Below, in pieces: positions 1 through 64,000 of a DNA stretch of 64,000 nt; within the stretch, counting starts at the first letter, position 1, and each line of letters begins with the position of its first letter. The stretch is from Paracoccus sulfuroxidans. GTDB taxonomy: Bacteria; Pseudomonadota; Alphaproteobacteria; Rhodobacterales; Rhodobacteraceae. The position numbers were made by a program, and so were the translations under genes. The notes below the pieces were generated by a model. That model saw only the letters and a list, made by a program, of their open reading frames with translations. It was not told the origin of the DNA and ran no database searches. The stretch lies in NCBI RefSeq assembly GCF_007830335.1, contig NZ_VLKU01000003.1:186001-250000 (forward strand), in the 5' to 3' direction.

Positions 1-697
1 GCCGAAAGCTGGCAAAGCTGCGGTTCGGGGCGTCGCTGGCCTCACCCCTCGCGCCCGGCCAGTCGAGTTCGGGGACGGCAAAGCCCTCGCGCCAGCGCTC
101 GACCGCCGTTTCCAGCGCGCGGTCGACGAAAATATCGTCGCTTTGCAGCAGATCGCGGGGCAGGACGCCGATGACCTTGACGGAAAGATGCTGGCTTTCG
201 CGGCGGTCGCCCACCTGCCGCAGCACGGTCAGGGTGACCTCATCGCCCGCCGCGGCACCGGCTGCGATGGCCAGCCGTTCGGTCAGCACCGTCTCATTGA
301 GGCCCTGCGGCACGGGAAGCCCCGCCAGCAGCGGATCGCCCGGCGCGGTCGGCAGCAAGCGCGGCTCAAGCAGTTCGCGTGTATCCGGGCCGCGCATCCG
401 CACCGAGGCCGCCAGATAGCGCGAGCGGGGCAGAAGGAAGGCCACCCGCTCATCCTTTTGCATGGTGACGAACCATTCGGGCGCAAGCTGCAGGTCGCGG
501 GCCAGCCGGATCTCGGCGATGCGCGGGTCCGAGCGCAGCCGGTCGATCAGGTTGTTCACCACCCCCAGACCCAGCCCGCCCAGCAACAGGATCGGCAGAA
601 GGGCCACCGCCACCGCCAGCATCAGGCACAGGCTGGAGCGCCAGCCGTGCCAGAGGTCGCGGATCGCCAGATAGGGAAGGATCAGCACGCCCGCCAT
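1..697 (-). CDS. FtsX-type ABC transporter permease, N-terminal part (cut by window edge)
   Basis: The reading frame starts at 697 and runs off the left edge, giving about 232 residues. The start MAGVLILPYLAIRDLWHGWRS is followed by a hydrophobic segment (about residues 19-41, VAVALLPILLLGGLGLGVVNN) and then a long soluble, presumably periplasmic region. This is the MacB/FtsX arrangement of a first transmembrane helix plus extracytoplasmic domain; the remaining helices would lie beyond the window. Its ATG overlaps the stop of the ATPase gene by one base (TGATG), so the two are translationally coupled. With the ATPase and the vWA protein it resembles TagS of the type VI secretion TagQRST/PpkA module; that is inference from context. 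A LolE-like or other mechanotransmission permease is the alternative. Confidence 0.75.
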   Translation of the reverse strand, partial: MAGVLILPYLAIRDLWHGWRSSLCLMLAVAVALLPILLLGGLGLGVVNNLIDRLRSDPRIAEIRLARDLQLAPEWFVTMQKDERVAFLLPRSRYLAASVRMRGPDTRELLEPRLLPTAPGDPLLAGLPVPQGLNETVLTERLAIAAGAAAGDEVTLTVLRQVGDRRESQHLSVKVIGVLPRDLLQSDDIFVDRALETAVERWREGFAVPELDWPGARGEASDAPNRSFASFR

Positions 698-1416
698 CAC
701 GCCGCCTCGATCTTCAGGGTGACGCGGGTCGCGACGGCGCTGCGGTCTTGCGCGACCAGACGCCACAGGACGAAGCCGCAAGAGGTCAGCAGCGCCTCTT
801 GATGGCTGCTGACGATCACCGCACGGTCGCGCGGCAGATCGGCCAGAAGCCGCATCGCGGCCCCCGCGTTCTGGCTGTCGAGCGCGGCTGTCGGCTCATC
901 GGCGAGGATCACCTGCGCCCCCGAGGCAAGCCCGCGCAGCACCGCCGCCCGCTGCCGCTGCCCACCCGACAGGGCCGAGGGGAGTTTTCCAAGAAGCGAT
1001 GCGATGCCAAGGGTTTGGGCGAGGTTCTCAATCCCGTCTGCCTGATCCGAGCGTGCCAAGCGCCGCGCCAGACGCGCATTCGCGCCGATGCTGAGATAGG
1101 GCAGCAGGCCGCCATCCTGCAGGATATAGCTGATGTGCCGCCGCCGCATGCGGGTCAGGCGGCGCATGCGGCCGCGCGTCAGATCCTGCGCAATATCGCG
1201 TCCCGAAAGCTGGAAGTGCCGCAGGCTGTCGGGCCGACGGATCAGCGCCAATATGTCCAGAAGCGTGCTTTTCCCGATGCCGCTTTCGCCCACCAGTCCG
1301 ATGCGCGCGCCGGGCCAGACGGTCAGGCGCGGGATCTCCAGCCGATAGGCGGGGCTGCCCGTGCGGCCAGCACGGGTCAGCACCAGATCGGCAAGGTCAA
1401 AGCAGGCCGCGTTCAT
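697..1416 (-). CDS. ABC transporter ATP-binding protein (LolD/MacB/TagT type)
   Basis: A 239-residue nucleotide-binding subunit with Walker A GESGIGKST (about 43-51), signature LSGGQRQR and Walker B VILADEPTAALD, followed by the switch His in SSHQEAL. The length and the pairing with a single FtsX-type permease fit the MacB/LolD family, which uses ATP for mechanical work across the membrane rather than classical import. It begins 7 bases after the vWA gene stop and overlaps the permease start, so vWA-ATPase-permease is one operon. Function inferred: energises the permease in a cell-envelope process linked to the vWA protein; TagT of type VI secretion is the closest named idea. Confidence 0.85.
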   Translation of the reverse strand: MNAACFDLADLVLTRAGRTGSPAYRLEIPRLTVWPGARIGLVGESGIGKSTLLDILALIRRPDSLRHFQLSGRDIAQDLTRGRMRRLTRMRRRHISYILQDGGLLPYLSIGANARLARRLARSDQADGIENLAQTLGIASLLGKLPSALSGGQRQRAAVLRGLASGAQVILADEPTAALDSQNAGAAMRLLADLPRDRAVIVSSHQEALLTSCGFVLWRLVAQDRSAVATRVTLKIEAA

Positions 1417-1423
1417 GCGTGCG

Positions 1424-4400
1424 TCAGGGCAGGTTCGTCAGGCGCACCGGCGTCGCCTCAAGCCCCGGATCGCCCGCGCCGAAATCGGCCCAGATCCCGG
1501 TTTCACCGAACAGGTCGGCATAGATGCGCCGCTTGGTTTCCAGGTTCTCGATGAACTCCTGCTGCTGGCTGACCGACATCGAGGACCAGTAGGATTGGTC
1601 CAGACGCAGGACCTGGCTGCGATAGGGCAGCTTTTTCAGGAAGCTCGGCAGGATCGCCTCGATCGTGGCGCGGTCGCCCTGACGCAGGCTGTCGGGGTCG
1701 GTCGAGGTCTGCGCCGCGAGCATCTGCAGATTGGCAAAGAAGGCCTGCGGGTCCTGACCACCGCTGCGGAAGGCCTGAATGATCGCCTCTAGCCGCTTGT
1801 CGAGCGTCGAAAGCTGGTTGCGGGTCAGATAGGCGCTGACCTCCAGCGTTTCGACATCCGGGTTCGCCAGATCGCGATCCGCAGCCCAGCCCGCAAGGAA
1901 GGCCGGGGCGGCGCTGCCTTCGACACGGCCAAGGCTTTCCAGCTGCGCGCGGAAGATCTCATTCCCGACGATCTGCGACAGGCGGCCGGTTTCCGGGGCC
2001 TCGGCCGGGGCGGCCTCGGGTGCTGCGTCCGGCATGGGCTCCATCGCCTCGGACCCGTCGCGCAGAACCTCGCCTGCGTTTGCCTGCATGGTTTTGGTGG
2101 CCAGATCGCGCGCCATTTCGGTCAGCTCGCGCCCGAAAGTGTCGTCGGTCGTGGCATCCAGCGCGAGATATTTGTTCTCGGCCAGATCGCCGGTCTGCGC
2201 GAGTTTCTGGTACTGGGTGCGGGCGATCTCGGCATCTCCGGCCTTGTCATTGGCCGGGGTCAGCAGATGGATCGGAACGATGGTGATGTTCTGGGCGCGG
2301 GCCTTCTCGCTCAGCCGCTCCAGCGTCATGTCGGGATATTTCGCCTTGGCGTCGGTGCGGGCCGAGGCGTCGGTCACCAGCACGATCAGCCGCGCGTCGA
2401 AGGGCGTCCAGTCATTCTCATCGATGGCGTCGACGACACCGGCGATGGCATCTTCGGCAAAGCCCAGGTTCGAGACCTTGGCCTCTTCAATCCGGCGCAT
2501 GTTGCTGAGCAGGCTTTGCGGCGGCGCGTCCGGATCAAGCGGCTGGAAGTTGCGGGTGACATATTCCAGCTTCTCGGGGTCGGTTTCGATGGTGTCGCGG
2601 AAGCCCATCAGGCCGAATGAGACATATTTCGCGCTCTCGAGCTTGCTGAACGCGTCGTAGAAGCCCTGAATCGCGTCATAGGTGCGGTCGATGAAGGGTC
2701 GCATCGAGACCGTGGTGTCGACCACGAAGACGACGCCCACGCGGAATTCGTCATCGTTTTCGGCGGCCTTCGCAGCCGAGGACTGGAAGCTCGCATCATC
2801 ACGCTCGCCGATGTTGGCGGCAGGCTGGGCGGGCAGGGCCGCGACCTTGACCAGCGTCGTATCCTCGGTGCCGTCGAACATCTCATGCCGCCAGTCGAGG
2901 ATCGGCAGCAGATAGGGCTTGTCGTCGAAGCGGACCGCTGTTTCGGGCTCGATCGCGACGAGGTCGGGGTTCCAGGCGGGCTGATGGCCGGGGTCGTTCG
3001 CCAGCTTGCGACGCTCTTCGGTCAGCTTGTCATAGATGCCAAGCGCGCTGGTCTGATAGAAGGGGCCCGAGATCATGTCGGTCAGGGGCGCGTCGCTGCC
3101 GAAGAACAGCACGCGGTTGCGTTTGCCGCGCGGGGCGAACTGCATCACCAGCATTGAGGACCAGTCGAGCGCCTCGGCATTGCGGGTCCAGCCGACGGGC
3201 GCGGCATTGAGCGCGCTGCCGACCTGCAGCCATTCCTCGCCGCCCAGATCGCGCCGTTCGAAGACGTAAAGCACCGAGAAGGCGGCCATGGCGCGGCCCG
3301 GCTCGGTCACGCCGGGGGCGTCGTGGACCTGCATCTGCGGCATCGAGATCACGCGCTGGAAAAGCTCGGGGTTGTCCGCGACGGTCAGGGGCGTCAGGCC
3401 GGGTTCGGGGGCCTCGGCAGGGGCGGCGTCGGCGGTTTCGGTGCCGCTTTCGGGTGCGACGGTTGCCGTTTCTTCGGGGACAGGCTCCATGCTTTCGGCA
3501 GCATCGGCAGCATCGGCAGCATCGGCAGCATCGGCAGCATCGGCAGCATCGGCTGTGGTGCTGGTTTCCGTGCTGTCAGTGGGTGCGGCTTGCGGCTCGG
3601 GCTCGGCGCTGGCAACGACAGGGGCGTCGGTCTGAGGCTCCGGATCGGAGGTGGCCGCAGTCTCGGGTTCAGCAGCGGCGGGGGTTTCCAGCTCTGCCGG
3701 GGCCGCATCTGCAACGGCGGTCGCTGAGGTTTCGGGCTGAGCCTCCGGTTGCGCGGGGGCGGGCGTGGCCCCTGCGGTATCCTTGGGGGTTTCTGCCTCG
3801 GGCGAAGGCGCTTCGACATCAGCCTCCGCAGTCGCCGGGGCTTCAGGCAGAGTTGGGGCAGGCGTGGCCGTCACGGCCTCCGGCTCGGACGGGGGCGTTT
3901 CTGCCTCGGCTGTCTCGGTGGGGGCCTCGGTGCCATCGGTTTCAGGCACGGCCTCGGCGGCGCTCTTGGCGGCGGGCTTCGCCTCTGCCGTGTCTTCCAC
4001 GGTCGGCCCGGCCTTTGCGATATGCTCGGGGACGCCGGTGACCTTGGGGGCGGCTGGAACTTCCCCATTCTCAAGCCGCGTGATCGCATCCTCGCGCGCT
4101 TCGATCTCGGCCTGCGCGGTCGCGATCAGCTTCTTGATCACCTCGATCTTGGCGAGTTCCTGGGTCAGCGGCTGCGAGCAGCCCTTCGCATCCCCCAGCT
4201 CAAAAGCCGGAGGCGGCGGCAGGGCAGGGGCATCGGCCAGCATTGCCACATCGGCGCGCGCGGCCAGATCGCTGACCCGCAGTTCCTGCCCGTCGATGCG
4301 TGCCTGCAGGCGGCGCAGATTGCGCGTGACCGAATTCACCTCAAGCGAAAGCGAGATCTTTTCGGCCTGATATTGCGGCACGCAGGCTTCCTGAGCATGC

Positions 4401-4453
4401 CCCGCCGATGCGAGGAGGACGCCTGCGATAACGGTCCGGCGCAGATATGCCAT
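1424..4453 (-). CDS. secreted von Willebrand factor A protein, PpkA-like extracytoplasmic region without a kinase
   Basis: 1009 residues. A signal peptide (MAYLRRTVIAGVLLASAGHA, cleavage near 20) is followed by a charged, probably helical region (about 25-135), a long Ala/Glu/Pro/Thr-rich low-complexity stretch (about 140-370) containing six DAA repeats, a segment with PVGWT that looks like an SH3-type fold, and a vWA domain whose metal site begins VFVVDTTVSM near residue 575. The metal motif is DTTVS rather than DxSxS. The GWT segment, the vWA domain and the C-terminal 400 residues recall the C-terminal half of PpkA, the type VI secretion Ser/Thr kinase, but no kinase domain is present. It is the first gene of an operon with the ABC pair. 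Family by recognition; role inferred. Confidence 0.75.
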   Translation of the reverse strand: MAYLRRTVIAGVLLASAGHAQEACVPQYQAEKISLSLEVNSVTRNLRRLQARIDGQELRVSDLAARADVAMLADAPALPPPPAFELGDAKGCSQPLTQELAKIEVIKKLIATAQAEIEAREDAITRLENGEVPAAPKVTGVPEHIAKAGPTVEDTAEAKPAAKSAAEAVPETDGTEAPTETAEAETPPSEPEAVTATPAPTLPEAPATAEADVEAPSPEAETPKDTAGATPAPAQPEAQPETSATAVADAAPAELETPAAAEPETAATSDPEPQTDAPVVASAEPEPQAAPTDSTETSTTADAADAADAADAADAADAAESMEPVPEETATVAPESGTETADAAPAEAPEPGLTPLTVADNPELFQRVISMPQMQVHDAPGVTEPGRAMAAFSVLYVFERRDLGGEEWLQVGSALNAAPVGWTRNAEALDWSSMLVMQFAPRGKRNRVLFFGSDAPLTDMISGPFYQTSALGIYDKLTEERRKLANDPGHQPAWNPDLVAIEPETAVRFDDKPYLLPILDWRHEMFDGTEDTTLVKVAALPAQPAANIGERDDASFQSSAAKAAENDDEFRVGVVFVVDTTVSMRPFIDRTYDAIQGFYDAFSKLESAKYVSFGLMGFRDTIETDPEKLEYVTRNFQPLDPDAPPQSLLSNMRRIEEAKVSNLGFAEDAIAGVVDAIDENDWTPFDARLIVLVTDASARTDAKAKYPDMTLERLSEKARAQNITIVPIHLLTPANDKAGDAEIARTQYQKLAQTGDLAENKYLALDATTDDTFGRELTEMARDLATKTMQANAGEVLRDGSEAMEPMPDAAPEAAPAEAPETGRLSQIVGNEIFRAQLESLGRVEGSAAPAFLAGWAADRDLANPDVETLEVSAYLTRNQLSTLDKRLEAIIQAFRSGGQDPQAFFANLQMLAAQTSTDPDSLRQGDRATIEAILPSFLKKLPYRSQVLRLDQSYWSSMSVSQQQEFIENLETKRRIYADLFGETGIWADFGAGDPGLEATPVRLTNLP
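3497..3550 (-). repeat. 9-bp in-frame tandem repeat encoding Asp-Ala-Ala
   Basis: Six perfect copies of GGCAGCATC on the plus strand, read on the minus strand as Asp-Ala-Ala triplets inside the low-complexity linker of the vWA protein. Copies are identical at nucleotide level, so slippage could change linker length by three residues without a frameshift. Confidence 0.9.
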
Positions 4454-4607
4454 GTCTGCCTTCCTTGTCGTGATGAATGAGATGAATTTGCCCGGAGGGG
4501 GTCAGGTCCTGCTGCGACCGGTTGCGGTCACGCCTGATCGATAGATGTCACTGTCACCGTCCCCGAATACCTGCCCGCCGAATGTCACGCCGCGGGATTC
4601 TCACGGG

Positions 4608-4636
4608 AATATGAACAGAGGTGAAAACGATGGCAA
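4608..4636 (-). promoter_or_regulatory. candidate sigma70-type promoter for the vWA/ABC operon
   Basis: On the minus strand TTGCCA (4636-4631) and CATATT (4613-4608) are separated by 17 bases, 5/6 and 4/6 matches to the housekeeping hexamers. They lie about 155 bases before the vWA start. The 271-base gap 4454-4724 also holds a nested inverted repeat at 4502-4537 (GACCG/CGGTC inside TCAGG/CCTGA) in the expected leader. Prediction from sequence only. Confidence 0.35.
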
Positions 4637-4724
4637 GCGCACAACCCCTCTTCTTCCCGGTTCTTTCGAGAAATATGAGGCTTAGGTAAAGAAAGTCTTA
4701 ATGACGCTGCCGTGAGACGGGGGG

Positions 4725-5435
4725 CTATCCCAGATAGCTTTCCATCACGCGGGGGCTTTGGGCGACGGTGTCGGCGGGGCCGCTTGCGGTGATCCGGCCG
4801 CCCTCCAGCACATAGGCCAGATCGGCGATCTTCAGCGCGGCGCGGGCATTCTGTTCGACCAGCAGGACCGAGATCCCCTGTTCGCGCAACCCTGCCACAT
4901 CCTCCAGCACCTGCCGCACGATCAGGGGGGCAAGGCCCAGCGACGGCTCATCAAGCAGCAGCAGGCGCGGCCGCGACATCATCGCGCGGGCCAGCGCCAG
5001 CATCTGCCGCTCTCCGCCCGAGAGGGACGATGCATATTGCGCGCGCCGCTCGGCCAGTCGGGGAAAGCGCGCGAAGGCCGCCTGCAGGTCGCGCGCCAGA
5101 CCCGCCCGGTCGCGGCGGTGGCGAAAGCCGCCAAGCGCGAGGTTGTCGGCCACCGACATGTCGCCGAAAAGCTCGCGCGTTTCGGGAACAAGGCTGACGC
5201 CATGGCTGAGCCGCGCCTCGACCGAGAGGCCCGCAAGCGGCATCCCGTCCAGCGCCATCTGCCCGCGCGCGGGCAAAAGCCCGGCCAGCGCCTTCAGAAG
5301 CGTCGTCTTGCCCGCGCCATTGGGGCCGATGATGGCGACGACGCTGCCGGTCGGAACCTCAAGCGTCAGATCGTGCAGAACCTCGACCTGACCATATCCG
5401 GCGAAAAGGCCGCTGACCTGCAAAAGCGCGCTCAT
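4725..5435 (-). CDS. livF: branched-chain-type ABC importer 1, ATP-binding protein LivF
   Basis: 236 residues with Walker A GPNGAGKTT (about 37-45), signature SLSGGERQM, Walker B LLLLDEPSLGLAP and the LivF-typical ending VMESYLG. The SLGLAPL stretch after Walker B distinguishes LivF from LivG. It is the last gene of an SBP-livH-livMG-livF operon, with its start overlapping the livMG stop by four bases (ATGA). HAAT-family importers carry amino acids but also aromatic acids; lying next to and divergent from the hpa cluster, this one is inferred to import 4-hydroxyphenylacetate or a related acid. Confidence 0.92.
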   Translation of the reverse strand: MSALLQVSGLFAGYGQVEVLHDLTLEVPTGSVVAIIGPNGAGKTTLLKALAGLLPARGQMALDGMPLAGLSVEARLSHGVSLVPETRELFGDMSVADNLALGGFRHRRDRAGLARDLQAAFARFPRLAERRAQYASSLSGGERQMLALARAMMSRPRLLLLDEPSLGLAPLIVRQVLEDVAGLREQGISVLLVEQNARAALKIADLAYVLEGGRITASGPADTVAQSPRVMESYLG

Positions 5436-7183
5436 GCCTCACCCTCACCCAGATAGGCGCTTTGCACGGCGGGATTGGCGCGCACCTCATCGGGGGTGCC
5501 CTCGGCGATCTGCTGGCCGAAGTTCAGCACCACGACGCGGTCCACCAGATCCAGCAGGAAGCGCATGTCATGTTCGATGATGAGGATCGCCAGCCCCTCG
5601 GCGCGAAGCTGGTGCAGCAGGCTTGCTAGGTGCTGCTTTTCGGCGTGGCGCAGGCCGGCGGCGGGCTCATCCAGCAGCAAGACCGTGGGGTCCGAGGCGA
5701 GCGCGCGGGCAATCTCGGCCGTGCGGCGTTCGCCTTGCGAGAGTTGTCCGGCCAGCACCTCGGCGCGGGCCTCAAGCCCCAGCCGTTGCAGCTGCGCGCG
5801 GGCGGTGGCGAAGATGCGCGCCTCCTCGGCCCGGTCGCGGCGGAAGATCGAGGCAAGCGCGCCGCAGCCCCCCCGCGCATGCGCGCCGATCGCGACATTC
5901 TCTAGCAGTGTCATATCGCCGCGCAGGCGGGTGTGCTGGAAGGTGCGGGCAAGCCCTGCGCGGGCGATGGCCGTCTGCTTGCTGTCGGTGATGTCCTGCC
6001 CGGCTAGCAGAACTCGGCCCGCGTCAGGCACGGTCACCCCGGTCAGCAGGTCGAAAACCGTGCTTTTGCCCGCGCCATTCGGTCCGATCAGGCCAAGGAT
6101 GCGGCCCTTCTCGACGCTGAGCGAGATGTCATTTGCGGCGGTCAGACCGCCGAAGCGGCGGGTCAGCCCCTGCGCCGCCAGCAGCGGCTCGGCGGTCATG
6201 GCAGGGCGCGGCGGCAAGGGGGTGGCGTCATGCGACAGGGCCGCGCGGGGCAGACGCGGGGGCGGGGCAAACCGTCCGGTGATGCCGCCCGGCGCGCGTT
6301 GCAGGACCAGCACGACGACGAGGCCGAAGACCAGCAGCTCGGTCGCGCCAGTCGCTCCGGTCAGGCCGGGGACGATGTCCTGCAGCAGGTCGCGCGCCAC
6401 CACCACCGCGCCCGATCCGATGATTGCCCCCCAGAGGCTGGCGGCGCCGCCGATCACCGCCATGAACAGATAGTCGATGCCCGCGCTGATCCCGAAGGGC
6501 GTGGGCGAGACGAAGCGCATCATATGGGCGTAGAGCCAACCCGACAGCGCCGCCAGCACCGCCGCATGGACGAAGACCAGCAGCTTCAGGCGGCGGATGT
6601 CGGCCCCGAAGGCCTGCAGCATGATGCGCCCGCCGCGCAGCGCCCTCAGCGCCCGCCCGGTGCGGCTGTCGAGAAGATTTCGTGCCGAAAGGAAGGCCAG
6701 CCCCACCGCGCCCCATGTCAGCCAGGTGAAGGCGCGCCCGCCCAGCACATGGCCCGCAATCGACAGGGGCGGCAGGTTCCCGATGCCATCATGGCTGCCA
6801 AGCTGCGGCAGGTTGCCGACCAGATAGAAAAGCGCCATCGACCAGGCCAGCGTCGAAAGCGGCAGGTAATGCCCGCGCAGGCCCAGCGTCAGCAGCCCGA
6901 TCAGCAGCGCCGCACTGGCCGTGACCGCCAGCGAAAGCGGCAGCGTCAGCCAGGGCGAGAGCCCCGCCTGCGTCGTGAACCATGCGGTCGTATAGGCGCT
7001 GATGCCCACGAAGGCCGCCTGCCCGAACGAGGTCATGCCGCCCACCCCGGTCAGCAGCACCAGACCCAGCACGACGATGGCGGCCAGCCCGGTGAAATTC
7101 ATCAGGGTCAGCCAGTATTGCGGCAGGACCAGCGGCAGGGCGGCCAGGCACAGCGCCGCCGCAAAGGGGGCCAGCGCCTTCAT
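5432..7183 (-). CDS. fused LivM permease-LivG ATPase of ABC importer 1
   Basis: 583 residues. Residues 1 to about 300 are a LivM-type permease with many membrane segments and the family stretch VGGMTSFGQAAFVGISAYTT. A Pro-rich linker (about 305-328) leads into a LivG ATPase with Walker A GPNGAGKST, signature LSQGERR, Walker B VLLLDEPAAGL and the LivG-specific ending PAVQSAYLGEGEA. Normally these are separate proteins. Met329 at 6199 sits exactly at the domain junction, so internal initiation could also yield a free ATPase. The gene overlaps livH and livF by four bases at each end. Confidence 0.9.
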   Translation of the reverse strand: MKALAPFAAALCLAALPLVLPQYWLTLMNFTGLAAIVVLGLVLLTGVGGMTSFGQAAFVGISAYTTAWFTTQAGLSPWLTLPLSLAVTASAALLIGLLTLGLRGHYLPLSTLAWSMALFYLVGNLPQLGSHDGIGNLPPLSIAGHVLGGRAFTWLTWGAVGLAFLSARNLLDSRTGRALRALRGGRIMLQAFGADIRRLKLLVFVHAAVLAALSGWLYAHMMRFVSPTPFGISAGIDYLFMAVIGGAASLWGAIIGSGAVVVARDLLQDIVPGLTGATGATELLVFGLVVVLVLQRAPGGITGRFAPPPRLPRAALSHDATPLPPRPAMTAEPLLAAQGLTRRFGGLTAANDISLSVEKGRILGLIGPNGAGKSTVFDLLTGVTVPDAGRVLLAGQDITDSKQTAIARAGLARTFQHTRLRGDMTLLENVAIGAHARGGCGALASIFRRDRAEEARIFATARAQLQRLGLEARAEVLAGQLSQGERRTAEIARALASDPTVLLLDEPAAGLRHAEKQHLASLLHQLRAEGLAILIIEHDMRFLLDLVDRVVVLNFGQQIAEGTPDEVRANPAVQSAYLGEGEA

Positions 7184-8199
7184 TCCTCTTCCTCGTCGCG
7201 GTTCCGGCTGTCTATCATGTTGCGCCAGATCAGCACCGGGATGATCAGCGCAAAGACGATGACGTCCTTGAAGGCCGAGGCATAGAATGAGGCATAGCTC
7301 TCGATCCCGCCGATCAGCACGGCCCCGGCGGCGGCCAGCGGATAGGAACCCAGTCCCGCCATGATTGCCGCCATGAAGCCCTTGAGGCCGATCATGAAGC
7401 CGGTGTCGAAATAGATCGTCGTCATCGAGGAAATCAACATGCCCGAGATGCAGCCGATCAGCCCGGCCAGCAGGAAGGCGACCTCGCCTGCGGCCTCGGG
7501 GCGGATGCCGACCAGCCGGGCTCCGGTCGCGTTCGAGGCTGTGGCGCGCAGGGCCTTGCCGCCCAGCGTCCGGCCGAAGTAAAGCGCCATCGCCGTCAGC
7601 AGCACCGCCGCCGTGCCGATGATGACCAGCGCCTGAAGGCGCAGGGGCATGCCCGCCACGGTGATCGTACCGGGCAGCAGCGGGCGGGTGCGGAAGCCCT
7701 CCGGGCCAAAGACCATCAGGCTGAAGCCGGTCAGCAGCACATGTACCGCCATCGCGACGATCAGCAGCACCAGCGTGGGCGCGCGGGCCAGCGGGCGGAA
7801 GGCCAAGCGGTACATGATGACGCTCAGCGGCGCGCAGATCGCCAGCGTCAGCGTCATCCGGCCCGCCGCGCCAAGATCATGCGCGGCCAAGAGGCGGGTC
7901 GCGGCGATGATTGCGCCGGGGATCGCCAGCCACAACACCGCTCCCCGGATCTGCCCCGAGAGTGCCTGCAGCCCCGCCACCACAAGGCCCCCCAATCCCA
8001 GAAGCCACAGCGTGCCCGGTACATGCCCGGCCTCCAGCGAGGCCAGCGTCAGCGCGGACAGAGAGACGATTTCCCCCTGCGGGATCAGCAGGATGCGGGT
8101 GGTCGAAAACACCATCACCAGAGAGATGGCCAGCAAGGCATAGATCGCGCCACTGGTCAGCGCATCCTGCGCAAGCAGTGCCGCGATCATTCCGTTCAT
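7180..8199 (-). CDS. livH: branched-chain-type ABC importer 1, permease LivH
   Basis: 339 residues of a very hydrophobic protein starting MNGMIAALLAQDALTSGAIYALLAISLVM, with the typical EIVSLSALTLASLEAG segment and about eight to nine membrane helices. I chose the ATG at 8199 because family homology begins there; the open frame extends to 8427 but encodes only Arg/Pro-rich shadow sequence that overlaps the binding-protein gene. The stop overlaps the fused livMG start by four bases, and 34 bases separate it from the binding-protein gene upstream. Confidence 0.9.
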   Translation of the reverse strand: MNGMIAALLAQDALTSGAIYALLAISLVMVFSTTRILLIPQGEIVSLSALTLASLEAGHVPGTLWLLGLGGLVVAGLQALSGQIRGAVLWLAIPGAIIAATRLLAAHDLGAAGRMTLTLAICAPLSVIMYRLAFRPLARAPTLVLLIVAMAVHVLLTGFSLMVFGPEGFRTRPLLPGTITVAGMPLRLQALVIIGTAAVLLTAMALYFGRTLGGKALRATASNATGARLVGIRPEAAGEVAFLLAGLIGCISGMLISSMTTIYFDTGFMIGLKGFMAAIMAGLGSYPLAAAGAVLIGGIESYASFYASAFKDVIVFALIIPVLIWRNMIDSRNRDEEEE

Positions 8200-8233
8200 C
8201 TGACCTGACGTCCCCCCGACCGGCCCCCTTGCG

Positions 8234-9406
8234 TCATTGCGACGGTTGGTCCTGCGGGACATAGGTCCATTTGCCGCCCTCGATCCGGACCAGCGTCTGG
8301 GCCCGAAGGTCGGTGCCGTTGTGGTTGGTGGGCGACATCGAGAAGACCGCCTCGGCCCCCACCAGCTCATTCGTGGCCTGAATCTGCTCGGACAGGGCCT
8401 TGCGGAATTCGGGCGTGCCGGGGGCACCGCTGTCCTTGGCGCGCGCGGCGGCGGCCTCGGTGATCAGGAAGGCGTCCCAGGCGGTCGCGCCAAACAGCGA
8501 GCGCGAGCCCTCGCCGTATTTCCCCTCATAGGCCGTGACATATTCGGTCGCGCGTTCCTTGACGGGATGGTCAGCGGGCAGCTGCTCGGCCACCAGCACG
8601 GGCGAGACGGACAGCATCACGCCGTCCAGCACATCCTTGCCGACGCGCAGCACGTCGGGGTTGGCCATCCCCTGATTGAGATAGATCTGCCCCTGATATC
8701 CGGCATTGCGCAATTCGATCACCGGCGTCACCCCCGGCGTCCCCGAGGCTCCGATCAGGATGGCATCGGGGTTTTTCGACATCGCCGACAGCGCCTGCGC
8801 CGTCACCGAGGTGTCCTTCGAATTGAAGCGCTCATCCGCGACGACCTCAATGCCCGCCTCTTTCGCGGCGGCCGAGAATTCGCGGGTGATGTTGTCGCCG
8901 AAGGCGTCGTTGAAGCTGATGAAGGCCAGCGTCTTGTCGCCGTCCTTCTTCATCTGGTCAAAGACGTAATGCGCCATGGTCCGTTCCGGTGCGACCAGGA
9001 CATAGGACCATTGCTTGTTGCCCTCGACCGGCGAGGCGATGGCCGCCGAGCCCGCGAAGGAGATCATCGGCAGGCCGGACTGGCCCGCCACCTCGACCAC
9101 AGCGAGCGAGGTGGGCGTGACCGAGGGGCCGAAGATCACATCGACCTTGTCCTCATCCACCAGCTTGCGCGCGGCCCGCACCGCAGCCGAGGGGTCCGAC
9201 GCATCGTCAAGGACGGTGTAGCTGACATCTTCATCCCCCATTTTGCGGGGCAGAATGTCGATCGTGTTCTTGGCTGGGGCACCCAGAGAAGCCGCCGGAC
9301 CGGTCAGGGATAGAATGACCCCGACCTTGATCTCGGCCTGCGCGGGCGCGTTCAAAAATGCCGTCGCGATCGCGACCGGCACGGCCTTCAGCAGAATGCG
9401 TTTCAT
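8234..9406 (-). CDS. ABC importer 1 periplasmic substrate-binding protein (LivJ/K type)
   Basis: 390 residues with a Sec signal peptide MKRILLKAVPVAIATAFLNAPAQA and mature start EIKVGVILSLTGPAASLG, the hallmark of HAAT-family binding proteins. The start at 9406 is supported by an AAGGGAGG ribosome site 4 bases upstream. It is the first gene of importer operon 1. The substrate cannot be read from sequence; divergent orientation to hpaR and the homoprotocatechuate genes suggests an aromatic acid such as 4-hydroxyphenylacetate (inference). Confidence 0.9.
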   Translation of the reverse strand: MKRILLKAVPVAIATAFLNAPAQAEIKVGVILSLTGPAASLGAPAKNTIDILPRKMGDEDVSYTVLDDASDPSAAVRAARKLVDEDKVDVIFGPSVTPTSLAVVEVAGQSGLPMISFAGSAAIASPVEGNKQWSYVLVAPERTMAHYVFDQMKKDGDKTLAFISFNDAFGDNITREFSAAAKEAGIEVVADERFNSKDTSVTAQALSAMSKNPDAILIGASGTPGVTPVIELRNAGYQGQIYLNQGMANPDVLRVGKDVLDGVMLSVSPVLVAEQLPADHPVKERATEYVTAYEGKYGEGSRSLFGATAWDAFLITEAAAARAKDSGAPGTPEFRKALSEQIQATNELVGAEAVFSMSPTNHNGTDLRAQTLVRIEGGKWTYVPQDQPSQ

Positions 9407-9450
9407 GACGCCTCCCTTGACGCTTTGGTTTTTTCGCGTCAGTTTTACAT

Positions 9451-9460
9451 TAACATGTTC
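9451..9460. promoter_or_regulatory. candidate HpaR-type operator before importer operon 1
   Basis: TAACATGTTC contains the perfect 8-base palindrome AACATGTT, about 45 bases upstream of the binding-protein start. It shares the TAACAT half with the larger palindrome before hpaF, hence the suggestion that HpaR binds both. Confidence 0.35.
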
Positions 9461-9542
9461 ATCAATATGGTGAAAGAAATAATCCTGCGGAATATCTCCT
9501 TGAAGAGTGAGGCCGTGTGCGTGCATTCCGATTCAGCGGTAT

Positions 9543-9558
9543 TCCAGAACATTCTGGA
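9543..9558. promoter_or_regulatory. inverted repeat TCCAGAA-CA-TTCTGGA
   Basis: A perfect 7-base inverted repeat with a 2-base spacer in the middle of the divergent region, the size of a dimeric repressor or activator site. The binding protein is unknown. Confidence 0.5.
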
Positions 9559-9574
9559 CGGCATGGCAAGCGTA

Positions 9575-9597
9575 TGACTTTGAACGGTGACTTTGAA
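9575..9597. repeat. direct repeat TGACTTTGAA, 13-base period
   Basis: Two identical copies of TGACTTTGAA separated by CGG, within the divergent region. Tandem spacing suggests a regulator site rather than chance. Confidence 0.6.
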
Positions 9598-9764
9598 TTG
9601 CATCAACTCGTAAGGAACAGCCACAATTTCATGTTGCATTCATAGGGGTCGGACTATCGTGAGCGGTGTGAAAAGGATTGCATCCGGCAAGTGTTGCGTG
9701 ACAGTTTCCGGTATCGAACGAGTCAGCGGGTTTGTTTTTCTGGCAATTTTAGGGGATTGCAGGA

Positions 9765-10262
9765 ATGTCTGATCGGCCGAAAGAAATCGAACGTTCGTTG
9801 ACCATTCAACTGTTGCGCACACGGGAAGCGGTGATGGCCCATTTCCGGCCCTTGCTGCAATCGCTTGACGTGACGGAACAGCAGTGGCGGGTGCTGCGCT
9901 GCCTTTATCCCGATATCGTCAGCGATGCGGCGCGCCTGGCACATGATGCCGCGATCCTGCCGCCCAGCCTGACGCGCATCCTGAAACTGCTTGAAACCAA
10001 TGGGTTGGTGACGATCCAGCGGCCGCAGGACGACCGCCGCAAGGTCGAAATCCGCTTGAGCCCGAAAGGGGTCGAGTTCATTGGCAACGCTCTGCCGGAA
10101 AGTCGGCGCATCTATTCCGCCGTCCGGCAGGCGGTTGGCGAGGTGCGGATGGACTATCTCTATGATCTTCTTTCAGAAACCGCGCGCCTCTGCGAAGAGC
10201 TGTCCTCGGCCCTGCCCGACAGTGCGGAAGGCGAGGCGACATCCGAACCACGCGCGGATTGA
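9765..10262 (+). CDS. hpaR: MarR-family repressor HpaR of the homoprotocatechuate pathway
   Basis: 165 residues with a winged-helix region spanning about 35-105 (LPPSLTRILKLLETNGLVTIQRPQDDRRKVEIRLSPKG, including the DDRR wing motif). The sequence matches the HpaR subgroup of MarR regulators, which repress hpa genes and are released by homoprotocatechuate or hydroxyphenylacetate-type effectors. It is transcribed divergently from importer operon 1 and lies directly upstream of the hpaF-E-D-G-H operon, with a palindrome-containing promoter in between. Autoregulation and control of both operons are inferred. Confidence 0.88.
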   Translation: MSDRPKEIERSLTIQLLRTREAVMAHFRPLLQSLDVTEQQWRVLRCLYPDIVSDAARLAHDAAILPPSLTRILKLLETNGLVTIQRPQDDRRKVEIRLSPKGVEFIGNALPESRRIYSAVRQAVGEVRMDYLYDLLSETARLCEELSSALPDSAEGEATSEPRAD

Positions 10263-10289
10263 TGCGCCTGCGGGGGCTGTGCATCCGCA

Positions 10290-10336
10290 TTGACAAACGC
10301 GGCATTTCTGCAAGATATATAACATATGAACTATAT
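10290..10336 (+). promoter_or_regulatory. hpaFEDGH promoter with overlapping palindromic operator
   Basis: A perfect -35 TTGACA at 10290-10295 is followed after 18-20 bases by AT-rich -10 candidates (GATATA or TATATA, 10314-10321). These overlap an imperfect 22-base palindrome at 10315-10336, ATATA N3 CATATG N3 TATAT. A repressor bound here would cover the -10 region. The ribosome site for hpaF (GGGGAGGGG) follows immediately. Confidence 0.55.
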
Positions 10337-10351
10337 GGGGAGGGGAAGACC

Positions 10352-10735
10352 TTGCCTCATCTGTCGCTGGAGATTTCGGACAATATTGCCGCGCGCATCG
10401 ATGTGCAGGAATTATGCGTCCGTCTGCATGAGGTGATGGTCAAAAGCGGAGTGTTTCCGCTGGGGGGAATTCGCGTGCGGGCCCATCTGGTGTCGAATTA
10501 TGTCATCGCTGACGCGGAAACTGAAAACGGTTTCATCGACATGGTGCTGCGCATGGGCGCGGGCCGCAGTCTGGCGGATCGCAAAATGGCCGGGCAGCAG
10601 ATCTTCGACGCCGCCACGGCCTATCTGGCCCCCCTGTTCCAAAAGCCTCATTTCGCGCTGAGCTTCGAGATCCGGGATATCGACCCGGAGCTTAGCTGGA
10701 AGAAGAATTCGATACACGCGCGGCTGGGGCACTGA
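10352..10735 (+). CDS. hpaF: 5-carboxymethyl-2-hydroxymuconate isomerase HpaF
   Basis: 127 residues from a TTG start at 10352. I prefer this over the longer frame starting at 10259 because it has a strong GGGGAGGGG ribosome site, gives the usual family length (about 126) and places Pro directly after the initiator Met; an N-terminal Pro is the catalytic base of the tautomerase superfamily. Recognisable family stretches are GVFPLGGIRVRAH, GAGRSLADRK and ALSFEIRDIDPELSWKKNSIHAR. It isomerises 5-carboxymethyl-2-hydroxymuconate in the cytoplasm. First structural gene of the hpa operon. Confidence 0.88.
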   Translation: MPHLSLEISDNIAARIDVQELCVRLHEVMVKSGVFPLGGIRVRAHLVSNYVIADAETENGFIDMVLRMGAGRSLADRKMAGQQIFDAATAYLAPLFQKPHFALSFEIRDIDPELSWKKNSIHARLGH

Positions 10736-10759
10736 CCCGGCTGTCGTGAAGGGGGAAGA

Positions 10760-12271
10760 ATGACATCGCTTGCTGACAACCTTGGCCGAGCAGAGAAATA
10801 TCTGCAGCGATGGCAGAACGCCCCCGTCCAGAACCGCATTGCCGGTCAGGATCTGGATGCGGTTTCGGGTGAGACTTTCGAGACGATCTGCCCGGTTGAT
10901 CTGCGCGTGCTGGCGCGGGTGGCCAAGGGGGGCGCGGCCGATGTCGATCTGGCCGCCATGGCCGCCGAGAAGGCCTTCCAGTCCTGGTCTGCCTGGCCGG
11001 GTCGGCAGCGCCGCAACCTTCTGCATGCCATCGCTGACGCCATCGAGGCGCGGGCTGAGGAAATCGCCTTTGTCGAATGTATGGACACCGGGCAGGCGCT
11101 GCGTTTCATGTCCAAGGCCGCGCAGCGCGGGGCCGAGAATTTCCGTTTTTACGCCGATCTGGCGCCGACGGCGCGCGACGGGCTGAGCCTGCCCAGCGAG
11201 GGGCTGTCGAACATCACGACCCGCATGCCGCTGGGTCCGGTCGGCGTCATCACGCCCTGGAACACGCCCTTCATGCTGACGACCTGGAAAATCGCGCCGG
11301 CGCTGGCGGCGGGCTGCACGGTCGTTCACAAACCGGCCGAGCTTTCTCCGCTGACTGCCCGCCTGCTGGTCGAGATCGCGGAAGAGGCCGGGCTGCCCAA
11401 GGGCGTCTGGAATCTGGTGAACGGGCCGGGCGAAACCGCCGGTCGCGCCCTGACCGAGCATCCTTTGATCCGCGCCATCGCCTTTGTCGGCGAAAGTGCG
11501 ACGGGCGCGCAGATCATGCGGCAGGGGGCGGACACGCTCAAACGCGTGCATTTCGAACTGGGCGGCAAGAATGCCATCGTGGTCTTTGCCGATGCCGATC
11601 TGGAGGCGGCGGCCGATGCGGCGGCCTTCATGATCTATTCGCTGAACGGGGAACGCTGCACCTCCTCCTCGCGCCTGCTGGTCGAGGAAAGCATCCATGA
11701 CCGTTTCACCGACATGGTGGCCAGCCGCGCCCGCGCCATCCGCGTCGGCCATCCGCTGGATCCGCAGACCGTCGTCGGCCCGCTGATCCATCCCGACCAC
11801 CAGCGCAAGGTGCTGAGCTATCTGGAACTGGGCCAGCGCGAAGGCGCAGTGCTGGCGGCGGGCGGCTCGATCGAGGGGCCGGGCGGCGGCTGCTATGTGG
11901 CGCCCTCGCTATTTACCGGCGCGCGCCAGTCCATGCGCATCGCGCAGGAAGAGATCTTCGGACCCGTGCTGACCGCCATCCCCTTCCGCGATGAGGAAGA
12001 GGCGCTGGAGCTGGCGAACGGCACCCGCTATGGGCTGGCCGCCTATCTGTGGACGCAGGATCTGACCCGCGCCATGCGCTTCAGCGGCGGGCTGGTCGCG
12101 GGCATGGTCTGGGTGAATTCCGAAAACCAGCGCCATCTGCCGACGCCGTTCGGGGGCATGAAATCCTCGGGCATCGGGCGTGACGGGGGGCAGTGGTCCT
12201 TCGATTTCTACATGGAGACGAAGAACGTGGCCTTCGCCACCGCCGCGCCTGCAGTGCCGCGGCTGGCCTAG
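10760..12271 (+). CDS. hpaE: 5-carboxymethyl-2-hydroxymuconate semialdehyde dehydrogenase HpaE
   Basis: 503 residues of the NAD(P)-dependent aldehyde dehydrogenase superfamily. Catalytic Cys300 lies in NGERCTSSSR and the general-base Glu266 in FELGGKN; the cofactor stretch is VITPWNTPFMLTTWKIAPALAAGCTVVHKPAE. HpaE oxidises the ring-cleavage semialdehyde to the dicarboxylate. Start at 10760 follows a GGGGGAAG ribosome site, 24 bases after hpaF. The position between hpaF and hpaD supports this substrate over a generic betaine-aldehyde or hydroxymuconic-semialdehyde role. Confidence 0.9.
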   Translation: MTSLADNLGRAEKYLQRWQNAPVQNRIAGQDLDAVSGETFETICPVDLRVLARVAKGGAADVDLAAMAAEKAFQSWSAWPGRQRRNLLHAIADAIEARAEEIAFVECMDTGQALRFMSKAAQRGAENFRFYADLAPTARDGLSLPSEGLSNITTRMPLGPVGVITPWNTPFMLTTWKIAPALAAGCTVVHKPAELSPLTARLLVEIAEEAGLPKGVWNLVNGPGETAGRALTEHPLIRAIAFVGESATGAQIMRQGADTLKRVHFELGGKNAIVVFADADLEAAADAAAFMIYSLNGERCTSSSRLLVEESIHDRFTDMVASRARAIRVGHPLDPQTVVGPLIHPDHQRKVLSYLELGQREGAVLAAGGSIEGPGGGCYVAPSLFTGARQSMRIAQEEIFGPVLTAIPFRDEEEALELANGTRYGLAAYLWTQDLTRAMRFSGGLVAGMVWVNSENQRHLPTPFGGMKSSGIGRDGGQWSFDFYMETKNVAFATAAPAVPRLA

Positions 12272-12317
12272 CAGCGGACACGGATTCTTAGGGATGATGG
12301 CCTAGATCACTGGAATA

Positions 12318-12337
12318 TCCGGAAAATTTCCGGAAAA
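12318..12337 (+). repeat. direct repeat TCCGGAAAA with 11-base period before hpaD
   Basis: Two identical TCCGGAAAA copies separated by TT in the 96-base hpaE-hpaD gap, one helical turn apart, 30 bases before hpaD. The second copy sits inside the palindrome TTTCCGGAAA. A candidate internal control site or RNA feature; the hpaD ribosome site AGGAGGG follows. Confidence 0.5.
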
Positions 12338-12367
12338 CATGGTCACCGCCGCAGGAGGGCTTGAAGC

Positions 12368-13348
12368 ATGACCATCGCGCCACCCAATTTCTATCCGCCG
12401 TTCAACATCCTGCGGCTGAGCCATGTCGAACTGGGCGTGACCGACCTGCAGGCCTCGCGCGCCTTCTATGAGGGCATTCTGGGCCTGCGTGTCTCGGCTG
12501 CCGATGACGAGGCGCTGTATCTGCGTGGCATGGAAGAGCGAGTCCACCACTCGCTGATCCTGCGCAAGACGCCGCAGCCCGTCGCGCTGAGCCTTGGCTT
12601 CAAGGTCTTTGCAGACGCCGATCTGGACCGCGCGGCCGAGTGGTTCGCGTCAAAGGGCCTGCCCGTCGAATGGGTCACCCGCAGCCAGTGCCAGCGCTGC
12701 CTGCGGACGCAGGACCCGTTTGGCGTCCCGCTTGAGTTCTATGCCACGATGCAGCGCCTGCCGCCCACGCATCAGGAATTCGCGGCCTACCGCGGCGTGC
12801 GGCCGCTGCGGATCGACCATTGCAACGTCTTCTGCCCCGATGTCGATGCCGCCTATGCCTTCTATAACGAGATGGGCTTCCGCCTGACCGAATATACGCA
12901 GGACGATGAAAGCGGCCGGTTCTGGGCGGTCTGGATGCATCGCAAGGGCGGCGTGCATGACATCGCCTTCACCAACGGGCGCGGCCCAAGGCTGCATCAT
13001 CTGGCCTATTGGGTCTCGAACCCGCTGGTGATCATCGACCTGCTGGATCTGATGGCGACCTCGGGCTATCTGGCCAATATCGAGCGGGGGCCGGGGCGGC
13101 ATGGCATCTCGAACGCGTTTTTCCTTTACGTGCTTGACCCGGATGGTCACCGGATCGAGACTTATTGCTCGGATTACCAGACGGTCGACCCGGATCTTGA
13201 GCCGATCCGCTGGGACCTGAAGGATCCGCGTCGGCAGACGCTGTGGGGGGCGCCCGCGCCGCGCAGCTGGTTCGAACAGGGCGTGCCCTTCGAAGGGGTG
13301 ACGCCCGTCGATCCGGTTCTGGCAGGGCAACCCATCGTTGCGCCCTGA
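12368..13348 (+). CDS. hpaD: homoprotocatechuate 2,3-dioxygenase HpaD, VOC (type I extradiol) class
   Basis: 326 residues with two tandem vicinal-oxygen-chelate domains (about 15-130 and 146-270). Probable iron or manganese ligands are His151 (RIDHCNVF), His210 or His211 (RLHHLAYWV) and Glu264 (RIETYCSDY); His197 and His245 are candidate second-sphere residues. It opens the ring of 3,4-dihydroxyphenylacetate next to the hydroxyls. This is the Brevibacterium/Arthrobacter-type enzyme rather than the unrelated type III HpaD of E. coli, although the rest of the operon is E. coli-like in content. Confidence 0.9.
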   Translation: MTIAPPNFYPPFNILRLSHVELGVTDLQASRAFYEGILGLRVSAADDEALYLRGMEERVHHSLILRKTPQPVALSLGFKVFADADLDRAAEWFASKGLPVEWVTRSQCQRCLRTQDPFGVPLEFYATMQRLPPTHQEFAAYRGVRPLRIDHCNVFCPDVDAAYAFYNEMGFRLTEYTQDDESGRFWAVWMHRKGGVHDIAFTNGRGPRLHHLAYWVSNPLVIIDLLDLMATSGYLANIERGPGRHGISNAFFLYVLDPDGHRIETYCSDYQTVDPDLEPIRWDLKDPRRQTLWGAPAPRSWFEQGVPFEGVTPVDPVLAGQPIVAP

Positions 13349-13367
13349 CCTGAGGAAAGGGACCGCC

Positions 13368-14231
13368 ATGGACCGTTTCGTGTCATTTCGCACCGGCAGC
13401 CGGACCTCGTTCGGCCTCTTGACCGAGGACGGGATCGTCGATCTGCAATCCGATCAGGACCGCTTCGGCTCGATGCGGCAGGCCCTGCAGGACGGCGCGC
13501 TGCCGCTTCTGGCCGAGATGGGGGCCGCGCGCGGGGCGGATTATGCGCATGAGGCCGTGACGCTGACCATCCCCGTGCCCGACCCGGAAAAGATCATCTG
13601 CGTTGGCGTGAACTTTCCCGACCGCAATGCCGAATACAAGGACGGCAGCAACCAGCCCGAGCATATGTCGCTGTTCCCGCGCTTCCCCCGGTCCTTCACC
13701 GGCGCGGACCAGCCGCTGATCCGCCCGCCCGAAAGCCCGCAGCTGGATTATGAGGCCGAGATCGTGCTGGTCATCGGCCAGCGCGGCCGCCGCATCCCCG
13801 AAGATCAGGCGCTTGCGCATGTCGCGGGCCTGAGCCTTTGCAACGAGGGCACGATCCGCGACTGGACCCGGCACGGCAAGTTCAACGTGACGCAGGGCAA
13901 GAACTGGGACCGTTCGGGTTCGATCGGGCCGTGGATCGTGCCCTTCACCGATCCGGCGCAACTGGCCGACATCCGCCTGACCGCCCGTGTGAACGGAGAG
14001 CTGCGGCAGGACGACCGCACCTCGCGCATGCTGTTTCCCTTTGCCCGGATCATCTCTTATGTCTCGACCTTCACGACGCTGATGCCGGGCGACATGCTGG
14101 TCTGCGGCACGCCCTCGGGGGCGGGGGCGCGGATGGACCCGCCGCGCTGGCTGGCCCCCGGCGACGTGGTCGAGGTCGAGGCCGACGGGATCGGCATATT
14201 GCGCAATCCCGTCGCGGATGAGGTGAGTTGA
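13368..14231 (+). CDS. hpaG: FAH-family decarboxylase/isomerase of the hpa pathway (HpaG-like)
   Basis: 287 residues of the fumarylacetoacetate hydrolase superfamily: KIICVGVNFPDRNAEY, the metal-binding LDYEAEIVLVIG and TPSGAGARMDPP near the C-terminus. In this pathway HpaG decarboxylates 5-oxopent-3-ene-1,2,5-tricarboxylate and isomerises the product. Enterobacterial HpaG is a double-length two-domain protein, whereas only one single-length copy is present in this operon. Start at 13368 follows a GAAAGGGA ribosome site; the stop overlaps the hpaH start by one base. The exact substrate is assigned by context. Confidence 0.75.
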   Translation: MDRFVSFRTGSRTSFGLLTEDGIVDLQSDQDRFGSMRQALQDGALPLLAEMGAARGADYAHEAVTLTIPVPDPEKIICVGVNFPDRNAEYKDGSNQPEHMSLFPRFPRSFTGADQPLIRPPESPQLDYEAEIVLVIGQRGRRIPEDQALAHVAGLSLCNEGTIRDWTRHGKFNVTQGKNWDRSGSIGPWIVPFTDPAQLADIRLTARVNGELRQDDRTSRMLFPFARIISYVSTFTTLMPGDMLVCGTPSGAGARMDPPRWLAPGDVVEVEADGIGILRNPVADEVS

Positions 14232-15034
14232 TGTTGACCGAAGATCAGGCCCGGGAACTGGCCGATATGCTGGACCGGGCCGAGCGTGAGCGCGTGGAAT
14301 GCCCGCTGATTTCGCAGGCCCATCCCGGCATGACCATGGATGACGCCTATGCGGTTCAGGCGGCCTGGGTCGGGCAGAAGCTGGCGGCGGGGCGGCGGGT
14401 GATCGGCTGGAAGATCGGCCTGACCTCGCGCGCGATGCAGCAGGCGCTGAACATCGACACGCCCGATTCGGGGGTGCTGCTGGACGACATGCTGTTCGCG
14501 AATGGCGCGACCATCCCGGCGGGGCGGTTCATCCAGCCGCGCGTCGAGGCCGAGATCGCCTTCATCATGTCTGCGGATCTGGCGGGTGCGGATGTCAGCC
14601 GCGATGACGTGCTGGCGGCGACCGGGCATATCGCGCCCGCGCTGGAGATTCTCGACACCCGCGTCCAGCGCCGCGATCCGGCGACGGGGCATGTGCGCAA
14701 TGTGATCGACACAATCGCCGACAATGCCGCCAATGCGGGCATCGTGCTGGGCGATCGGCATCTGGACCCGGTGCGCACCGACATGCGCTGGATGGGGGCC
14801 ATCGTGCGCCGCGATGATGTGGTCGAGGAAACCGGTCTGGGGGCGGGGGTCCTGGGCGATCCGGTCATGGGTATCGTCTGGCTGGTGCACCGGATGGCGC
14901 GCTATGGCCAGAGGCTGCGGCGGGGGGATGTGGTGCTGTCAGGCTCGTTCATCCGGCCCATCGAGACCGCGCCGGGCGTGCTGATCCACGCCGATTTCGG
15001 ACCTTATGGCGAGGTCTCGTGCCGCTTTGAATGA
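14231..15034 (+). CDS. hpaH: 2-oxo-hept-3-ene-1,7-dioate hydratase HpaH
   Basis: 267 residues, the usual length for HpaH and the related MhpD/4-oxalocrotonate decarboxylase group. Characteristic stretches are GWKIGLTSRAMQQALNIDTPDSG and QPRVEAEIAFIM (metal-binding Glu pair). It hydrates the 2-oxoheptenedioate for later aldol cleavage. The ATG at 14231 overlaps the hpaG stop (TGATG). The HpaI aldolase that should follow is absent; the operon ends in a hairpin. Confidence 0.88.
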   Translation: MLTEDQARELADMLDRAERERVECPLISQAHPGMTMDDAYAVQAAWVGQKLAAGRRVIGWKIGLTSRAMQQALNIDTPDSGVLLDDMLFANGATIPAGRFIQPRVEAEIAFIMSADLAGADVSRDDVLAATGHIAPALEILDTRVQRRDPATGHVRNVIDTIADNAANAGIVLGDRHLDPVRTDMRWMGAIVRRDDVVEETGLGAGVLGDPVMGIVWLVHRMARYGQRLRRGDVVLSGSFIRPIETAPGVLIHADFGPYGEVSCRFE

Positions 15035-15060
15035 GTGCGGCGGCACAAGGGCCGCCGCAT
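15035..15060. terminator. hairpin between convergent hpaH and the NCS2 permease gene
   Basis: TGCGGCGGC (15036-15044) pairs perfectly with GCCGCCGCA (15051-15059) around a 6-base loop, one base after the hpaH stop and six bases before the permease stop. There is no U-run, but the placement suggests a shared bidirectional terminator. Confidence 0.6.
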
Positions 15061-15066
15061 TCGGGA

Positions 15067-16341
15067 TCAGCTGCGTTTCAGGCCAAGGATCTGGTACAGG
15101 ATCAGCGCGGCCAGCGTCGAGGTGCCGATGCCGCCAAGCGCGAACTGGCCGATGTTCACGGTGAAATCACCGCCGCCGAAGATCAGCGCCACGCCCACGG
15201 TGAAAAGGTTCCTCGGGTCCGAGAAGTCGACCTTGTTGTCGACCCAGATCCGCGCCATGGCCGAAGCGATCAGCCCGAAGACCGAGACCGCCAGACCCGC
15301 CAGCACCGGGCCGGGGATGGTCTGCAGGATCGCGCCGAATTTGGGCGACATGCCCAAAAGGATCGCAAACAGCGCCGCGACCACGAAGATCAGCGTCGAA
15401 TAGACCTTGGTCATCGCCATGACGCCGATGTTCTCGGCATAGGTGGTGACGCCAGTGCCGCCATTCGCGCCCGAGAGCATGGTGGCCAGACCGTCACCCA
15501 GGAAGCCGCGACCGATATAGCGGTCCATGCTTTGCCCGGTGATCGAGCCGAGCGCCTTGATGTGGCCCAGATTCTCGGCCACCAGCACGATGGCGACGGG
15601 CGCGATCAGCGAGACGGCGGTCCAGTTGAACTCGGGGTGGACGAATTTCGGCATGCCGAACCAGGGCGCGGCGGCCACAGCGGCAAAGTCGATGCCGGGC
15701 ACAAGGCCCGCGCCATTGCCCAGAACCAGCACCAGAAGATAGCCGAACAGAATCGCGATCAGCACCGCGATCCGGCGCGAGGCCCGCGGCCCATAGACCG
15801 AGACCAGCGCCATGCACAGCACCGTCGCCAGCGCGATCAGCATATGCGAATGCGTGCCCTTCAGCTGCCCGACGGCGACCGGAGCAAGGTTCAGGCCGAT
15901 GGCGACGCCGATGGCACCGGTGACGGCGGGGGGCATCAGCTTCTCGACCCAGCCGGAGCCTACGGCCATGACCACCAGCCCGATCAGCGCGTAAAGCGCG
16001 CCCGCCGCGACGATCCCGCCTAGGGCCACGGCCATATTCGGGTTGGCACCGCTGCCGGCATAGCCGGTCGCCGCGATCACCACCGCGATAAAGGCGAAGG
16101 ATGAGCCAAGATAGCTGGGCACCCGTCCTCCGGTCAGGACGAAGAAGATCAGCGTGCCGATGCCCGAAAAGAACACCGCCACATTCGGGTCAAAGCCCAT
16201 CAGCAGCGGCGCGACGATGGTCGAGCCCGACATCGCCAGAAGGTGCTGCACGCCCATGGGGAAGGCCGCACCCCATGGCAGTCTTTCGTCAGGCAGAACC
16301 GTGACGTTCTCGGTCCGGCGCCAGTTCGGGAAATATCCCAT
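15067..16341 (-). CDS. NCS2-family uracil/xanthine permease (UraA-like)
   Basis: 424 residues and about 12-14 membrane helices. Family features include GVQHLLAMSGSTIVAPLLMG near the N-terminus, the half-helix region SYLGSSFAFIAVVIA, APVAIVLVAENLGHIKALGSITGQ with the conserved substrate Glu, and GGTGVTTYAENIGVMAMTKVYS. The start MGYFPNWRRTENV at 16341 has a CGAGGGA ribosome site; the upstream Met at 16371 does not. Proton-coupled uptake of uracil is most likely given similarity to UraA; xanthine or urate is possible. It is divergent from the arginase gene. Confidence 0.85.
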   Translation of the reverse strand: MGYFPNWRRTENVTVLPDERLPWGAAFPMGVQHLLAMSGSTIVAPLLMGFDPNVAVFFSGIGTLIFFVLTGGRVPSYLGSSFAFIAVVIAATGYAGSGANPNMAVALGGIVAAGALYALIGLVVMAVGSGWVEKLMPPAVTGAIGVAIGLNLAPVAVGQLKGTHSHMLIALATVLCMALVSVYGPRASRRIAVLIAILFGYLLVLVLGNGAGLVPGIDFAAVAAAPWFGMPKFVHPEFNWTAVSLIAPVAIVLVAENLGHIKALGSITGQSMDRYIGRGFLGDGLATMLSGANGGTGVTTYAENIGVMAMTKVYSTLIFVVAALFAILLGMSPKFGAILQTIPGPVLAGLAVSVFGLIASAMARIWVDNKVDFSDPRNLFTVGVALIFGGGDFTVNIGQFALGGIGTSTLAALILYQILGLKRS

Positions 16342-16374
16342 CTTGTCCCTCGGTTTTTTATGTTGTGACATCGG

Positions 16375-16399
16375 GGGATGTCCGGTCCGGGATGTCCGG
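16375..16399. repeat. direct repeat GGGATGTCCGG, 14-base period
   Basis: Two perfect 11-base copies (16375-16385 and 16389-16399) just upstream of the permease start, followed by a GGGTG/CACCC hairpin (16403-16416). Together they form a candidate control site or permease leader in the divergent region. Confidence 0.55.
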
Positions 16400-16434
16400 A
16401 TCGGGTGAAGCCACCCGCTGTCGATATCATGTGA

Positions 16435-16517
16435 TTGACGCAAAACGGTTTCACAGTCGATAGGGTTGTCAGCGGGCAGGGCCCGGCAACCTGCGAAAGA
16501 CGCGGCGGACCCGCCGC
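16435..16517 (+). promoter_or_regulatory. structured leader upstream of the arginase gene
   Basis: A TTGACG (16435-16440) with a weak GATAGG 18 bases downstream could be a promoter. It is followed by a stem GTTGTC/GGCAAC (16465-16470 with 16485-16490) capped by GGGC/GCCC (16474-16477 with 16481-16484), then a perfect GCGGCGG/CCGCCGC hairpin (16502-16517) and the ribosome site GGGGGAGAG. I do not recognise a named riboswitch class. Confidence 0.35.
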
Positions 16518-16539
16518 CATCAGGGGGAGAGAAAGACAG

Positions 16540-17466
16540 ATGACTGGGATCAGCTTGATCGGCGCGCCCGTCGATTCCGGCCAGCGCAACCGTGGCTGCC
16601 TGATGGGGCCTGCCGCCTATCGCGTCGCGCGGCTGGCGGAAAGCCTGCACGATCTGGGCCATCAGGTCCGCGATCTGGGCGATCTGGTGCTGCCGCCTCT
16701 GTCAGGGGCCACCTGCACCAACCCCGCCGTCGACCAGCTGCCCGAGACTCTGGGCTGGACGCAGGTCCTCTCCGACAGCGTCGCGGCCGAGCTGTCTGCC
16801 GGACAGCTGCCGATCATCATGGGGGGCGATCACGCGCTGGCGCTGGGCTCGGTTTCAGGTGCGGCGCGCCATGCGGCTGCGGCAGGGCGGCCCCTGTTCC
16901 TGCTGTGGCTGGACGCGCATACCGATTTTCACACCCCGCTCAGCACCGTGTCGGGGAACCTGCACGGCACGCCGGTCGCCTATATCGCCGGGCGGCAGGA
17001 TTTCGACGCCTTCCCGCCCTTTCCCGCGCCGATCCCGGGTGAGCGGATCTGCATGTTCGGCATCCGCTCGGTCGATCCGGCAGAACATGCGGCGCTGTTG
17101 AAATTCGACATCGCGATCAATGACATGCGCGTTCTGGACGAACAGGGCGTCGTGGCCCCCCTGCGGGCGTTTCTGGACAAGGTGCGCGCGGCAAACGGGA
17201 TGCTGCATGTCTCGCTGGACGTGGACTTCCTAGACCCCTCGATCGCGCCTGCGGTCGGCACGACGGTGCCGGGCGGCGCCACCTTCCGCGAGGCGCATCT
17301 GGTCTGCGAACTGCTGCATGAAAGCGGGCTGATGACCTCGCTGGATCTCGTTGAGCTCAATCCGTTTCTGGATGAGCGTGGCCGAACCGCAAAGCTGATG
17401 GTCGATCTGGTCGGCTCGCTGATGGGGCGGAAGGTGTTCGACCGGGTGACGCGCAGCTTCACCTAA
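16540..17466 (+). CDS. rocF: arginase (ureohydrolase family)
   Basis: 308 residues with the three manganese motifs of ureohydrolases: GGDHALALGS, DAHTDFHTP and SLDVDFLDPSIAPAVGTTVPGG. The overall length and the last motif fit arginase (arginine to ornithine and urea) rather than agmatinase. Start at 16540 is preceded by GGGGGAGAG. The stop TAA interlocks with the TAG stop of the convergent asparaginase gene, leaving no room for a terminator between them. No urease, regulator or ornithine-cyclising gene is adjacent, so the pathway context is thin. Confidence 0.85.
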   Translation: MTGISLIGAPVDSGQRNRGCLMGPAAYRVARLAESLHDLGHQVRDLGDLVLPPLSGATCTNPAVDQLPETLGWTQVLSDSVAAELSAGQLPIIMGGDHALALGSVSGAARHAAAAGRPLFLLWLDAHTDFHTPLSTVSGNLHGTPVAYIAGRQDFDAFPPFPAPIPGERICMFGIRSVDPAEHAALLKFDIAINDMRVLDEQGVVAPLRAFLDKVRAANGMLHVSLDVDFLDPSIAPAVGTTVPGGATFREAHLVCELLHESGLMTSLDLVELNPFLDERGRTAKLMVDLVGSLMGRKVFDRVTRSFT

Positions 17467-18434
17467 TAGCTGGCAAAGACCTGTTGCAGCGCCTGGCCCT
17501 TCTGGCCCTGCAGCAGGGCGCAAAGCAGCAGGATCCGCGCCTTTTGCGGGTTCAGCGACAGCGCACTGACCATGCCCAAAGCCGCATCCGTCTGCTTGCG
17601 CGCGACCACGCCCGCGCCGGTGCGGCTGGCGCGGACGAAGGGAATACCGGTGGCGGCGGCCAGTGCCGCGCCTTCTATGGCCGCAGGCGACAGCGAGCCG
17701 TTGCCATAGGCTGCCACCACCAGCCCCTGCGTGCCCCCGGCAATCGCCGCGTCGTAAAGTGCTGCGCGCGCGTCCTGATGGTCGTAAAGGATATCGACCT
17801 GCGGCAGCTCAGAGATGCCCGCAATGTCAAAGGCGCTGGTCATCGTATGGCGCAGGGCGGGGCGGTGCCAGATCAGCACCTCATCGCCGCTGACCTCACC
17901 CAAGGGCCCCGCCAGCCGCGTGCCAAGCGCACCAATCGCGGCGGTGGTCACCTTGGTCAGGTCGCGGGCCGAGATGATCGCCCCGTCCGAGACCACCAGC
18001 ACGCCCAAGCCCCGCGCCAGTGGCGAGGCGGCGACCCGAAGCGCCGTCAGCAGATTGGCCGGACCATCCGCCCCAAGCGCCGAGGCGGGACGCATCGCGC
18101 CGACGATCACCACGGGCTTTTCGGTCTTCAGCACCAGATGCAGGAAATAGGCGGTTTCCTCCAGCGTATCGGTGCCATGCGTCAGCACCAGCGCATCGAC
18201 CTGCGGATCGGCGAGGATTTCGGCCACGCTATGGGCGATGCGCAGCAAAAGCGCATTGCCGATCTCGCTGCTGTCGACATTGACGATCTGCCGGGTCGAG
18301 ACGGCAACGCCCTCAAGCCCCAGCCCCTCGACCAGCGCGTCGATCGAGGCGGTGACGCGATACTCGACTGTCTCGGTCGCGCTGGCCCCGGTCGCGGCGA
18401 TGGTGCCGCCGGTTCCGGCGACGGTGATGCGCAG
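17463..18434 (-). CDS. L-asparaginase family protein with frameshifted or CTG start
   Basis: About 323 residues. The catalytic signatures are intact: AGTGGTIAATG near the N-terminus, THGTDTLEETAYFL, MRPASALGADGPANLL and a Lys in DLTKVTT. In frame, however, the only possible start upstream of the first motif is CTG at 18434, preceded four codons earlier by TGA. The natural start would be ATG at 18447, coupled as ATGA to the upstream hydrolase stop, but it is out of frame by one base because the run of C after it has seven bases (18440-18434). With six it would read MSAPLRITVAGTGGTIAAT. Enzyme hydrolyses asparagine to aspartate and ammonia. See finding. Confidence 0.75.
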   Translation of the reverse strand: MRITVAGTGGTIAATGASATETVEYRVTASIDALVEGLGLEGVAVSTRQIVNVDSSEIGNALLLRIAHSVAEILADPQVDALVLTHGTDTLEETAYFLHLVLKTEKPVVIVGAMRPASALGADGPANLLTALRVAASPLARGLGVLVVSDGAIISARDLTKVTTAAIGALGTRLAGPLGEVSGDEVLIWHRPALRHTMTSAFDIAGISELPQVDILYDHQDARAALYDAAIAGGTQGLVVAAYGNGSLSPAAIEGAALAAATGIPFVRASRTGAGVVARKQTDAALGMVSALSLNPQKARILLLCALLQGQKGQALQQVFASY

Positions 18435-18443
18435 GGGGGGCGC

Positions 18444-19130
18444 TCATGCGATGCGCGTCGAGAGGGCCGAGAGGCCCACGATCTCGACCCGGACCAGATC
18501 GCCCGCCTGAATCGAGCCGACGCCCGCTGGCGTGCCGGTAAAGATCAGATCGCCCGCCGCCAGCGTGACCGAGCGCGAGAGCGCGGCGATCACCTCGGGC
18601 ACGGACCAGATCATCTGCGACAGATCCCCCGACTGGCGAAGCTCGTCATTCACGAACGAGGTGATGGCGCCATGGCTCAGCACCCCCGTCAGGCTTGCCG
18701 GATGCAGGACTCCGCAGGCGGCGGAATGGTCGAAACCTTTGGCCAGATCCCAGGGGCGGCCCAGCTTCTTCGCCTCGGCCTGCAGGTCGCGGCGGGTGAA
18801 GTCATTCCCGGCGGCATAGCCCCAGATCAGGTTCTGCGCGTCAGTCTCGGCAATATTCGCGCCGCCTGCGCCAAGGGCCACGACCAGTTCACCCTCGTAA
18901 TGCAGGTCAGAGGTCTGCGGCGGATAGGGCAGGTCGTGCCCGTCGGAGAGCAGCGCGTCAGCGGGTTTTGAGAAGAAGAACGGCGGCTCCCGCTCGGGGT
19001 CATGGCCCATCTCGCGCGCGTGGTCGGCATAGTTGCGACCGACGCAGAAGATCCGGCGGACGGCGAAGCGCGCGTCACTGTCAAGAACCGGCAGCGAAGG
19101 CAGGGCGGCGGGGGGCAGCACGTAAGTCAC
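18444..19130 (-). CDS. FAH-family hydrolase, fumarylpyruvate hydrolase-like
   Basis: 228 residues, the short single-domain form of the fumarylacetoacetate hydrolase superfamily: [41 protein letters not shown] (metal Glu pair) and [12 protein letters not shown]. The N-terminal half resembles fumarylpyruvate hydrolases of the gentisate pathway, but no gentisate dioxygenase or maleylpyruvate isomerase is in the window, so the substrate is unproven. It forms an operon with the asparaginase gene (ATGA overlap) and is divergent from the AI-2E-family gene. Confidence 0.8.
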
Positions 19131-19303
19131 GGCGGAAATCCTGACGCAAGCGATGATCCCGCGATTGTGCGGCAGATGCCCCGTCGCGACAAGGGGAAGC
19201 CCGGTCAGAAATCAGCGCCGAAGGGCAAGGAATTGGGGAACGAACTCATGCCTTTGCGGGTTGATGTCAGTTGCCGTCGCGTTTCGCCCAGCCGGATCAT
19301 CCC

Positions 19304-21697
19304 ATGCCATCTGAATCCCACCGCACAGCCGTCGAAGCCCAGACCCCTGTCGCCATCCCGGTCGTGCCGCGAGAGCAGGGAGATATCCTCCACCTCGCTG
19401 CCTGGCTGATCGTCGCGGCCATCATCATCGCCGGACTTTATCTGGGACAGGGGGTGTTGATCCCGCTGGCAATCGCCTTCCTGATCAGCTTTGCGCTGAG
19501 CCCGCTGGTCGGCTGGTTCACCCGGCTGGGGTTGTCGCGGATCCTGTCGGTCATCGTGGTGATGCTGTTCGTCGGCACCTTCTTCGGGGCGCTTGGGCTG
19601 CTGGTCGGCTCTCAGGTGCGCACGCTCAGCGCGCAGCTTCCGACCTATCAAAGCACGATCCGCACCAAGATCGACGATCTGGGCCAGCAGATGCGCGGAC
19701 CGGGCGTTTTCGACGGCGCGCTTGAGACTGTGGACACCGTGCAGAAAGAGGTCGCCCATGCGGTGCAGGGCGATGAGCCCGTCGCCCCCACGCAGAAGGT
19801 CGAGGTGGTCAATCCGCCCGCCTCGCCCTTCGAGACCGCGATCACCTGGCTGGCCCCCGCGCTGGAGCCGGTGGCGACGGCGGGCATCGTGCTGGTCTTT
19901 GTCTTTCTGGCGCTGCTGGACCGCAGCGATCTGCGCGACCGGCTGATCCGCCTGTTGGGCGGGAACCTGCACCGCACGACCGACGCCATGGAAGAGGCGG
20001 GGACGCGGATCTCGAAATACCTGCTGATGCAGCTGCTGGTGAACGTGCTTTACGCCATCCCCATGGCCCTTGGCCTGTGGGTGATCGGCGTGCCGGGCTG
20101 GATCCTGTGGGGGACGCTGGCCGCGATCATGCGCTTCATCCCCTATGTCGGGCCGATGCTGTCGGCGATCTTTCCCATCAGCCTTGCCTTCGCCGTCGAT
20201 CCGGGCTGGAGCATGGTGCTGTGGACGGTCGCGCTGATCGTCATCCTTGAGGCCGTCAGCGGCAACGTGATCGAGCCCATGCTTTACGGCACCAGCACCG
20301 GCCTTTCGGCGCTGTCGCTGATTGCCGCCGCGACCTTCTGGACCGCGCTTTGGGGGCCGGTCGGGCTGGTTCTCTCGACCCCGCTGACCGTGTGCCTGCT
20401 GGTGGTCGGTCGCAATCTGCCGCAGTTGCAGTTCCTCGATATCCTATTGGGCTCGACACCCGTGCTGGATGTGCCGACGCGAATCTATCAGCGGCTGATC
20501 GCGGATGATCCCGATGAGGCCATCGACATCATCGACGACGCCATCGGCGATGGCGAGGTGGCAGAGTTCTACAACGACCACGGCATCGCGGTGCTGCGTC
20601 AGGCCCGCGACGATTATCTGAACAATGCCCGCGCCGAGCATCGCCTGCGCGTGGTGAACGGCCTTGACGATATCCTTGAGGATCTGCGCGAGGAATATCC
20701 CCCCGCCTTCCCCGCCGATACCCCGCCGGTTGTGGCCTGCGTGGGCGGCAAATGGGAAATCGACGATGCCGCAGCCGAGATGCTGGCCCATGCGCTGCAA
20801 CTGAAGGGGATTGCCGCCGTGCCGCGCCCGGCGGGCGTCGCCAATGCGCGCTATGTCGACAAGCTGGCGCTGGACGGTGTGGATATCGTCTGCCTCAGCT
20901 ATTTCAGCCGCGACCCGGAACGCGCCGTGCGCGCCATTTGTCGCCGCCTGCGCCATCGCTGGCCCGGCATCCGCATCGTGCTGACGCTATGGGACGCCGA
21001 GCCCGCGCTGCTGAAGACCGAGAAGGTGCAGTCGCTGGGTGCCGATGAGGTCGCGACCTCGATCTCGGAGGCGGTGGGTCGCGTGCGGCGTATGATCACG
21101 CCCGAGGCGATCACCGAGGAACAGACCGCCCCCGCGCCCGAAAACGACGCCGAACGCGTCGAGGCGCTGCTGGCGACCGAGGTGCTGGACGGCAGTGCGC
21201 GCGAAGATCTGGACGCGCTGGCCAAGCGCGCGGCGGATGTGTTCCACGTCAAATTCGCGGTGATCTCGGCCATCGATGCGGACCGGGAATTCATCATCGG
21301 GCAAAGCATGGACCTGCCGGGCGATCTGACGCGCGACGGCACCGACATGATCACCATGCCGCGTGATGAGGCGATCTGCGACCATGTCGTCAGCTCGGGC
21401 GAGACGCTGGTCGTCAACGACACCGAGCGCGATCCACGCTTTGTCGATCACCCTGCGATCCAGTTGTGGAGCACGCGCTTCTATGCCGGTGCCCCGCTAC
21501 GCACCGCCGATGGCATGGTGCTGGGCGCGCTGTGCCTGCTGGATACCGAGCCGCGCAAGCTGAACGAGGAAGAGCTGGAGCTTCTGGACACGATGGCCGC
21601 CGATGTCGTCTCGGTCATCACCGGCGAGGATGTCGTCGACCCGGAGCCCAAGAAGCAGGAATCCTCGGCCACGGTCGGGCAGAACCTGCCGGATTAG
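19304..21697 (+). CDS. AI-2E/PerM-family membrane protein fused to a Rossmann-like and a GAF domain
   Basis: 797 residues from ATG 19304. Residues about 25-350 form the AI-2E (PerM) transporter domain with about eight helices, including ILWGTLAAIMRFIPYVGPMLSAIFPI and NVIEPMLYGTSTGLSALSLIAAATFWTALWGPVGLVLSTP split by loops. A linker follows, then a Rossmann-like segment (about 470-585, PPVVACVGGKWEIDDAAAEM...) similar to cobalamin-binding or receiver folds but without the DxHxxG cobalamin motif, and a C-terminal GAF domain (about 610-760) of the FAISAID...PRDEAICDHV type. Usual family members stop at about 350-400 residues. The stop interlocks with the stop of the convergent gene. Confidence 0.85.
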   Translation: MPSESHRTAVEAQTPVAIPVVPREQGDILHLAAWLIVAAIIIAGLYLGQGVLIPLAIAFLISFALSPLVGWFTRLGLSRILSVIVVMLFVGTFFGALGLLVGSQVRTLSAQLPTYQSTIRTKIDDLGQQMRGPGVFDGALETVDTVQKEVAHAVQGDEPVAPTQKVEVVNPPASPFETAITWLAPALEPVATAGIVLVFVFLALLDRSDLRDRLIRLLGGNLHRTTDAMEEAGTRISKYLLMQLLVNVLYAIPMALGLWVIGVPGWILWGTLAAIMRFIPYVGPMLSAIFPISLAFAVDPGWSMVLWTVALIVILEAVSGNVIEPMLYGTSTGLSALSLIAAATFWTALWGPVGLVLSTPLTVCLLVVGRNLPQLQFLDILLGSTPVLDVPTRIYQRLIADDPDEAIDIIDDAIGDGEVAEFYNDHGIAVLRQARDDYLNNARAEHRLRVVNGLDDILEDLREEYPPAFPADTPPVVACVGGKWEIDDAAAEMLAHALQLKGIAAVPRPAGVANARYVDKLALDGVDIVCLSYFSRDPERAVRAICRRLRHRWPGIRIVLTLWDAEPALLKTEKVQSLGADEVATSISEAVGRVRRMITPEAITEEQTAPAPENDAERVEALLATEVLDGSAREDLDALAKRAADVFHVKFAVISAIDADREFIIGQSMDLPGDLTRDGTDMITMPRDEAICDHVVSSGETLVVNDTERDPRFVDHPAIQLWSTRFYAGAPLRTADGMVLGALCLLDTEPRKLNEEELELLDTMAADVVSVITGEDVVDPEPKKQESSATVGQNLPD

Positions 21698-22746
21698 GCC
21701 GGGTCGCGATACTCATGCGCCTGCCCCTGCCAATCGGTGATGCGGTAGTGGCCGGGTGACAGTTCCTGAACATGGCCGGGGGACAGCGGCACCTTGCCGT
21801 AGCCGCCCGGCAGGTCCAGCACATAGGTCGGAAGGCAAGTGCCCGACACCCGCCCCCGCAGCGCGGCCATGATCGCCTGCCCCTCGGCGATGGTGGTGCG
21901 GAAATGGCTGGTGCCGCGCGCCAGATCGCAATGATGCAGGTAATAGGGTTTGACCCGGTTCTTCAGCAGGGCGCGGAACAGGCTGGCCAGCGTCTGCGCA
22001 TCGGCGTTCACCCCTTTCAGCAGCACGGTCTGCGACAAAAGCGGAATGCCCGCCTCGGCCAACCGCGCCAGCGCGGCGCAGGGCTCGGCCCCAAGCTCAT
22101 TGGCGTGGTTGGTGTGCAGGACAACCCATGTCGTCACCCGCCCCGGAGCCAGTGCTGCAATCATCGCGGCATCGACGCGATGGGGCGCGACGACCGGGAT
22201 GCGCGTGTGAATGCGCACCAGATCGACATGCGGAATTGCATCCAGCCGCTGCATCAGCGCGGCCATGCGCCGGGCCGACAGCACCATCGGATCGCCGCCG
22301 GTCAGAATGACCTCATGAATGGCAGGGGTGCGCGCGATATAGTCCAGCGCCCGGTCCAGATCCTCGGGCGGCAGCGAGCCTTCCTCGCCCACCACCTCGC
22401 GCCGGAAGCAGAAGCGGCAATAGACCTCGCAGGTGCGGGTGACATGCAGGATCACCCGGTCGGGATAGCGGTGCGTGAGGCCGGGCACGGGGCTGTGCGC
22501 CTCATCCCCGATCGGGTCCCAAAGCTCTTCGGGGCGGATCGTCAGCTCGCGCGCGTCGGGGACGAATTGCGCGGCAATGGGGTCAGGGGTGGCGCTGTCG
22601 GGGCGGCTCGCGCGGATCATCTCGGGCGTGATGCGGATGCGGAATTCGGCTGCGACCTGCTCCAGCACCTCGGTCTCGCGCGCGGGTGCAAGCCCTGCCT
22701 CGGTCAGGGCGGCGACGGTGGTCAACGGGCTTTGGGGGTCAGCCAC
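21694..22746 (-). CDS. lysine 2,3-aminomutase-like radical SAM protein (KamA/EpmB family)
   Basis: 350 residues with the radical-SAM cysteines 106, 110 and 113 (CEVYCRFCFRR), SAM-binding GGDP (150-153) and the PLP-lysine motif PGGYGK at Lys318. Family members either interconvert alpha- and beta-lysine (KamA) or supply beta-lysine for elongation factor P (EpmB). The length and N-terminus fit the short EpmB-like form, but neither epmA nor efp is adjacent, so I leave the symbol open. The first gene after a divergent region shared with terC. Confidence 0.85.
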   Translation of the reverse strand: MADPQSPLTTVAALTEAGLAPARETEVLEQVAAEFRIRITPEMIRASRPDSATPDPIAAQFVPDARELTIRPEELWDPIGDEAHSPVPGLTHRYPDRVILHVTRTCEVYCRFCFRREVVGEEGSLPPEDLDRALDYIARTPAIHEVILTGGDPMVLSARRMAALMQRLDAIPHVDLVRIHTRIPVVAPHRVDAAMIAALAPGRVTTWVVLHTNHANELGAEPCAALARLAEAGIPLLSQTVLLKGVNADAQTLASLFRALLKNRVKPYYLHHCDLARGTSHFRTTIAEGQAIMAALRGRVSGTCLPTYVLDLPGGYGKVPLSPGHVQELSPGHYRITDWQGQAHEYRDPA

Positions 22747-22910
22747 AACAGGGCCTCACGCGATATCGGAAGGCCGGGCTTATCGCGCCGCAGGGCGAAA
22801 AAAGCAAGTCCGCCGCCCGGATGCGCCTTGCGCAGAAAAATCGCCCCGAGGGGTTGAATGCGCGCCTTGCTGCCCCATCTGACAAGCGTGGACCGGGCCC
22901 CTCTGGCGGT

Positions 22911-23003
22911 TTGACGACCGTGATGTCGGACCACATCGAGCAATGTGCTCGAGGGCAGCCCGGTGATCATGCTTGCAGTCCTCTGGCGCGACACGAACAG
23001 AGG
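22911..23003 (+). promoter_or_regulatory. hairpin-rich 5' leader of the TerC gene
   Basis: Three consecutive inverted repeats precede the start: GATGT/ACATC (22922-22937), GAGCA/TGCTC (22938-22950) and CCTCTG/CAGAGG (22980-23003). The last one includes the AGAGGA ribosome site, so folding would hide it. TerC/Alx genes elsewhere are often under the Mn-responsive yybP-ykoY riboswitch, but I do not find the conserved GGGGAGUAG element here. The decamer TTGACGACCG at 22911-22920 recurs before the second TerC gene. Confidence 0.4.
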
Positions 23004-23009
23004 ACGAAC

Positions 23010-23999
23010 ATGGAATTACTGACATCACTGTTTATGGGAACACCGGTCTGGATGTGGCTGGTGTTCATTGGCATCGTTCTGGCGCTTCTGGTGCTGGACC
23101 TGGGCGTCTTCAACAAGACGGACCATGAAATCGGCATCCGCGAAAGCCTGAAGATGTCGGCCTTCTACATCCTGCTGGGACTGAGCTTTTCGGGCTTCGT
23201 CTGGTGGCAGGTGGGCGGCGAGGCGACGGCGCAATACCTGACCGCCTTCGTGGTCGAAAAGACGCTGGCGCTGGACAATATCTTCGTCATCGCGCTGATC
23301 TTCAGCTTCTTCGCCATCCCGCGCAAATATCAGCACCGGGTGCTGTTCTGGGGCATTCTGGGCGTGATCGTGCTGCGCGGCATCATGATCGGCCTTGGTG
23401 CGGCGATTGTCGCGAATTATCACTGGGTGCTGTATCTTTTCGCCGTTTTCCTGATCTTCACCGGCATCAAGATGCTGTTCATGGGCGACGATCACGCCCC
23501 GGACATGAGCAAGAACCCCATCCTGCGCTTTGCCCGCAAGCATATGCGCGTCACGGATGAGCTGCACGGCAATGCCTTCTTCGTGCGCCTGAAGGACAGC
23601 CAGACCGGCCGGATGGTGCGCTTTGCCACGCCGCTGTTTCTGGCGCTGGTGATGATCGAATTCGCCGACCTGATCTTTGCGGTCGACTCGGTCCCGGCGG
23701 TCTTCACCATCACGACCGACCCGTTCATCGTCTATACCTCGAACATCTTCGCGATCCTGGGCCTGCGGGCGCTGTTCTTCGCGCTGGCGGCAATCCTGCA
23801 CCGCTTCGCCTATCTGAAATATGCGCTGTCGATCCTTCTGATCTTCATCGGCTCGAAAATGTTCATCGCCGACCTGATGGGCTGGCAGAAGTTCCCCCCC
23901 GTCTGGTCGCTGGGCATCACCTTCGCGATCCTGGGCGCGGGCGTGCTGGTCTCGATCTGGAAGACGCGCGCGGGCAGGGCGGTCTCGGATCAATCCTGA
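23010..23999 (+). CDS. TerC/Alx-family integral membrane protein
   Basis: 329 residues with about nine membrane helices. Family landmarks are the paired acidic helices VVEKTLALDNIFVIALIF (about 73-90) and VMIEFADLIFAVDSVPAVFTI, with negatively charged residues thought to bind a metal, and a C-terminal IFIGSKMFIADL. Alx-type members export manganese or contribute to tellurite and alkaline resistance. Start at ATG 23010 follows AGAGGA; the frame is open further upstream but without family similarity. A second, shorter paralogue lies at 47768-48388. Confidence 0.88.
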   Translation: MELLTSLFMGTPVWMWLVFIGIVLALLVLDLGVFNKTDHEIGIRESLKMSAFYILLGLSFSGFVWWQVGGEATAQYLTAFVVEKTLALDNIFVIALIFSFFAIPRKYQHRVLFWGILGVIVLRGIMIGLGAAIVANYHWVLYLFAVFLIFTGIKMLFMGDDHAPDMSKNPILRFARKHMRVTDELHGNAFFVRLKDSQTGRMVRFATPLFLALVMIEFADLIFAVDSVPAVFTITTDPFIVYTSNIFAILGLRALFFALAAILHRFAYLKYALSILLIFIGSKMFIADLMGWQKFPPVWSLGITFAILGAGVLVSIWKTRAGRAVSDQS

Positions 24000-24008
24000 C
24001 GCATCAGC

Positions 24009-24085
24009 AGGCGGGCCAGATGCCCGCCTGTGCCGGAACCTGCCGAACGGGCGCGAGGTCACGAAGTCGTGCGCTCGCGCCCGTT
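24009..24085 (+). terminator. two tandem perfect hairpins after terC
   Basis: AGGCGGGC/GCCCGCCT (24009-24029, 5-base loop) begins nine bases after the terC stop. A second hairpin has a 12-base perfect stem AACGGGCGCGAG/CTCGCGCCCGTT (24046-24085) with an inner CACG/CGTG stem. Neither has a T-run, so they may stabilise the 3' end or block transcription in a Rho-assisted manner. Confidence 0.6.
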
Positions 24086-24147
24086 TCGTGACAGCGTTAT
24101 GAAGCCTGACATTTTGATGACGTCTTTGCGCCAATCCGAGGTGAGAC

Positions 24148-25050
24148 ATGCGGCTGAACCAGTGGACTGAAATCAGGACCGTCGCGCAAGTCGCCCGGAC
24201 CGGTCGGGTCAGCGCCGCCGCCGAGGTGCTGGGCATGCACCATTCGACCGTGATCCGCCACATCGACCAGCTGGAAGCCGCGATGCGCACCAAGCTGTTT
24301 CAGCGCCATGCGCGCGGCTATACCCCGACCGAGGCGGGCGAGGAGCTGCTGCGCATCGCCAATCTGGTCGACGATCAGTTCACCGAGATGATGGACCGCA
24401 TCGAAAGCGCGCGCGACACCGTTTCGGGTCAGCTTGTGGTGACGGCGATCCCGGTGGCGGACCGGCTGGTGATGCCCTCGATCGGGCGCTTCCAGTCGCA
24501 GCACCCGAAGCTGAAGGTCATCTATCATTCGGATGTGCGCACCTATCACCTGGCCTATGGCGAGGCGCATGTGGCCCTGCGCTCGGGCACCGAGCCCAAC
24601 CACCCCGACAACATCGTCAGCCGCCTGCACGACGCGCGCCACGCGCTTTATGCGGCGAAATCCTATGTCCAGCGTTTTGGCCTGCCCCGGACCGAGGCCG
24701 AACTGGCTGAGCACCGCTTCGTCATCACCGAGCTGGAAGAGCCGCGCGCCCCCTTCCATCGCTGGCTGGCCGACCGCATCCCCGAGGAAAGTTTCGTCTT
24801 CCGCACCGGGCAGGTCTCGGCTGCCTATCTGGCGCTTCAGTCAGGGGTGGGCATCGGGTTCCTGAACCGTCTGGCGGAAAATGAGGGCATGGTGCCCGTC
24901 CTGCCCGATCTGGACCCGCCCGAATGGCGCACGCCGATCTGGATGGTGACCCATGTCGACCTGCACCGCACCTCGAAGGTGCAAAGCTTCACCCGCTTCA
25001 TGCATGAAGAGGCGAAATCCTGGGGGCAGGCACCCGGCGTTTCTCTTTGA
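24148..25050 (+). CDS. LysR-family transcriptional regulator
   Basis: 300 residues with an N-terminal winged helix-turn-helix (about 3-62: TVAQVARTGRVSAAAEVLGMHHSTVIRHIDQLE) and a C-terminal effector-binding domain (about 90-290) of the periplasmic-binding fold. Usual LysR length. The start follows GAGGTGAG. It is flanked on the same strand by terC, behind two hairpins, and the helicase gene; no divergent partner is adjacent, so the target and co-inducer cannot be named. Confidence 0.88.
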   Translation: MRLNQWTEIRTVAQVARTGRVSAAAEVLGMHHSTVIRHIDQLEAAMRTKLFQRHARGYTPTEAGEELLRIANLVDDQFTEMMDRIESARDTVSGQLVVTAIPVADRLVMPSIGRFQSQHPKLKVIYHSDVRTYHLAYGEAHVALRSGTEPNHPDNIVSRLHDARHALYAAKSYVQRFGLPRTEAELAEHRFVITELEEPRAPFHRWLADRIPEESFVFRTGQVSAAYLALQSGVGIGFLNRLAENEGMVPVLPDLDPPEWRTPIWMVTHVDLHRTSKVQSFTRFMHEEAKSWGQAPGVSL

Positions 25051-25184
25051 CTTTCGCCGGACTTGGCTGTAGGCCGCTGCCTTCGGCTCCGGTTTCCCGG
25101 GCGACGGGCAGTGGGAGGTCCGGCGCAGAAGGGCATGGGCGCCGCTCATCGGATGCATTGGCATCCCCCTTTCTGGCGAAGTGA

Positions 25185-27266
25185 ATGACTGAACATGATA
25201 TTGCCGCGCCTTTGGCTGCGGCGCTGGCGGCCAAAGGCTATGCCAGCCTGACCTCTGTGCAAACCGCCGTGCTGGCCGAAGACGCGAAGGGCCGCGACGT
25301 ACTGGTCTCGGCCCAGACCGGGTCGGGCAAGACCGTGGCCTTCGGCCTGGCCATGGCGCCTGAGGTGCTGGCCGGGATCGACCGCCTGATGCCCGCCGAC
25401 AAGCCGCTGGCGCTGGCGATTGCCCCCACGCGCGAACTGGCGCTGCAGGTCGCACGCGAATTGCAATGGCTTTACGCCGAGGCCGGCGCGCAGATCGCCA
25501 CCTGCGTGGGTGGCATGGACTATCGCAACGAACGCCGGGCGCTGGACCGTGGCGCGCATATCGTCGTCGGCACTCCCGGCCGTCTGCGCGACCATATCGA
25601 GCGTGGCAGCCTTGACCTGTCGGGCCTGCGCGCCGCCGTGCTGGACGAAGCCGATGAGATGCTGGATCTGGGCTTCCGCGAGGATCTGGAGTTCATCCTC
25701 GAATCCGCCCCCGCCGACCGCCGGACGCTGATGTTCTCGGCCACGGTGCCGCCGGCGATCGAAAAGCTGGCCAAGGATTTCCAAAGCGATGCGCTGCGCA
25801 TCACCGCCGTGGGCGAGTCGCGCCAGCATGGCGACATCGAATACCGTGCGCTCAGCGTGACGCCGCGCGACCGTGAAAACGCCATCTTCAACCTGCTGCG
25901 CTATTATGAGGCGCAGACCGCGATCATCTTCTGCAAGACGCGGGCGAACGTGAACTATCTGCTGTCGCGCATGGGCAACCGTGGCTTCCGCGTGGTGGCA
26001 CTCTCGGGCGAACTCAGCCAGCAAGAGCGTATGCATGCGCTGCAGGCGCTGCGCGATGGGCGTGCGCGCATCTGTATCGCGACCGATGTCGCGGCGCGCG
26101 GCATCGACCTGCCGGGACTGGAACTGGTGATCCACGCCGATCTGCCGACGAACTCGGAAACCTTGCTGCACCGTTCGGGCCGCACGGGCCGGGCAGGGGC
26201 CAAGGGCGTCTCGGCGCTGATCGTGCCCTCGTCGGAATTCAAGAAGGCGCAGCGCCTGTTGCAGGGCGCGAAGGTCGTCGCTGAATGGGGCAAGGCCCCC
26301 TCGGCCGACGAGGTCCGCGCCAAGGACGACCAGCGCATGCTGGACCATCCCGCCTTGGGCGAGCCGATGGAAGACGAGGCCGCGATGGCCGCGCATCTGG
26401 TCAAGCGCTTCGGGGCCGAACAGGTCGCCTCGGCCTTCATCAAGCTGTGGCGCGAAGGCCGCCCCGCGCCCGAGGAAATCTCGGAAACCGCGCCGGTCGG
26501 TGCCCCTGCCGCCCCGCGTCCGCGTGGCGAATTCGGCCCCGCTGTCTGGTTCCTGCTGACGGTCGGCCATTCGGGTCGCGCCGAGGCGCGCTGGCTGCTG
26601 CCGAAGCTGTGCGAGGCCGGAGAGATCACCAAGGACAATATCGGCGCCATCCGGGTCAAGACGAATGAAACCTTCGTCCAGATCTCGGCTGACGTGGCCG
26701 ACCGCTTCCAGGACGGCATGCAGATCGAGGATGATCTGTTCATGCGCCGTCTGGCCGATGAGCCGGTCTTCGAGCGCAGCGAACGCCCCGAGCGTCCGGC
26801 CCGCGCGCCGCGCAAGTTCGACGACCGGGGGGAGCGTCCCGCACGCCCGCGCCGCGACGAAGGCGACGCGCCGCGCAAATATGACGACCGCCCGGCGCGG
26901 GCCGAGAAGCCCAAATACGAAAAGCCGCGCTCCGAAAAGGCGCCTTACGTCCGCAAGCCCTCGCGCTTCGTCGATGACGACGCCCCGGCTGAGGGCCCGG
27001 CTCCGCGTGCGCCGCGCGCCAGCTTCGATCCCGCAACCGACGCCGAAAAGCCCAAGAAGCCGCGCTGGAGCGCCGCCGAAAAGGCCGCAAAGACCGGCGC
27101 TGCCCCCGAAAGCAAGCCCTGGCGCAAGCGCGAGGGTGACGCAGCCCCCGCGCCCCGCAGCGAAGGCTTCCGCGCCCGCAAGGCCGAAGGCGGCAAGGGC
27201 GGCAAGGCCGGATGGGCCGCGCCCACCAAGGGCAAAGGCCCGAAAAAGCCACCGCGTCGCGGTTGA
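25185..27266 (+). CDS. DEAD-box RNA helicase with DbpA/CsdA-type RNA-binding domain and basic tail
   Basis: 693 residues. Helicase motifs in order: Q motif region (GYASLTSVQTAVL), motif I AQTGSGKT, PTRELALQ, TPGR, DEAD in VLDEADEMLDLGF, SAT, and C-terminal ARGIDLPG and HRSGRTGRAG. After about residue 380 comes a DbpA-like RNA-recognition region (VWFLLTVGHSGRAEARWLLPKL...TNETFVQIS). From about 525 the tail is rich in Arg, Lys, Pro and Asp, typical of CsdA/DeaD proteins in ribosome assembly and RNA decay. A GGATGC/GCATCC hairpin (25151-25166) lies just before the ATG. Confidence 0.92.
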   Translation: MTEHDIAAPLAAALAAKGYASLTSVQTAVLAEDAKGRDVLVSAQTGSGKTVAFGLAMAPEVLAGIDRLMPADKPLALAIAPTRELALQVARELQWLYAEAGAQIATCVGGMDYRNERRALDRGAHIVVGTPGRLRDHIERGSLDLSGLRAAVLDEADEMLDLGFREDLEFILESAPADRRTLMFSATVPPAIEKLAKDFQSDALRITAVGESRQHGDIEYRALSVTPRDRENAIFNLLRYYEAQTAIIFCKTRANVNYLLSRMGNRGFRVVALSGELSQQERMHALQALRDGRARICIATDVAARGIDLPGLELVIHADLPTNSETLLHRSGRTGRAGAKGVSALIVPSSEFKKAQRLLQGAKVVAEWGKAPSADEVRAKDDQRMLDHPALGEPMEDEAAMAAHLVKRFGAEQVASAFIKLWREGRPAPEEISETAPVGAPAAPRPRGEFGPAVWFLLTVGHSGRAEARWLLPKLCEAGEITKDNIGAIRVKTNETFVQISADVADRFQDGMQIEDDLFMRRLADEPVFERSERPERPARAPRKFDDRGERPARPRRDEGDAPRKYDDRPARAEKPKYEKPRSEKAPYVRKPSRFVDDDAPAEGPAPRAPRASFDPATDAEKPKKPRWSAAEKAAKTGAAPESKPWRKREGDAAPAPRSEGFRARKAEGGKGGKAGWAAPTKGKGPKKPPRRG

Positions 27267-27275
27267 TGCCATTGA

Positions 27276-27305
27276 ATGCGGGCCCTCGGGTCCGCATTTT
27301 CATTT
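27276..27305 (+). terminator. Rho-independent terminator after the helicase gene
   Basis: ATGCGG (27276-27281) pairs with CCGCAT (27292-27297), with additional CC/GG pairs inside, followed by TTTTCATTT. It lies ten bases after the helicase stop. Confidence 0.8.
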
Positions 27306-27385
27306 CCGCGACGGAAGCCGCAGTTGCATTCCGCGCAAAGAAACATCAGAACCGCTGATGCACGCCAGTCCGAGAGGTTCAGCCC

Positions 27386-29224
27386 ATGCCCGCATATCGT
27401 TCCCGTACCACCACCCATGGCCGCAACATGGCCGGCGCCCGTGGCCTTTGGCGCGCCACCGGGGTGAAGGACAGCGATTTCGGCAAGCCGATCATCGCCA
27501 TCGTGAACAGCTTCACCCAGTTCGTTCCTGGCCACGTCCACCTGAAGGACCTGGGCCAGATGGTCGCCCGCGAGGTCGAGGCGGCAGGCGGTATCGCCAA
27601 GGAATTCAACACCATCGCCGTCGATGACGGCATCGCGATGGGCCATGACGGGATGCTGTATTCGCTGCCCTCGCGCGAATTGATCGCCGACAGCGTCGAA
27701 TACATGGTCAACGCGCATTGCGCCGATGCGATGGTCTGCATCTCGAACTGTGACAAGATCACCCCCGGCATGCTGATCGCCTCGATGCGGCTGAACATCC
27801 CGGTCATCTTCGTCTCGGGCGGGCCGATGGAGGCGGGCAAGGTCACGCTGGGCGATGGCCGCACCGTCGCCATGGATCTGGTCGACGCCATGGTCGCCGC
27901 CGCCGATGACAAGATCTCGGACGAAGACGTGCTGGCGATCGAACAGAATGCCTGCCCGACCTGCGGGTCGTGCTCGGGCATGTTCACCGCGAACTCGATG
28001 AATTGCCTGACCGAGGCGCTTGGCGTCTCGCTGCCCGGCAACGGCTCGACGCTGGCGACGCATGCCGCGCGCAAGGACCTGTTCCTTGAGGCGGGCCGCC
28101 GCATCGTCGCGCTGTGCAAGCAGTATTACGAAGGCGACGACGAATCCGTCCTGCCGCGCAATATCATGAACAAGCGCGCCTTCCAGAACGCCATGTCGCT
28201 GGACATTGCCATGGGGGGCTCGACCAACACGGTCCTGCACATTCTGGCGGCCGCGCAGGAAGGCGGCATCGACTTCACCATGGATGACATCGACGCGTTG
28301 TCGCGCCATGTGCCGTGCCTCTGCAAAGTCGCGCCGAACAAGGCCGATGTGCATATGGAGGACGTCCACCGCGCCGGTGGCATCATGTCGATCCTGGGCG
28401 AGCTGGATCGCGGCGGCCTCTTGGACCGCGATTGCGCCACCGTCCACGCCCCGACGCTGGGTGCGGCCATCGACCAGTGGGACATCGCCCGCAGCAATGA
28501 CGACGTGGCCGAAAAGCTGTTCCTCGCCGCTCCGGGCGGCGTGCCGACGCAGGTCGCCTTCAGCCAAAGCGCGATGTGGCCCAGCCTCGACAAGGACCGC
28601 AAGGGCGGCGTCATCCGCTCGGTCGAGCATGCTTTCACCAAGGACGGCGGTCTGGCTGTGCTGAAGGGCAATATCGCGCTGGACGGCTGCGTGGTGAAAA
28701 CTGCGGGCGTCGACGAATCGATTCTGGTGTTCTCGGGCCCGGCGAAGGTCTTCGAAAGCCAGGACGCGGCGGTGCATGGCATCCTGAACAACAAGGTTGT
28801 CGCGGGCGATGTCGTCGTCATCCGCTATGAGGGCCCGAAGGGCGGGCCGGGCATGCAAGAGATGCTCTACCCGACCTCGTATCTGAAATCGAAGGGTCTG
28901 GGGAAATCCTGCGCGCTGCTGACGGACGGACGTTTCTCGGGCGGCACCTCGGGGCTCTCCATCGGCCACGTTTCGCCCGAGGCGGCGGCGGGCGGCACCA
29001 TCGGTCTGGTCCGCGATGGCGACACCATCCACATCGACATTCCGAACCGCACCATCGCGCTGGAAGTGGCCGAGGATGAGCTGGCCAAGCGCCGCACCGA
29101 GCAGGACGCCAAGGGCTGGAAACCGGCCGAGCCGCGCCGCCGCCGCATCACCGATGCGCTGCGCGTCTATGCGGCTTTCGCGACTTCGGCCGACAAGGGC
29201 GCGGTTCGCGTCATTCCTGAATAA
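27386..29224 (+). CDS. ilvD: dihydroxy-acid dehydratase IlvD
   Basis: 612 residues, full length. It dehydrates 2,3-dihydroxy-isovalerate and 2,3-dihydroxy-3-methylvalerate to the 2-oxo acids of valine and isoleucine synthesis. Iron-sulfur cysteines are visible in CISNCDK (Cys122) and [11 protein letters not shown] (190-196), together with the start [26 protein letters not shown] and GGSTNT. The length and first motif match the E. coli-type [4Fe-4S] enzyme. It stands alone between two clear terminators. Confidence 0.96.
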
Positions 29225-29247
29225 TTGCCCGCAAGGGATTGAAAACG

Positions 29248-29275
29248 GGGCGCAGGGGAAACCTTGCGCCCTTTT
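29248..29275 (+). terminator. Rho-independent terminator after ilvD
   Basis: GGGCGCA (29248-29254) pairs with TGCGCCC (29265-29271), extended by three inner pairs and closed by a GAAA loop, followed by TTTT. It lies 23 bases after the ilvD stop. Confidence 0.88.
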
Positions 29276-29358
29276 GCGTTTGGCGGGTGCGCCGCTTTCT
29301 CTGGATCGCGGCGCGGCAAGGGGCTAGAACGGCCTCCCGGACCTGACAGGAGATCGCC

Positions 29359-31677
<2,319 letters not shown>

Positions 31678-31684
31678 GGCGGGT

Positions 31685-31710
31685 TCAGGTGCTAGAAACT
31701 GCCTGAGCTT
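31685..31710 (+). terminator. possible weak terminator between convergent tex and hydroxyacyl-CoA dehydrogenase
   Basis: TCAGG (31685-31689) pairs with CCTGA (31702-31706), followed by GCTTTT. The stem is short and the loop long, so support is weak; its place between convergent stops is the main argument. Confidence 0.35.
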
Positions 31711-31730
31711 TTACCCACAATGAGCTGATT

Positions 31731-32843
31731 TTAGGGCGCAAGCCGCGGCGCGGGGTCGTAGCGCGGCTTCAGGCTGACGGGGGCACGCTCCTGAAGTTCC
31801 GCCAGTTGCTGCCGGATCGCGGCGGGGCCGTGGCTGGCCAGCATCTCGAACGGGCCGCGCGGGAAATTCAGGCCCAGCTTCAGGGCGGTGTCGATGCCCT
31901 CGCGCGTGGTGCCGCCCTCGGCCAGCAGCCAGCAGGCCTCATTGATGAGCGTTGCCTCGATGCGCAGGGCGATGGCGCGGGCATCATCCGGAGGCTCGCC
32001 AGCGCGGTCGGGAAACAGGAAGCCGCGCCCGGTCTTGCGACCCAGATCGCCGCGCGCGACCTGATCGCGCAGCGCGGCAAAGACGTGATAGCGCGGATGC
32101 CCGTCCATGGCCGCCAGCAGGCTTTCCGTTGCAGCCAGATTGATGTCAGCGCCCACCAGATCGATCAGCGCGAAGGGGCCCAGTCGATAGCCCGCCGCCA
32201 TCATCGCGGCGTCGATCTGGGCGGGGCCGTGGCCTTCCTCCAGCAGGGCCAGCGCCTCGCCATAGAAGGGGCGGGCGCAGCGATTGACGATGAAGCCGGG
32301 ACGGTCCGGGGCGTCGACGACGGTCTTGCCCGCTGCCTCGGCCACCTCGCGCGCCCGCAACAGCGCGGCAGAGGCGGTGCCGGGATGCGCCACCAGCTCG
32401 ACCAGTTTCATCACCGGGGCCGGGTTGAAGAAATGCAGCCCCAGAAGTTGCTGCGGCTGCGCCAGCCCCGCCGCGACCGCTGCGACCGACAGCGAGGAGG
32501 TGTTCGTGGCCAGCACCGCCTCGCCTGGCAGAATCGCCTCAAGCTGGCGGAAGATGTTCTGCTTCAAGGGCAGGTCTTCCAGCACGGCCTCGATGGCCAG
32601 ATCGGCACCTGAGAGGCCTGCAAGTGCCGGAACCACGCGCACGCGCGCCAGAATGGCGTCGCGCGCCTCCGCCGTGATCGCCCCCTTGTCGACGCGCGGT
32701 GCCAGAGCGGCCGCCAGCCTCTCCATCGCGCTCTCACGCGCCGGGGCGTGGCTGTCGGTCGCCAGCACCTCAAACCCCGCCTGCGCGAAGGTCTGGGCAA
32801 TGCCAAGCCCCATGGTGCCAAGTCCGATGACGGCGATCTTCAT
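31731..32843 (-). CDS. 3-hydroxyacyl-CoA dehydrogenase (PaaH/FadB-domain type)
   Basis: 370 residues from ATG 32843. The N-terminal NAD site reads MKIAVIGLGTMGLGIAQTFAQAGFEV, followed by the family stretch ATNTSSLSVAAVAAGL and GLHFFNPAPVMKLVELV, then PDRPGFIVNRCARPFYGEALALLEEG in the dimerisation domain. It oxidises a 3-hydroxyacyl-CoA to the 3-oxo form. It is divergent from the monooxygenase-reductase gene and shares its operator-bearing promoter region, so a role in beta-oxidation of the ring-opened or reduced CoA intermediate is inferred. Confidence 0.88.
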   Translation of the reverse strand: MKIAVIGLGTMGLGIAQTFAQAGFEVLATDSHAPARESAMERLAAALAPRVDKGAITAEARDAILARVRVVPALAGLSGADLAIEAVLEDLPLKQNIFRQLEAILPGEAVLATNTSSLSVAAVAAGLAQPQQLLGLHFFNPAPVMKLVELVAHPGTASAALLRAREVAEAAGKTVVDAPDRPGFIVNRCARPFYGEALALLEEGHGPAQIDAAMMAAGYRLGPFALIDLVGADINLAATESLLAAMDGHPRYHVFAALRDQVARGDLGRKTGRGFLFPDRAGEPPDDARAIALRIEATLINEACWLLAEGGTTREGIDTALKLGLNFPRGPFEMLASHGPAAIRQQLAELQERAPVSLKPRYDPAPRLAP

Positions 32844-32910
32844 AAGGCACCCCTGTCGTGCTGACCCGTCTGCAGGATGTCGCGAGGTCGCGCCTGATGG
32901 CAAGAAAATT

Positions 32911-32931
32911 ATTTTGAGCTTGAAATAAATT
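32911..32931 (+). promoter_or_regulatory. candidate MarR-type operator, copy 1
   Basis: The core ATTTTGAGCTTGAAAT (32911-32926) followed by AAATT is an imperfect palindrome centred on AGCT, in an AT-rich island between the divergent genes and 45 bases before the monooxygenase start. It matches copy 2 (47672-47692, other strand) at 20 of 21 positions and has the same orientation relative to the downstream gene. Confidence 0.7.
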
Positions 32932-32976
32932 CACGCCGGTGCCAGCCTGACGGACAGGGAATGGGGGAGCATTGCG

Positions 32977-35262
32977 ATGAAGATCCTGTGTCTGGGCGGC
33001 GGACCCGCCGGTCTTTACTTCGCGATCTCGATGAAGCTGCGTGACCCCTCGCACGATATCACCGTGCTGGAGCGGAACAAGGCCAATGACACCTTCGGCT
33101 GGGGCGTCGTGCTGTCGGATGACGCGCTTGGCCGGATGCAGCGCAACGACCCGGTGTCGACCGATACGATCCGGTCGCATTTCGCCTATTGGGACGATAT
33201 CGCGGTGATCCATGACGGGCGGCGCACCGTCTCGGGCGGGCATGGGTTTGCGGGGATCGGGCGCAAGCAACTGCTGATCATCCTGCAGGCGCGGGCGCGT
33301 GAGCTGGGCGTCAATCTGCAGTTCGAAACCGTCTTCAGGGACTTCGAGGACTATCGCAAGGATTATGATCTCGTGGTCGGGGCCGATGGCATCAACAGCC
33401 TCGTGCGCACCGAATATCAGGATGTGTTCAAGCCCGACATCGACCTGCGTCGCTGCAAGTTCATCTGGTTGGGCACGCATCAGAAATTCGATGACGCCTT
33501 CACCTTCATCTTCGAGCCGACCGAGGCCGGTTGGGTCTGGGCGCATGTCTATCAGTTCGACGACAACACCGCGACCTTCATCGTCGAGACCCTGCCCGAA
33601 ACCTGGGACCGGCTGGGCTTCGAGCAGATGACGAAGGAAGAAAACGTCGAGACCTGCCGCAAGATCTTCGCGCGCCATCTGGGCGGGCATGAGCTGATGT
33701 CGAACGCCACGCATCTGCGCGGCTCGGCGGTGTGGATCCAGTTTCCCCGCGTCATCTGCGAACGCTGGTACAACGGCAATGTCGTCCTGATGGGCGATGC
33801 GGCGGCGACCGGGCATTTCTCGATCGGGTCGGGGACGCGGCTGGCGATGGACAGCGCGATCGCGCTGGCCGAGTATCTGCACAGCGAGGCCGACATGCAG
33901 GCCGCCTTCCAGCGCTATCAGGAGGAACGCCGGGTCGAGGTGCTGCGCCTGCAATCGGCCGCCCGCAACAGCCTTGAATGGTTCGAGCAGGTCGAGCGCT
34001 ATCTGGACCTGCCGCCCGAACAGTTCGCCTATTCTCTGCTGACCCGCAGCCAACGCATCAGCCATGAAAACCTGCGCCTGCGCGACCCCGAATGGCTGGG
34101 CCATGCCGAGGACTGGTTTCAGCAGCAGGCGGGCGGCCAACCCGGGCGCGCGCCGATGTTCGCGCCCTTCCAGCTGCGCGACATGGCGTTGAAGAACCGC
34201 ATCGTCGTCTCGCCCATGGCGCAGTACAAGGCCGTCGACGGCACGCCGACCGACTGGCATTTCGTCCATTACGCCGAGCGGGCGAAGGGCGGCGCGGGGC
34301 TGGTCTATACCGAGATGACCTGTGTGGCGCCCGAGGGCCGCATCACCCCCGGTTGCCCCGGCCTTTACGCGCCCGAGCATGAGGCCGCGTGGAAGCGGCT
34401 GGTCGATTTCACTCATGCCGAGACCACGGCGAAAATCTGCATGCAGATCGGCCATGCGGGGCGCAAGGCCTCGACCCGCGTGGGCTGGGAGGGGACGGAC
34501 AAGCCCTTGCCCGGCGGGAACTGGCCGCTGATCGCGCCCTCGGCCATTGCGTGGTCGCCGGAAAACCAGATCCCGCGCGAGATGACGCGCGCCGATATGG
34601 ACGCGGTGACGGCGCAGTTCGTCGCCTCGACCGAAATGGCCGCGCGGGCGGGCTTTGACATGGTCGAGCTGCATGCGGCGCACGGCTATCTGATCTCAAG
34701 CTTCATCTCGCCGGTGTCGAACCGGCGCGGCGACGAATATGGCGGCGACCTTGAAAACCGCATGCGCTATCCGCTGGAGGTGTTCCGCGCGATGCGGGCC
34801 GCCTGGCCCGCCGAAAAGCCGATGTCGGTCCGGATCTCCGCCAATGACTGGATCGGGGACGAGGGCGTCACGCCTGAAGAGGCCGTCGAGATCGCCCGCA
34901 TGTTCCATGACGCCGGGGCCGATATCATCGACGTATCCGCCGGGCAGACGACGCCGGACGCCAAGCCCATCTATGGCCGCATGTTCCAGACCCCCTTCAG
35001 CGACCGCATCCGCAATGAGGCGGGGCTGGCGACCATGGCCGTCGGCAATATCACCGAGCCGGATCACGTGAACTCGATCCTGCTGGCCGGGCGCGCCGAT
35101 CTGGTCTGTCTGGCCCGCCCGCATCTGGCCGATCCCTATTGGACGCTGCATGCCGCGACCCAGATGGGCGATGAGGCCAGCGACTGGCCCGCGCCCTATT
35201 GGAACGGCCGCGATCAGGCGCGTCGGCTGCATGACAAGGCGGCAGAGGCGATCCGGGTATGA
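32977..35262 (+). CDS. two-domain aromatic-CoA monooxygenase/reductase (2-aminobenzoyl-CoA or salicylyl-CoA type)
   Basis: 761 residues in two parts. Residues 1 to about 370 are a flavin monooxygenase (FAD site [17 protein letters not shown], later [26 protein letters not shown]). Residues about 385-761 are an Old Yellow Enzyme/NADH:flavin oxidoreductase domain ([48 protein letters not shown]). This fusion is known for 2-aminobenzoyl-CoA monooxygenase/reductase of Azoarcus evansii, which hydroxylates and partly reduces the ring, and for proteins annotated salicylyl-CoA 5-hydroxylase. The neighbours (RidA-like, beta-oxidation set, ligase) favour the aminobenzoyl reading. First gene of an eight-gene run on this strand. 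Confidence 0.88.
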
Positions 35263-35996
35263 CCATGCAGGGCAGGCGGGTGCTGGTGACGGGCGGCGGC
35301 TCGGGCACGGGGGCGGCTCTGGCGCGCGGCTTTGCCGATGCCGGGGCCGAGGTGGTGATCTGCGGGCGGCGTCCGCAGGCGCTGGCCGAGGTCGCGACCC
35401 ATCCGCGCATCCGGCCGCTGGCCTGCGACGTGACTGATGAGGCCTCGGTCGCGGCGCTGTTTCAGGCGGCGGGTCCGGTCGATGTGGTGGTGGCCAATGC
35501 CGGGCAGTCGACCTCGGGGCCGTTTGCGAAGACCACGCTGGAGGATTGGAACCGGATGCTGGTGGTCAACCTGACCGGCACTTTCCTGACCTTCCGCGAA
35601 GGGCTGCGGCAGATGCCGGGCTGGGGGCGGCTGATCGCGATTGCTTCGACCTCGGGGCTGAAGGGCTATGCGCGCGTGGCCCCCTATGCCGCTGCCAAGC
35701 ATGGGGTGGTGGGGCTGGTGCGCTCACTGGCGCTGGAGGTCGCGCGCTCGCCTGTCACCGTCAACGCGATCTGTCCGGGCTTTCTGGACACCGAGATGAC
35801 TGCCGCCTCGATCCGCAACATCAGCGACAAGACCGGGCGTTCTGCCGATCAGGCGCGCGCCGCGCTGGAGGCGTTCAACCCGCAGAACCGCCTGATCCAG
35901 CCCGCCGAGGTCACCGCGACCGCGCTGTGGCTATGCGGGGCCGGGGCCGAGGGCATGAACGGCCAGGCCATCGCCATCGCCGGGGGCGAGATATGA
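35259..35996 (+). CDS. short-chain dehydrogenase/reductase of the aromatic-CoA island
   Basis: 245 residues of the classical SDR fold: cofactor site [12 protein letters not shown] near the N-terminus, NAG in VVANAGQS, and the catalytic Tyr143/Lys147 pair in YAAAK. Such enzymes in CoA pathways oxidise or reduce a hydroxyl/keto group on the ring-derived acyl chain. It overlaps the monooxygenase stop and the MarR start by four bases each (ATGA), which indicates tight co-expression. The exact intermediate is inferred only. Confidence 0.85.
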
Positions 35997-36427
35997 GCGA
36001 GCTGTCCAAATCCCGGCTGAAGCTGTGGGTGCGCATGCTGGGCGTCACCCGCGCCGCCGAGGCGGATCTGCGCGAATTCCTGCGCCTGCGCCATGACACC
36101 ACCCTGCCGCGCTTTGACGTGCTGGCGGCGCTCTATCGCCGGCGCGAGGGCTGCACCATGTCGGAACTGTCGCGCATGCTGCTGGTCTCGAACGGGAATG
36201 CCACGGCGGTCGTCGACCGGCTGGAGAAGGACGGCCATGTCCGCCGCACGCCCTCGCCCACCGACCGGCGCACCGTGTTCGTCGCGCTGACGCCCGAGGG
36301 GCTCGCCGGGTTCGAGGGCCTTGCCGCCGAGCATGAAGAGGAAATCGACCGCATTTTCGGCGACCTCTCGCGCGAGGAAATCGAGACGCTGACCAATGTC
36401 TTCAAACGCATCGGAGTGAAAAGATGA
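35993..36427 (+). CDS. MarR-family regulator embedded in the aromatic-CoA operon
   Basis: 144 residues from ATG 35993, with a winged helix (about 50-115: [48 protein letters not shown]) including the DRR wing. MarR proteins controlling CoA-dependent aromatic pathways commonly respond to the acyl-CoA rather than the free acid. Its gene overlaps both neighbours by four bases. The two near-identical palindromes at 32911 and 47672 are its likely operators, giving feedback control of both ends of the island (inference). Confidence 0.88.
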
Positions 36428-37236
36428 CCGAACTGGCCGGGCTGAAGCCGCAGCATTTCCTGTGGGAGGTCAAGGACCGCATCGCGACGGTGCGTCTGAA
36501 CCGTCCCGATCGCAAGAACCCGCTGACCTTCGAAAGCTATGCCGAGCTGCGCGACACCTTCCGCGCGCTGGTCTATGCGACCGATGTGGATGTGGTGATC
36601 TTCGCCTCGAACGGCGGGAATTTCTGCTCGGGCGGGGATGTGCATGACATCATCGGCCCGCTGGTGGGCATGGATATGAAGGACCTGCTGGCCTTCACCC
36701 GCATGACCGGCGATCTGGTCAAGGCGATGATCGGCTGCGGCAAGCCCATCATCGCGGCGGTCGACGGCATCTGCGTGGGCGCGGGGGCGATTGTCGCCAT
36801 GGCCTCGGACCTGCGGCTGGCGACGCATGAATCGCGCTGCGCGTTCCTGTTCACCCGCGTCGGGCTGGCGGGCTGCGACATGGGGGCCTGCGCCATCCTG
36901 CCCCGCATCATAGGGCAGGGCCGCGCGGCGGAACTGCTTTACACCGGCCGCGCCATGACCGGCGAAGAGGGCGAGCGGTGGGGTTTCTGGAACGCGCTGC
37001 ACCACGCCGACCTGCTGGAGATCGAGGCGCTGAAACTGGCCCAGCGTCTGGCCGCCGGGCCGACCTTCGCCCATGGGATCACCAAGACCCAGCTCAATCA
37101 GGAATGGAACATGGGGCTTGAGCAGGCCATCGAGGCCGAGGCGCAGGCACAGGCAATCTGCATGCAGACCCGCGATTTTGAGCGCGCCTACCACGCCTTC
37201 GTCGCCAAGGAAAAGCCGGTGTTCAAGGGGGACTGA
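36424..37236 (+). CDS. enoyl-CoA hydratase/isomerase family protein
   Basis: 270 residues of the crotonase fold. The oxyanion-hole segments are [17 protein letters not shown] (about 60-76) and [21 protein letters not shown]; the C-terminal helix region is complete. It would hydrate or cleave an unsaturated ring-derived CoA ester. It starts inside the MarR stop (ATGA). Family is firm; hydratase versus C-C hydrolase of a cyclic ketone is open. Confidence 0.87.
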
Positions 37237-37237
37237 C

Positions 37238-38374
37238 ATGGCCGACCGCAGCTTTCTGGACTGGCCGTTCTTCGAGGACCGGCACCGCGAACTGGCGGCG
37301 GCGCTGGACGCCTGGGCGGGCGCGCATCTGCCGGTCGATCACCATGACGTCGATGCGGCCTGCCGTGCGCTCGTCAGGGATCTGGGGGCGGGCGGCTGGC
37401 TGCGCCATTCGGGCGCGGGTGAGGGTGAGGCGCTGGACGTCCGCAGCCTCTGCCTGATCCGCGAGACGCTGGCCCGCCATGACGGGTTGGCCGACTTCGC
37501 CTTCGCCATGCAGGGGCTTGGCATGGGCGCGGTCAGCCTGTTCGGCTCGCCCGCGCAGCGCGCCTGGCTGGAAAAGACCCGCGCCGGGCAGGCCATTTCA
37601 GCCTTCGCGCTGACCGAGCCCGCTTCGGGCTCGGACGTGGCGGCGACCGCGACCACCGCCGAACGGGTGGGCGAGGAATGGGTGCTGAACGGTGAGAAGA
37701 CCTGGATCTCGAACGGCGGGATCGCCGATCTCTACGTGATTTTCGCCCGCACCGGCGAGGCACCCGGGGCACGCGGCCTCTCGGCCTTCCTGATGCCCGC
37801 CGATACCCCCGGCTTGACCATTGCCGAGCGGCTGGACACCATCGCGCCCCATCCTCTGGCGACGCTGCGGCTGGACGATTTGCGCCTGCCCGCAGATGCG
37901 CTGATCGGCAAGCCGGGCGAGGGGTTCAAGCTGGCCATGTCGGTGCTGGACGTCTTTCGCCCGACCGTCGGCGCGGCGGCGCTTGGCTTTGCCCGCCGCG
38001 CGCTGGATGAGGCCGTGGCCCGCGTCACGGCGCGCCGCATTCAGGGCCAGCCGCTGGCGGAATTGCAGATGGTGCAGGGGCATCTGGCCGATATGGCGCT
38101 TGGCATCGATGCCTCGGCACTGCTGGTCTATCGCGCCGCCTGGGCCAAGGACCGGGGCGCGCCCCGCATCACCCGCGAAGCCGCGATGGCCAAGCTGCAC
38201 GCGACCGAGACCGCGCAGAAGGTCATCGACACGGCGGTCCAGCTTTTCGGCGGCGAGGGCGTACGCTCGGGCGCGGTGGTCGAAAGCCTCTACCGCGAAA
38301 TTCGCGCCCTGCGCATCTATGAGGGTGCAAGCGACGTGCAAAAGGTCATTATCGCACGCAATATCCTCGCATAG
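37238..38374 (+). CDS. acyl-CoA dehydrogenase
   Basis: 378 residues from ATG 37238, one base after the preceding stop. FAD-binding and substrate motifs are [11 protein letters not shown] and [18 protein letters not shown]; the probable catalytic Glu362 lies in [10 protein letters not shown]. It introduces or removes a double bond in the alicyclic or aliphatic CoA ester. The short N-terminal domain is diverged (many Ala/His), as in dehydrogenases acting on unusual acyl groups. Part of the island's beta-oxidation-like set. Confidence 0.87.
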
Positions 38375-38389
38375 CCAAGGGAGATCGGC

Positions 38390-38842
38390 ATGGACAAGGA
38401 ACTGGACGGTGGCATCACTCGCGCGGGCGACGGTATCGAGGGTGTGGAATGGAACATTCTGGGCCAGCGCTATTTTCCGAAATCGGATTGCGCCAGCAGC
38501 TTTTCCTTCGAGACGAATTCCGAGGCTGGTCAATTCGTCCCCGTCCATATCCACCCGACGCAGGATGAATTCATTCTGGTGCAGGAGGGCGAGCTGCATG
38601 TGAAGCTGGATGGTGTCTGGTCGGTCGCCAAAGCGGGCGATCTGGTCCGCATGCCGAAGGGTGTCCCGCATGGCTATTTCAACAAGGGCGACACGCCTGC
38701 CCGCGCGCTCTTCTGGGTTTCGCCCGCCGGACGGCTGCGGTCCTTGTTCGAAAAGCTGCACGGGATGACCGATGTTGATGAGGTCGTGCGCGTCTCGGCT
38801 GAACATGACGTGAATTTCCTGCCGCCCGAGGCCAATACATGA
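38390..38842 (+). CDS. small cupin-domain protein
   Basis: 150 residues with a single double-stranded beta-helix. Metal-ligand candidates are the two His in VHIHPTQDEF, the Glu of that motif and His in MPKGVPHGYFN. Small cupins act as isomerases, dioxygenases or ligand sensors; a function cannot be assigned. Its stop overlaps the thioesterase start (ATGA), so it belongs to the pathway operon. Confidence 0.75.
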   Translation: MDKELDGGITRAGDGIEGVEWNILGQRYFPKSDCASSFSFETNSEAGQFVPVHIHPTQDEFILVQEGELHVKLDGVWSVAKAGDLVRMPKGVPHGYFNKGDTPARALFWVSPAGRLRSLFEKLHGMTDVDEVVRVSAEHDVNFLPPEANT

Positions 38843-39246
38843 CCTATCGCCGCCAGATCCGGGTCGAGTTCAACCATTGCGACCCTGCGGGCATCGTCTT
38901 CTTCCCGCGCTATTACGAGATGGCGAATTCGGTGCTGGAGAATTTCTTCCGCGAGGTTGTGGACTATCCCTATCACCGCATGATGGAGGAGGGGTTCGGC
39001 GCCCCGACCGTGCGGATCGAGACTGATTTCACCGCGCCCTCGCGTCTGGGCGATCTGCTGGACTGGAGCCTGCGGGTCACGCGGCTGGGCACCAGCTCGG
39101 CCAGCTTTGCCCTTGCGGCCGAAGGCGCGGGGCAGGCGCGCATCGCGACCCAGCACACGCTGGTCTGGCTGGGGGCAGACAAGCGCGCAACGCCCTGGCC
39201 CGAACAGATCCGCACCAGACTTGCCGCCCTTCAGGAGGGGACATGA
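38839..39246 (+). CDS. hotdog-fold acyl-CoA thioesterase (4-hydroxybenzoyl-CoA thioesterase-like)
   Basis: 135 residues. The motif FNHCDPAGIVFFPRYYEMANSV places the probable catalytic Asp15 exactly as in the Pseudomonas 4-hydroxybenzoyl-CoA thioesterase. In this operon it may release CoA from dead-end aromatic or alicyclic CoA esters, a safety-valve role, or catalyse a pathway step such as gentisyl-CoA hydrolysis if the substrate were salicylate. Overlaps both neighbours by four bases. Confidence 0.85.
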   Translation: MTYRRQIRVEFNHCDPAGIVFFPRYYEMANSVLENFFREVVDYPYHRMMEEGFGAPTVRIETDFTAPSRLGDLLDWSLRVTRLGTSSASFALAAEGAGQARIATQHTLVWLGADKRATPWPEQIRTRLAALQEGT

Positions 39247-39656
39247 CCCAGAATTCGCTGCAGTTTCTGAACCCGTCGCATTGGAAAAAGCCCAGCGGCT
39301 ATTCGAACGGCGTTGCCGCCACGGGCCGCCTTGTGGTGACCGGGGGCATCATCGGCTGGAACACGCAATACGAGTTCGAGACCGATGACTTCGCCGGGCA
39401 AGTCGATCAGGCGCTGCGATCCATCGTCGAGGTGCTGGCCGAGGCGGGCGCGCGCCCCGAACACATCGTGCGGATGACCTGGTATGTGACCGACAAGCAC
39501 GATTATCTGGCCAGCCTCAAGGACATCGGCGCGGCCTATAAGGCGCATATCGGTCGGCATTACCCGGCGATGGCGCTGGTACAGGTCGTGGCTTTGGTCG
39601 AGGACCGCGCCAAGGTCGAGATCGAGGTCACGGCGGTGATCCCCGAAACCCGATAG
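39243..39656 (+). CDS. RidA/YjgF-family protein lacking the signature arginine
   Basis: 137 residues of the Rid fold (GRLVVTGGIIGW, EVLAEAGARPEHIVRMTWYVTD, KVEIEVTAVIP). Aligned by eye, the active-site Arg of archetypal RidA (PARS in E. coli) is Met110 here (PAMA), so it is not a standard 2-aminoacrylate deaminase. Ring reduction of 2-aminobenzoyl-CoA would give a cyclic enamine, the kind of compound Rid proteins hydrolyse, so a specialised deaminase or a binding role is plausible. Last gene of the operon, overlapping the thioesterase by four bases. Confidence 0.82.
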   Translation: MTQNSLQFLNPSHWKKPSGYSNGVAATGRLVVTGGIIGWNTQYEFETDDFAGQVDQALRSIVEVLAEAGARPEHIVRMTWYVTDKHDYLASLKDIGAAYKAHIGRHYPAMALVQVVALVEDRAKVEIEVTAVIPETR

Positions 39657-39675
39657 ACCCGTCGCGGCCGTCAGC

Positions 39676-41115
39676 TTACTGGGCGGGCTTGGCGGCCGGG
39701 ACCAGAATCTCGGTCGGGCGGGTCAGGGTGTCGGGCTGCAGCACGGCCTTCAGCGTTTCAGGGGCCATCAGCCCGCGCTCCAGCACGATCTCGACCACGC
39801 CGCGCCCGGTGCGATGCGCCTCCAGTGCGACCTCGGTGGCGTTGCTATAGCCGATATAGGGATTCAGCGCGGTGACGATGCCGATGGAATGTTCGACCAT
39901 GTCGCGCAGGCGTTCGCGATTGGCGGTGATGCCGCGCACGCAGTTCTTTTCCAGCGTCAGGCAGGCGGCGGTCAGATGGGTCAGGCTGCGGTGCAGGCTG
40001 TAGAAGATGATCGGCTCGAAGGCGTTCAGCTGCAACTGCCCGGCCTCGGCCGCCATCGAGATGGTGACGTCATTGCCGATCACCTCGAAGGCGACCTGAT
40101 TGACCACCTCGGGGATGACCGGGTTGACCTTGCCCGGCATGATCGAGGACCCGGCCTGCATGGCGGGCAGGTTGATTTCGTTGAAGCCCGCGCGCGGCCC
40201 CGAGGACAGAAGGCGCAGGTCGCTGCAGGATTTCGACAGTTTCACCACGATGCGCTTCAAGACGCCCGACAGCTGCACGAAGGCGCCGCAATCCTGCGTC
40301 GCCTCGATCAGGTCGGGGGCGGTGATCAGCGTGATGCCGGTGATCCGCGACAGGTTCTCGCAGACCTTGGCGGCGTAAAGCGGGTGGGCGGTGATGCCGG
40401 TGCCGATGGCGGTGGCACCAAGGTTGATCTCGCAGATCAGTTGCGCGGCTTCGGCCAGTCGCAGCTCATCTTCCGAAAGCATGCGGGCATAGGTGCCGAA
40501 TTCCTGCCCCAGCGTCATCGGCACCGCGTCCTGAAGCTGCGTGCGGCCCATTTTCAGCACGTCAGAGAACTCGACGGCCTTTTCGGCAAAGGCGGTGCGC
40601 AGCACGCCCATCGCGCCCGACAGCCGCTGGATCCCCGCCCATGCCGCCAGCTTCAGCGCCGTCGGATAGACGTCATTCGTCGACTGGCCCATGTTGACGT
40701 GTTCGTTCGGGTGCAGGAACTGATATTCGCCCTTGGCATGGCCCATAAGCTCCAGCGCGCGGTTCGCGATCACCTCATTGGCGTTCATATTGGTCGAGGT
40801 GCCCGCGCCGCCCTGGATCAGGTCGACGATGAACTGGTCATGCAGCGCGCCTTCCCGGATCTCGCGGCAGGCCGCCCCGATCGCATCGGCGATCTCGCGG
40901 CTGAGGATGCCCAGCTGGCAGTTGGCCTCGGCGGCGGCCTCCTTGATCGCGGCCAGCGCGTTGATCAGGTCGGGGGCCTGCGACAGGGTCTGGCCCGAAA
41001 TCGGAAAGTTCTCGACGGCGCGCAGCGTATGGACGCCGTAATAGGCGTCAGCGGGCACGGCGCGATCCCCGATCAGGTCATGCTCGATACGGGTGGGAAG
41101 GGCGTTGGCGGTCAT
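39676..41115 (-). CDS. aspA: aspartate ammonia-lyase
   Basis: 479 residues of the fumarase/aspartase superfamily. The signature GSSIMPGKVNPVIPE (catalytic Ser loop) is complete, with THTSTNMNANEVIANRA-like segment GTSTNMNANEVIANRA and HPNEHVNMGQSTNDVYPTA. The N-terminus RIEHDLIGDRAVPADAYYGVHTLRA is typical of aspartase rather than class II fumarase. It reversibly converts aspartate to fumarate and ammonia. It lies convergent to the RidA-like gene and downstream of importer operon 2 on the same strand. A link to nitrogen from the aromatic amine is speculation. Confidence 0.88.
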   Translation of the reverse strand: MTANALPTRIEHDLIGDRAVPADAYYGVHTLRAVENFPISGQTLSQAPDLINALAAIKEAAAEANCQLGILSREIADAIGAACREIREGALHDQFIVDLIQGGAGTSTNMNANEVIANRALELMGHAKGEYQFLHPNEHVNMGQSTNDVYPTALKLAAWAGIQRLSGAMGVLRTAFAEKAVEFSDVLKMGRTQLQDAVPMTLGQEFGTYARMLSEDELRLAEAAQLICEINLGATAIGTGITAHPLYAAKVCENLSRITGITLITAPDLIEATQDCGAFVQLSGVLKRIVVKLSKSCSDLRLLSSGPRAGFNEINLPAMQAGSSIMPGKVNPVIPEVVNQVAFEVIGNDVTISMAAEAGQLQLNAFEPIIFYSLHRSLTHLTAACLTLEKNCVRGITANRERLRDMVEHSIGIVTALNPYIGYSNATEVALEAHRTGRGVVEIVLERGLMAPETLKAVLQPDTLTRPTEILVPAAKPAQ

Positions 41116-41237
41116 GCTGGGGTCTTTCCGACAAGTAGGTCACTGTTTTTCAGCATTTAGCCGAGCCGGTGGGGCTTTGGTATCAAGAAAACATGGAACC
41201 TGTGGCGGCGATCCGGGGCGATGCGCGGTGTTTGGCC

Positions 41238-41924
41238 TCAGACCCCCAGCCAGCGCTGCGCCAGATCGGGGGTGATCTCGGGCAGGGTGCCCGTCCAGAC
41301 GCTGCGCCCGCGTTCAAGGATCACGGCGCGGTCGGCGACCGAGGCCAGCTCTTTCAGAGATTTGTCGACCACCAGAATCGACAGCCCTTCGGATTTCAGC
41401 GCCCGGATGCCTCCCCAGATTTCCTGCCTCACGACGGGGGCCAGCCCCTCGGTCGCCTCGTCAAGGATCAGAAGGCGCGGGTTCGTCATCAGGGCGCGCC
41501 CGATGGCCAGCATCTGCTGTTCACCCCCCGACAGCGTGCGGGCCTGCTGCGCCATGCGTTCGCCCAGTCGCGGGAAGAGCGCGGTGACCCGGGCCATGGT
41601 CCAGTCGCCGGGGCGGGCGGCGACGGTCAGGTTTTCCTCAACCGTCAGCGGGCCGAAGACGCGGCGGCCCTCGGGCACCAGTCCCAGCCCGCGACGCGCG
41701 GCCTGATGGGGCAGCAGGCCGCCGATATCCTCAGCCCCCAGACGGATCGTCCCGCCGGTCGGGCGCAGAAGCCTGCAGATCGCCTTGATCGTCGTCGACT
41801 TGCCCATGCCGTTCCGGCCCATCAGCGCCAGCACCTCACCTTCGGCCAGCGACAGGGTGACGCCATGCAGAACGGCGATCTGGCCGTAAGAGGCGGTGAC
41901 ATTTTCCAGAGACAGAAGGGTCAT
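41238..41924 (-). CDS. livF: branched-chain-type ABC importer 2, ATP-binding protein LivF
   Basis: 228 residues with Walker A GRNGMGKST, signature LSGGEQQM, Walker B LILDEATEGLAP and the LivF ending LAQRWLGV. The Asn-Gly-Met variant in the P-loop and ATEGLAP are common in urea/aromatic-type HAAT ATPases. It overlaps livG by four bases and ends importer operon 2. Confidence 0.9.
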   Translation of the reverse strand: MTLLSLENVTASYGQIAVLHGVTLSLAEGEVLALMGRNGMGKSTTIKAICRLLRPTGGTIRLGAEDIGGLLPHQAARRGLGLVPEGRRVFGPLTVEENLTVAARPGDWTMARVTALFPRLGERMAQQARTLSGGEQQMLAIGRALMTNPRLLILDEATEGLAPVVRQEIWGGIRALKSEGLSILVVDKSLKELASVADRAVILERGRSVWTGTLPEITPDLAQRWLGV

Positions 41925-42670
41925 GCCTCTTCCCCTAGATAGGAGCGCTGGACCTCGGGGTTGGCGCGGATCTCGGCCACGGTGCCGGTCGCGATCAGGC
42001 GGCCATAGACCAGAACCGAGATCCGGTCGGCCAGCGCAAAGACTGCATCCATGTCATGTTCGACCAGCAGGATCGGGGCCTTGGCGCGCAGGTCAGACAG
42101 AAGCGTCGTCAACTGCTGCGCGCCCTCCAGCCCCATGCCTGCCATGGGTTCATCCAGCAGGAAGGCGCGCGGCTGAAGCGCCAGCGCCATGGCAATCTCC
42201 AGCTTGCGGCGCTCGCCATGCGACAGGGCGGCGGCCTTGACGCCCTCGCGCCCGGCCAGCCCGGCGGCTTCGAGATGCTGGGCTGCGGGCTCGGTCAGGC
42301 CGGGGTCGCGCAGCGCCGGGCGCAGAAAGCGGAAGACGCGGCCCTGCGCGCCCATCACCGCCAGCATGACGTTCTGCAGCACGGTAAAATCGGGGATGAC
42401 CTGCGAGACCTGAAAGCTGCGCGCCAGCCCCAGCCGCGCCCGCGCAGCCACGTCCAGCGCGTCGATCCCTTGCCCCATGAAGCGGACCGTGCCGCTGTCG
42501 GGGCGGATCTCGCCCACGATCTGCTTGATCAGCGTCGATTTGCCCGCGCCATTCGGGCCGATCAGGGCGTGGATCTCTCCGGGCAGAAGGGTCAGGCTGA
42601 CGCCATCGGTGGCCTTCAGCGCGCCGAAGCTTTTGCGCAGATCGGTCAGTTCAAGGATCGGCTCAGCCAT
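41921..42670 (-). CDS. livG: branched-chain-type ABC importer 2, ATP-binding protein LivG
   Basis: 249 residues with Walker A GPNGAGKST, signature SHGERRKLE, Walker B FLLDEPMAGMG and the C-terminal LivG hallmark NPEVQRSYLGEEA. The start overlaps the livM stop by eight bases. Unlike importer 1, the ATPase is a separate protein. Confidence 0.92.
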   Translation of the reverse strand: MAEPILELTDLRKSFGALKATDGVSLTLLPGEIHALIGPNGAGKSTLIKQIVGEIRPDSGTVRFMGQGIDALDVAARARLGLARSFQVSQVIPDFTVLQNVMLAVMGAQGRVFRFLRPALRDPGLTEPAAQHLEAAGLAGREGVKAAALSHGERRKLEIAMALALQPRAFLLDEPMAGMGLEGAQQLTTLLSDLRAKAPILLVEHDMDAVFALADRISVLVYGRLIATGTVAEIRANPEVQRSYLGEEA

Positions 42671-43634
42671 GGCGTTTCTCGCGCAGGATCAGGCCGGTGA
42701 TGCCGCCGGGCGCGAACAGCACGATCAGCAGCAAAAGCACCCCCACCAGCCCCAGCCAATAGTCCGAGACGGGGCCCAGAAGCTGCTCGAGCGCGATAAA
42801 AACCGCCGCGCCCGCGATGGGCCCGGCCAGCCGACCGACGCCGCCCAGAATGACGAAGACCATGATCTCACCCGACATGTGCCAGGACATGCTGGCCGGG
42901 CTGACGAAGCGGTTGAGGTCGGCGTAAAGCGAACCCGCAAGCCCGCAGATCATCGCCGAGATGACGAAGGCCACCAGCCGCACGGGGAAGGGGCGGATGC
43001 CCGTCGCCGTGGTGCGCATGGGGTTTTGCCGCGTGGCCTGCAGCGCCAGCCCGAAGCGGGACCGGGTGAGGCAGGCGCTGACCAGCAGCGCCAGCGCCAG
43101 CAGGCTGGCACAGATCGCGAAGAAGGGGACGGGGGCCAGTGTGTTCACGCCCGGAAAGCTGTTGCGGACATAGAAGCTGAGCCCATCCTCGCCCCCATAG
43201 GCGGGCCAGCTGACGGCGAGGTAGTAAAGCATCTGCGCGAAGGCCAGCGTCACCATGATGAAATAGACGCCCGAGGTGCCCAGGCTCAGCGCCCCGATGA
43301 CCAGCCCGGCAATTCCCGCGACGATCATCGCGACGGGCCAGATCACCAGCATCTGCGTCGTGCCCGGCAGGCCGAAGGCCAGCGGTTCGTAATTCGCGGC
43401 GTGGCTGGCGAGGATCGCGGTGACATAGCCGCCGATGCCGAAGAAGGCGGCGTGCCCGAAGGACACGAGCCCGCCATAGCCAAGCGCCAGGTTCAGCCCG
43501 ACACCGGCCAGCGCCAGAATGGCGATCTTGGTGGCGATGGTGACGGCGAAATTCTGCCCCGTGGCGAAGGCCACCAGCGCAAACAGCACCAGCAGAGCGA
43601 AGATTGCTATGTCGAGAATGGCCTCGCGCCGCAT
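42663..43634 (-). CDS. livM: branched-chain-type ABC importer 2, permease LivM
   Basis: 323 residues, strongly hydrophobic with about nine to ten helices. Family markers are LNLALGYGGLVSFGHAAFFGIGGYVTAILA and the C-terminal GGVGRLAGPIAGAAVFIALEQLL and FAPGGITGLI. It begins one base after the livH stop region. Partner of LivH2 in the importer that flanks the CoA ligase. Confidence 0.92.
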   Translation of the reverse strand: MRREAILDIAIFALLVLFALVAFATGQNFAVTIATKIAILALAGVGLNLALGYGGLVSFGHAAFFGIGGYVTAILASHAANYEPLAFGLPGTTQMLVIWPVAMIVAGIAGLVIGALSLGTSGVYFIMVTLAFAQMLYYLAVSWPAYGGEDGLSFYVRNSFPGVNTLAPVPFFAICASLLALALLVSACLTRSRFGLALQATRQNPMRTTATGIRPFPVRLVAFVISAMICGLAGSLYADLNRFVSPASMSWHMSGEIMVFVILGGVGRLAGPIAGAAVFIALEQLLGPVSDYWLGLVGVLLLLIVLFAPGGITGLILREKRHG

Positions 43635-43635
43635 C

Positions 43636-44547
43636 CTATGCCCTCGCCCCGTAAAGGCCCTGCGGCCGCCAGATCAGCACCACCGCCATCAAGAGATAGA
43701 TCAGGACCGAGGCCAGCGCCGCCCCCACCGGCCCCGCGCCCGCGCCCAGCACCGGCTGCAACAGCACGGGCAGCAGCGCCTTGCCCAGCGTGTCGGTGAT
43801 GCCGACCAGTAGCGCGCCGATGAACGCCCCCTTGATCGAGCCGATGCCGCCGATCACCACGGTCACGAAGGCTAGGATCAGGACTGGCTCCCCCATCCCG
43901 ACCTGCACCGATTGCAGCGTGCCGACCAGCGCGCCCGCCATGCCCGCCAGCGCCGCGCCAAGCGCGAAGACGGCGGTGTAAAGCGCGCCGATGTCGACGC
44001 CGAGGGCCGAGATCATCTCGCGGTCGGCCTCACCGGCGCGGATGCGGATGCCAAGGCGGGTGCGCCCGATGAGCAGCCAGAGGCCAAGCGCGATCAGCGC
44101 GCCGACCGCGATGATCACAAGGCGGAAGACGGGGTAGGTGACGCCCCCTGGCAGGCTGACCGCGCCCGCAAGCGCAGGCGGCAGCGACAGGTAAAGCGGG
44201 AAAGAGCCGAAAAGCCAGCGCGTGCCTTCCGAAAAGATCAGGATCAGCGCGAAGGTCGCCAGCACCTGATCCAGATGATCGCGGGTGTAAAGGCGGCGGA
44301 TCACCAGCCGCTCGACCAGCGCGCCGACGAAGGCGGCGGCGATCAGGCTGGCGACCAGCCCCAGCCAATACGAGCCCGTAGCCGCCGCCACCGCCGCACA
44401 GGCGAAAGCGCCGACCATGTAAAGTGAGCCATGGGCCAGGTTGATCAGCCCCATGACGCCGAAGATCAGCGTCAGACCGGCGGCCATGACGAACAGCATC
44501 ATCCCGTATTGCAGCCCGTTCAGGGCCTGCTCGATGAGCAAGGTCAA
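43636..44547 (-). CDS. livH: branched-chain-type ABC importer 2, permease LivH
   Basis: 303 residues with eight to nine predicted helices and the LivH landmarks LNGLQYGMMLFVMAAGLTLIFGVMGLINLAHGSLYMVGAF and VVIGGIGSIKGAFIGALLVG. A strong stem-loop separates it from the upstream binding-protein gene. With LivM, LivG, LivF and the binding protein it completes the importer inferred to bring in the aromatic acid used by the adjacent ligase. Confidence 0.92.
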   Translation of the reverse strand: MTLLIEQALNGLQYGMMLFVMAAGLTLIFGVMGLINLAHGSLYMVGAFACAAVAAATGSYWLGLVASLIAAAFVGALVERLVIRRLYTRDHLDQVLATFALILIFSEGTRWLFGSFPLYLSLPPALAGAVSLPGGVTYPVFRLVIIAVGALIALGLWLLIGRTRLGIRIRAGEADREMISALGVDIGALYTAVFALGAALAGMAGALVGTLQSVQVGMGEPVLILAFVTVVIGGIGSIKGAFIGALLVGITDTLGKALLPVLLQPVLGAGAGPVGAALASVLIYLLMAVVLIWRPQGLYGARA

Positions 44548-44576
44548 GGCGAGGGTCTCCGGTCAGGCGCAAGGAT

Positions 44577-44598
44577 GCCCCCGGTTTTGGCCGGGGGC
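44577..44598 (-). other. intercistronic stem-loop between binding-protein gene and livH
   Basis: A perfect 8-base stem GCCCCCGG/CCGGGGGC with a 6-base loop lies 10 bases after the binding-protein stop. Such structures protect the upstream message or attenuate read-through, which would give more binding protein than permease. Confidence 0.75.
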
Positions 44599-44608
44599 AA
44601 AGGCAGGA

Positions 44609-45760
44609 TCACATCTTGCATTCGGCCGCGTAGGCGTCGCCGTGATCGGTCATGGCCGTCGCGATGATCTTGTTCGTCAGCGTGCCGTTTTCGTCGATCA
44701 CCTCGCGGACATAGAGGTCCTGGATCGGGTGGTTGTTCGGGCCGAAGCTGAACTTGCCGCGCACGCTGTCAAAGCTTGCCTCTTTCAGCGCGGCGCGGAA
44801 GGCCTCGGCATCGGAAGGCTGCGCCTTTTCCAGCGCCGAAAGCAGCAGGTTCGCCGTGTCATAGCCATAGGCCGCATAGATCGAGGGCAGGCGGTTGTAA
44901 TCGGCCTGGAAGGCCTCGACGAAGGCCTTGTTGGCCGGGTTGTCGATGTCCTTCGACCAGTTCGAGGTGTTCTTGACGCCAAGCGCCGCCTCGCCCACCG
45001 CAGGCAGCACGTCCTGGCTGAACGAGAAGGCGGGGCCGATCACCGGGGTCTCGACGCCGGAACCCGCGTATTGCTTCATGAAGGCGATGCCCATGCCGCC
45101 CGGCAGGAAGAAGAAGACCGCATCAGCCCCCGAGGCGCGGATCTGCGCGATCTCTCCGGCGTAATCGGTCTGGCCGACCTGGGTATAGACCTCGGACGCG
45201 ATATCGCCCTTGTAATAGCGCTTGAAGCCCGCGAGCGAATCCTTACCCGCCGGATAGTTCGGCGCCATGATGAAGACCTTCTTGAAGCCCGCGTCATTGG
45301 CATAGGCACCCGCGGCCTCATGCAGGTTGTCGTTCTGATACGAGACCGAGAAATAGTTCGGGTTGCAGCCCTTGCCTGCCAGCGCCGAAGGGGCGGCGTT
45401 GGTCGAAAGGTAGAACTTGCCCTGACCCACCGCTGCCGGAACCACCGCCATGGCCAGGTTCGACCAGACGATGCCGGTCAGCACGTCGACATTGTCCGAC
45501 TGGATCATCTTGTCGGCGATCTGCACGGCGACATCGGGCTTCTGCTGATCATCCTCGATCAGCAGCTCGATGTCCTTGGCCTTGTCGCCCGCCTGTTTCA
45601 GCGCCAGCTGGAAGCCGTCGCGGGTGTCGATGCCAAGCCCCGCACCGCCGCCCGAAAGCGTGGTGATCATGCCGACCTTGACCTCGGCCATGGCGGGGGC
45701 GGCGATGGCCATGCCCGCGATAAGGGCCGTGGTCAGGCCAAGACGTTTGCTGAGTTTCAT
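44609..45760 (-). CDS. ABC importer 2 periplasmic substrate-binding protein
   Basis: 383 residues from ATG 45760 (ribosome site AGGGAGAGG). Signal peptide MKLSKRLGLTTALIAGMAIAAPAMA, mature start EVKVGMITTLSGGGAGLG. The ligand domain stretch DGFQLALKQAGDKAKDIELLIEDDQQKPDVAVQIADKMIQ resembles binding proteins annotated for benzoate-type and other aromatic acids in HAAT systems. It lies between the CoA ligase and the permeases, which supports import of the ligase substrate (anthranilate, benzoate or salicylate; inference). Confidence 0.88.
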   Translation of the reverse strand: MKLSKRLGLTTALIAGMAIAAPAMAEVKVGMITTLSGGGAGLGIDTRDGFQLALKQAGDKAKDIELLIEDDQQKPDVAVQIADKMIQSDNVDVLTGIVWSNLAMAVVPAAVGQGKFYLSTNAAPSALAGKGCNPNYFSVSYQNDNLHEAAGAYANDAGFKKVFIMAPNYPAGKDSLAGFKRYYKGDIASEVYTQVGQTDYAGEIAQIRASGADAVFFFLPGGMGIAFMKQYAGSGVETPVIGPAFSFSQDVLPAVGEAALGVKNTSNWSKDIDNPANKAFVEAFQADYNRLPSIYAAYGYDTANLLLSALEKAQPSDAEAFRAALKEASFDSVRGKFSFGPNNHPIQDLYVREVIDENGTLTNKIIATAMTDHGDAYAAECKM

Positions 45761-45859
45761 GGACCTCTCCCTGTGGTCGTTTATGTGCCCCCGTTGGGCG
45801 GGGATCTGCCCCATGTGTCGCCCGATTGTCAGGGCGATGAAAGGGGTTCTTTCAACTTC

Positions 45860-47482
45860 TTACATGGTTTCTCGCAGCCGGAACCGCTGGATCTTGCCGC
45901 TTTCGGTCTTGGGCAGCGCGTCCCTGAAGATGACCGAGCGGGGGTATTTATAGGGCGCGATCAGCGCCTTCACGTGATCCTGCAGGGCTTTCGTCCGCAG
46001 GGGATCGCCCGCAAGGCCGGGGCGCAGCACGACATGCGCCTCTACGATCTGGCCGCGATCGGCGTCGGGCGCGCCGATGACCGCGCATTCCAGCACATCG
46101 GGATGGGCAAGCAGCGCCGCTTCGACCTCGGGGCCCGCGATATTGTAACCCGAGGACAGGATGATCCCGTCCTGCCGCGCGGCGAAGTGGAAATAGCCGT
46201 CCTCATCTTGCAGGAAGGCGTCGCCCGTCAGGTTCCAGCCGTCCTTCACATAGGCGCGCTGCTTGGCCTCATCCTGCATATAGCGGCAGCCCAAGGGGCC
46301 GCGCACGGCCAGCCGCCCGATCTCTCCGCGCGGCAGTTCCGCGCCGTCGGGGCCGATCACCTTGGCCTCGAACCCCGCGACGGGACGGCCGGTGCAGGCG
46401 GGGCGCGAGTCGCCGAAGCGGTTGGTGATGAAGATATGCAGCATCTCGGTCGCGCCGATGCCGTCGAGCATGGGTTTGCCGGTGCGGGTGATCCATTCCT
46501 CATAGATGGGCGCGGGCAGCGTCTCGCCAGCCGAGACGGCGGCGCGCAGCGAGGACAGGTCCGCCCCTTCTGCCATGGCGTTCAGCATCACGCGGTAAGC
46601 GGTGGGCGCGGTGAAGCAGATCGTGGCCTTGTGGCGCTGGATGATCTCGATCATGCGGGGCGGGGTCGCGTCCTCCAGCAGCACGGCCTGCGCGCCAAAG
46701 CGCAGCGGAAAGATCGCGAGGCCCCCCAAGCCGAAGGTGAAGGCTAGGGGCGGCGAGCCCACCAACACATCCTCGGGCGTGACGGCCAGCACCTCGCGCG
46801 CGTAAAGATCCGCGATCATCAGCAGGTCGCGGTGGAAATGCATGGTGGCTTTCGGCTCTCCGGTCGTGCCCGAGGTGAAGGCCAAGAGTGCCACATCATC
46901 GCGCCCGGTGCGGACCGGATCGAAGCGGACGGGCTTGGCCAGCGCGGCGCGGTCCAGCTCTCCATCATGGTTGGCGGTGCCGTCAAAGCCGATCACCCGC
47001 ATCGGCTGGTCGGTCTCCTTGGCGGCCTGCACGATCTCATCCATGATGCGGGTGTCGCAGAGCACATGGCTGACGCGGGCTTTCTTCACGATCTTGACCA
47101 GCTCTCCCGCGCGCAGCATGGGCATGGTGTTGACCGCGACGCCGCCCGCCTTCGTCACCCCCAGCCAGGCCGCGACCATCGCCGGATTGTTGGCCGAGCG
47201 GATCAGCACGCGGTTGCCGGGCTTCAGCCCAAAATCCTCGATCAGCGCGCGGGCGATGCGGTTCGACCAGTCGGCCAACTCCTTGTAGGTCCGGGTCCGC
47301 CCGTTGCCGGTCAGCGCGATATGGTCGCCGAACCCGCGCGCGACCATCGCATCCGACAGCTCATGCCCCGCGTTCAGCCATTCGGGATAGTCGGGCCCCG
47401 TCGTCAGCTCGGGCCAGAGATCGAACGGAGGCAGGTTGTCGCGCGTGAAGCTGTCGACGTGACCGCTGGGTCCAAGTTGCAT
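45860..47482 (-). CDS. aromatic acid-CoA ligase, probably 2-aminobenzoate-CoA ligase
   Basis: 540 residues of the AMP-forming acyl-CoA synthetase family. Motifs: phosphate loop LLAFTSGTTGEPKATMHFH, adenylate-binding GIGATEMLHIF, hinge region SGYNIAGPEVEAAL and the adenylation Lys in LPKTESGKIQRF. The N-terminus GHVDSFTRDNLPPFDLWPEL is characteristic of proteins annotated 2-aminobenzoate-CoA or benzoate-CoA ligase. ATG 47482 has a CGGAGG ribosome site; the frame is open further upstream but that sequence is unlike the family. It would activate the imported acid to its CoA thioester, the substrate of the monooxygenase-reductase. Confidence 0.86.
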   Translation of the reverse strand: MQLGPSGHVDSFTRDNLPPFDLWPELTTGPDYPEWLNAGHELSDAMVARGFGDHIALTGNGRTRTYKELADWSNRIARALIEDFGLKPGNRVLIRSANNPAMVAAWLGVTKAGGVAVNTMPMLRAGELVKIVKKARVSHVLCDTRIMDEIVQAAKETDQPMRVIGFDGTANHDGELDRAALAKPVRFDPVRTGRDDVALLAFTSGTTGEPKATMHFHRDLLMIADLYAREVLAVTPEDVLVGSPPLAFTFGLGGLAIFPLRFGAQAVLLEDATPPRMIEIIQRHKATICFTAPTAYRVMLNAMAEGADLSSLRAAVSAGETLPAPIYEEWITRTGKPMLDGIGATEMLHIFITNRFGDSRPACTGRPVAGFEAKVIGPDGAELPRGEIGRLAVRGPLGCRYMQDEAKQRAYVKDGWNLTGDAFLQDEDGYFHFAARQDGIILSSGYNIAGPEVEAALLAHPDVLECAVIGAPDADRGQIVEAHVVLRPGLAGDPLRTKALQDHVKALIAPYKYPRSVIFRDALPKTESGKIQRFRLRETM

Positions 47483-47671
47483 CTGTGGCCTCCGCTGGAC
47501 CGGCGGGGTCGCGACCGCGCCGATGGGGTAAGCCTGCCTGATTGTCGACATGCGCGATGCCATGGACCGAGGCGTCGGCGCAGGCATGCCCGCACCGCTT
47601 CCGCGACCTGCATCTTGCGCCTCCACTTCGCAGGGCAGGTTTCGAAAGAAAGCTTGCACCCTCCGAAATTT

Positions 47672-47692
47672 ATTTCAAGCTTAAAATGAATA
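47672..47692 (-). promoter_or_regulatory. candidate MarR-type operator, copy 2
   Basis: On the minus strand the core ATTTTAAGCTTGAAAT (47687-47672) followed by AAATT is palindromic around AAGCTT with one mismatch. It differs from copy 1 (32911) at a single position and lies about 190 bases before the ligase start in a 285-base gap. The gap contains no convincing gene, so a leader of roughly 180 bases would be expected. Confidence 0.7.
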
Positions 47693-47767
47693 GGCGCGAA
47701 AATCGGCAGGCCGGAATGCAAAACGCCCCGCCGGATGGGCCGGGCGCGGATGCGGCGCGGCGCGGGA

Positions 47768-48388
47768 TCAGCGGGCCAGCATGGCCTGAAGCTGGGGCCA
47801 GAATTCCTGCGCGCCCTGCCACAGCATGGTGGCCGCGACATAGACGATGATGCCAAGGCCCATATAGGCGATCCAGCGGTGGCGGTGCAGCAGCCGGGCG
47901 ATGAAGCTGGCGGCCAGCCCCATCAGCGCGATCGAAAACACGAGCCCGATCACCAGCACCGTCGGATGCTCTCGCGCGGCCCCGGCAACGGCCAGCACAT
48001 TGTCGAGCGACATCGAGACATCGGCCAGCACGATCTGCAGCGCGGCCTGACCGAAGGTCTTGGTCGGAGGAGGCGCAGCATCGGGATGCTCATCCGCGCT
48101 GTCGCCGCTGCGCAGCTCACGGTACATTTTCCAGCAGACCCAGCTGAGCAGCAGCCCACCCGCCAGAATGACGCCGGGAATGCCCATGACCCAGGTGGCA
48201 AACAGCGCCAGACCGATGCGCAGCACGGTCGCGGCCAGAATGCCGAACAGGATGGCGCGGGATCGCAGTTCCGCCGGCAGGCCCGCGGCGGCCAGTCCGA
48301 TGACGACGGCATTGTCTCCGGCCAGCACCAGATCAATGCCGATCACTTCCAGCAGCGTGGTCAGACCGCTTGCGGTAAAAAGCTCCAT
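47768..48388 (-). CDS. TerC-family membrane protein (short, YjbE-like)
   Basis: 206 residues from ATG 48388 (GGAGAG ribosome site) with about seven helices. The two acidic repeat helices are LLEVIGIDLVLAGDNAVVIGLA near the N-terminus and IVLADVSMSLDNVLAVAGAA after a short Asp/Pro-rich loop. YjbE-type proteins are linked to manganese handling. Paralogue of the longer TerC at 23010; both share the decamer TTGACGACCG at 90-96 bases before the start. Confidence 0.87.
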   Translation of the reverse strand: MELFTASGLTTLLEVIGIDLVLAGDNAVVIGLAAAGLPAELRSRAILFGILAATVLRIGLALFATWVMGIPGVILAGGLLLSWVCWKMYRELRSGDSADEHPDAAPPPTKTFGQAALQIVLADVSMSLDNVLAVAGAAREHPTVLVIGLVFSIALMGLAASFIARLLHRHRWIAYMGLGIIVYVAATMLWQGAQEFWPQLQAMLAR

Positions 48389-48613
48389 CTCGCTCTCCGG
48401 CTGTGCCGACCCAAGGGTTCGCGGGCCGACGAGAGGGGGCCGCATGCGCGCGGCCAAGGCTCAAGCTGTTTCGCCGATGGGCGCGGTCGTCAACCCGGAA
48501 ACGACGCCGACATATCCTTGATGCGTCTGGCGCATTGCCCTTGCGGCGCGTTCTGCGCAGTATTCCGCCACGTCCGCGCGCCCCTGCGGGCGGGCCGTTG
48601 GAAAGGAATGACG

Positions 48614-49567
48614 ATGCAGAAACGCGCACTGGGCCGGACCGGTCTTTCGATTGCTCCGCTGGTTTTCGGCGGGAACGTGTTCGGCTGGACCGCCGATGAA
48701 AAGACCAGCTTCGACCTGCTGGACGCTTTCGTCGACCATGGCTTCAACGCGATCGACACCGCCGATGTTTATTCGTCATGGGCGCCGGGCAATTCGGGCG
48801 GCGAATCGGAGACGGTGATTGGCCGCTGGCTGAAGGCGCGCCCCGGCATGCGCGAACGGGTGGTGATCTTCACCAAGGTCGGCTCGGATCTGGGCCAGCC
48901 CGGTCAGAAGGGTCTGTCGGCGCGCTGGATCGCAGAGGCGGTCGAGGGCTCTCTGCGCCGCCTGCAGACCGACCGGATCGACCTTTACTTCTCGCATTGG
49001 GCCGACCCCGAGACGCCCTATGCCGAAACGCTGGGGGCCTATGACGCGCTGCTGAAGGCCGGAAAGATCGGCGCCATCGGGGCCTCGAACCTTGATGCCG
49101 CGCAGCTGGGCGAGGCGCTGCAGGTCTCGCGCGATCAGGGCCTGCCCGCCTATCAGGTGCTGCAGCCGGAATATAACCTCTATTCGCGCGACAGTTTCGA
49201 AGGTCCGCTGGCCGATCTTTGCATCCGCGAAGGGGTGGGCGTGGTCAACTACTATGGCTTGGCGGCGGGCTTCCTGACCGGGAAATACCGCACGCAGGCG
49301 GATGTCGAGCGGTCGTCGCGCAGCAACCGCATCGGCAGCTACATGAACCCCAAGGGGCAGGCGATTCTGGCCGCGCTGGATCAGGTGGCGAAGGCGCATG
49401 GCGCGCAGCCCGCCGAGGTGGCGCTGGCCTGGCTGATGACCCGCCCGGGCGTCACCGCACCTATCGCCAGCGCGACCAGCCTTGCGCAGCTGGCACCGCT
49501 GATGAAATCGGCGGAGCTTAGCTTGACGGCCGAGGATCTGGCGGCGCTGGATCGGGCGAGCGCGTAA
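48614..49567 (+). CDS. aldo/keto reductase
   Basis: 317 residues of the AKR fold: start MQKRALGRTGLSIAPLVFGGNVFGW, catalytic region GFNAIDTADVYSSW with Asp and Tyr, and the NADP-binding SNLDAAQL and C-terminal TRPGVTAPIASATSLAQL. I chose ATG 48614 because AAAGGA lies 6 bases upstream; ATG 48608 is too close to it. Substrate unknown. Its last 50 bases overlap the end of the convergent HPP gene. Confidence 0.87.
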   Translation: MQKRALGRTGLSIAPLVFGGNVFGWTADEKTSFDLLDAFVDHGFNAIDTADVYSSWAPGNSGGESETVIGRWLKARPGMRERVVIFTKVGSDLGQPGQKGLSARWIAEAVEGSLRRLQTDRIDLYFSHWADPETPYAETLGAYDALLKAGKIGAIGASNLDAAQLGEALQVSRDQGLPAYQVLQPEYNLYSRDSFEGPLADLCIREGVGVVNYYGLAAGFLTGKYRTQADVERSSRSNRIGSYMNPKGQAILAALDQVAKAHGAQPAEVALAWLMTRPGVTAPIASATSLAQLAPLMKSAELSLTAEDLAALDRASA

Positions 49568-50756
49568 GCGCCTCACCCGCGATCAGCGGGCGCAGGGTCA
49601 GCCCCTGCGCCAGCACCCGCATCATGTCCGAGCGGGTGACGATACCCACCAGCCGCTCATCCTGCACCACCGGGACCGCTTGCAGGCCCTGATCGGCCAG
49701 CATGGGGATCAGCTCTCCGATGGGGGTCGAGGGGGCGACGGCCTTCGGGTCGCGGCGCATGATGTCGCCCGCCCGCATGCTGCCGCGCACGGTGGCACGG
49801 GCGAGCGCCCCCATGGCGGCGGCGAAGCTGTTGTGATGCGATGTCGCATGGTCGCGCGCCCGCTGGATCAGGTCGTTCTGGCTGATCAGGCCGCGCAGCC
49901 GCCCCTGCGCGCCGACCACCGGCACGGTCTTGAAATCATGCTTGCGAAACAGATCGGCCAGCACGCTCAGCCGGGTGCCGACGCGGACGGCCACCGGATC
50001 GCGCGTCATCACCTGACCCGCCGTGACCGCGCCATAGATGCGGCGCGCGGCCTCTTCCTCGGCGGCGACAAGGATGCGGCGCAGGTCGGCGGGGCCGATG
50101 TTCGGCGATTGCCGGAAGCGGTCCAGAATATCTTCAAGGTCCTCGGTCGAGAGGCTTGAGGCCGCATCCGTTTCACTCGACGGCTCGGGCGGCTGGCGGA
50201 AGGGATATTTGCGCCCCGTCGCCCGGTTCCAGATCACCGCCATCAGCACCAGAAGAGCGGTGTCGAGCAGGATCGGCGACAGCGCGAAGACATAGCCCGG
50301 ATGGCCCGCGTGCTGCACCTCCAGCACGGTGGCAAGCGCGACCGCCGCTCCCGGCGGATGCAGGGAACGCGTCAGCCCCATGACGCAGATCGCAAGCCCC
50401 ACCGCCAGCGCGATCGAGACCGGCGGCGGCATCGGCACCAGCATCACCGTCAGCGCGACCAGCGCCGCCGAGGTATTGCCGACGATGGCCGACCACGGCT
50501 GCGCAAGCGGCGAGTTCGGGATCGAGAACAGCAGAAACGCCGTCGCCCCCATGGGCGCGACCAGCAGCGCCTGTTGCAGGCTGCTGCCCCCCAGCATCCG
50601 CGCATGCGCCAACAAGAGGCCCACCGCCAGCAGGCCCAGCCCGGCGCCAAGGCCCGCCCGGAAGGGCTCGGCCCCGCGCGGGCGATGCATGGCAGGGCCA
50701 AGCGCATGCAGAAACCTGCGCAGGCGCGAGCCGTGGGGATGGGGCGAAGCCGTCAT
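49518..50756 (-). CDS. HPP-family membrane protein with C-terminal CBS pair
   Basis: 412 residues. The N-terminal membrane part (about 30-175) contains the name-giving motif SLHPPGAAVALATV. The C-terminal half has two CBS domains (about 240-300 and 320-385: VMTRDPVAVRVGTRLSVLADLF and IMRRDPKAVAPSTPIGELI), which normally bind adenine nucleotides to regulate the protein. HPP proteins have been linked to nitrite transport in phototrophs; here the substrate is unknown. The 3' end overlaps the convergent aldo/keto reductase by 50 bases. Confidence 0.85.
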   Translation of the reverse strand: MTASPHPHGSRLRRFLHALGPAMHRPRGAEPFRAGLGAGLGLLAVGLLLAHARMLGGSSLQQALLVAPMGATAFLLFSIPNSPLAQPWSAIVGNTSAALVALTVMLVPMPPPVSIALAVGLAICVMGLTRSLHPPGAAVALATVLEVQHAGHPGYVFALSPILLDTALLVLMAVIWNRATGRKYPFRQPPEPSSETDAASSLSTEDLEDILDRFRQSPNIGPADLRRILVAAEEEAARRIYGAVTAGQVMTRDPVAVRVGTRLSVLADLFRKHDFKTVPVVGAQGRLRGLISQNDLIQRARDHATSHHNSFAAAMGALARATVRGSMRAGDIMRRDPKAVAPSTPIGELIPMLADQGLQAVPVVQDERLVGIVTRSDMMRVLAQGLTLRPLIAGEALTRSPDPAPPDPRPSS

Positions 50757-51010
50757 GCTGTCATCCGATTGATCTTGCGGACCGACGTTGGAAGGTCATC
50801 TAACCCGGATCCAGTTGAAAGAACAAGGTTCCGACCTTCGGCGGGCGCGCGTGCCGGATTGGAACATGGTCTGCCAGCCGGGCCTTCGGCGGAACAAAGT
50901 TCCAGAAGGCGTCGGGCACGCCAAAGGCATGGGCCTTGCAGAAAATCGTTGCAGGGCAGGGGTTCGCTGGTTACCTCGGTCGGGACCGCCTCGATCAGGA
51001 CCCTGACCGG

Positions 51011-51421
51011 ATGACATCGGCCCCACAGCACGCGCCCCGCGACCAGAGCCACGGCTTCTGGCGCAGCCTGCTGTTGCAGGTCATGGTCTGCGTTCTGGTG
51101 ATCCTCGCCTGGGCGAATGGCGCGGCCGCCGGGCGGATGGCAGGGTATGAGCTGGTGCTGGGCTCCAGCCTGTGCGCCACCATGGGCGAGGCCATGCCCG
51201 CCGATGCCGAGACGCCGTTTTCCGACGACATGCGGCATTGCAAGGCGCTTTGCGACCTTGTCCATGCTGGCCATGACATGCTGCCCCTGACCGATCAGCC
51301 GATGCCGCAGCCCCGCGCGCTGGCCACGGCGCTGGTCGTGCCGCTGCCGCCCGGGCTGACGATCAACCGGCCTGACTACCTGCGGCCTGCGGCAAGGGCC
51401 TCTCCCCACCTCGTGCGCTGA
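51011..51421 (+). CDS. small single-helix protein with Cys/His/Met-rich region
   Basis: 136 residues from ATG 51011, chosen over 50936 because the extra residues look unstructured; neither start has a strong ribosome site. A hydrophobic segment FWRSLLLQVMVCVLVILAWANGAAAG is followed by a Cys-, His- and Met-rich region (GSSLCATMGEAMPAD...MRHCKALCDLVHAGHDMLP) that could bind copper or another metal. It resembles small periplasmic proteins found with PepSY membrane proteins (DUF2946-like), but I am not certain of the family. 45 bases before the PepSY gene, so probably one operon. Confidence 0.6.
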   Translation: MTSAPQHAPRDQSHGFWRSLLLQVMVCVLVILAWANGAAAGRMAGYELVLGSSLCATMGEAMPADAETPFSDDMRHCKALCDLVHAGHDMLPLTDQPMPQPRALATALVVPLPPGLTINRPDYLRPAARASPHLVR

Positions 51422-51466
51422 GTTTTCAATCGCTTCGGCGACCAACCTTGCACGAAAGACATATCC

Positions 51467-52825
51467 ATGACTGTGACACTGCCTGTCGGCGCGGCCCTTG
51501 GCCTGCGCCCGTTCCTGATGCGCTTGCATCTTTACGCTGGGCTGTTTGCCGCCCCCTTCATCCTGATCGCGGCGCTCAGCGGGACGCTGTATGTCCTGAC
51601 CCCGCCGCTGGAAAACTGGGTCTATCGCGACGCGCTTTACACCGACGGCGGCGGCACCCCGCTGCCGCTCTCGACGCAGGCTGAGGCGGCGCGGGCGGCG
51701 GTCGGCCCCGACCTGCGCCTGCATGCGGTGCGTCCCGCGTCTGCGCCCGGCCAGACCTCGCGCTTCCTGTTCGCCGATCCCAGCTTGGGCGAATCCCAGC
51801 ATCGCACGATCTTCGTCGACCCCGCCTCGCTGGAGGTCAGGGGCGATCTCACCACCTATGGCACCAGCGGCGTGCTGCCCTTGCGCATGCAGATCGACCT
51901 GTTCCACCGCAGCCTGATGCTGGGCGACTGGGGACGGCTATACTCTGAGCTCGCGGCCTCGTGGCTGTGGATCTCGGTCATCGGCGGCGTGGTGATGTGG
52001 AGCTGGCGGCGCAGGGTCGCCGTGCCCCGCCTGTCGCAGATGCGCGCCCCGCAGCGCCGCGCAAGGCTGCATATGCTGATCGGGCTGTGGCTGAGCGTCG
52101 GGCTGATCTTCCTGTCTGCGACGGGGCTGACCTGGTCGCAATATGCGGGCGGGCGCATCGACGCGCTGCGCAATGCCTTGGGCTGGATCACCCCTTCGGT
52201 CAGCCTGTCTTTGGATGCTGCTGCCCCCGAGGCCACCCATTCCGAGCATATGGATCACACCCAACACGGCATGATGGCCGAGCCCGCCTTGCCGCAGGAT
52301 TGGGCGCAATCGCTGGATGCGGTGGCGCAGGTCGCGGTCGCGGGCGGCCTCGATTCGCCCTATCTGGAGCTGCGGCTGCCAAGGCCGAATCAGGCCTGGC
52401 TGGTGCGGGAATATGACCGCTCGTACCCCACGCAGGTCGATACGGTGGCCGTTGATCCGGCGATGCTGGAAATTACCAGCCGCGCCGATTTTGCCGAGTT
52501 CCCGCTGATCGCCAAGCTGGTCCGCTGGGGCATCGACATCCATATGGGAGAGATGTTCGGGACCGCGAACCGCATCCTGATGGCGGTGATCGGCCTGGGT
52601 GTCAGCCTGATGATCGGCTATGGCTATGCGATCTGGTGGCGCAAAAGGCCGCCCGCAGGCAGCCCGGTCCAGACCCTGACGCGCAGCTGGTCCCGCATGT
52701 CGCCGGGCGCGCGGGTCGCGGCAGTGGCCGTCGCGCTGGCGCTTGGCTGGGCGCTGCCGGTGATGGGCGCGAGCCTTGCCGCCTTTGTCGCCATCGACCT
52801 GCTGCGCTGGCAGATGGCGGGCTGA
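51467..52825 (+). CDS. PepSY-associated membrane protein, metal or siderophore reductase-like
   Basis: 452 residues with four main membrane helices (about 17-38, 155-176, 200-220, 375-400), arranged as in PepSY_TM proteins, where conserved His residues such as those in MRLHLYAGLFAAPF, DLFHRSLM and RLHMLIGLWLS are placed to bind haem. A periplasmic loop contains a His/Met cluster (SEHMDHTQHGMM). Such proteins often accompany TonB receptors and are thought to reduce ferric siderophores or handle copper. No receptor gene is nearby. Co-directional with the small Cys/His protein upstream. Confidence 0.82.
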   Translation: MTVTLPVGAALGLRPFLMRLHLYAGLFAAPFILIAALSGTLYVLTPPLENWVYRDALYTDGGGTPLPLSTQAEAARAAVGPDLRLHAVRPASAPGQTSRFLFADPSLGESQHRTIFVDPASLEVRGDLTTYGTSGVLPLRMQIDLFHRSLMLGDWGRLYSELAASWLWISVIGGVVMWSWRRRVAVPRLSQMRAPQRRARLHMLIGLWLSVGLIFLSATGLTWSQYAGGRIDALRNALGWITPSVSLSLDAAAPEATHSEHMDHTQHGMMAEPALPQDWAQSLDAVAQVAVAGGLDSPYLELRLPRPNQAWLVREYDRSYPTQVDTVAVDPAMLEITSRADFAEFPLIAKLVRWGIDIHMGEMFGTANRILMAVIGLGVSLMIGYGYAIWWRKRPPAGSPVQTLTRSWSRMSPGARVAAVAVALALGWALPVMGASLAAFVAIDLLRWQMAG

Positions 52826-52929
52826 CTCTGGCCCGCCGAGGGGCGGCGGCGATCCCGCGCCGCCCTTCACCAGCTTGACATCCGCCCCGCCACCCTGACC
52901 TTGGACCCATGACGGAGGCGGAGGCGCGG

Positions 52930-53694
52930 ATGCAGGCCAGTATCGATCTGAACTCGGATCTGGGCGAGGGGTTCGGCCCCTGGGCCATGGGCAATGACGC
53001 GGCTCTGCTAGATCTGGTCAGCAGCGCCAATATCGCCTGTGGCGGCCACGCCAGTGACCCCGACACGATGCACGCCACCCTTGCGCTGGCCCGTGCGCGC
53101 GGCGTCGTGGTGGGGGCGCATCCGGGCTATGCCGACCCGCTTGGCTTTGGCCGCCGCATCATCCCGATGACGCCCGAGGCCATCGGCCGCATGATCGCCG
53201 CGCAGATCGGCGCGCTGCAGGGCGTGGCGGCGCTGGCCGGGGTGCCGGTGCGCTATGTCAAGCTGCATGGCGCGCTGGCCAATCTGGCCGCCGATGACGC
53301 CGCCGTCGCGCATGCCGTCGTTCAGGCGGTCGCGGCGATGCAGGGGCTGGCGGTGCTGGCGATCTCGGGCACGGTGCTTGAGGAGGCGGCGCGGGACGCG
53401 GGCCTGCCGGTCTATTCCGAGATTTTCGCCGACCGCGCCTATCTGGCGAATGGCCGCCTTGCGCCGCGTGCGCGCCCCGATGCGGTCCTGCATGACGCCG
53501 ATGAGGCGGCGGATCGGCTCCTGCGCTTTCTGGAAACCGGGCTGATGCCCAGCGTCGACGGCCCCCCGGTGCGGCTGAGGGCGGATTCGATCTGCGTCCA
53601 TGGCGACAGCCCGGATGCAGTGGCCATGGCGCAGCAGATCCGTGCGGAACTGACCGCGCAGGGCGTGACCATCGCGCCGTTTCTGGCGGGCTAG
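52930..53694 (+). CDS. pxpA: 5-oxoprolinase subunit A (LamB/YcsF family)
   Basis: 254 residues with the family N-terminus SIDLNSDLGEGFGPWAMGNDAALLDLVSSANIACGGHASD and GAHPGYADPLGFGRR. I chose ATG 52930 because GGCGGAGG lies just upstream and the mature fold begins at once; ATG 52909 lacks a ribosome site. With PxpB and PxpC it hydrolyses 5-oxoproline (pyroglutamate) to glutamate using ATP in the cytoplasm. Confidence 0.92.
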   Translation: MQASIDLNSDLGEGFGPWAMGNDAALLDLVSSANIACGGHASDPDTMHATLALARARGVVVGAHPGYADPLGFGRRIIPMTPEAIGRMIAAQIGALQGVAALAGVPVRYVKLHGALANLAADDAAVAHAVVQAVAAMQGLAVLAISGTVLEEAARDAGLPVYSEIFADRAYLANGRLAPRARPDAVLHDADEAADRLLRFLETGLMPSVDGPPVRLRADSICVHGDSPDAVAMAQQIRAELTAQGVTIAPFLAG

Positions 53695-53697
53695 GCG

Positions 53698-54378
53698 ATG
53701 CTCGCGCCCCCGCTTCTGCGCCCGGTCGCCGAACATGGCCTGCTGGTCGAATTCGGCGCGCTGATGACGCCCGAGGTGCATGAGCGTGTCCTGCAACTCG
53801 ACGCGGCGCTGACGCGGCAGCCCTTCCCCGGCTTTGCCGAGGCCGTGCCGGGCTCGGCCACGCTGCTGGTGCGCTTTGATCCGCTGGTGGCCGATCACCA
53901 CAGCGTCGGCGCGCATGTGCTGGCGCTGCTGGGCGCGCCCTTCACCGCGCCGCAGCCCCGGCTGCATGAGATGCCCGTCTGCTATGACGCCGAGCTTTCC
54001 CCGGATCTGCGCGATGTCGCGGCGGCGACCGGGCTTTCGCCAGATGAGGTGATCGCGCAGCATCTGGCGGCCTCGTTCGAGGTCTCGATGTACGGGTTTG
54101 CGCCGGGCTATGCCTATCTGACGGGCGTGCCGCAGGCGATCCGGGTGCCGCGCAAGCCCGCGGCCATCCGCGACGTGCCACGGGGCAGTGTGCTGATTGC
54201 CGGGCAGCAATGCATCGTCTCGACCCTGACCATGCCGACGGGGTGGAGCATCATCGGCCGCTCGCCCCGCCGCGTCCTGACCGGCGACGCGGATCACCCG
54301 TTCCTCTTCGAGGTGGGTGATCGGGTGCGCTTTACCCGCATCACCCGGGCCGAGTTCGACTGGATGGAGGGCGCATGA
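53698..54378 (+). CDS. pxpB: 5-oxoprolinase subunit B (KipI family)
   Basis: 226 residues with the KipI/AHS1 features VRFDPL, YGFAPGYAYLTGVP, RVPRKPAAIRDVPRGSVLIAGQQ and STLTMPTGWSIIGRSP. It begins three bases after pxpA and overlaps pxpC by four. Together the two carboxyltransferase-like subunits phosphorylate and open the lactam. Confidence 0.92.
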   Translation: MLAPPLLRPVAEHGLLVEFGALMTPEVHERVLQLDAALTRQPFPGFAEAVPGSATLLVRFDPLVADHHSVGAHVLALLGAPFTAPQPRLHEMPVCYDAELSPDLRDVAAATGLSPDEVIAQHLAASFEVSMYGFAPGYAYLTGVPQAIRVPRKPAAIRDVPRGSVLIAGQQCIVSTLTMPTGWSIIGRSPRRVLTGDADHPFLFEVGDRVRFTRITRAEFDWMEGA

Positions 54379-55325
54379 CCGCCACCATCCTCAGCATTCG
54401 CGCGGCGGGACCGCTGGTGACCATTCAGGACGGCGGGCGGCGCGGGCTGATGCGCTTTGGCGTGCCGCATTCGGGGCCGATGGACCGGCTGGCCTTTGCG
54501 GCGGCGAACCGCGCGCTTGGGAATACGCCCGACGCCCCGGTGATCGAGGTCTCGCTGGCGGGTCTGAGCCTGTCCTGCGAGGAAGGTGAGGTCGGCATTG
54601 CCATCGCCGGTGGCGGCTTCATCGTGGATCACGCGGGGCACAAGGGCGGCTCGTGGCAGGTGCTGACGCTGCGCGCGGGGCAGGTGTTGCGCATTCGCCC
54701 CGGGTTTCGCGGCAGCTGGTGCTATCTGGCGCTGGCCGGAGCGCTTGAGGCGCAGGAATGGCTGGGCAGCGCCTCGACCCATACCATGTCGGGACTGGGC
54801 GGCGGGGCGCTGGTACCGGGGCAGATGCTGACAGTCCGCGATGCCCGCCGGGTCGCGGCGCAGGACCTGCCTTGCCCGCTGATCGCGCGGCCGCGCCCCG
54901 TGGTCCATGTCACGAAAGGTCCGCAGGACCGCTATTTCAGCGCCGCCGCCTGGCAGGAGTTCATACAGGGCGACTGGCGGCTGACGCCCTCGGGCGATCG
55001 GATGGGGGTGCGGCTCTCGGGGCCGCTGCTGGTGCCGCAAGGCCCGCTCGACATGCCGTCCGAGCCTGTGGTGCGCGGCTCGGTGCAGGTGGCGGGCGAC
55101 GGGGTGGCGACGGTGCTGCTGGCCGATCATCAGACGACCGGAGGCTATCCGCGCATCGCGACCGTGCTTGACTGTGATCTGGACGGGCTGGCGCAACTGC
55201 GCCCGCGCGACCGCCTCCGCTTCATCCCGGTCACGGGGCCCGAGGCCGTGGCGATGGCCCGCAGCCGGGCCGGGGTCATCGCACGCTTCTTGGAGGGTAT
55301 CGACAGGCTGGCCAGCCCCGATTGA
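54375..55325 (+). CDS. pxpC: 5-oxoprolinase subunit C (KipA/biotin-dependent carboxyltransferase family)
   Basis: 316 residues of the AHS2/KipA fold: GPLVTIQDGGRRGLMRFGVPHSGPMDRLAF, ALAGALEAQEWLGSASTHTMSGLGG and VKGS-type repeats ending in ADHQTTGGYPRIATV. Third gene of the pxp operon. The end is convergent with the flavin monooxygenase gene, 24 bases apart. Confidence 0.92.
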   Translation: MTATILSIRAAGPLVTIQDGGRRGLMRFGVPHSGPMDRLAFAAANRALGNTPDAPVIEVSLAGLSLSCEEGEVGIAIAGGGFIVDHAGHKGGSWQVLTLRAGQVLRIRPGFRGSWCYLALAGALEAQEWLGSASTHTMSGLGGGALVPGQMLTVRDARRVAAQDLPCPLIARPRPVVHVTKGPQDRYFSAAAWQEFIQGDWRLTPSGDRMGVRLSGPLLVPQGPLDMPSEPVVRGSVQVAGDGVATVLLADHQTTGGYPRIATVLDCDLDGLAQLRPRDRLRFIPVTGPEAVAMARSRAGVIARFLEGIDRLASPD

Positions 55326-55349
55326 CAGGGCTGGCCGGGTGTTCAGACC

Positions 55350-57152
55350 TCAGCTGAGGTGATGCGGCTTCTGCATGCCGTAGACCTGCGTCTCGATCCC
55401 TTCGGCCCGCGCTTTCAGTTGCAGCGAAAGATAGCGCGAATAGTGCCGCGACTGATGCAGGTTGCCGCCGTGGAACCACAGCCCCTCTTGCTGCGTGGGC
55501 TTCCACATATTGCGCTGCTCGCCTTCCCAAGGCCCCGGGTCTTTCGTCGTGCCCGAGCCAAGGCCCCAGCATTTCCCGACCTTATCCGCGACTTCCTGCG
55601 AGATCAGATCCGCCGCCCAGCCGTTCATCGAGCCATAGCCGGTCGCATAGATCACCAGATCGGCGGGCAGTTCGGTGCCGTCGTCCAGAAGCACGCCGGT
55701 TTCCGTCAGACGCTCGATCCCCTTGCCGGATTGCAGCTTGATCGAACCGTCGATGACCAGATCGCAGGCGCCCACGTCGATGTAATAGCCCGAGCCACGG
55801 CGCAGGTATTTCATGAACAGCCCCGAGTCATCATCGCCGAAGTCCAGCATGAAGCCTGCGTCTTCCAGCTTCTGATAGAACTCGGCATCCCGCTCGCGGA
55901 TCGCGTTGTAAACCGGTACCTGAAAATCGGCCATGATCGCATAGGGAAGCGAGGCGAAGATCATATCGGCCTTGTCGGTCGTGACACCATTCGCCAAGGC
56001 GCGCTCGGAATATAGATCGCCAAGCCCGATCTCCATCAGGCTATCCGACTTCACGATATGGGTCGATGAGCGCTGCACCATCGTCACATCCGCGCCGCCT
56101 TCCCAAAGCGCCGCGCAAATGTCATGGGCCGAGTTATTCGCGCCGATCACGACAACCTTCTTGCCCTTATAGGCATCGGGGCCGGGGTGTTGGCTCGAAT
56201 GCTGCTGTTCGCCCTTGAAGACGTCCTGACCGGGGATCGCGGGGACATTGGCCTTGCCCGACATGCCGGTCGCCAGCACCAGTTGTTTCGGGTGCAGCGT
56301 GATCTCCTTGCCGTCACGCTCGACCACAACGGTCCATTCGCCCTTCGCTTCGTCGTATTTCGCCGATTTCGCGGTCGTCGAGGACCAGTAGTTCAACTCC
56401 ATGACCTTGGTGTACATTTCCAGCCAGTCGCCGACCTTGTCCTTCGGCGCGAAGACCGGCCAGTTGTCGGGGAAGGGGATATAGGGCAGGTGGTCATACC
56501 AGACCGGGTCGTGGAGGCAGAGCGATTTGTAGCGGTTCCTCCACTGATCGCCCGGACGCGGGTGCTTGTCGACGATGATCGCAGGCACGCCAAGCTGGCG
56601 CAGACGTGCGCCAAGGGCGATGCCGCCCTGACCGCCGCCGATAACCAACACGTAAGGTTGCGTCTCGAAGCCAAGCGTCGCCGCCTCATCCTCGCGCTTT
56701 TCCTTCCAGGTGCGGCGGTTCGGATCGTGGCCGTGCTCGGCCCCCATCGGGCGACGGATGCCGCGCGGCTCCTCATGGCCCTTCAACTCATGCAGCGTGG
56801 TCAGCAGGGTCCAGATCTTGCCGTCCTTCATGCGGATATGGCCGACGCCACGCCCGGTTTCGGTCTCAAGGATCAGCCAGCCCTCGGTCACGCCATCGGC
56901 CGAGGTCACGTTCTCCTTCGGGTCCAGCGCAATCGACACCGGCTTGATATGGGAAAGCTGCGCCTTCGCCATGTCGCGGACCTGCGCCGGGCCCTCCATC
57001 GTCTTCAGGTTCCAGGTGAAGGCCGCAAGGTCGCGCCAATAGCCGCTGTCCAGAAACAGCGCGGCGGCCGCATCGGCATCTTGCGCGACAAGCGCGTCAT
57101 TCAGGTTTGCGACCAGTTGAGTCAGGTCGGACTGGGGTTGTTGGTCGAGCAT
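55350..57152 (-). CDS. flavin-containing monooxygenase with N-terminal NTF2-like domain
   Basis: 600 residues from ATG 57152 (AAGGAGGAGAG ribosome site). Residues about 8-125 look like an NTF2/SnoaL-like domain; then comes an FAD site VLVIGGGQGGIALGARLRQLGVPAIIVDKHPRPGDQWRNRYKSL (split GxGxxG) and an NADPH site VVVIGANNSAHDICAALWEGGADVTMVQRS, as in group B monooxygenases (FMO/Baeyer-Villiger). The substrate is unknown. It is divergent from an AcoR-like regulator, the usual pairing for inducible oxidation of ketones or alcohols. Confidence 0.87.
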   Translation of the reverse strand: MLDQQPQSDLTQLVANLNDALVAQDADAAAALFLDSGYWRDLAAFTWNLKTMEGPAQVRDMAKAQLSHIKPVSIALDPKENVTSADGVTEGWLILETETGRGVGHIRMKDGKIWTLLTTLHELKGHEEPRGIRRPMGAEHGHDPNRRTWKEKREDEAATLGFETQPYVLVIGGGQGGIALGARLRQLGVPAIIVDKHPRPGDQWRNRYKSLCLHDPVWYDHLPYIPFPDNWPVFAPKDKVGDWLEMYTKVMELNYWSSTTAKSAKYDEAKGEWTVVVERDGKEITLHPKQLVLATGMSGKANVPAIPGQDVFKGEQQHSSQHPGPDAYKGKKVVVIGANNSAHDICAALWEGGADVTMVQRSSTHIVKSDSLMEIGLGDLYSERALANGVTTDKADMIFASLPYAIMADFQVPVYNAIRERDAEFYQKLEDAGFMLDFGDDDSGLFMKYLRRGSGYYIDVGACDLVIDGSIKLQSGKGIERLTETGVLLDDGTELPADLVIYATGYGSMNGWAADLISQEVADKVGKCWGLGSGTTKDPGPWEGEQRNMWKPTQQEGLWFHGGNLHQSRHYSRYLSLQLKARAEGIETQVYGMQKPHHLS

Positions 57153-57284
57153 CTCTCCTCCTTCGCTCTGGCAGGGGCGGGCTCCTCTTCCCGCTGGTTC
57201 CTTGAAATAAGCATCCGTCTGGCTTGGATTGGTCCAAAGCAGAAAAAGCGCATCGTGCAAAATCAACGGCTTGGCGATCTGGGG

Positions 57285-57303
57285 TGTGGCACGCGATGCA
57301 ACA
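57285..57303. promoter_or_regulatory. inverted repeat TGTnGCA-N5-TGCnACA between monooxygenase and regulator genes
   Basis: TGTGGCACGCGATGCAACA is a perfect interrupted inverted repeat. Its left part GGTGTGGC recurs 21 bases downstream (57304-57311), two helical turns away. Position about 130 bases upstream of the monooxygenase start suits an activator site for the divergent regulator. Confidence 0.55.
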
Positions 57304-57385
57304 GGTGTGGCGCGGGGATGAGACGAAAGACCATTTGGCGCTCTGGTCCCAAGGCGCTAACCTGACCTGAGGGGGAGGAGTGACG

Positions 57386-57448
57386 ATGACCAAAGGGAAA
57401 TCCGTTCTGCTGTCGGGCGCCCTGACCCGCGATCTTCCGGAAAGTTGA
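57386..57448 (+). CDS. possible 20-codon leader peptide before the AcoR-like regulator
   Basis: ATG 57386 follows a strong GGGGGAGGAG ribosome site and encodes a 20-residue peptide (begins MTKGKSVLL), ending 12 bases before the regulator ATG. The regulator's own start has only a weak site, so translation may be coupled through this small frame. No homology claimed. Confidence 0.4.
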   Translation: MTKGKSVLLSGALTRDLPES

Positions 57449-57460
57449 CAGGCGGCCCTG

Positions 57461-59329
57461 ATGGATGACCTGCACCACATCCGAGAGATCGAAAGCGTCT
57501 GGCAGGGGCAGGGTGCCACGCGTGATCCGATCGTGCTGGAAAGCTGGCTGCGCTGCCTCAACGACTATGGCCTTGACCCGACGATCCGCGCCGCCGCCCA
57601 TATAGTCACTGACCGCGAGTTGCGCGAGCATCGCCAGCGCGCCGATGACCTGATCAACATTGCCCGCGTGGGCATCGAGCGGCTGTATGGGCTGGTCGCC
57701 GGGCAGAACTATGTCCTGCTGCTGGCCGACCGGGCGGGCGTCACGGTGGAATATCTGGGCGATGAGCGTCAGAAGGCCGCGCTGCGCAGGGGCGGGCTCT
57801 ACATGGGGGCCGAATGGTCCGAGGCCCGCGCGGGTACCTGCGCCGTGGGCGCATGCCTTGAGGCGGGCGAGGCGCTGATCATCCACCAGACCGACCATTT
57901 CGATACGACGCATGCGGGCCTTTCCTGCACCGCCGCGCCGATTTTCGACACGCAGGGGCAGCTGGTCGCGGCGCTGGATCTGTCGCTGCTGGCCTCGCCT
58001 TTGCCGCGCGCCAGCCAGTCGATGGCGCTTAACCTCGTGCGCCAGACGGTGCGCCGGATCGAGCTGGCCAATATTCTGGCTGAAAGCCGTCATGATTGGG
58101 TGTTGCGGCTGGCCTCGGGTCCCGAGGCGCTGGAGGGCGATCCCGATTGCGCACTGGCGCTGGATGGGTCCGGGCGGGTGATCGGGGCCACGAATGGCGC
58201 GATGCGGCTGCTGGCGACGGCGGCCGGGCGGGACTGGCGCGACGGGCGGGGGCTGATCGGGCGCACAGTCTCGGACTTTCTGCAGATCCGCACCGACCGG
58301 CTGGACGATCTGACGCAGGCGCAACCGGCGCAGAACCGGCTGATCGAGACCCGCGACGGCCACCACCTTTTCGCCCTTGTGACCGAGCCGCAGCCCCGGC
58401 CGGTGCGCCAGCCGCGCCGCGCGCCCGCGAAGAACGTGCCTCTGCCCGCGCCGCTGGCCCGGCTTTCGGGCGACGATCCGGTGATGGCGCAGATCCTGTC
58501 GCGGGCGGCGATGATCGCGCATTCGGCGCTGCCGGTGGTGATCACGGGGCCGACCGGATCGGGCAAGCTGACGCTGGCGCAGGCGATCCATCAGGCGGGC
58601 GGGCGCGGGCCAGTGCTGGCGCTGTCTTGCGCCGATCTGGCCGACCCCGAGGCCGAGGCGCAGCTGATGGGCCGCGTCGCCGCGCGCAAGACCGAGTCCG
58701 GCCTGCTCGCTGAACTGTCGGGCGGCACGCTGATCCTGCAAAACCTCGAGGATCTGACCGAGCGCATGCAGATCCGCCTGTCGCGCCTGCTGGCCGAGGG
58801 CAGCTATGTGCCCTTGGGCGGGCTACGCCCGGTGCAGGCGGATGTGCGCGTCATCGGCACCAGTCCGCGCGATCTGGCCACGCTGGTCGCGGCGGGCGGG
58901 ATGCGAGCCGATTTCTTCCACCGGATCGAGGGGGCGGGCTTCCATCTGCCCGGCCTTGCCGCGCGTCAGGACCTTTTGTGGCTGGCCGACCGGATGATGA
59001 CCGATGCGCTTGGCCGCCGCATCGACCTTGGACCCGAGGCGCTGCGCCGCCTGACCCGGCACAACTGGCCGGGCAATCTGCGCGAACTCAGCCATGTGGT
59101 GCACCGCTGGCAGGCTGCGGTCGCGGCGGGGACCGACCCGGGCGAGGCGCTGCAGGCCAGCATCGGCCCGACCACGGCGCAGGTCGCGGTGCAGGGCAGC
59201 GAGACCGAGGCGGCGGTGCTGCGCCGTCTGCTGGAGGACAGCGGCGGCAATATCTCGCTTTGCGCGCGGCGGATGGGGGTCGACCGCTCGACCATCCACC
59301 GGCGTCTGCGGCGGTTGGGCCTGCAATAG
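57461..59329 (+). CDS. AcoR-like GAF/AAA+/Fis regulator with degenerate, GAFTGA-less central domain
   Basis: 622 residues: an N-terminal sensor region (about 25-205, RIGIERLYGL-type GAF), a central AAA+ region (about 335-540) and a C-terminal Fis-type helix-turn-helix (NISLCARRMGVDRSTIHRRLRRLGL). Walker A is GPTGSGKLTL, but the Walker B site reads GGTLILQNLEDL where family members have FLDE, and the GAFTGA loop that contacts sigma54 is missing (MGRVAARKTESGLLAEL lies there). So it probably does not drive sigma54 transcription and may use sigma70. Divergent from the monooxygenase, its likely target. Confidence 0.85.
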   Translation: MDDLHHIREIESVWQGQGATRDPIVLESWLRCLNDYGLDPTIRAAAHIVTDRELREHRQRADDLINIARVGIERLYGLVAGQNYVLLLADRAGVTVEYLGDERQKAALRRGGLYMGAEWSEARAGTCAVGACLEAGEALIIHQTDHFDTTHAGLSCTAAPIFDTQGQLVAALDLSLLASPLPRASQSMALNLVRQTVRRIELANILAESRHDWVLRLASGPEALEGDPDCALALDGSGRVIGATNGAMRLLATAAGRDWRDGRGLIGRTVSDFLQIRTDRLDDLTQAQPAQNRLIETRDGHHLFALVTEPQPRPVRQPRRAPAKNVPLPAPLARLSGDDPVMAQILSRAAMIAHSALPVVITGPTGSGKLTLAQAIHQAGGRGPVLALSCADLADPEAEAQLMGRVAARKTESGLLAELSGGTLILQNLEDLTERMQIRLSRLLAEGSYVPLGGLRPVQADVRVIGTSPRDLATLVAAGGMRADFFHRIEGAGFHLPGLAARQDLLWLADRMMTDALGRRIDLGPEALRRLTRHNWPGNLRELSHVVHRWQAAVAAGTDPGEALQASIGPTTAQVAVQGSETEAAVLRRLLEDSGGNISLCARRMGVDRSTIHRRLRRLGLQ

Positions 59330-59509
59330 CCGGGCGCGACGCATCGGCGGATTCCTCCCTGAATTCGGGCAGGATTTCGCAACTTAGCGGCAACGCAGAG
59401 CAAAAATATCGCGCCTTTGTGAGCAGGGGGCTTGCGAGCCAGGCGTTTGGCGGCGATGGATGGTGCTGAAATCTCAGAAAAATCACAAGACCAGCCGCAA
59501 GGACCCGAC

Positions 59510-60940
59510 ATGGACGGCCACCCCCGATTGTTGAAGCGCGCGCCGCGCCCTCTTGCGGCCCGTCTGGCGCGCCTGCTGCGCCCTGTCGCGATGGCCATGG
59601 GGCTGGGGGCGGCGGCGATGACCCCGGCGCTGGCGCAGCACATGTCCTATAACCTGCCGCCGGACGTCTCGGCCGATCAAGTGGCGCGGATGGAAAGCGT
59701 GCGTCGGGGGCTGTTCGCCCGGATTCAGGCCAACCCCTCGGATCTGGATGCGGCGTTCAAATATGCGGCGCTCTCGGCCCGGCTGGGCGATTTCGAGGCC
59801 GCGATCTCGACCTATGAGCGGATGCTGATCGCCGTGCCCGGCACGCCCCGGCTGCAGCTGGAACTGGGCGCGCTTTACTATCGGCTGGGCTCGCTTGAGG
59901 TGGCGCAGGGCTATTTCGACCGCGTTGCCGCGCGCTCGGACGTGCCGGACCCCGTGCGCCAGAGGATCGAGGCCTATGACCGCGCGATCAAGGCGCAGAA
60001 AAAGGAAACGACCGGTTTCTCGGCCCGGATCACCATGGGCGGGCGCTATCAGACGAATGCGAACTCGGCCCCGACTGGGGCGACGGTCAGCCTGCTCGAC
60101 GGGTTTGAATTCGTGCTGGATGAGGATTCGCGCGGCGCTTCGGACATCAGCGCGCTGCTCTCGGGACAGATGCGCTACAAGCTGCCGATCTCGCGCCATG
60201 GCGATGTGCTGGAGTTCGGCGTGGCGGGCAGCCTGTCGCAGTTCCGCGACCGCGACGAGCTGATCTCGCGCGCGGTCGAGGCACGGGTCGGCCCCGAGTT
60301 TTCGCTGAACCGCTTTGGCCTGAAAGGCGCGCGGCTGTCCTTGCATGCGGTCGCGGGCTCGGCCTGGCTGGGCGGCGCGCGCTATGTCGACAGCAAGGGC
60401 ATCAGCATGGGCTACCGCATGCCCGTGGGGCGGCGCATGCAGGCCTCGGCGCTGGTGGAATGGCGCGATGAGGATTACCGCAACTCGACCCAATGGGCGC
60501 GGGCGGCGGATCTGAGCGGCCATCGGCTGCGGGTGAACGCGATCCTGACCCGTCAGCTTTCCGCCGATTGGCAGGTCTTCGGCGGCTTCACATGGGAGCG
60601 GCGGACCGCCCGCGTCGATTATCACGCCTATCGCGAGACCGGGCTGCAGGCGGGCTTCAGCCATCGCTATGCGCCGCTGATCGGATCGGATCCCCGGCCC
60701 TGGACCGTCTCGGCGCTGGCCCGCATCGCGCGGCGCGACAATGACGCGCCGAACCCGCTGGTCAGCCGTCGCTACAGTCAGGAAAGCACCGAATATACCG
60801 TGCAGGTGGTGCAGACGATCCCGCTGACCGAGAAGGCCGAGATGCAATTCTATGCCGGATGGCGGGGCGCGAATTCGAACTATGACCTGCGCGACTACGA
60901 TGACCGTTACCTGGGCTTTTCCCTCTCGCAGAGCTTTTGA
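59510..60940 (+). CDS. TPR protein with C-terminal outer-membrane barrel (Slam-like)
   Basis: 476 residues from ATG 59510 (AAGGA upstream). A long signal peptide ends MTPALAQ (about 43); residues about 55-165 hold tetratricopeptide-like repeats (LDAAFKYAALSARLGDFEAAISTYERML, LQLELGALYYRLGSLEVAQGYFDRV). From about 170 the protein is rich in alternating aromatic strands beginning ARITMGGRYQTNANSAP and ending in Phe (GFSLSQSF), the mark of an outer-membrane beta-barrel. TPR plus barrel of this size is the layout of surface lipoprotein assembly modifiers (Slam, DUF560). Eight bases before the FecR gene. Role inferred: exports the next gene's product. Confidence 0.78.
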   Translation: MDGHPRLLKRAPRPLAARLARLLRPVAMAMGLGAAAMTPALAQHMSYNLPPDVSADQVARMESVRRGLFARIQANPSDLDAAFKYAALSARLGDFEAAISTYERMLIAVPGTPRLQLELGALYYRLGSLEVAQGYFDRVAARSDVPDPVRQRIEAYDRAIKAQKKETTGFSARITMGGRYQTNANSAPTGATVSLLDGFEFVLDEDSRGASDISALLSGQMRYKLPISRHGDVLEFGVAGSLSQFRDRDELISRAVEARVGPEFSLNRFGLKGARLSLHAVAGSAWLGGARYVDSKGISMGYRMPVGRRMQASALVEWRDEDYRNSTQWARAADLSGHRLRVNAILTRQLSADWQVFGGFTWERRTARVDYHAYRETGLQAGFSHRYAPLIGSDPRPWTVSALARIARRDNDAPNPLVSRRYSQESTEYTVQVVQTIPLTEKAEMQFYAGWRGANSNYDLRDYDDRYLGFSLSQSF

Positions 60941-60948
60941 GGCGACCG

Positions 60949-62826
60949 ATGACCAACCGCAAGATCCTTGCTGTGCTGCTGCTGGGCACGACGTTTTCGG
61001 GCCTGCATCTGAAGGCGCTGGCCGAAAACTCGGTGGGCGTGACCTCGGCGGTGACGCCTGCGGCCAATACCGCCGCACCGGGGCAGGGGATGGAGGTGGT
61101 CCGGCTGGGCAAGAACGTCATCCTCGACCAGCGGTTCGAGACCGATGCGACGGGGGTGGTGCAGATCCTTCTGGCGGACGGGTCCAGCTTTACCGTCGGC
61201 CCGCGCTCTGATCTGATGATCGACCGGTTTGTCTATGACCCCGATGCCGGAACGGCCGAGCTGGCCGCCCGCACCTCGCGCGGGGTCCTGCGCTTCATCG
61301 GTGGCGCGGCCTCGAAATCGGGCGAGGCGCGGCTGACGACGCCGGTCGGCGTGGCCGGTATCCGCGGCGCGGTGGTCGAGACGAATTTCGCCACCGATGG
61401 CTCGGGCGCGGTCGGCAATCCGCAGCAGCCGCAACTCGCGCTGCTCTATGGCCGCTCGCTGACGCTGTACCTGCCGGATGGCCGGGTCGAGGTCCTGACC
61501 GAGCCCGGCACCGGCATGACTGTCCAGCCCGCGCCGGCTGCGCAGTTTCCCGTGGTTGCCATCCTGCCCTGGACGCAAAGCCTGATGCCGTTCGAGCAGT
61601 CTTTCCCGACCGGGGCCACGCCTGACCTTCAGCTGGCGGCGATGATCGCGGCGGTGCTGGCCAGCAACCCGAACGGGCTTGCGGGCTTCAGCGGGCCGCC
61701 GCAGCCGGTGCCGATGGTGAATTTCGGCAATAGCGCGGGCCCGGATGCGCCGGTGCTGCCGATCCTGCCCGACGACATCTTCTGGGAACAGATCGCCGAA
61801 GGACCGGACGACCCCGAGCCGCCCGTCGACCCCGAGCCTCCGGTTGATCCGGAGCCGCCCGTCGACCCCGAGCCTCCGGTCGATCCGGAACCGCCCGTCG
61901 ACCCCGAGCCTCCGGTCGATCCGGAACCGCCTGTGGACCCCGAGCCCCCGGTTGACCCGGAGCCGCCCGTCGATCCAGAGCCCCCGGTCGATCCGGAACC
62001 GCCTGTGGACCCCGAGCCGCCCATCGACCCCGAGCCGCCGGTGGAGCCGACGCTCAGCTATTCCGGCGTCTACACCGGCTTTGCGGTCGGCGCGGTCCCC
62101 GGACGCCTGTTCGCCGATCGTGGCACGGCGGAAATGAGCTTCAACCCCGACACCGGCGCGTTTCAGGGCAATATCGTGATCCCGTCGCTTCCAGCCGACA
62201 ACCTGATCGCCTCGGACCCGCAGGGCTATCGCGCCGATGATGATTTCGGCGCGACCGGCCCGAATCTGACGGTGAGTTCGGGCACCGGGCAGCTTTGCGA
62301 ATGCGAGTTCATGCAATGGGGCAGCTGGTCCGCGACCGACCTCGGCGACGGAACTGGCGATCCGATCAACGTCGAGACCGGTTATTGGGTCACGGGTGAC
62401 ATCACGCCCGCCGCCGAGCATCCGCTGAGCGGCAGTGCCTCTTACGCGGGCAGCGCGATTGGCACGGTGACGCAGGGCGGGGTCAGTTCGGAAGCGCGGG
62501 GCGATCTGGCGGCCTCGGTCGATTTCGGGACCGGGCTGGGCGATATCGCCATCACCAATTTCGACGGCTACAGCTTTGGTGCAAGCCAGGTGCCGATGGG
62601 CGCGAACAGCGCCTCGGTCACGCCCGAGGGGACCTTCGGCGGCGGCTTGCAGGGCCTGAATGGCGAGATGCTGGAAGGCCAGTTCGAAGGCGCATTCGTG
62701 GCCAATGGCGCTGATCCGGTGGGGGGCGTGATCGGCGGCTTCTCGGCCTATGTCGGGGTGGATGACTGGTATGCCTCGGGTGTCTTTGCGGGCTCGTCCC
62801 TGAATCCGACGCCCTCGCCGAATTGA
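60949..62826 (+). CDS. secreted FecR-domain protein with Pro-rich repeats and TbpB-like C-terminal barrel
   Basis: 625 residues. Signal peptide MTNRKILAVLLLGTTFSGLHLKALA without a lipobox Cys; FecR domain about 45-150 (VQILLADGSSFTVGPRSDLMIDRFVYD, TTPVGVAGIRGAVVE); spacer; 13 DPEPPV repeats (288-365); then a C-terminal beta-rich domain (about 370-620). That domain has SYAGSAIGTV, a DFGTGLGDI strand and GTFGGGLQGLNGEMLEGQFEGAF...VGGVIGGFSAY near 560-605, the pattern of the eight-stranded C-terminal barrels of TbpB-like Slam substrates. Non-lipidated Slam clients with this barrel are known (hemophilin type). TGATG overlap with the CHASE2 gene. Confidence 0.78.
   Translation: MTNRKILAVLLLGTTFSGLHLKALAENSVGVTSAVTPAANTAAPGQGMEVVRLGKNVILDQRFETDATGVVQILLADGSSFTVGPRSDLMIDRFVYDPDAGTAELAARTSRGVLRFIGGAASKSGEARLTTPVGVAGIRGAVVETNFATDGSGAVGNPQQPQLALLYGRSLTLYLPDGRVEVLTEPGTGMTVQPAPAAQFPVVAILPWTQSLMPFEQSFPTGATPDLQLAAMIAAVLASNPNGLAGFSGPPQPVPMVNFGNSAGPDAPVLPILPDDIFWEQIAEGPDDPEPPVDPEPPVDPEPPVDPEPPVDPEPPVDPEPPVDPEPPVDPEPPVDPEPPVDPEPPVDPEPPVDPEPPIDPEPPVEPTLSYSGVYTGFAVGAVPGRLFADRGTAEMSFNPDTGAFQGNIVIPSLPADNLIASDPQGYRADDDFGATGPNLTVSSGTGQLCECEFMQWGSWSATDLGDGTGDPINVETGYWVTGDITPAAEHPLSGSASYAGSAIGTVTQGGVSSEARGDLAASVDFGTGLGDIAITNFDGYSFGASQVPMGANSASVTPEGTFGGGLQGLNGEMLEGQFEGAFVANGADPVGGVIGGFSAYVGVDDWYASGVFAGSSLNPTPSPN
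61810..62043 (+). repeat. 13 tandem 18-base repeats encoding DPEPPV
   Basis: Thirteen in-frame units; at protein level all read DPEPP followed by Val (one Ile). Nucleotide copies alternate between two codon versions (GACCCCGAGCC... and GATCCGGAACC...), suggesting expansion of a 36-base pair of units. It forms a stiff, acidic Pro-rich linker between the FecR and C-terminal domains. Confidence 0.95.
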
Positions 62827-64000
62827 TGACCCGGCTGTTCGGCAGGCCCTCGGTCCGCTCAAGCTGGCTTGCCGGGCTGATCGGCCTTGCTGCGATGGCG
62901 ACCGTGCTGCTGCTGGTGCTGGTCGCGCGCGCGCCGCTGGACCGGCTGGGGCATCTGGTCTTTGACGCTTACCAGCGCGCCGCGCCGCGTGCGGCCACGC
63001 CTGACCCTGGCGTGGCGCTGGTCGACATTGATGAGGCCTCGATTGCCCGCATCGGGCAATGGCCCTGGCCGCGCGATCTGATGGCGCAGATGGTCGACCG
63101 CCTGACGGATGCGGGCGCGGCGGCCATCGCCTTCGACATGAGCTTTTCCGAAGCCGACCGCAGCTCGCTTGCCGCCATTGCCCGGCGTCTGGAAAGCCGG
63201 GGGATCGCGCTGGACCTGCCGCAGGATCAGGCGGCGGTCGACAATGATCTGGCCTTCGCCGAGGCGATTGCGCGCAGCCCTGTCGTGCTGGGGGTTGCGC
63301 TGTCGAATGAAAACCAACGCGCGCTGACGCCCTCTCCGGCGGGGATGTCTTTCGCGGGAGGCGATCCGCGCGCCTATTTGCAGCAGTTCAGCGGCGGGCT
63401 GGAAAACATCGCGCCGCTGACGCAGGCGGCCAGCGGCATCGGCAGCTTTTCCTTCCCCTCGGGCGATGACACCGTCATTCGCACCATGCCGCTGGTCGCC
63501 GCAGCGGGTGAGGAGCTTTTCCCCGGCCTTGCCATCGAGGCGCTGCGCGTGGCGCAAGGCGCGCGCGGCTTCATCCTGCGATCTGGCGACACAAGGGGCG
63601 GCGAGGGGCTGGATGCGGTCAAGGTTGGCGCGCTGGAGCTGCCGTCCGATCCCGAGGGGCGGTTCTGGCTGCACTACTCGGGCATGCCGAACATGCCGGT
63701 GATCCCGGCGGTCTCGCTGTTGCAGCCGGAAGGCGGCACCCCGCCGGATGTTGAGGGGCGGGTGGTGGTGGTCGGCACCTCGGCCATCGGGCTGCGCGAC
63801 ATCGTGGCGACGCCGCTTCAACCGGGCGTGCCGGGCATGTTTGTCCATGCCGAGCTGATCGATCAGGCGATGACGCAAAGCTTCCTGAACCGGCCCGACT
63901 GGGCGCGGGGGGCCGAGGTGCTGGCGGCGGCTCTGGCCGGGGCGCTGCTGCTGGCCCTGTTGCTGACTGCGGGGCCGGTGCTCAGCGGCGCGGCCTATCT
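62826..64000 (+). CDS. CHASE2-domain membrane sensor protein (3' end outside window)
   Basis: At least 391 residues. A first transmembrane helix (about 15-36) is followed by a CHASE2 extracytoplasmic domain (LGHLVFDAYQRAAPRAATPDPGVALVDIDEASIARIGQWPWPRDLMAQMVDRL ... VEGRVVVVGTSAIGLRDIVATPLQPGVPGMFVHAELIDQAM; split in two stretches), then further hydrophobic helices from about 355 to the edge. Known CHASE2 proteins end in an adenylate/guanylate cyclase, kinase or diguanylate cyclase; the output domain here lies beyond the window. It overlaps the FecR gene by one base, so co-translation with the putative secreted partner is expected. Confidence 0.88.
   Translation, partial: MTRLFGRPSVRSSWLAGLIGLAAMATVLLLVLVARAPLDRLGHLVFDAYQRAAPRAATPDPGVALVDIDEASIARIGQWPWPRDLMAQMVDRLTDAGAAAIAFDMSFSEADRSSLAAIARRLESRGIALDLPQDQAAVDNDLAFAEAIARSPVVLGVALSNENQRALTPSPAGMSFAGGDPRAYLQQFSGGLENIAPLTQAASGIGSFSFPSGDDTVIRTMPLVAAAGEELFPGLAIEALRVAQGARGFILRSGDTRGGEGLDAVKVGALELPSDPEGRFWLHYSGMPNMPVIPAVSLLQPEGGTPPDVEGRVVVVGTSAIGLRDIVATPLQPGVPGMFVHAELIDQAMTQSFLNRPDWARGAEVLAAALAGALLLALLLTAGPVLSGAAY

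Follow-up and report, generated by a model that had tools for sequence, protein, structure and literature searches.

A six-gene operon of Paracoccus sulfuroxidans combines a kinase-less counterpart of the PpkA/TagQRST sensor with a trypsin-like protease

At the left end of a 64,000-nucleotide stretch of Paracoccus sulfuroxidans DNA (the window; C3:186001-250000 of the 4.04-Mb assembly), and on the contig to its left, lies a unit of six genes, all on the minus strand and in the order vWA-TagT-TagS-TagR-TagQ-protease. With moderate confidence we favor its interpretation as a kinase-less PpkA/TagQRST sensor of envelope damage, ATP-driven, with a LolC fold and uncoupled from the type VI secretion system (T6SS), whose likely output is the co-encoded protease. 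Comparison with three canonical T6SS loci (L169, L170 and L173) shows that five of the six genes have counterparts in their sensory part, with the order kept; sequence similarity was measured against L169. The features are as follows, positions without a contig prefix being those of the window.

1424..4453, minus strand: vWA protein, 1009 aa, kinase-less counterpart of the PpkA extracytoplasmic half (alignment with PpkA)
4394..4453, minus strand: putative signal peptide, residues about 1-20 (by eye from the sequence)
4034..4393, minus strand: N-terminal region of apparently coiled-coil-like make-up, residues about 21-140 (by eye)
3398..4033, minus strand: Ala/Pro/Glu/Thr-rich stalk, residues about 141-352 (composition)
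1424..3397, minus strand: PpkA-like extracytoplasmic region with GW segment, vWA domain and C-terminal domain (alignments, model and PDB fold matches)
2705..2719, minus strand: MIDAS DTTVS, residues 579-583 (sequence)
697..1416, minus strand: TagT-like ABC ATPase, 239 aa (PF00005, E 1.3e-23; 42% identity to canonical TagT)
1..697, onward to C3:185480 outside the window, minus strand: TagS-like permease, 405 aa in all, N-terminal part in the window (ATG at 697)
C3:183556-185487, outside the window, minus strand: TagR-like FGE protein, 643 aa (contig extended left and comparison with canonical TagR)
C3:182729-183535, outside the window, minus strand: TagQ-like protein, 268 aa (NF041250 and BLASTP)
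C3:181269-182732, outside the window, minus strand: trypsin-like protease with PG_binding_1, 487 aa, last gene of the operon (Pfam)
4608..4636, minus strand: weak sigma-70-like site 5′ of the vWA gene (consensus match only)

An ORF check finds the 1009-residue vWA reading frame, the ATPase and the FtsX-type permease where the earlier note had placed them, with the permease running off the left end of the window; its ATG at 697 overlaps the ATPase stop codon as TGATG (the Pfam scan and the comparison with canonical TagS used a 406-aa reading from a GTG at 700). Extension of the contig to the left yields the complete TagS, then the TagR-like FGE protein and the TagQ-like protein, and a Pfam search of the operon proteins found no kinase, phosphatase or tss genes inside the operon. 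Neither was a TagF gene found in it, nor any Fha, PppA or tss gene among the flanking ORFs (about 9 kb on the downstream side, 7.5 kb on the upstream side), some of which were Pfam-searched. The TagR, TagQ and protease genes lie outside the window, and the genome carries its T6SS elsewhere.

The C-terminal part of the vWA protein had been said to recall the extracytoplasmic half of PpkA, and this is borne out by an end-to-end alignment of its residues 352-1009 with residues 399-1016 of the PpkA of the canonical T6SS locus L169 (32% identity, 318 bits, E 3e-97) and by hhalign (probability 100, 611 columns). Because the Pfam VWA model gives only 16.7 bits against a cut-off of 23.8 (two vWA models match, both sub-threshold), this likeness over about 660 residues is something other than a generic vWA match; no NCBIfam match was listed for the protein. 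The GWT segment and the DTTVS metal site noted earlier are both present, and their key residues are conserved in an alignment of 100 vWA rows, which include three duplicate loci and three canonical PpkAs: D579, S583 and D695 are invariant, residue 581 is T in 95 rows and S in 5, and W422, the W of the GWT segment, is W in 99. As the rows are homologues gathered by search, these counts speak to conservation only. An AlphaFold model of the PpkA-like region has a mean pLDDT of 78.8 and a pTM of 0.79, and a PDB fold search with the region returned 815 matches, vWA and integrin-I folds among them; model-normalised TM-scores do not exceed 0.27 among the best 50, and therefore none of those 50 spans the whole PpkA-like half.

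Where PpkA has its kinase, the vWA protein has the putative signal peptide, the coiled-coil-like region and the stalk, whose low complexity had also been recognized earlier (62 Ala, 34 Pro, 34 Glu and 29 Thr among 212 residues; residues 302-319 consist of six DAA units). A Pfam scan of the 1009 residues gave no kinase match at E 1, as expected by the earlier note, and the canonical PpkA of L169 matches PF00069 at E 7e-46; a Kyte-Doolittle scan listed no transmembrane segment.

The ATPase and permease were likened to TagTS, and this too holds: the ATPase aligns with canonical TagT at 42% identity (207 aa, E 4e-39), the TagS counterpart comes next, and the TagS, TagT and TagR counterparts each match canonical proteins in the canonical order. 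The TagQ-like protein matches NCBIfam NF041250 at E 9.8e-19 (67.8 bits, far under the cut-off of 300) and canonical TagQ by BLASTP at E 4e-4 over 123 aa only, and it occupies the TagQ place of the canonical order. With the PpkA-TagQRST pathway of the H1-type T6SS of Pseudomonas aeruginosa the operon has in common the PpkA extracytoplasmic half and the TagT, TagS, TagR and TagQ-like genes, identically ordered; it differs in having no kinase domain and no transmembrane segment on the vWA protein, in that no PppA, Fha, TagF or tss gene was found in it, and in adding the stalk, the coiled-coil-like region and a peptidoglycan-binding protease.

The protease has a Trypsin_2 domain and an N-terminal PG_binding_1 domain (Pfam), and the serine motif GNSGGP was read in six such proteins. 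Trypsin_2 and GNSGGP are common to the HtrA/DegS/MarP serine proteases, but the operon protease has no PDZ domain listed at E 1 or better in the Pfam scan and carries PG_binding_1 at its N-terminus. A protease profile is positive in all nine six-gene loci (the window being represented by L009), although, as it was built partly from L061, L062 and six-gene proteases, all of these are positive by construction. In the stretches examined of 30 TagTS-only, 11 TagTSR-only, 16 short-contig and 3 canonical T6SS loci the same profile has no matches, which means that the module does not generally include the protease. The six-gene loci form a single clade (9 of 97 rows, SH-aLRT 99, in an unrooted tree made by a quick method and with several long branches), and the protease is therefore a stable member of the operon rather than a chance neighbor. 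Among sister loci of the Rhodobacteraceae, srfABC lies next to the module and a trypsin-like protease is present again, directly 5′ of srfA in 17 of 18 extended srf-linked loci; L062 and L201 have a trypsin-TM-FHA arrangement.

An alternative explanation is that the module controls the T6SS in trans, feeding a PpkA that has no vWA half of its own, as in a split PpkA. The T6SS of the same genome, on contig C6 with the TssC match of the genome, comprises Fha, TagF, a phosphatase and a 662-aa kinase protein (PpkA) that is unlike the vWA half (hhalign probability 0.1), and the T6SS stretches examined yielded no second TagQRST. A split of this kind is seen within the T6SS locus of Inquilinus limosus L112, where kinase and vWA are separate overlapping ORFs, and TssC is enriched among vWA-bearing Rhodobacteraceae (17 of 33, against 85 of 361 other genomes; Fisher p 0.0013), which leaves room for a T6SS link in some species. 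Nonetheless, TssC and TssK are both absent from seven of the nine genomes in which the six-gene unit was found, the three closest relatives among them, and in none of the 17 genomes do the best TssC match and the vWA gene share a contig and lie 100 kb or less apart (one pair is 775 kb apart, and the rest are on different contigs of draft assemblies), so that we regard control in trans as unlikely. The earlier proposal that the module is separate from phosphorylation control gains support from the same absences and from three of the nine six-gene genomes having no Hanks kinase (PF00069, E 1e-6); the window's genome has one.

Lol-like lipoprotein handling, in which TagTS would extract or sort TagQ or a client and the periplasmic carriers or chaperones would be TagR and the vWA protein, is in our estimation improbable. 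In its favor, LolC and LolE lead by E-value among the best 50 PDB matches to TagS (the model was of the L073 protein, which shares 65% identity with the window's TagS), the family name of TagQ marks it as a lipoprotein, and nine gammaproteobacterial loci have vWA, TagT and TagS immediately downstream of an lptE-cluster gene. Against it, the scores against the NCBIfam LolC (25.8 bits, cut-off 473) and LolCE (16.2, cut-off 362.45) models fall short; the fold is common to signalling and mechanotransmission members, with MacB, YtrF and BceB following, FtsX lower and YtrF highest by TM-score among those 50; and the protease and the kinase fusion are left unexplained. These LolCDE/FtsEX/MacB-type ABC systems are of type VII, and the operon differs from them in its TagR, TagQ and vWA partners as well. 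Export or activation of proteins of the SrfABC type, suggested for SrfC of host-associated Deltaproteobacteria in PMC3608642, would fit the vWA gene being present in all 24 SrfB-bearing genomes (of 394), in 20 of them on one contig within 7.2 kb; it is very improbable as the function here because a SrfB profile search was negative in all nine six-gene genomes (control genomes were also negative there, and the profile matches 24 genomes of the family), and SrfABC is accordingly rejected as a partner in the window's genome. Least probable of all, to the point of being negligible, is a generic vWA adhesin beside an unrelated MacB/LolD-type exporter, its PpkA/TagTS likeness a coincidence: the weak Pfam vWA match and an ATPase that fits many families agree with it, but it is refuted by the PpkA, TagT, TagS, TagR and TagQ comparisons, with a full-length PpkA alignment and five corresponding genes in canonical order. 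In addition, TagS is present in all 80 loci retained by a vWA scan (80 of 316), and TagT lies within 1.5 kb in 79; the scan gives no frequency of kinase fusion, since its motifs fail on the fused PpkA used for comparison.

Returning to the kinase-less sensor, P. aeruginosa senses outer-membrane damage via TagQRST-PpkA according to PMC11881912, which calls the route from damage to local T6SS assembly unresolved. By analogy, envelope damage may also be the signal of the six-gene module. TagQ, as an outer-membrane lipoprotein, and TagR would detect a disturbed outer membrane or cell wall; TagR and the MIDAS-bearing vWA protein, the latter spanning the periplasm by its long stalk, would engage the large LolC/E-type periplasmic domain of TagS; and ATP hydrolysis by TagT would power a conformational change. 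As no part of the vWA protein is predicted to enter the cytoplasm and there is no kinase, a periplasmic output is probable. Just as FtsEX works on wall hydrolases via EnvC, the module may activate or position the peptidoglycan-binding protease. The partners of the same sensor in sister loci would be srfABC and a membrane-tethered protease in some, and a kinase with a protease-TM-FHA fusion in others.

An operon without a kinase, away from weapon genes and with a protease, suggests a role for the sensor in other responses too. More tentatively, the kinase-free vWA-TagT-TagS trio could be a general envelope-surveillance engine of Proteobacteria with several outputs, the T6SS 'tit-for-tat' sensor being one; the others would be the peptidoglycan-bound protease here, srfABC with a membrane-tethered protease, a kinase with the protease-TM-FHA fusion, or none downstream of the lptE-like gene. 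In the six-gene form cytoplasmic ATP hydrolysis would turn on a periplasmic protease, an FtsEX-like signal from inside to outside rather than from outside to inside. Because natural copies without kinase or T6SS split sensing from firing, the biochemistry of the sensor (vWA-TagR-TagS, ATP use and protease output) can be tested alone, with the recurrent protease as a concrete candidate output.

A srfABC-hap-ligA-tagQRST-ppkA neighborhood of host-associated Deltaproteobacteria, mostly without T6SS, was in print by 2013. That report (PMC3608642) places tagQ and ppkA (so called by gene name), and mostly tagRST, outside T6SS, with T6SS machinery in only one genome, and it is the only account of tagQRST/ppkA genes mostly without T6SS in the literature found. 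Relative to that arrangement, no SrfB was found in the nine six-gene genomes, and their protease stands at the operon end, with PG_binding_1 and no transmembrane segment; the deltaproteobacterial 'Hap-like' gene may be its counterpart. Neither the kinase-less six-gene form nor the protease link turned up in a search of the literature. PMC3608642 also calls the function of the srfABC operon unclear, and the link within this family (24 of 24 SrfB genomes) offers a handle on it. The 'Srf' names given to Rickettsia effectors in PMC11258249 are a name collision and were set aside.

We also examined the flanks of the operon for regulatory signals. No 9-mer is common to at least four of eight upstream regions (the window and seven six-gene relatives). 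A consensus scan of a 10-kb region on both strands found two sigma-70-like sites, with 0.7 expected, one of them upstream of the vWA gene, and 11 terminator-like sites, with 6.0 expected; all are weak consensus matches, and one of the terminator-like sites follows the protease gene.

The vWA protein and ABC pair that the earlier note had likened to PpkA and TagTS without the kinase are real genes, encoding a 1009-residue vWA protein, an ABC ATPase and an FtsX-type permease, and leftward extension over C3:172001-192000 (locus L009; contig C3 holds the window as C3:186001-250000, in an assembly of 4.04 Mb and 24 contigs) adds three more. All genes of the operon lie on the minus strand, with overlaps or gaps of no more than about 20 bases (L009).

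Genes of the operon, in order of transcription
4453..1424, minus strand: vWA protein, 1009 aa
1416..697, minus strand: ABC ATPase (TagT-like)
ATG at 697, running out of the window, minus strand: FtsX-type permease (TagS-like), 405 aa
after the permease, minus strand: TagR-like protein, 643 aa, FGE-sulfatase domain (PF03781, E 2.3e-18)
after the TagR-like gene, minus strand: TagQ-like glycine-zipper protein, 268 aa, top NCBIfam match TagQ (NF041250)
last operon gene, minus strand: protease, 487 aa, PG_binding_1 and Trypsin_2 domains

The TagQ match (E 9.8e-19) scores 67.8 bits, below the cut-off of 300, and the protease contains a GNSGGP serine motif. Genes for branched-chain amino acid transporters (PF02653 and PF12399) lie upstream of the operon, and about 450 bases downstream, just past it, is a gene for a 949-residue protein with RTX calcium-binding repeats (L009:5971-8820, minus strand).

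A TagQ profile run against 378 genomes of the phylum scored above its curated cut-off in six, from which three canonical T6SS loci (L169, L170, L173) were fetched. All three have the order Fha-TssK-TssL-TssM-phosphatase-PpkA-TagT-TagS-TagR-TagQ with kinase and vWA half in a single ORF, and from PpkA to TagQ the gene order in the window's operon is identical. Residues 352-1009 of the vWA protein align with L169 PpkA at 32% identity (318 bits, E 3e-97; profile comparison probability 100 over 611 columns), and the L169 counterparts of TagT (42%, E 4e-39), TagS (35%, E 8e-59) and TagR (26%, E 5e-29) are also related; TagQ of L169 aligns at 29% and E 4e-4, over only 123 aa. The difference lies at the front of the protein, where L169 PpkA has a kinase and a transmembrane segment at 336-354, whereas the window's protein starts with a putative signal peptide (judged by eye), followed by a coiled-coil-like region and a stalk of 212 residues rich in Ala, Pro, Glu and Thr, with no transmembrane segment listed.

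This six-gene form, vWA-TagT-TagS-TagR-TagQ-protease, with neither kinase nor T6SS genes, was found in nine genomes: P. sulfuroxidans, Pseudogemmobacter bohemicus, P. hezensis, Paracoccus sp. IB05, Ruegeria halocynthiae, Pseudooceanicola pacificus, Pseudaestuariivita atlantica (G072), Albidovulum sp. (G014) and Oceanicella sp. (G263). The nine loci form a single clade (SH-aLRT 99) in an unrooted 97-row tree made by a quick method and containing some long branches, from which duplicate loci of G072 (L076), G263 (L078) and G014 (L081) had been removed beforehand. The T6SS markers TssC and TssK were not found in seven of the nine genomes, both being present in P. sulfuroxidans and G263; SrfB was found in none; and at E 1e-6 three genomes (G014, G072, G398) have no PF00069 kinase, the others having one or two. 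Given these negative results, the sensor of several of these species can hardly act through a T6SS or a PpkA-type kinase.

P. sulfuroxidans itself has one Hanks kinase, on contig C6 inside a T6SS locus.

T6SS locus of P. sulfuroxidans
L053:13528 to L072:12311 (C6, about 68.5-107 kb): DUF6931, Fha, ImpA_N (TssA-like), TssB, TssC, TssG, AAA+ (ClpV-like) ATPase, TssK, TssL, TssM, TagF, phosphatase, kinase and VgrG-type genes

The 662-residue kinase protein does not resemble the vWA half (hhalign probability 0.1), the genome's one vWA-half match is the window's own, and TagQRST had no match within the T6SS stretches read. The locus also contains a 741-residue ORF with a Peptidase_M23 domain (L054:10777-13002) and a 2200-residue ORF (L054:13086-19688).

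In a survey of 394 genomes of the family, the vWA half was called at E 1e-5 in 33. TssC is commoner among these (17 of 33, against 85 of the 361 others; Fisher p 0.0013), and in none of the 17, which are draft assemblies, do the best TssC match and the vWA gene share a contig at 100 kb or less from each other. SrfB (PF07520) occurs in 24 of the 394, all of them vWA-positive; the two genes are at most 7.2 kb apart on one contig in 20, the remaining four being split over contigs of fragmented assemblies. This association refers to loci L060-L071 and L182-L199. The gene immediately before vWA in L061 encodes a protein with a transmembrane segment and, by eye, a Sel1-like tail, with no Pfam match.

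Scanning GTDB species genomes gave 316 confirmed relatives, of which 80 were kept. TagS is present in all 80 loci, TagT lies within 1.5 kb in 79 (in L129 it is about 2.9 kb away), and TagR, TagQ, SrfB and a separate kinase gene occur in 33, 22, 10 and 7, respectively, counts that are not whole-family frequencies because of the many short contigs and because the motifs used miss fused PpkA of the L169 type; for a kinase fusion, which those motifs do not fit, the count is zero. TssC is present in the genomes of 12 of the 32 loci searched, and TssK with TssM in one of the 80 loci, from Inquilinus limosus. This T6SS locus (L112:483-13839) seems to have kinase and vWA half on separate overlapping ORFs, possibly a split PpkA.

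Occurrence of the module without a T6SS was already known, since passages of a 2013 paper (PMC3608642) describe srfABC with hap-like, ligA, tagQ, ppkA and mostly tagRST genes in host-associated Deltaproteobacteria, with T6SS machinery in only one of them. Our literature search met no earlier account of the six-gene form lacking the kinase, of a protease recurring in Rhodobacteraceae, of the association in 24 of 24 SrfB genomes or of the stand-alone gammaproteobacterial form.

Five loci (L085, L086, L089, L098, L101) carry a kinase gene ahead of the vWA gene; the L085 kinase, the one read, has a transmembrane segment and a sub-threshold Sel1 match close to its end. Small proteins of one cluster precede vWA in 20 of 52 long loci, those read having a Sel1 match above the cut-off in L105 and below it in L103, and a transmembrane segment in L133. 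Nine of the 52 have leuS- and lptE-cluster genes upstream, and seven of these nine a holA-cluster gene downstream (cluster names are taken from L111 alone). The nine (L111, L131, L134, L135, L138, L139, L142, L144, L145) carry small-protein, vWA, TagT and TagS genes, and no T6SS genes were found in their stretches. These forms point to a vWA-TagT-TagS core to which the kinase would be an optional addition at the front, although the tree, being unrooted, is no proof of this.

A profile built from eight trypsin-like proteases, those of L061 and L062 and six of the six-gene form, matches all nine six-gene loci, the window's being represented by L009, as well as 8 of 21 srf-linked loci in their original extent and one of six kinase-adjacent loci (L062, itself in the profile). 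In the fetched stretches it matches none of 30 TagTS-only, 11 TagTSR-only, 16 short-contig, one split-kinase T6SS and three canonical T6SS loci. Because the protease of srf loci sat at the very end of the sequence first retrieved, 18 of the 24 SrfB genomes were read further on the srf side (of the remaining six, G073 contributed L061 to the profile and five have fragmented loci), and the protease directly adjoins srfA in 17, L199 being the exception. A search for hydrophobic segments in three srf proteases gave the order N-terminal part, one transmembrane segment, trypsin part, and Trypsin_2 was located in that of L193. The match in L200 is weak, and its ORF matches SrfC as well; that in L201 is clear.

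According to passages of PMC11881912 and PMC10482370, TagQRST-PpkA of P. aeruginosa senses outer-membrane damage. In the six-gene form, TagQ and TagR would detect the damage and the vWA protein would couple to TagS through its metal site, with energy from TagT and a periplasmic, peptidoglycan-bound protease as the putative output. We place this output in the periplasm because TagS alone among the products clearly spans the inner membrane, TagR having a single N-terminal hydrophobic segment. The window's protease has a peptidoglycan-binding domain and no listed transmembrane segment. Among the best 50 fold matches to a TagS model (the L073 protein, 65% identical to the window's; pLDDT 89), LolC/LolE are top by E-value, followed by MacB, YtrF, BceB and FtsX, and YtrF has the highest TM-score.

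The proteases of L062 (genome G171) and L201 (G051) have the order trypsin domain, transmembrane segment, FHA domain, and adjoin TagTSR (L062:1890-10336, L201:1396-10991). Neither TssC nor TssK was found in these two genomes, and in both loci a kinase-transmembrane gene adjoins the vWA gene, an arrangement in which a phosphorylation route to the protease is possible.
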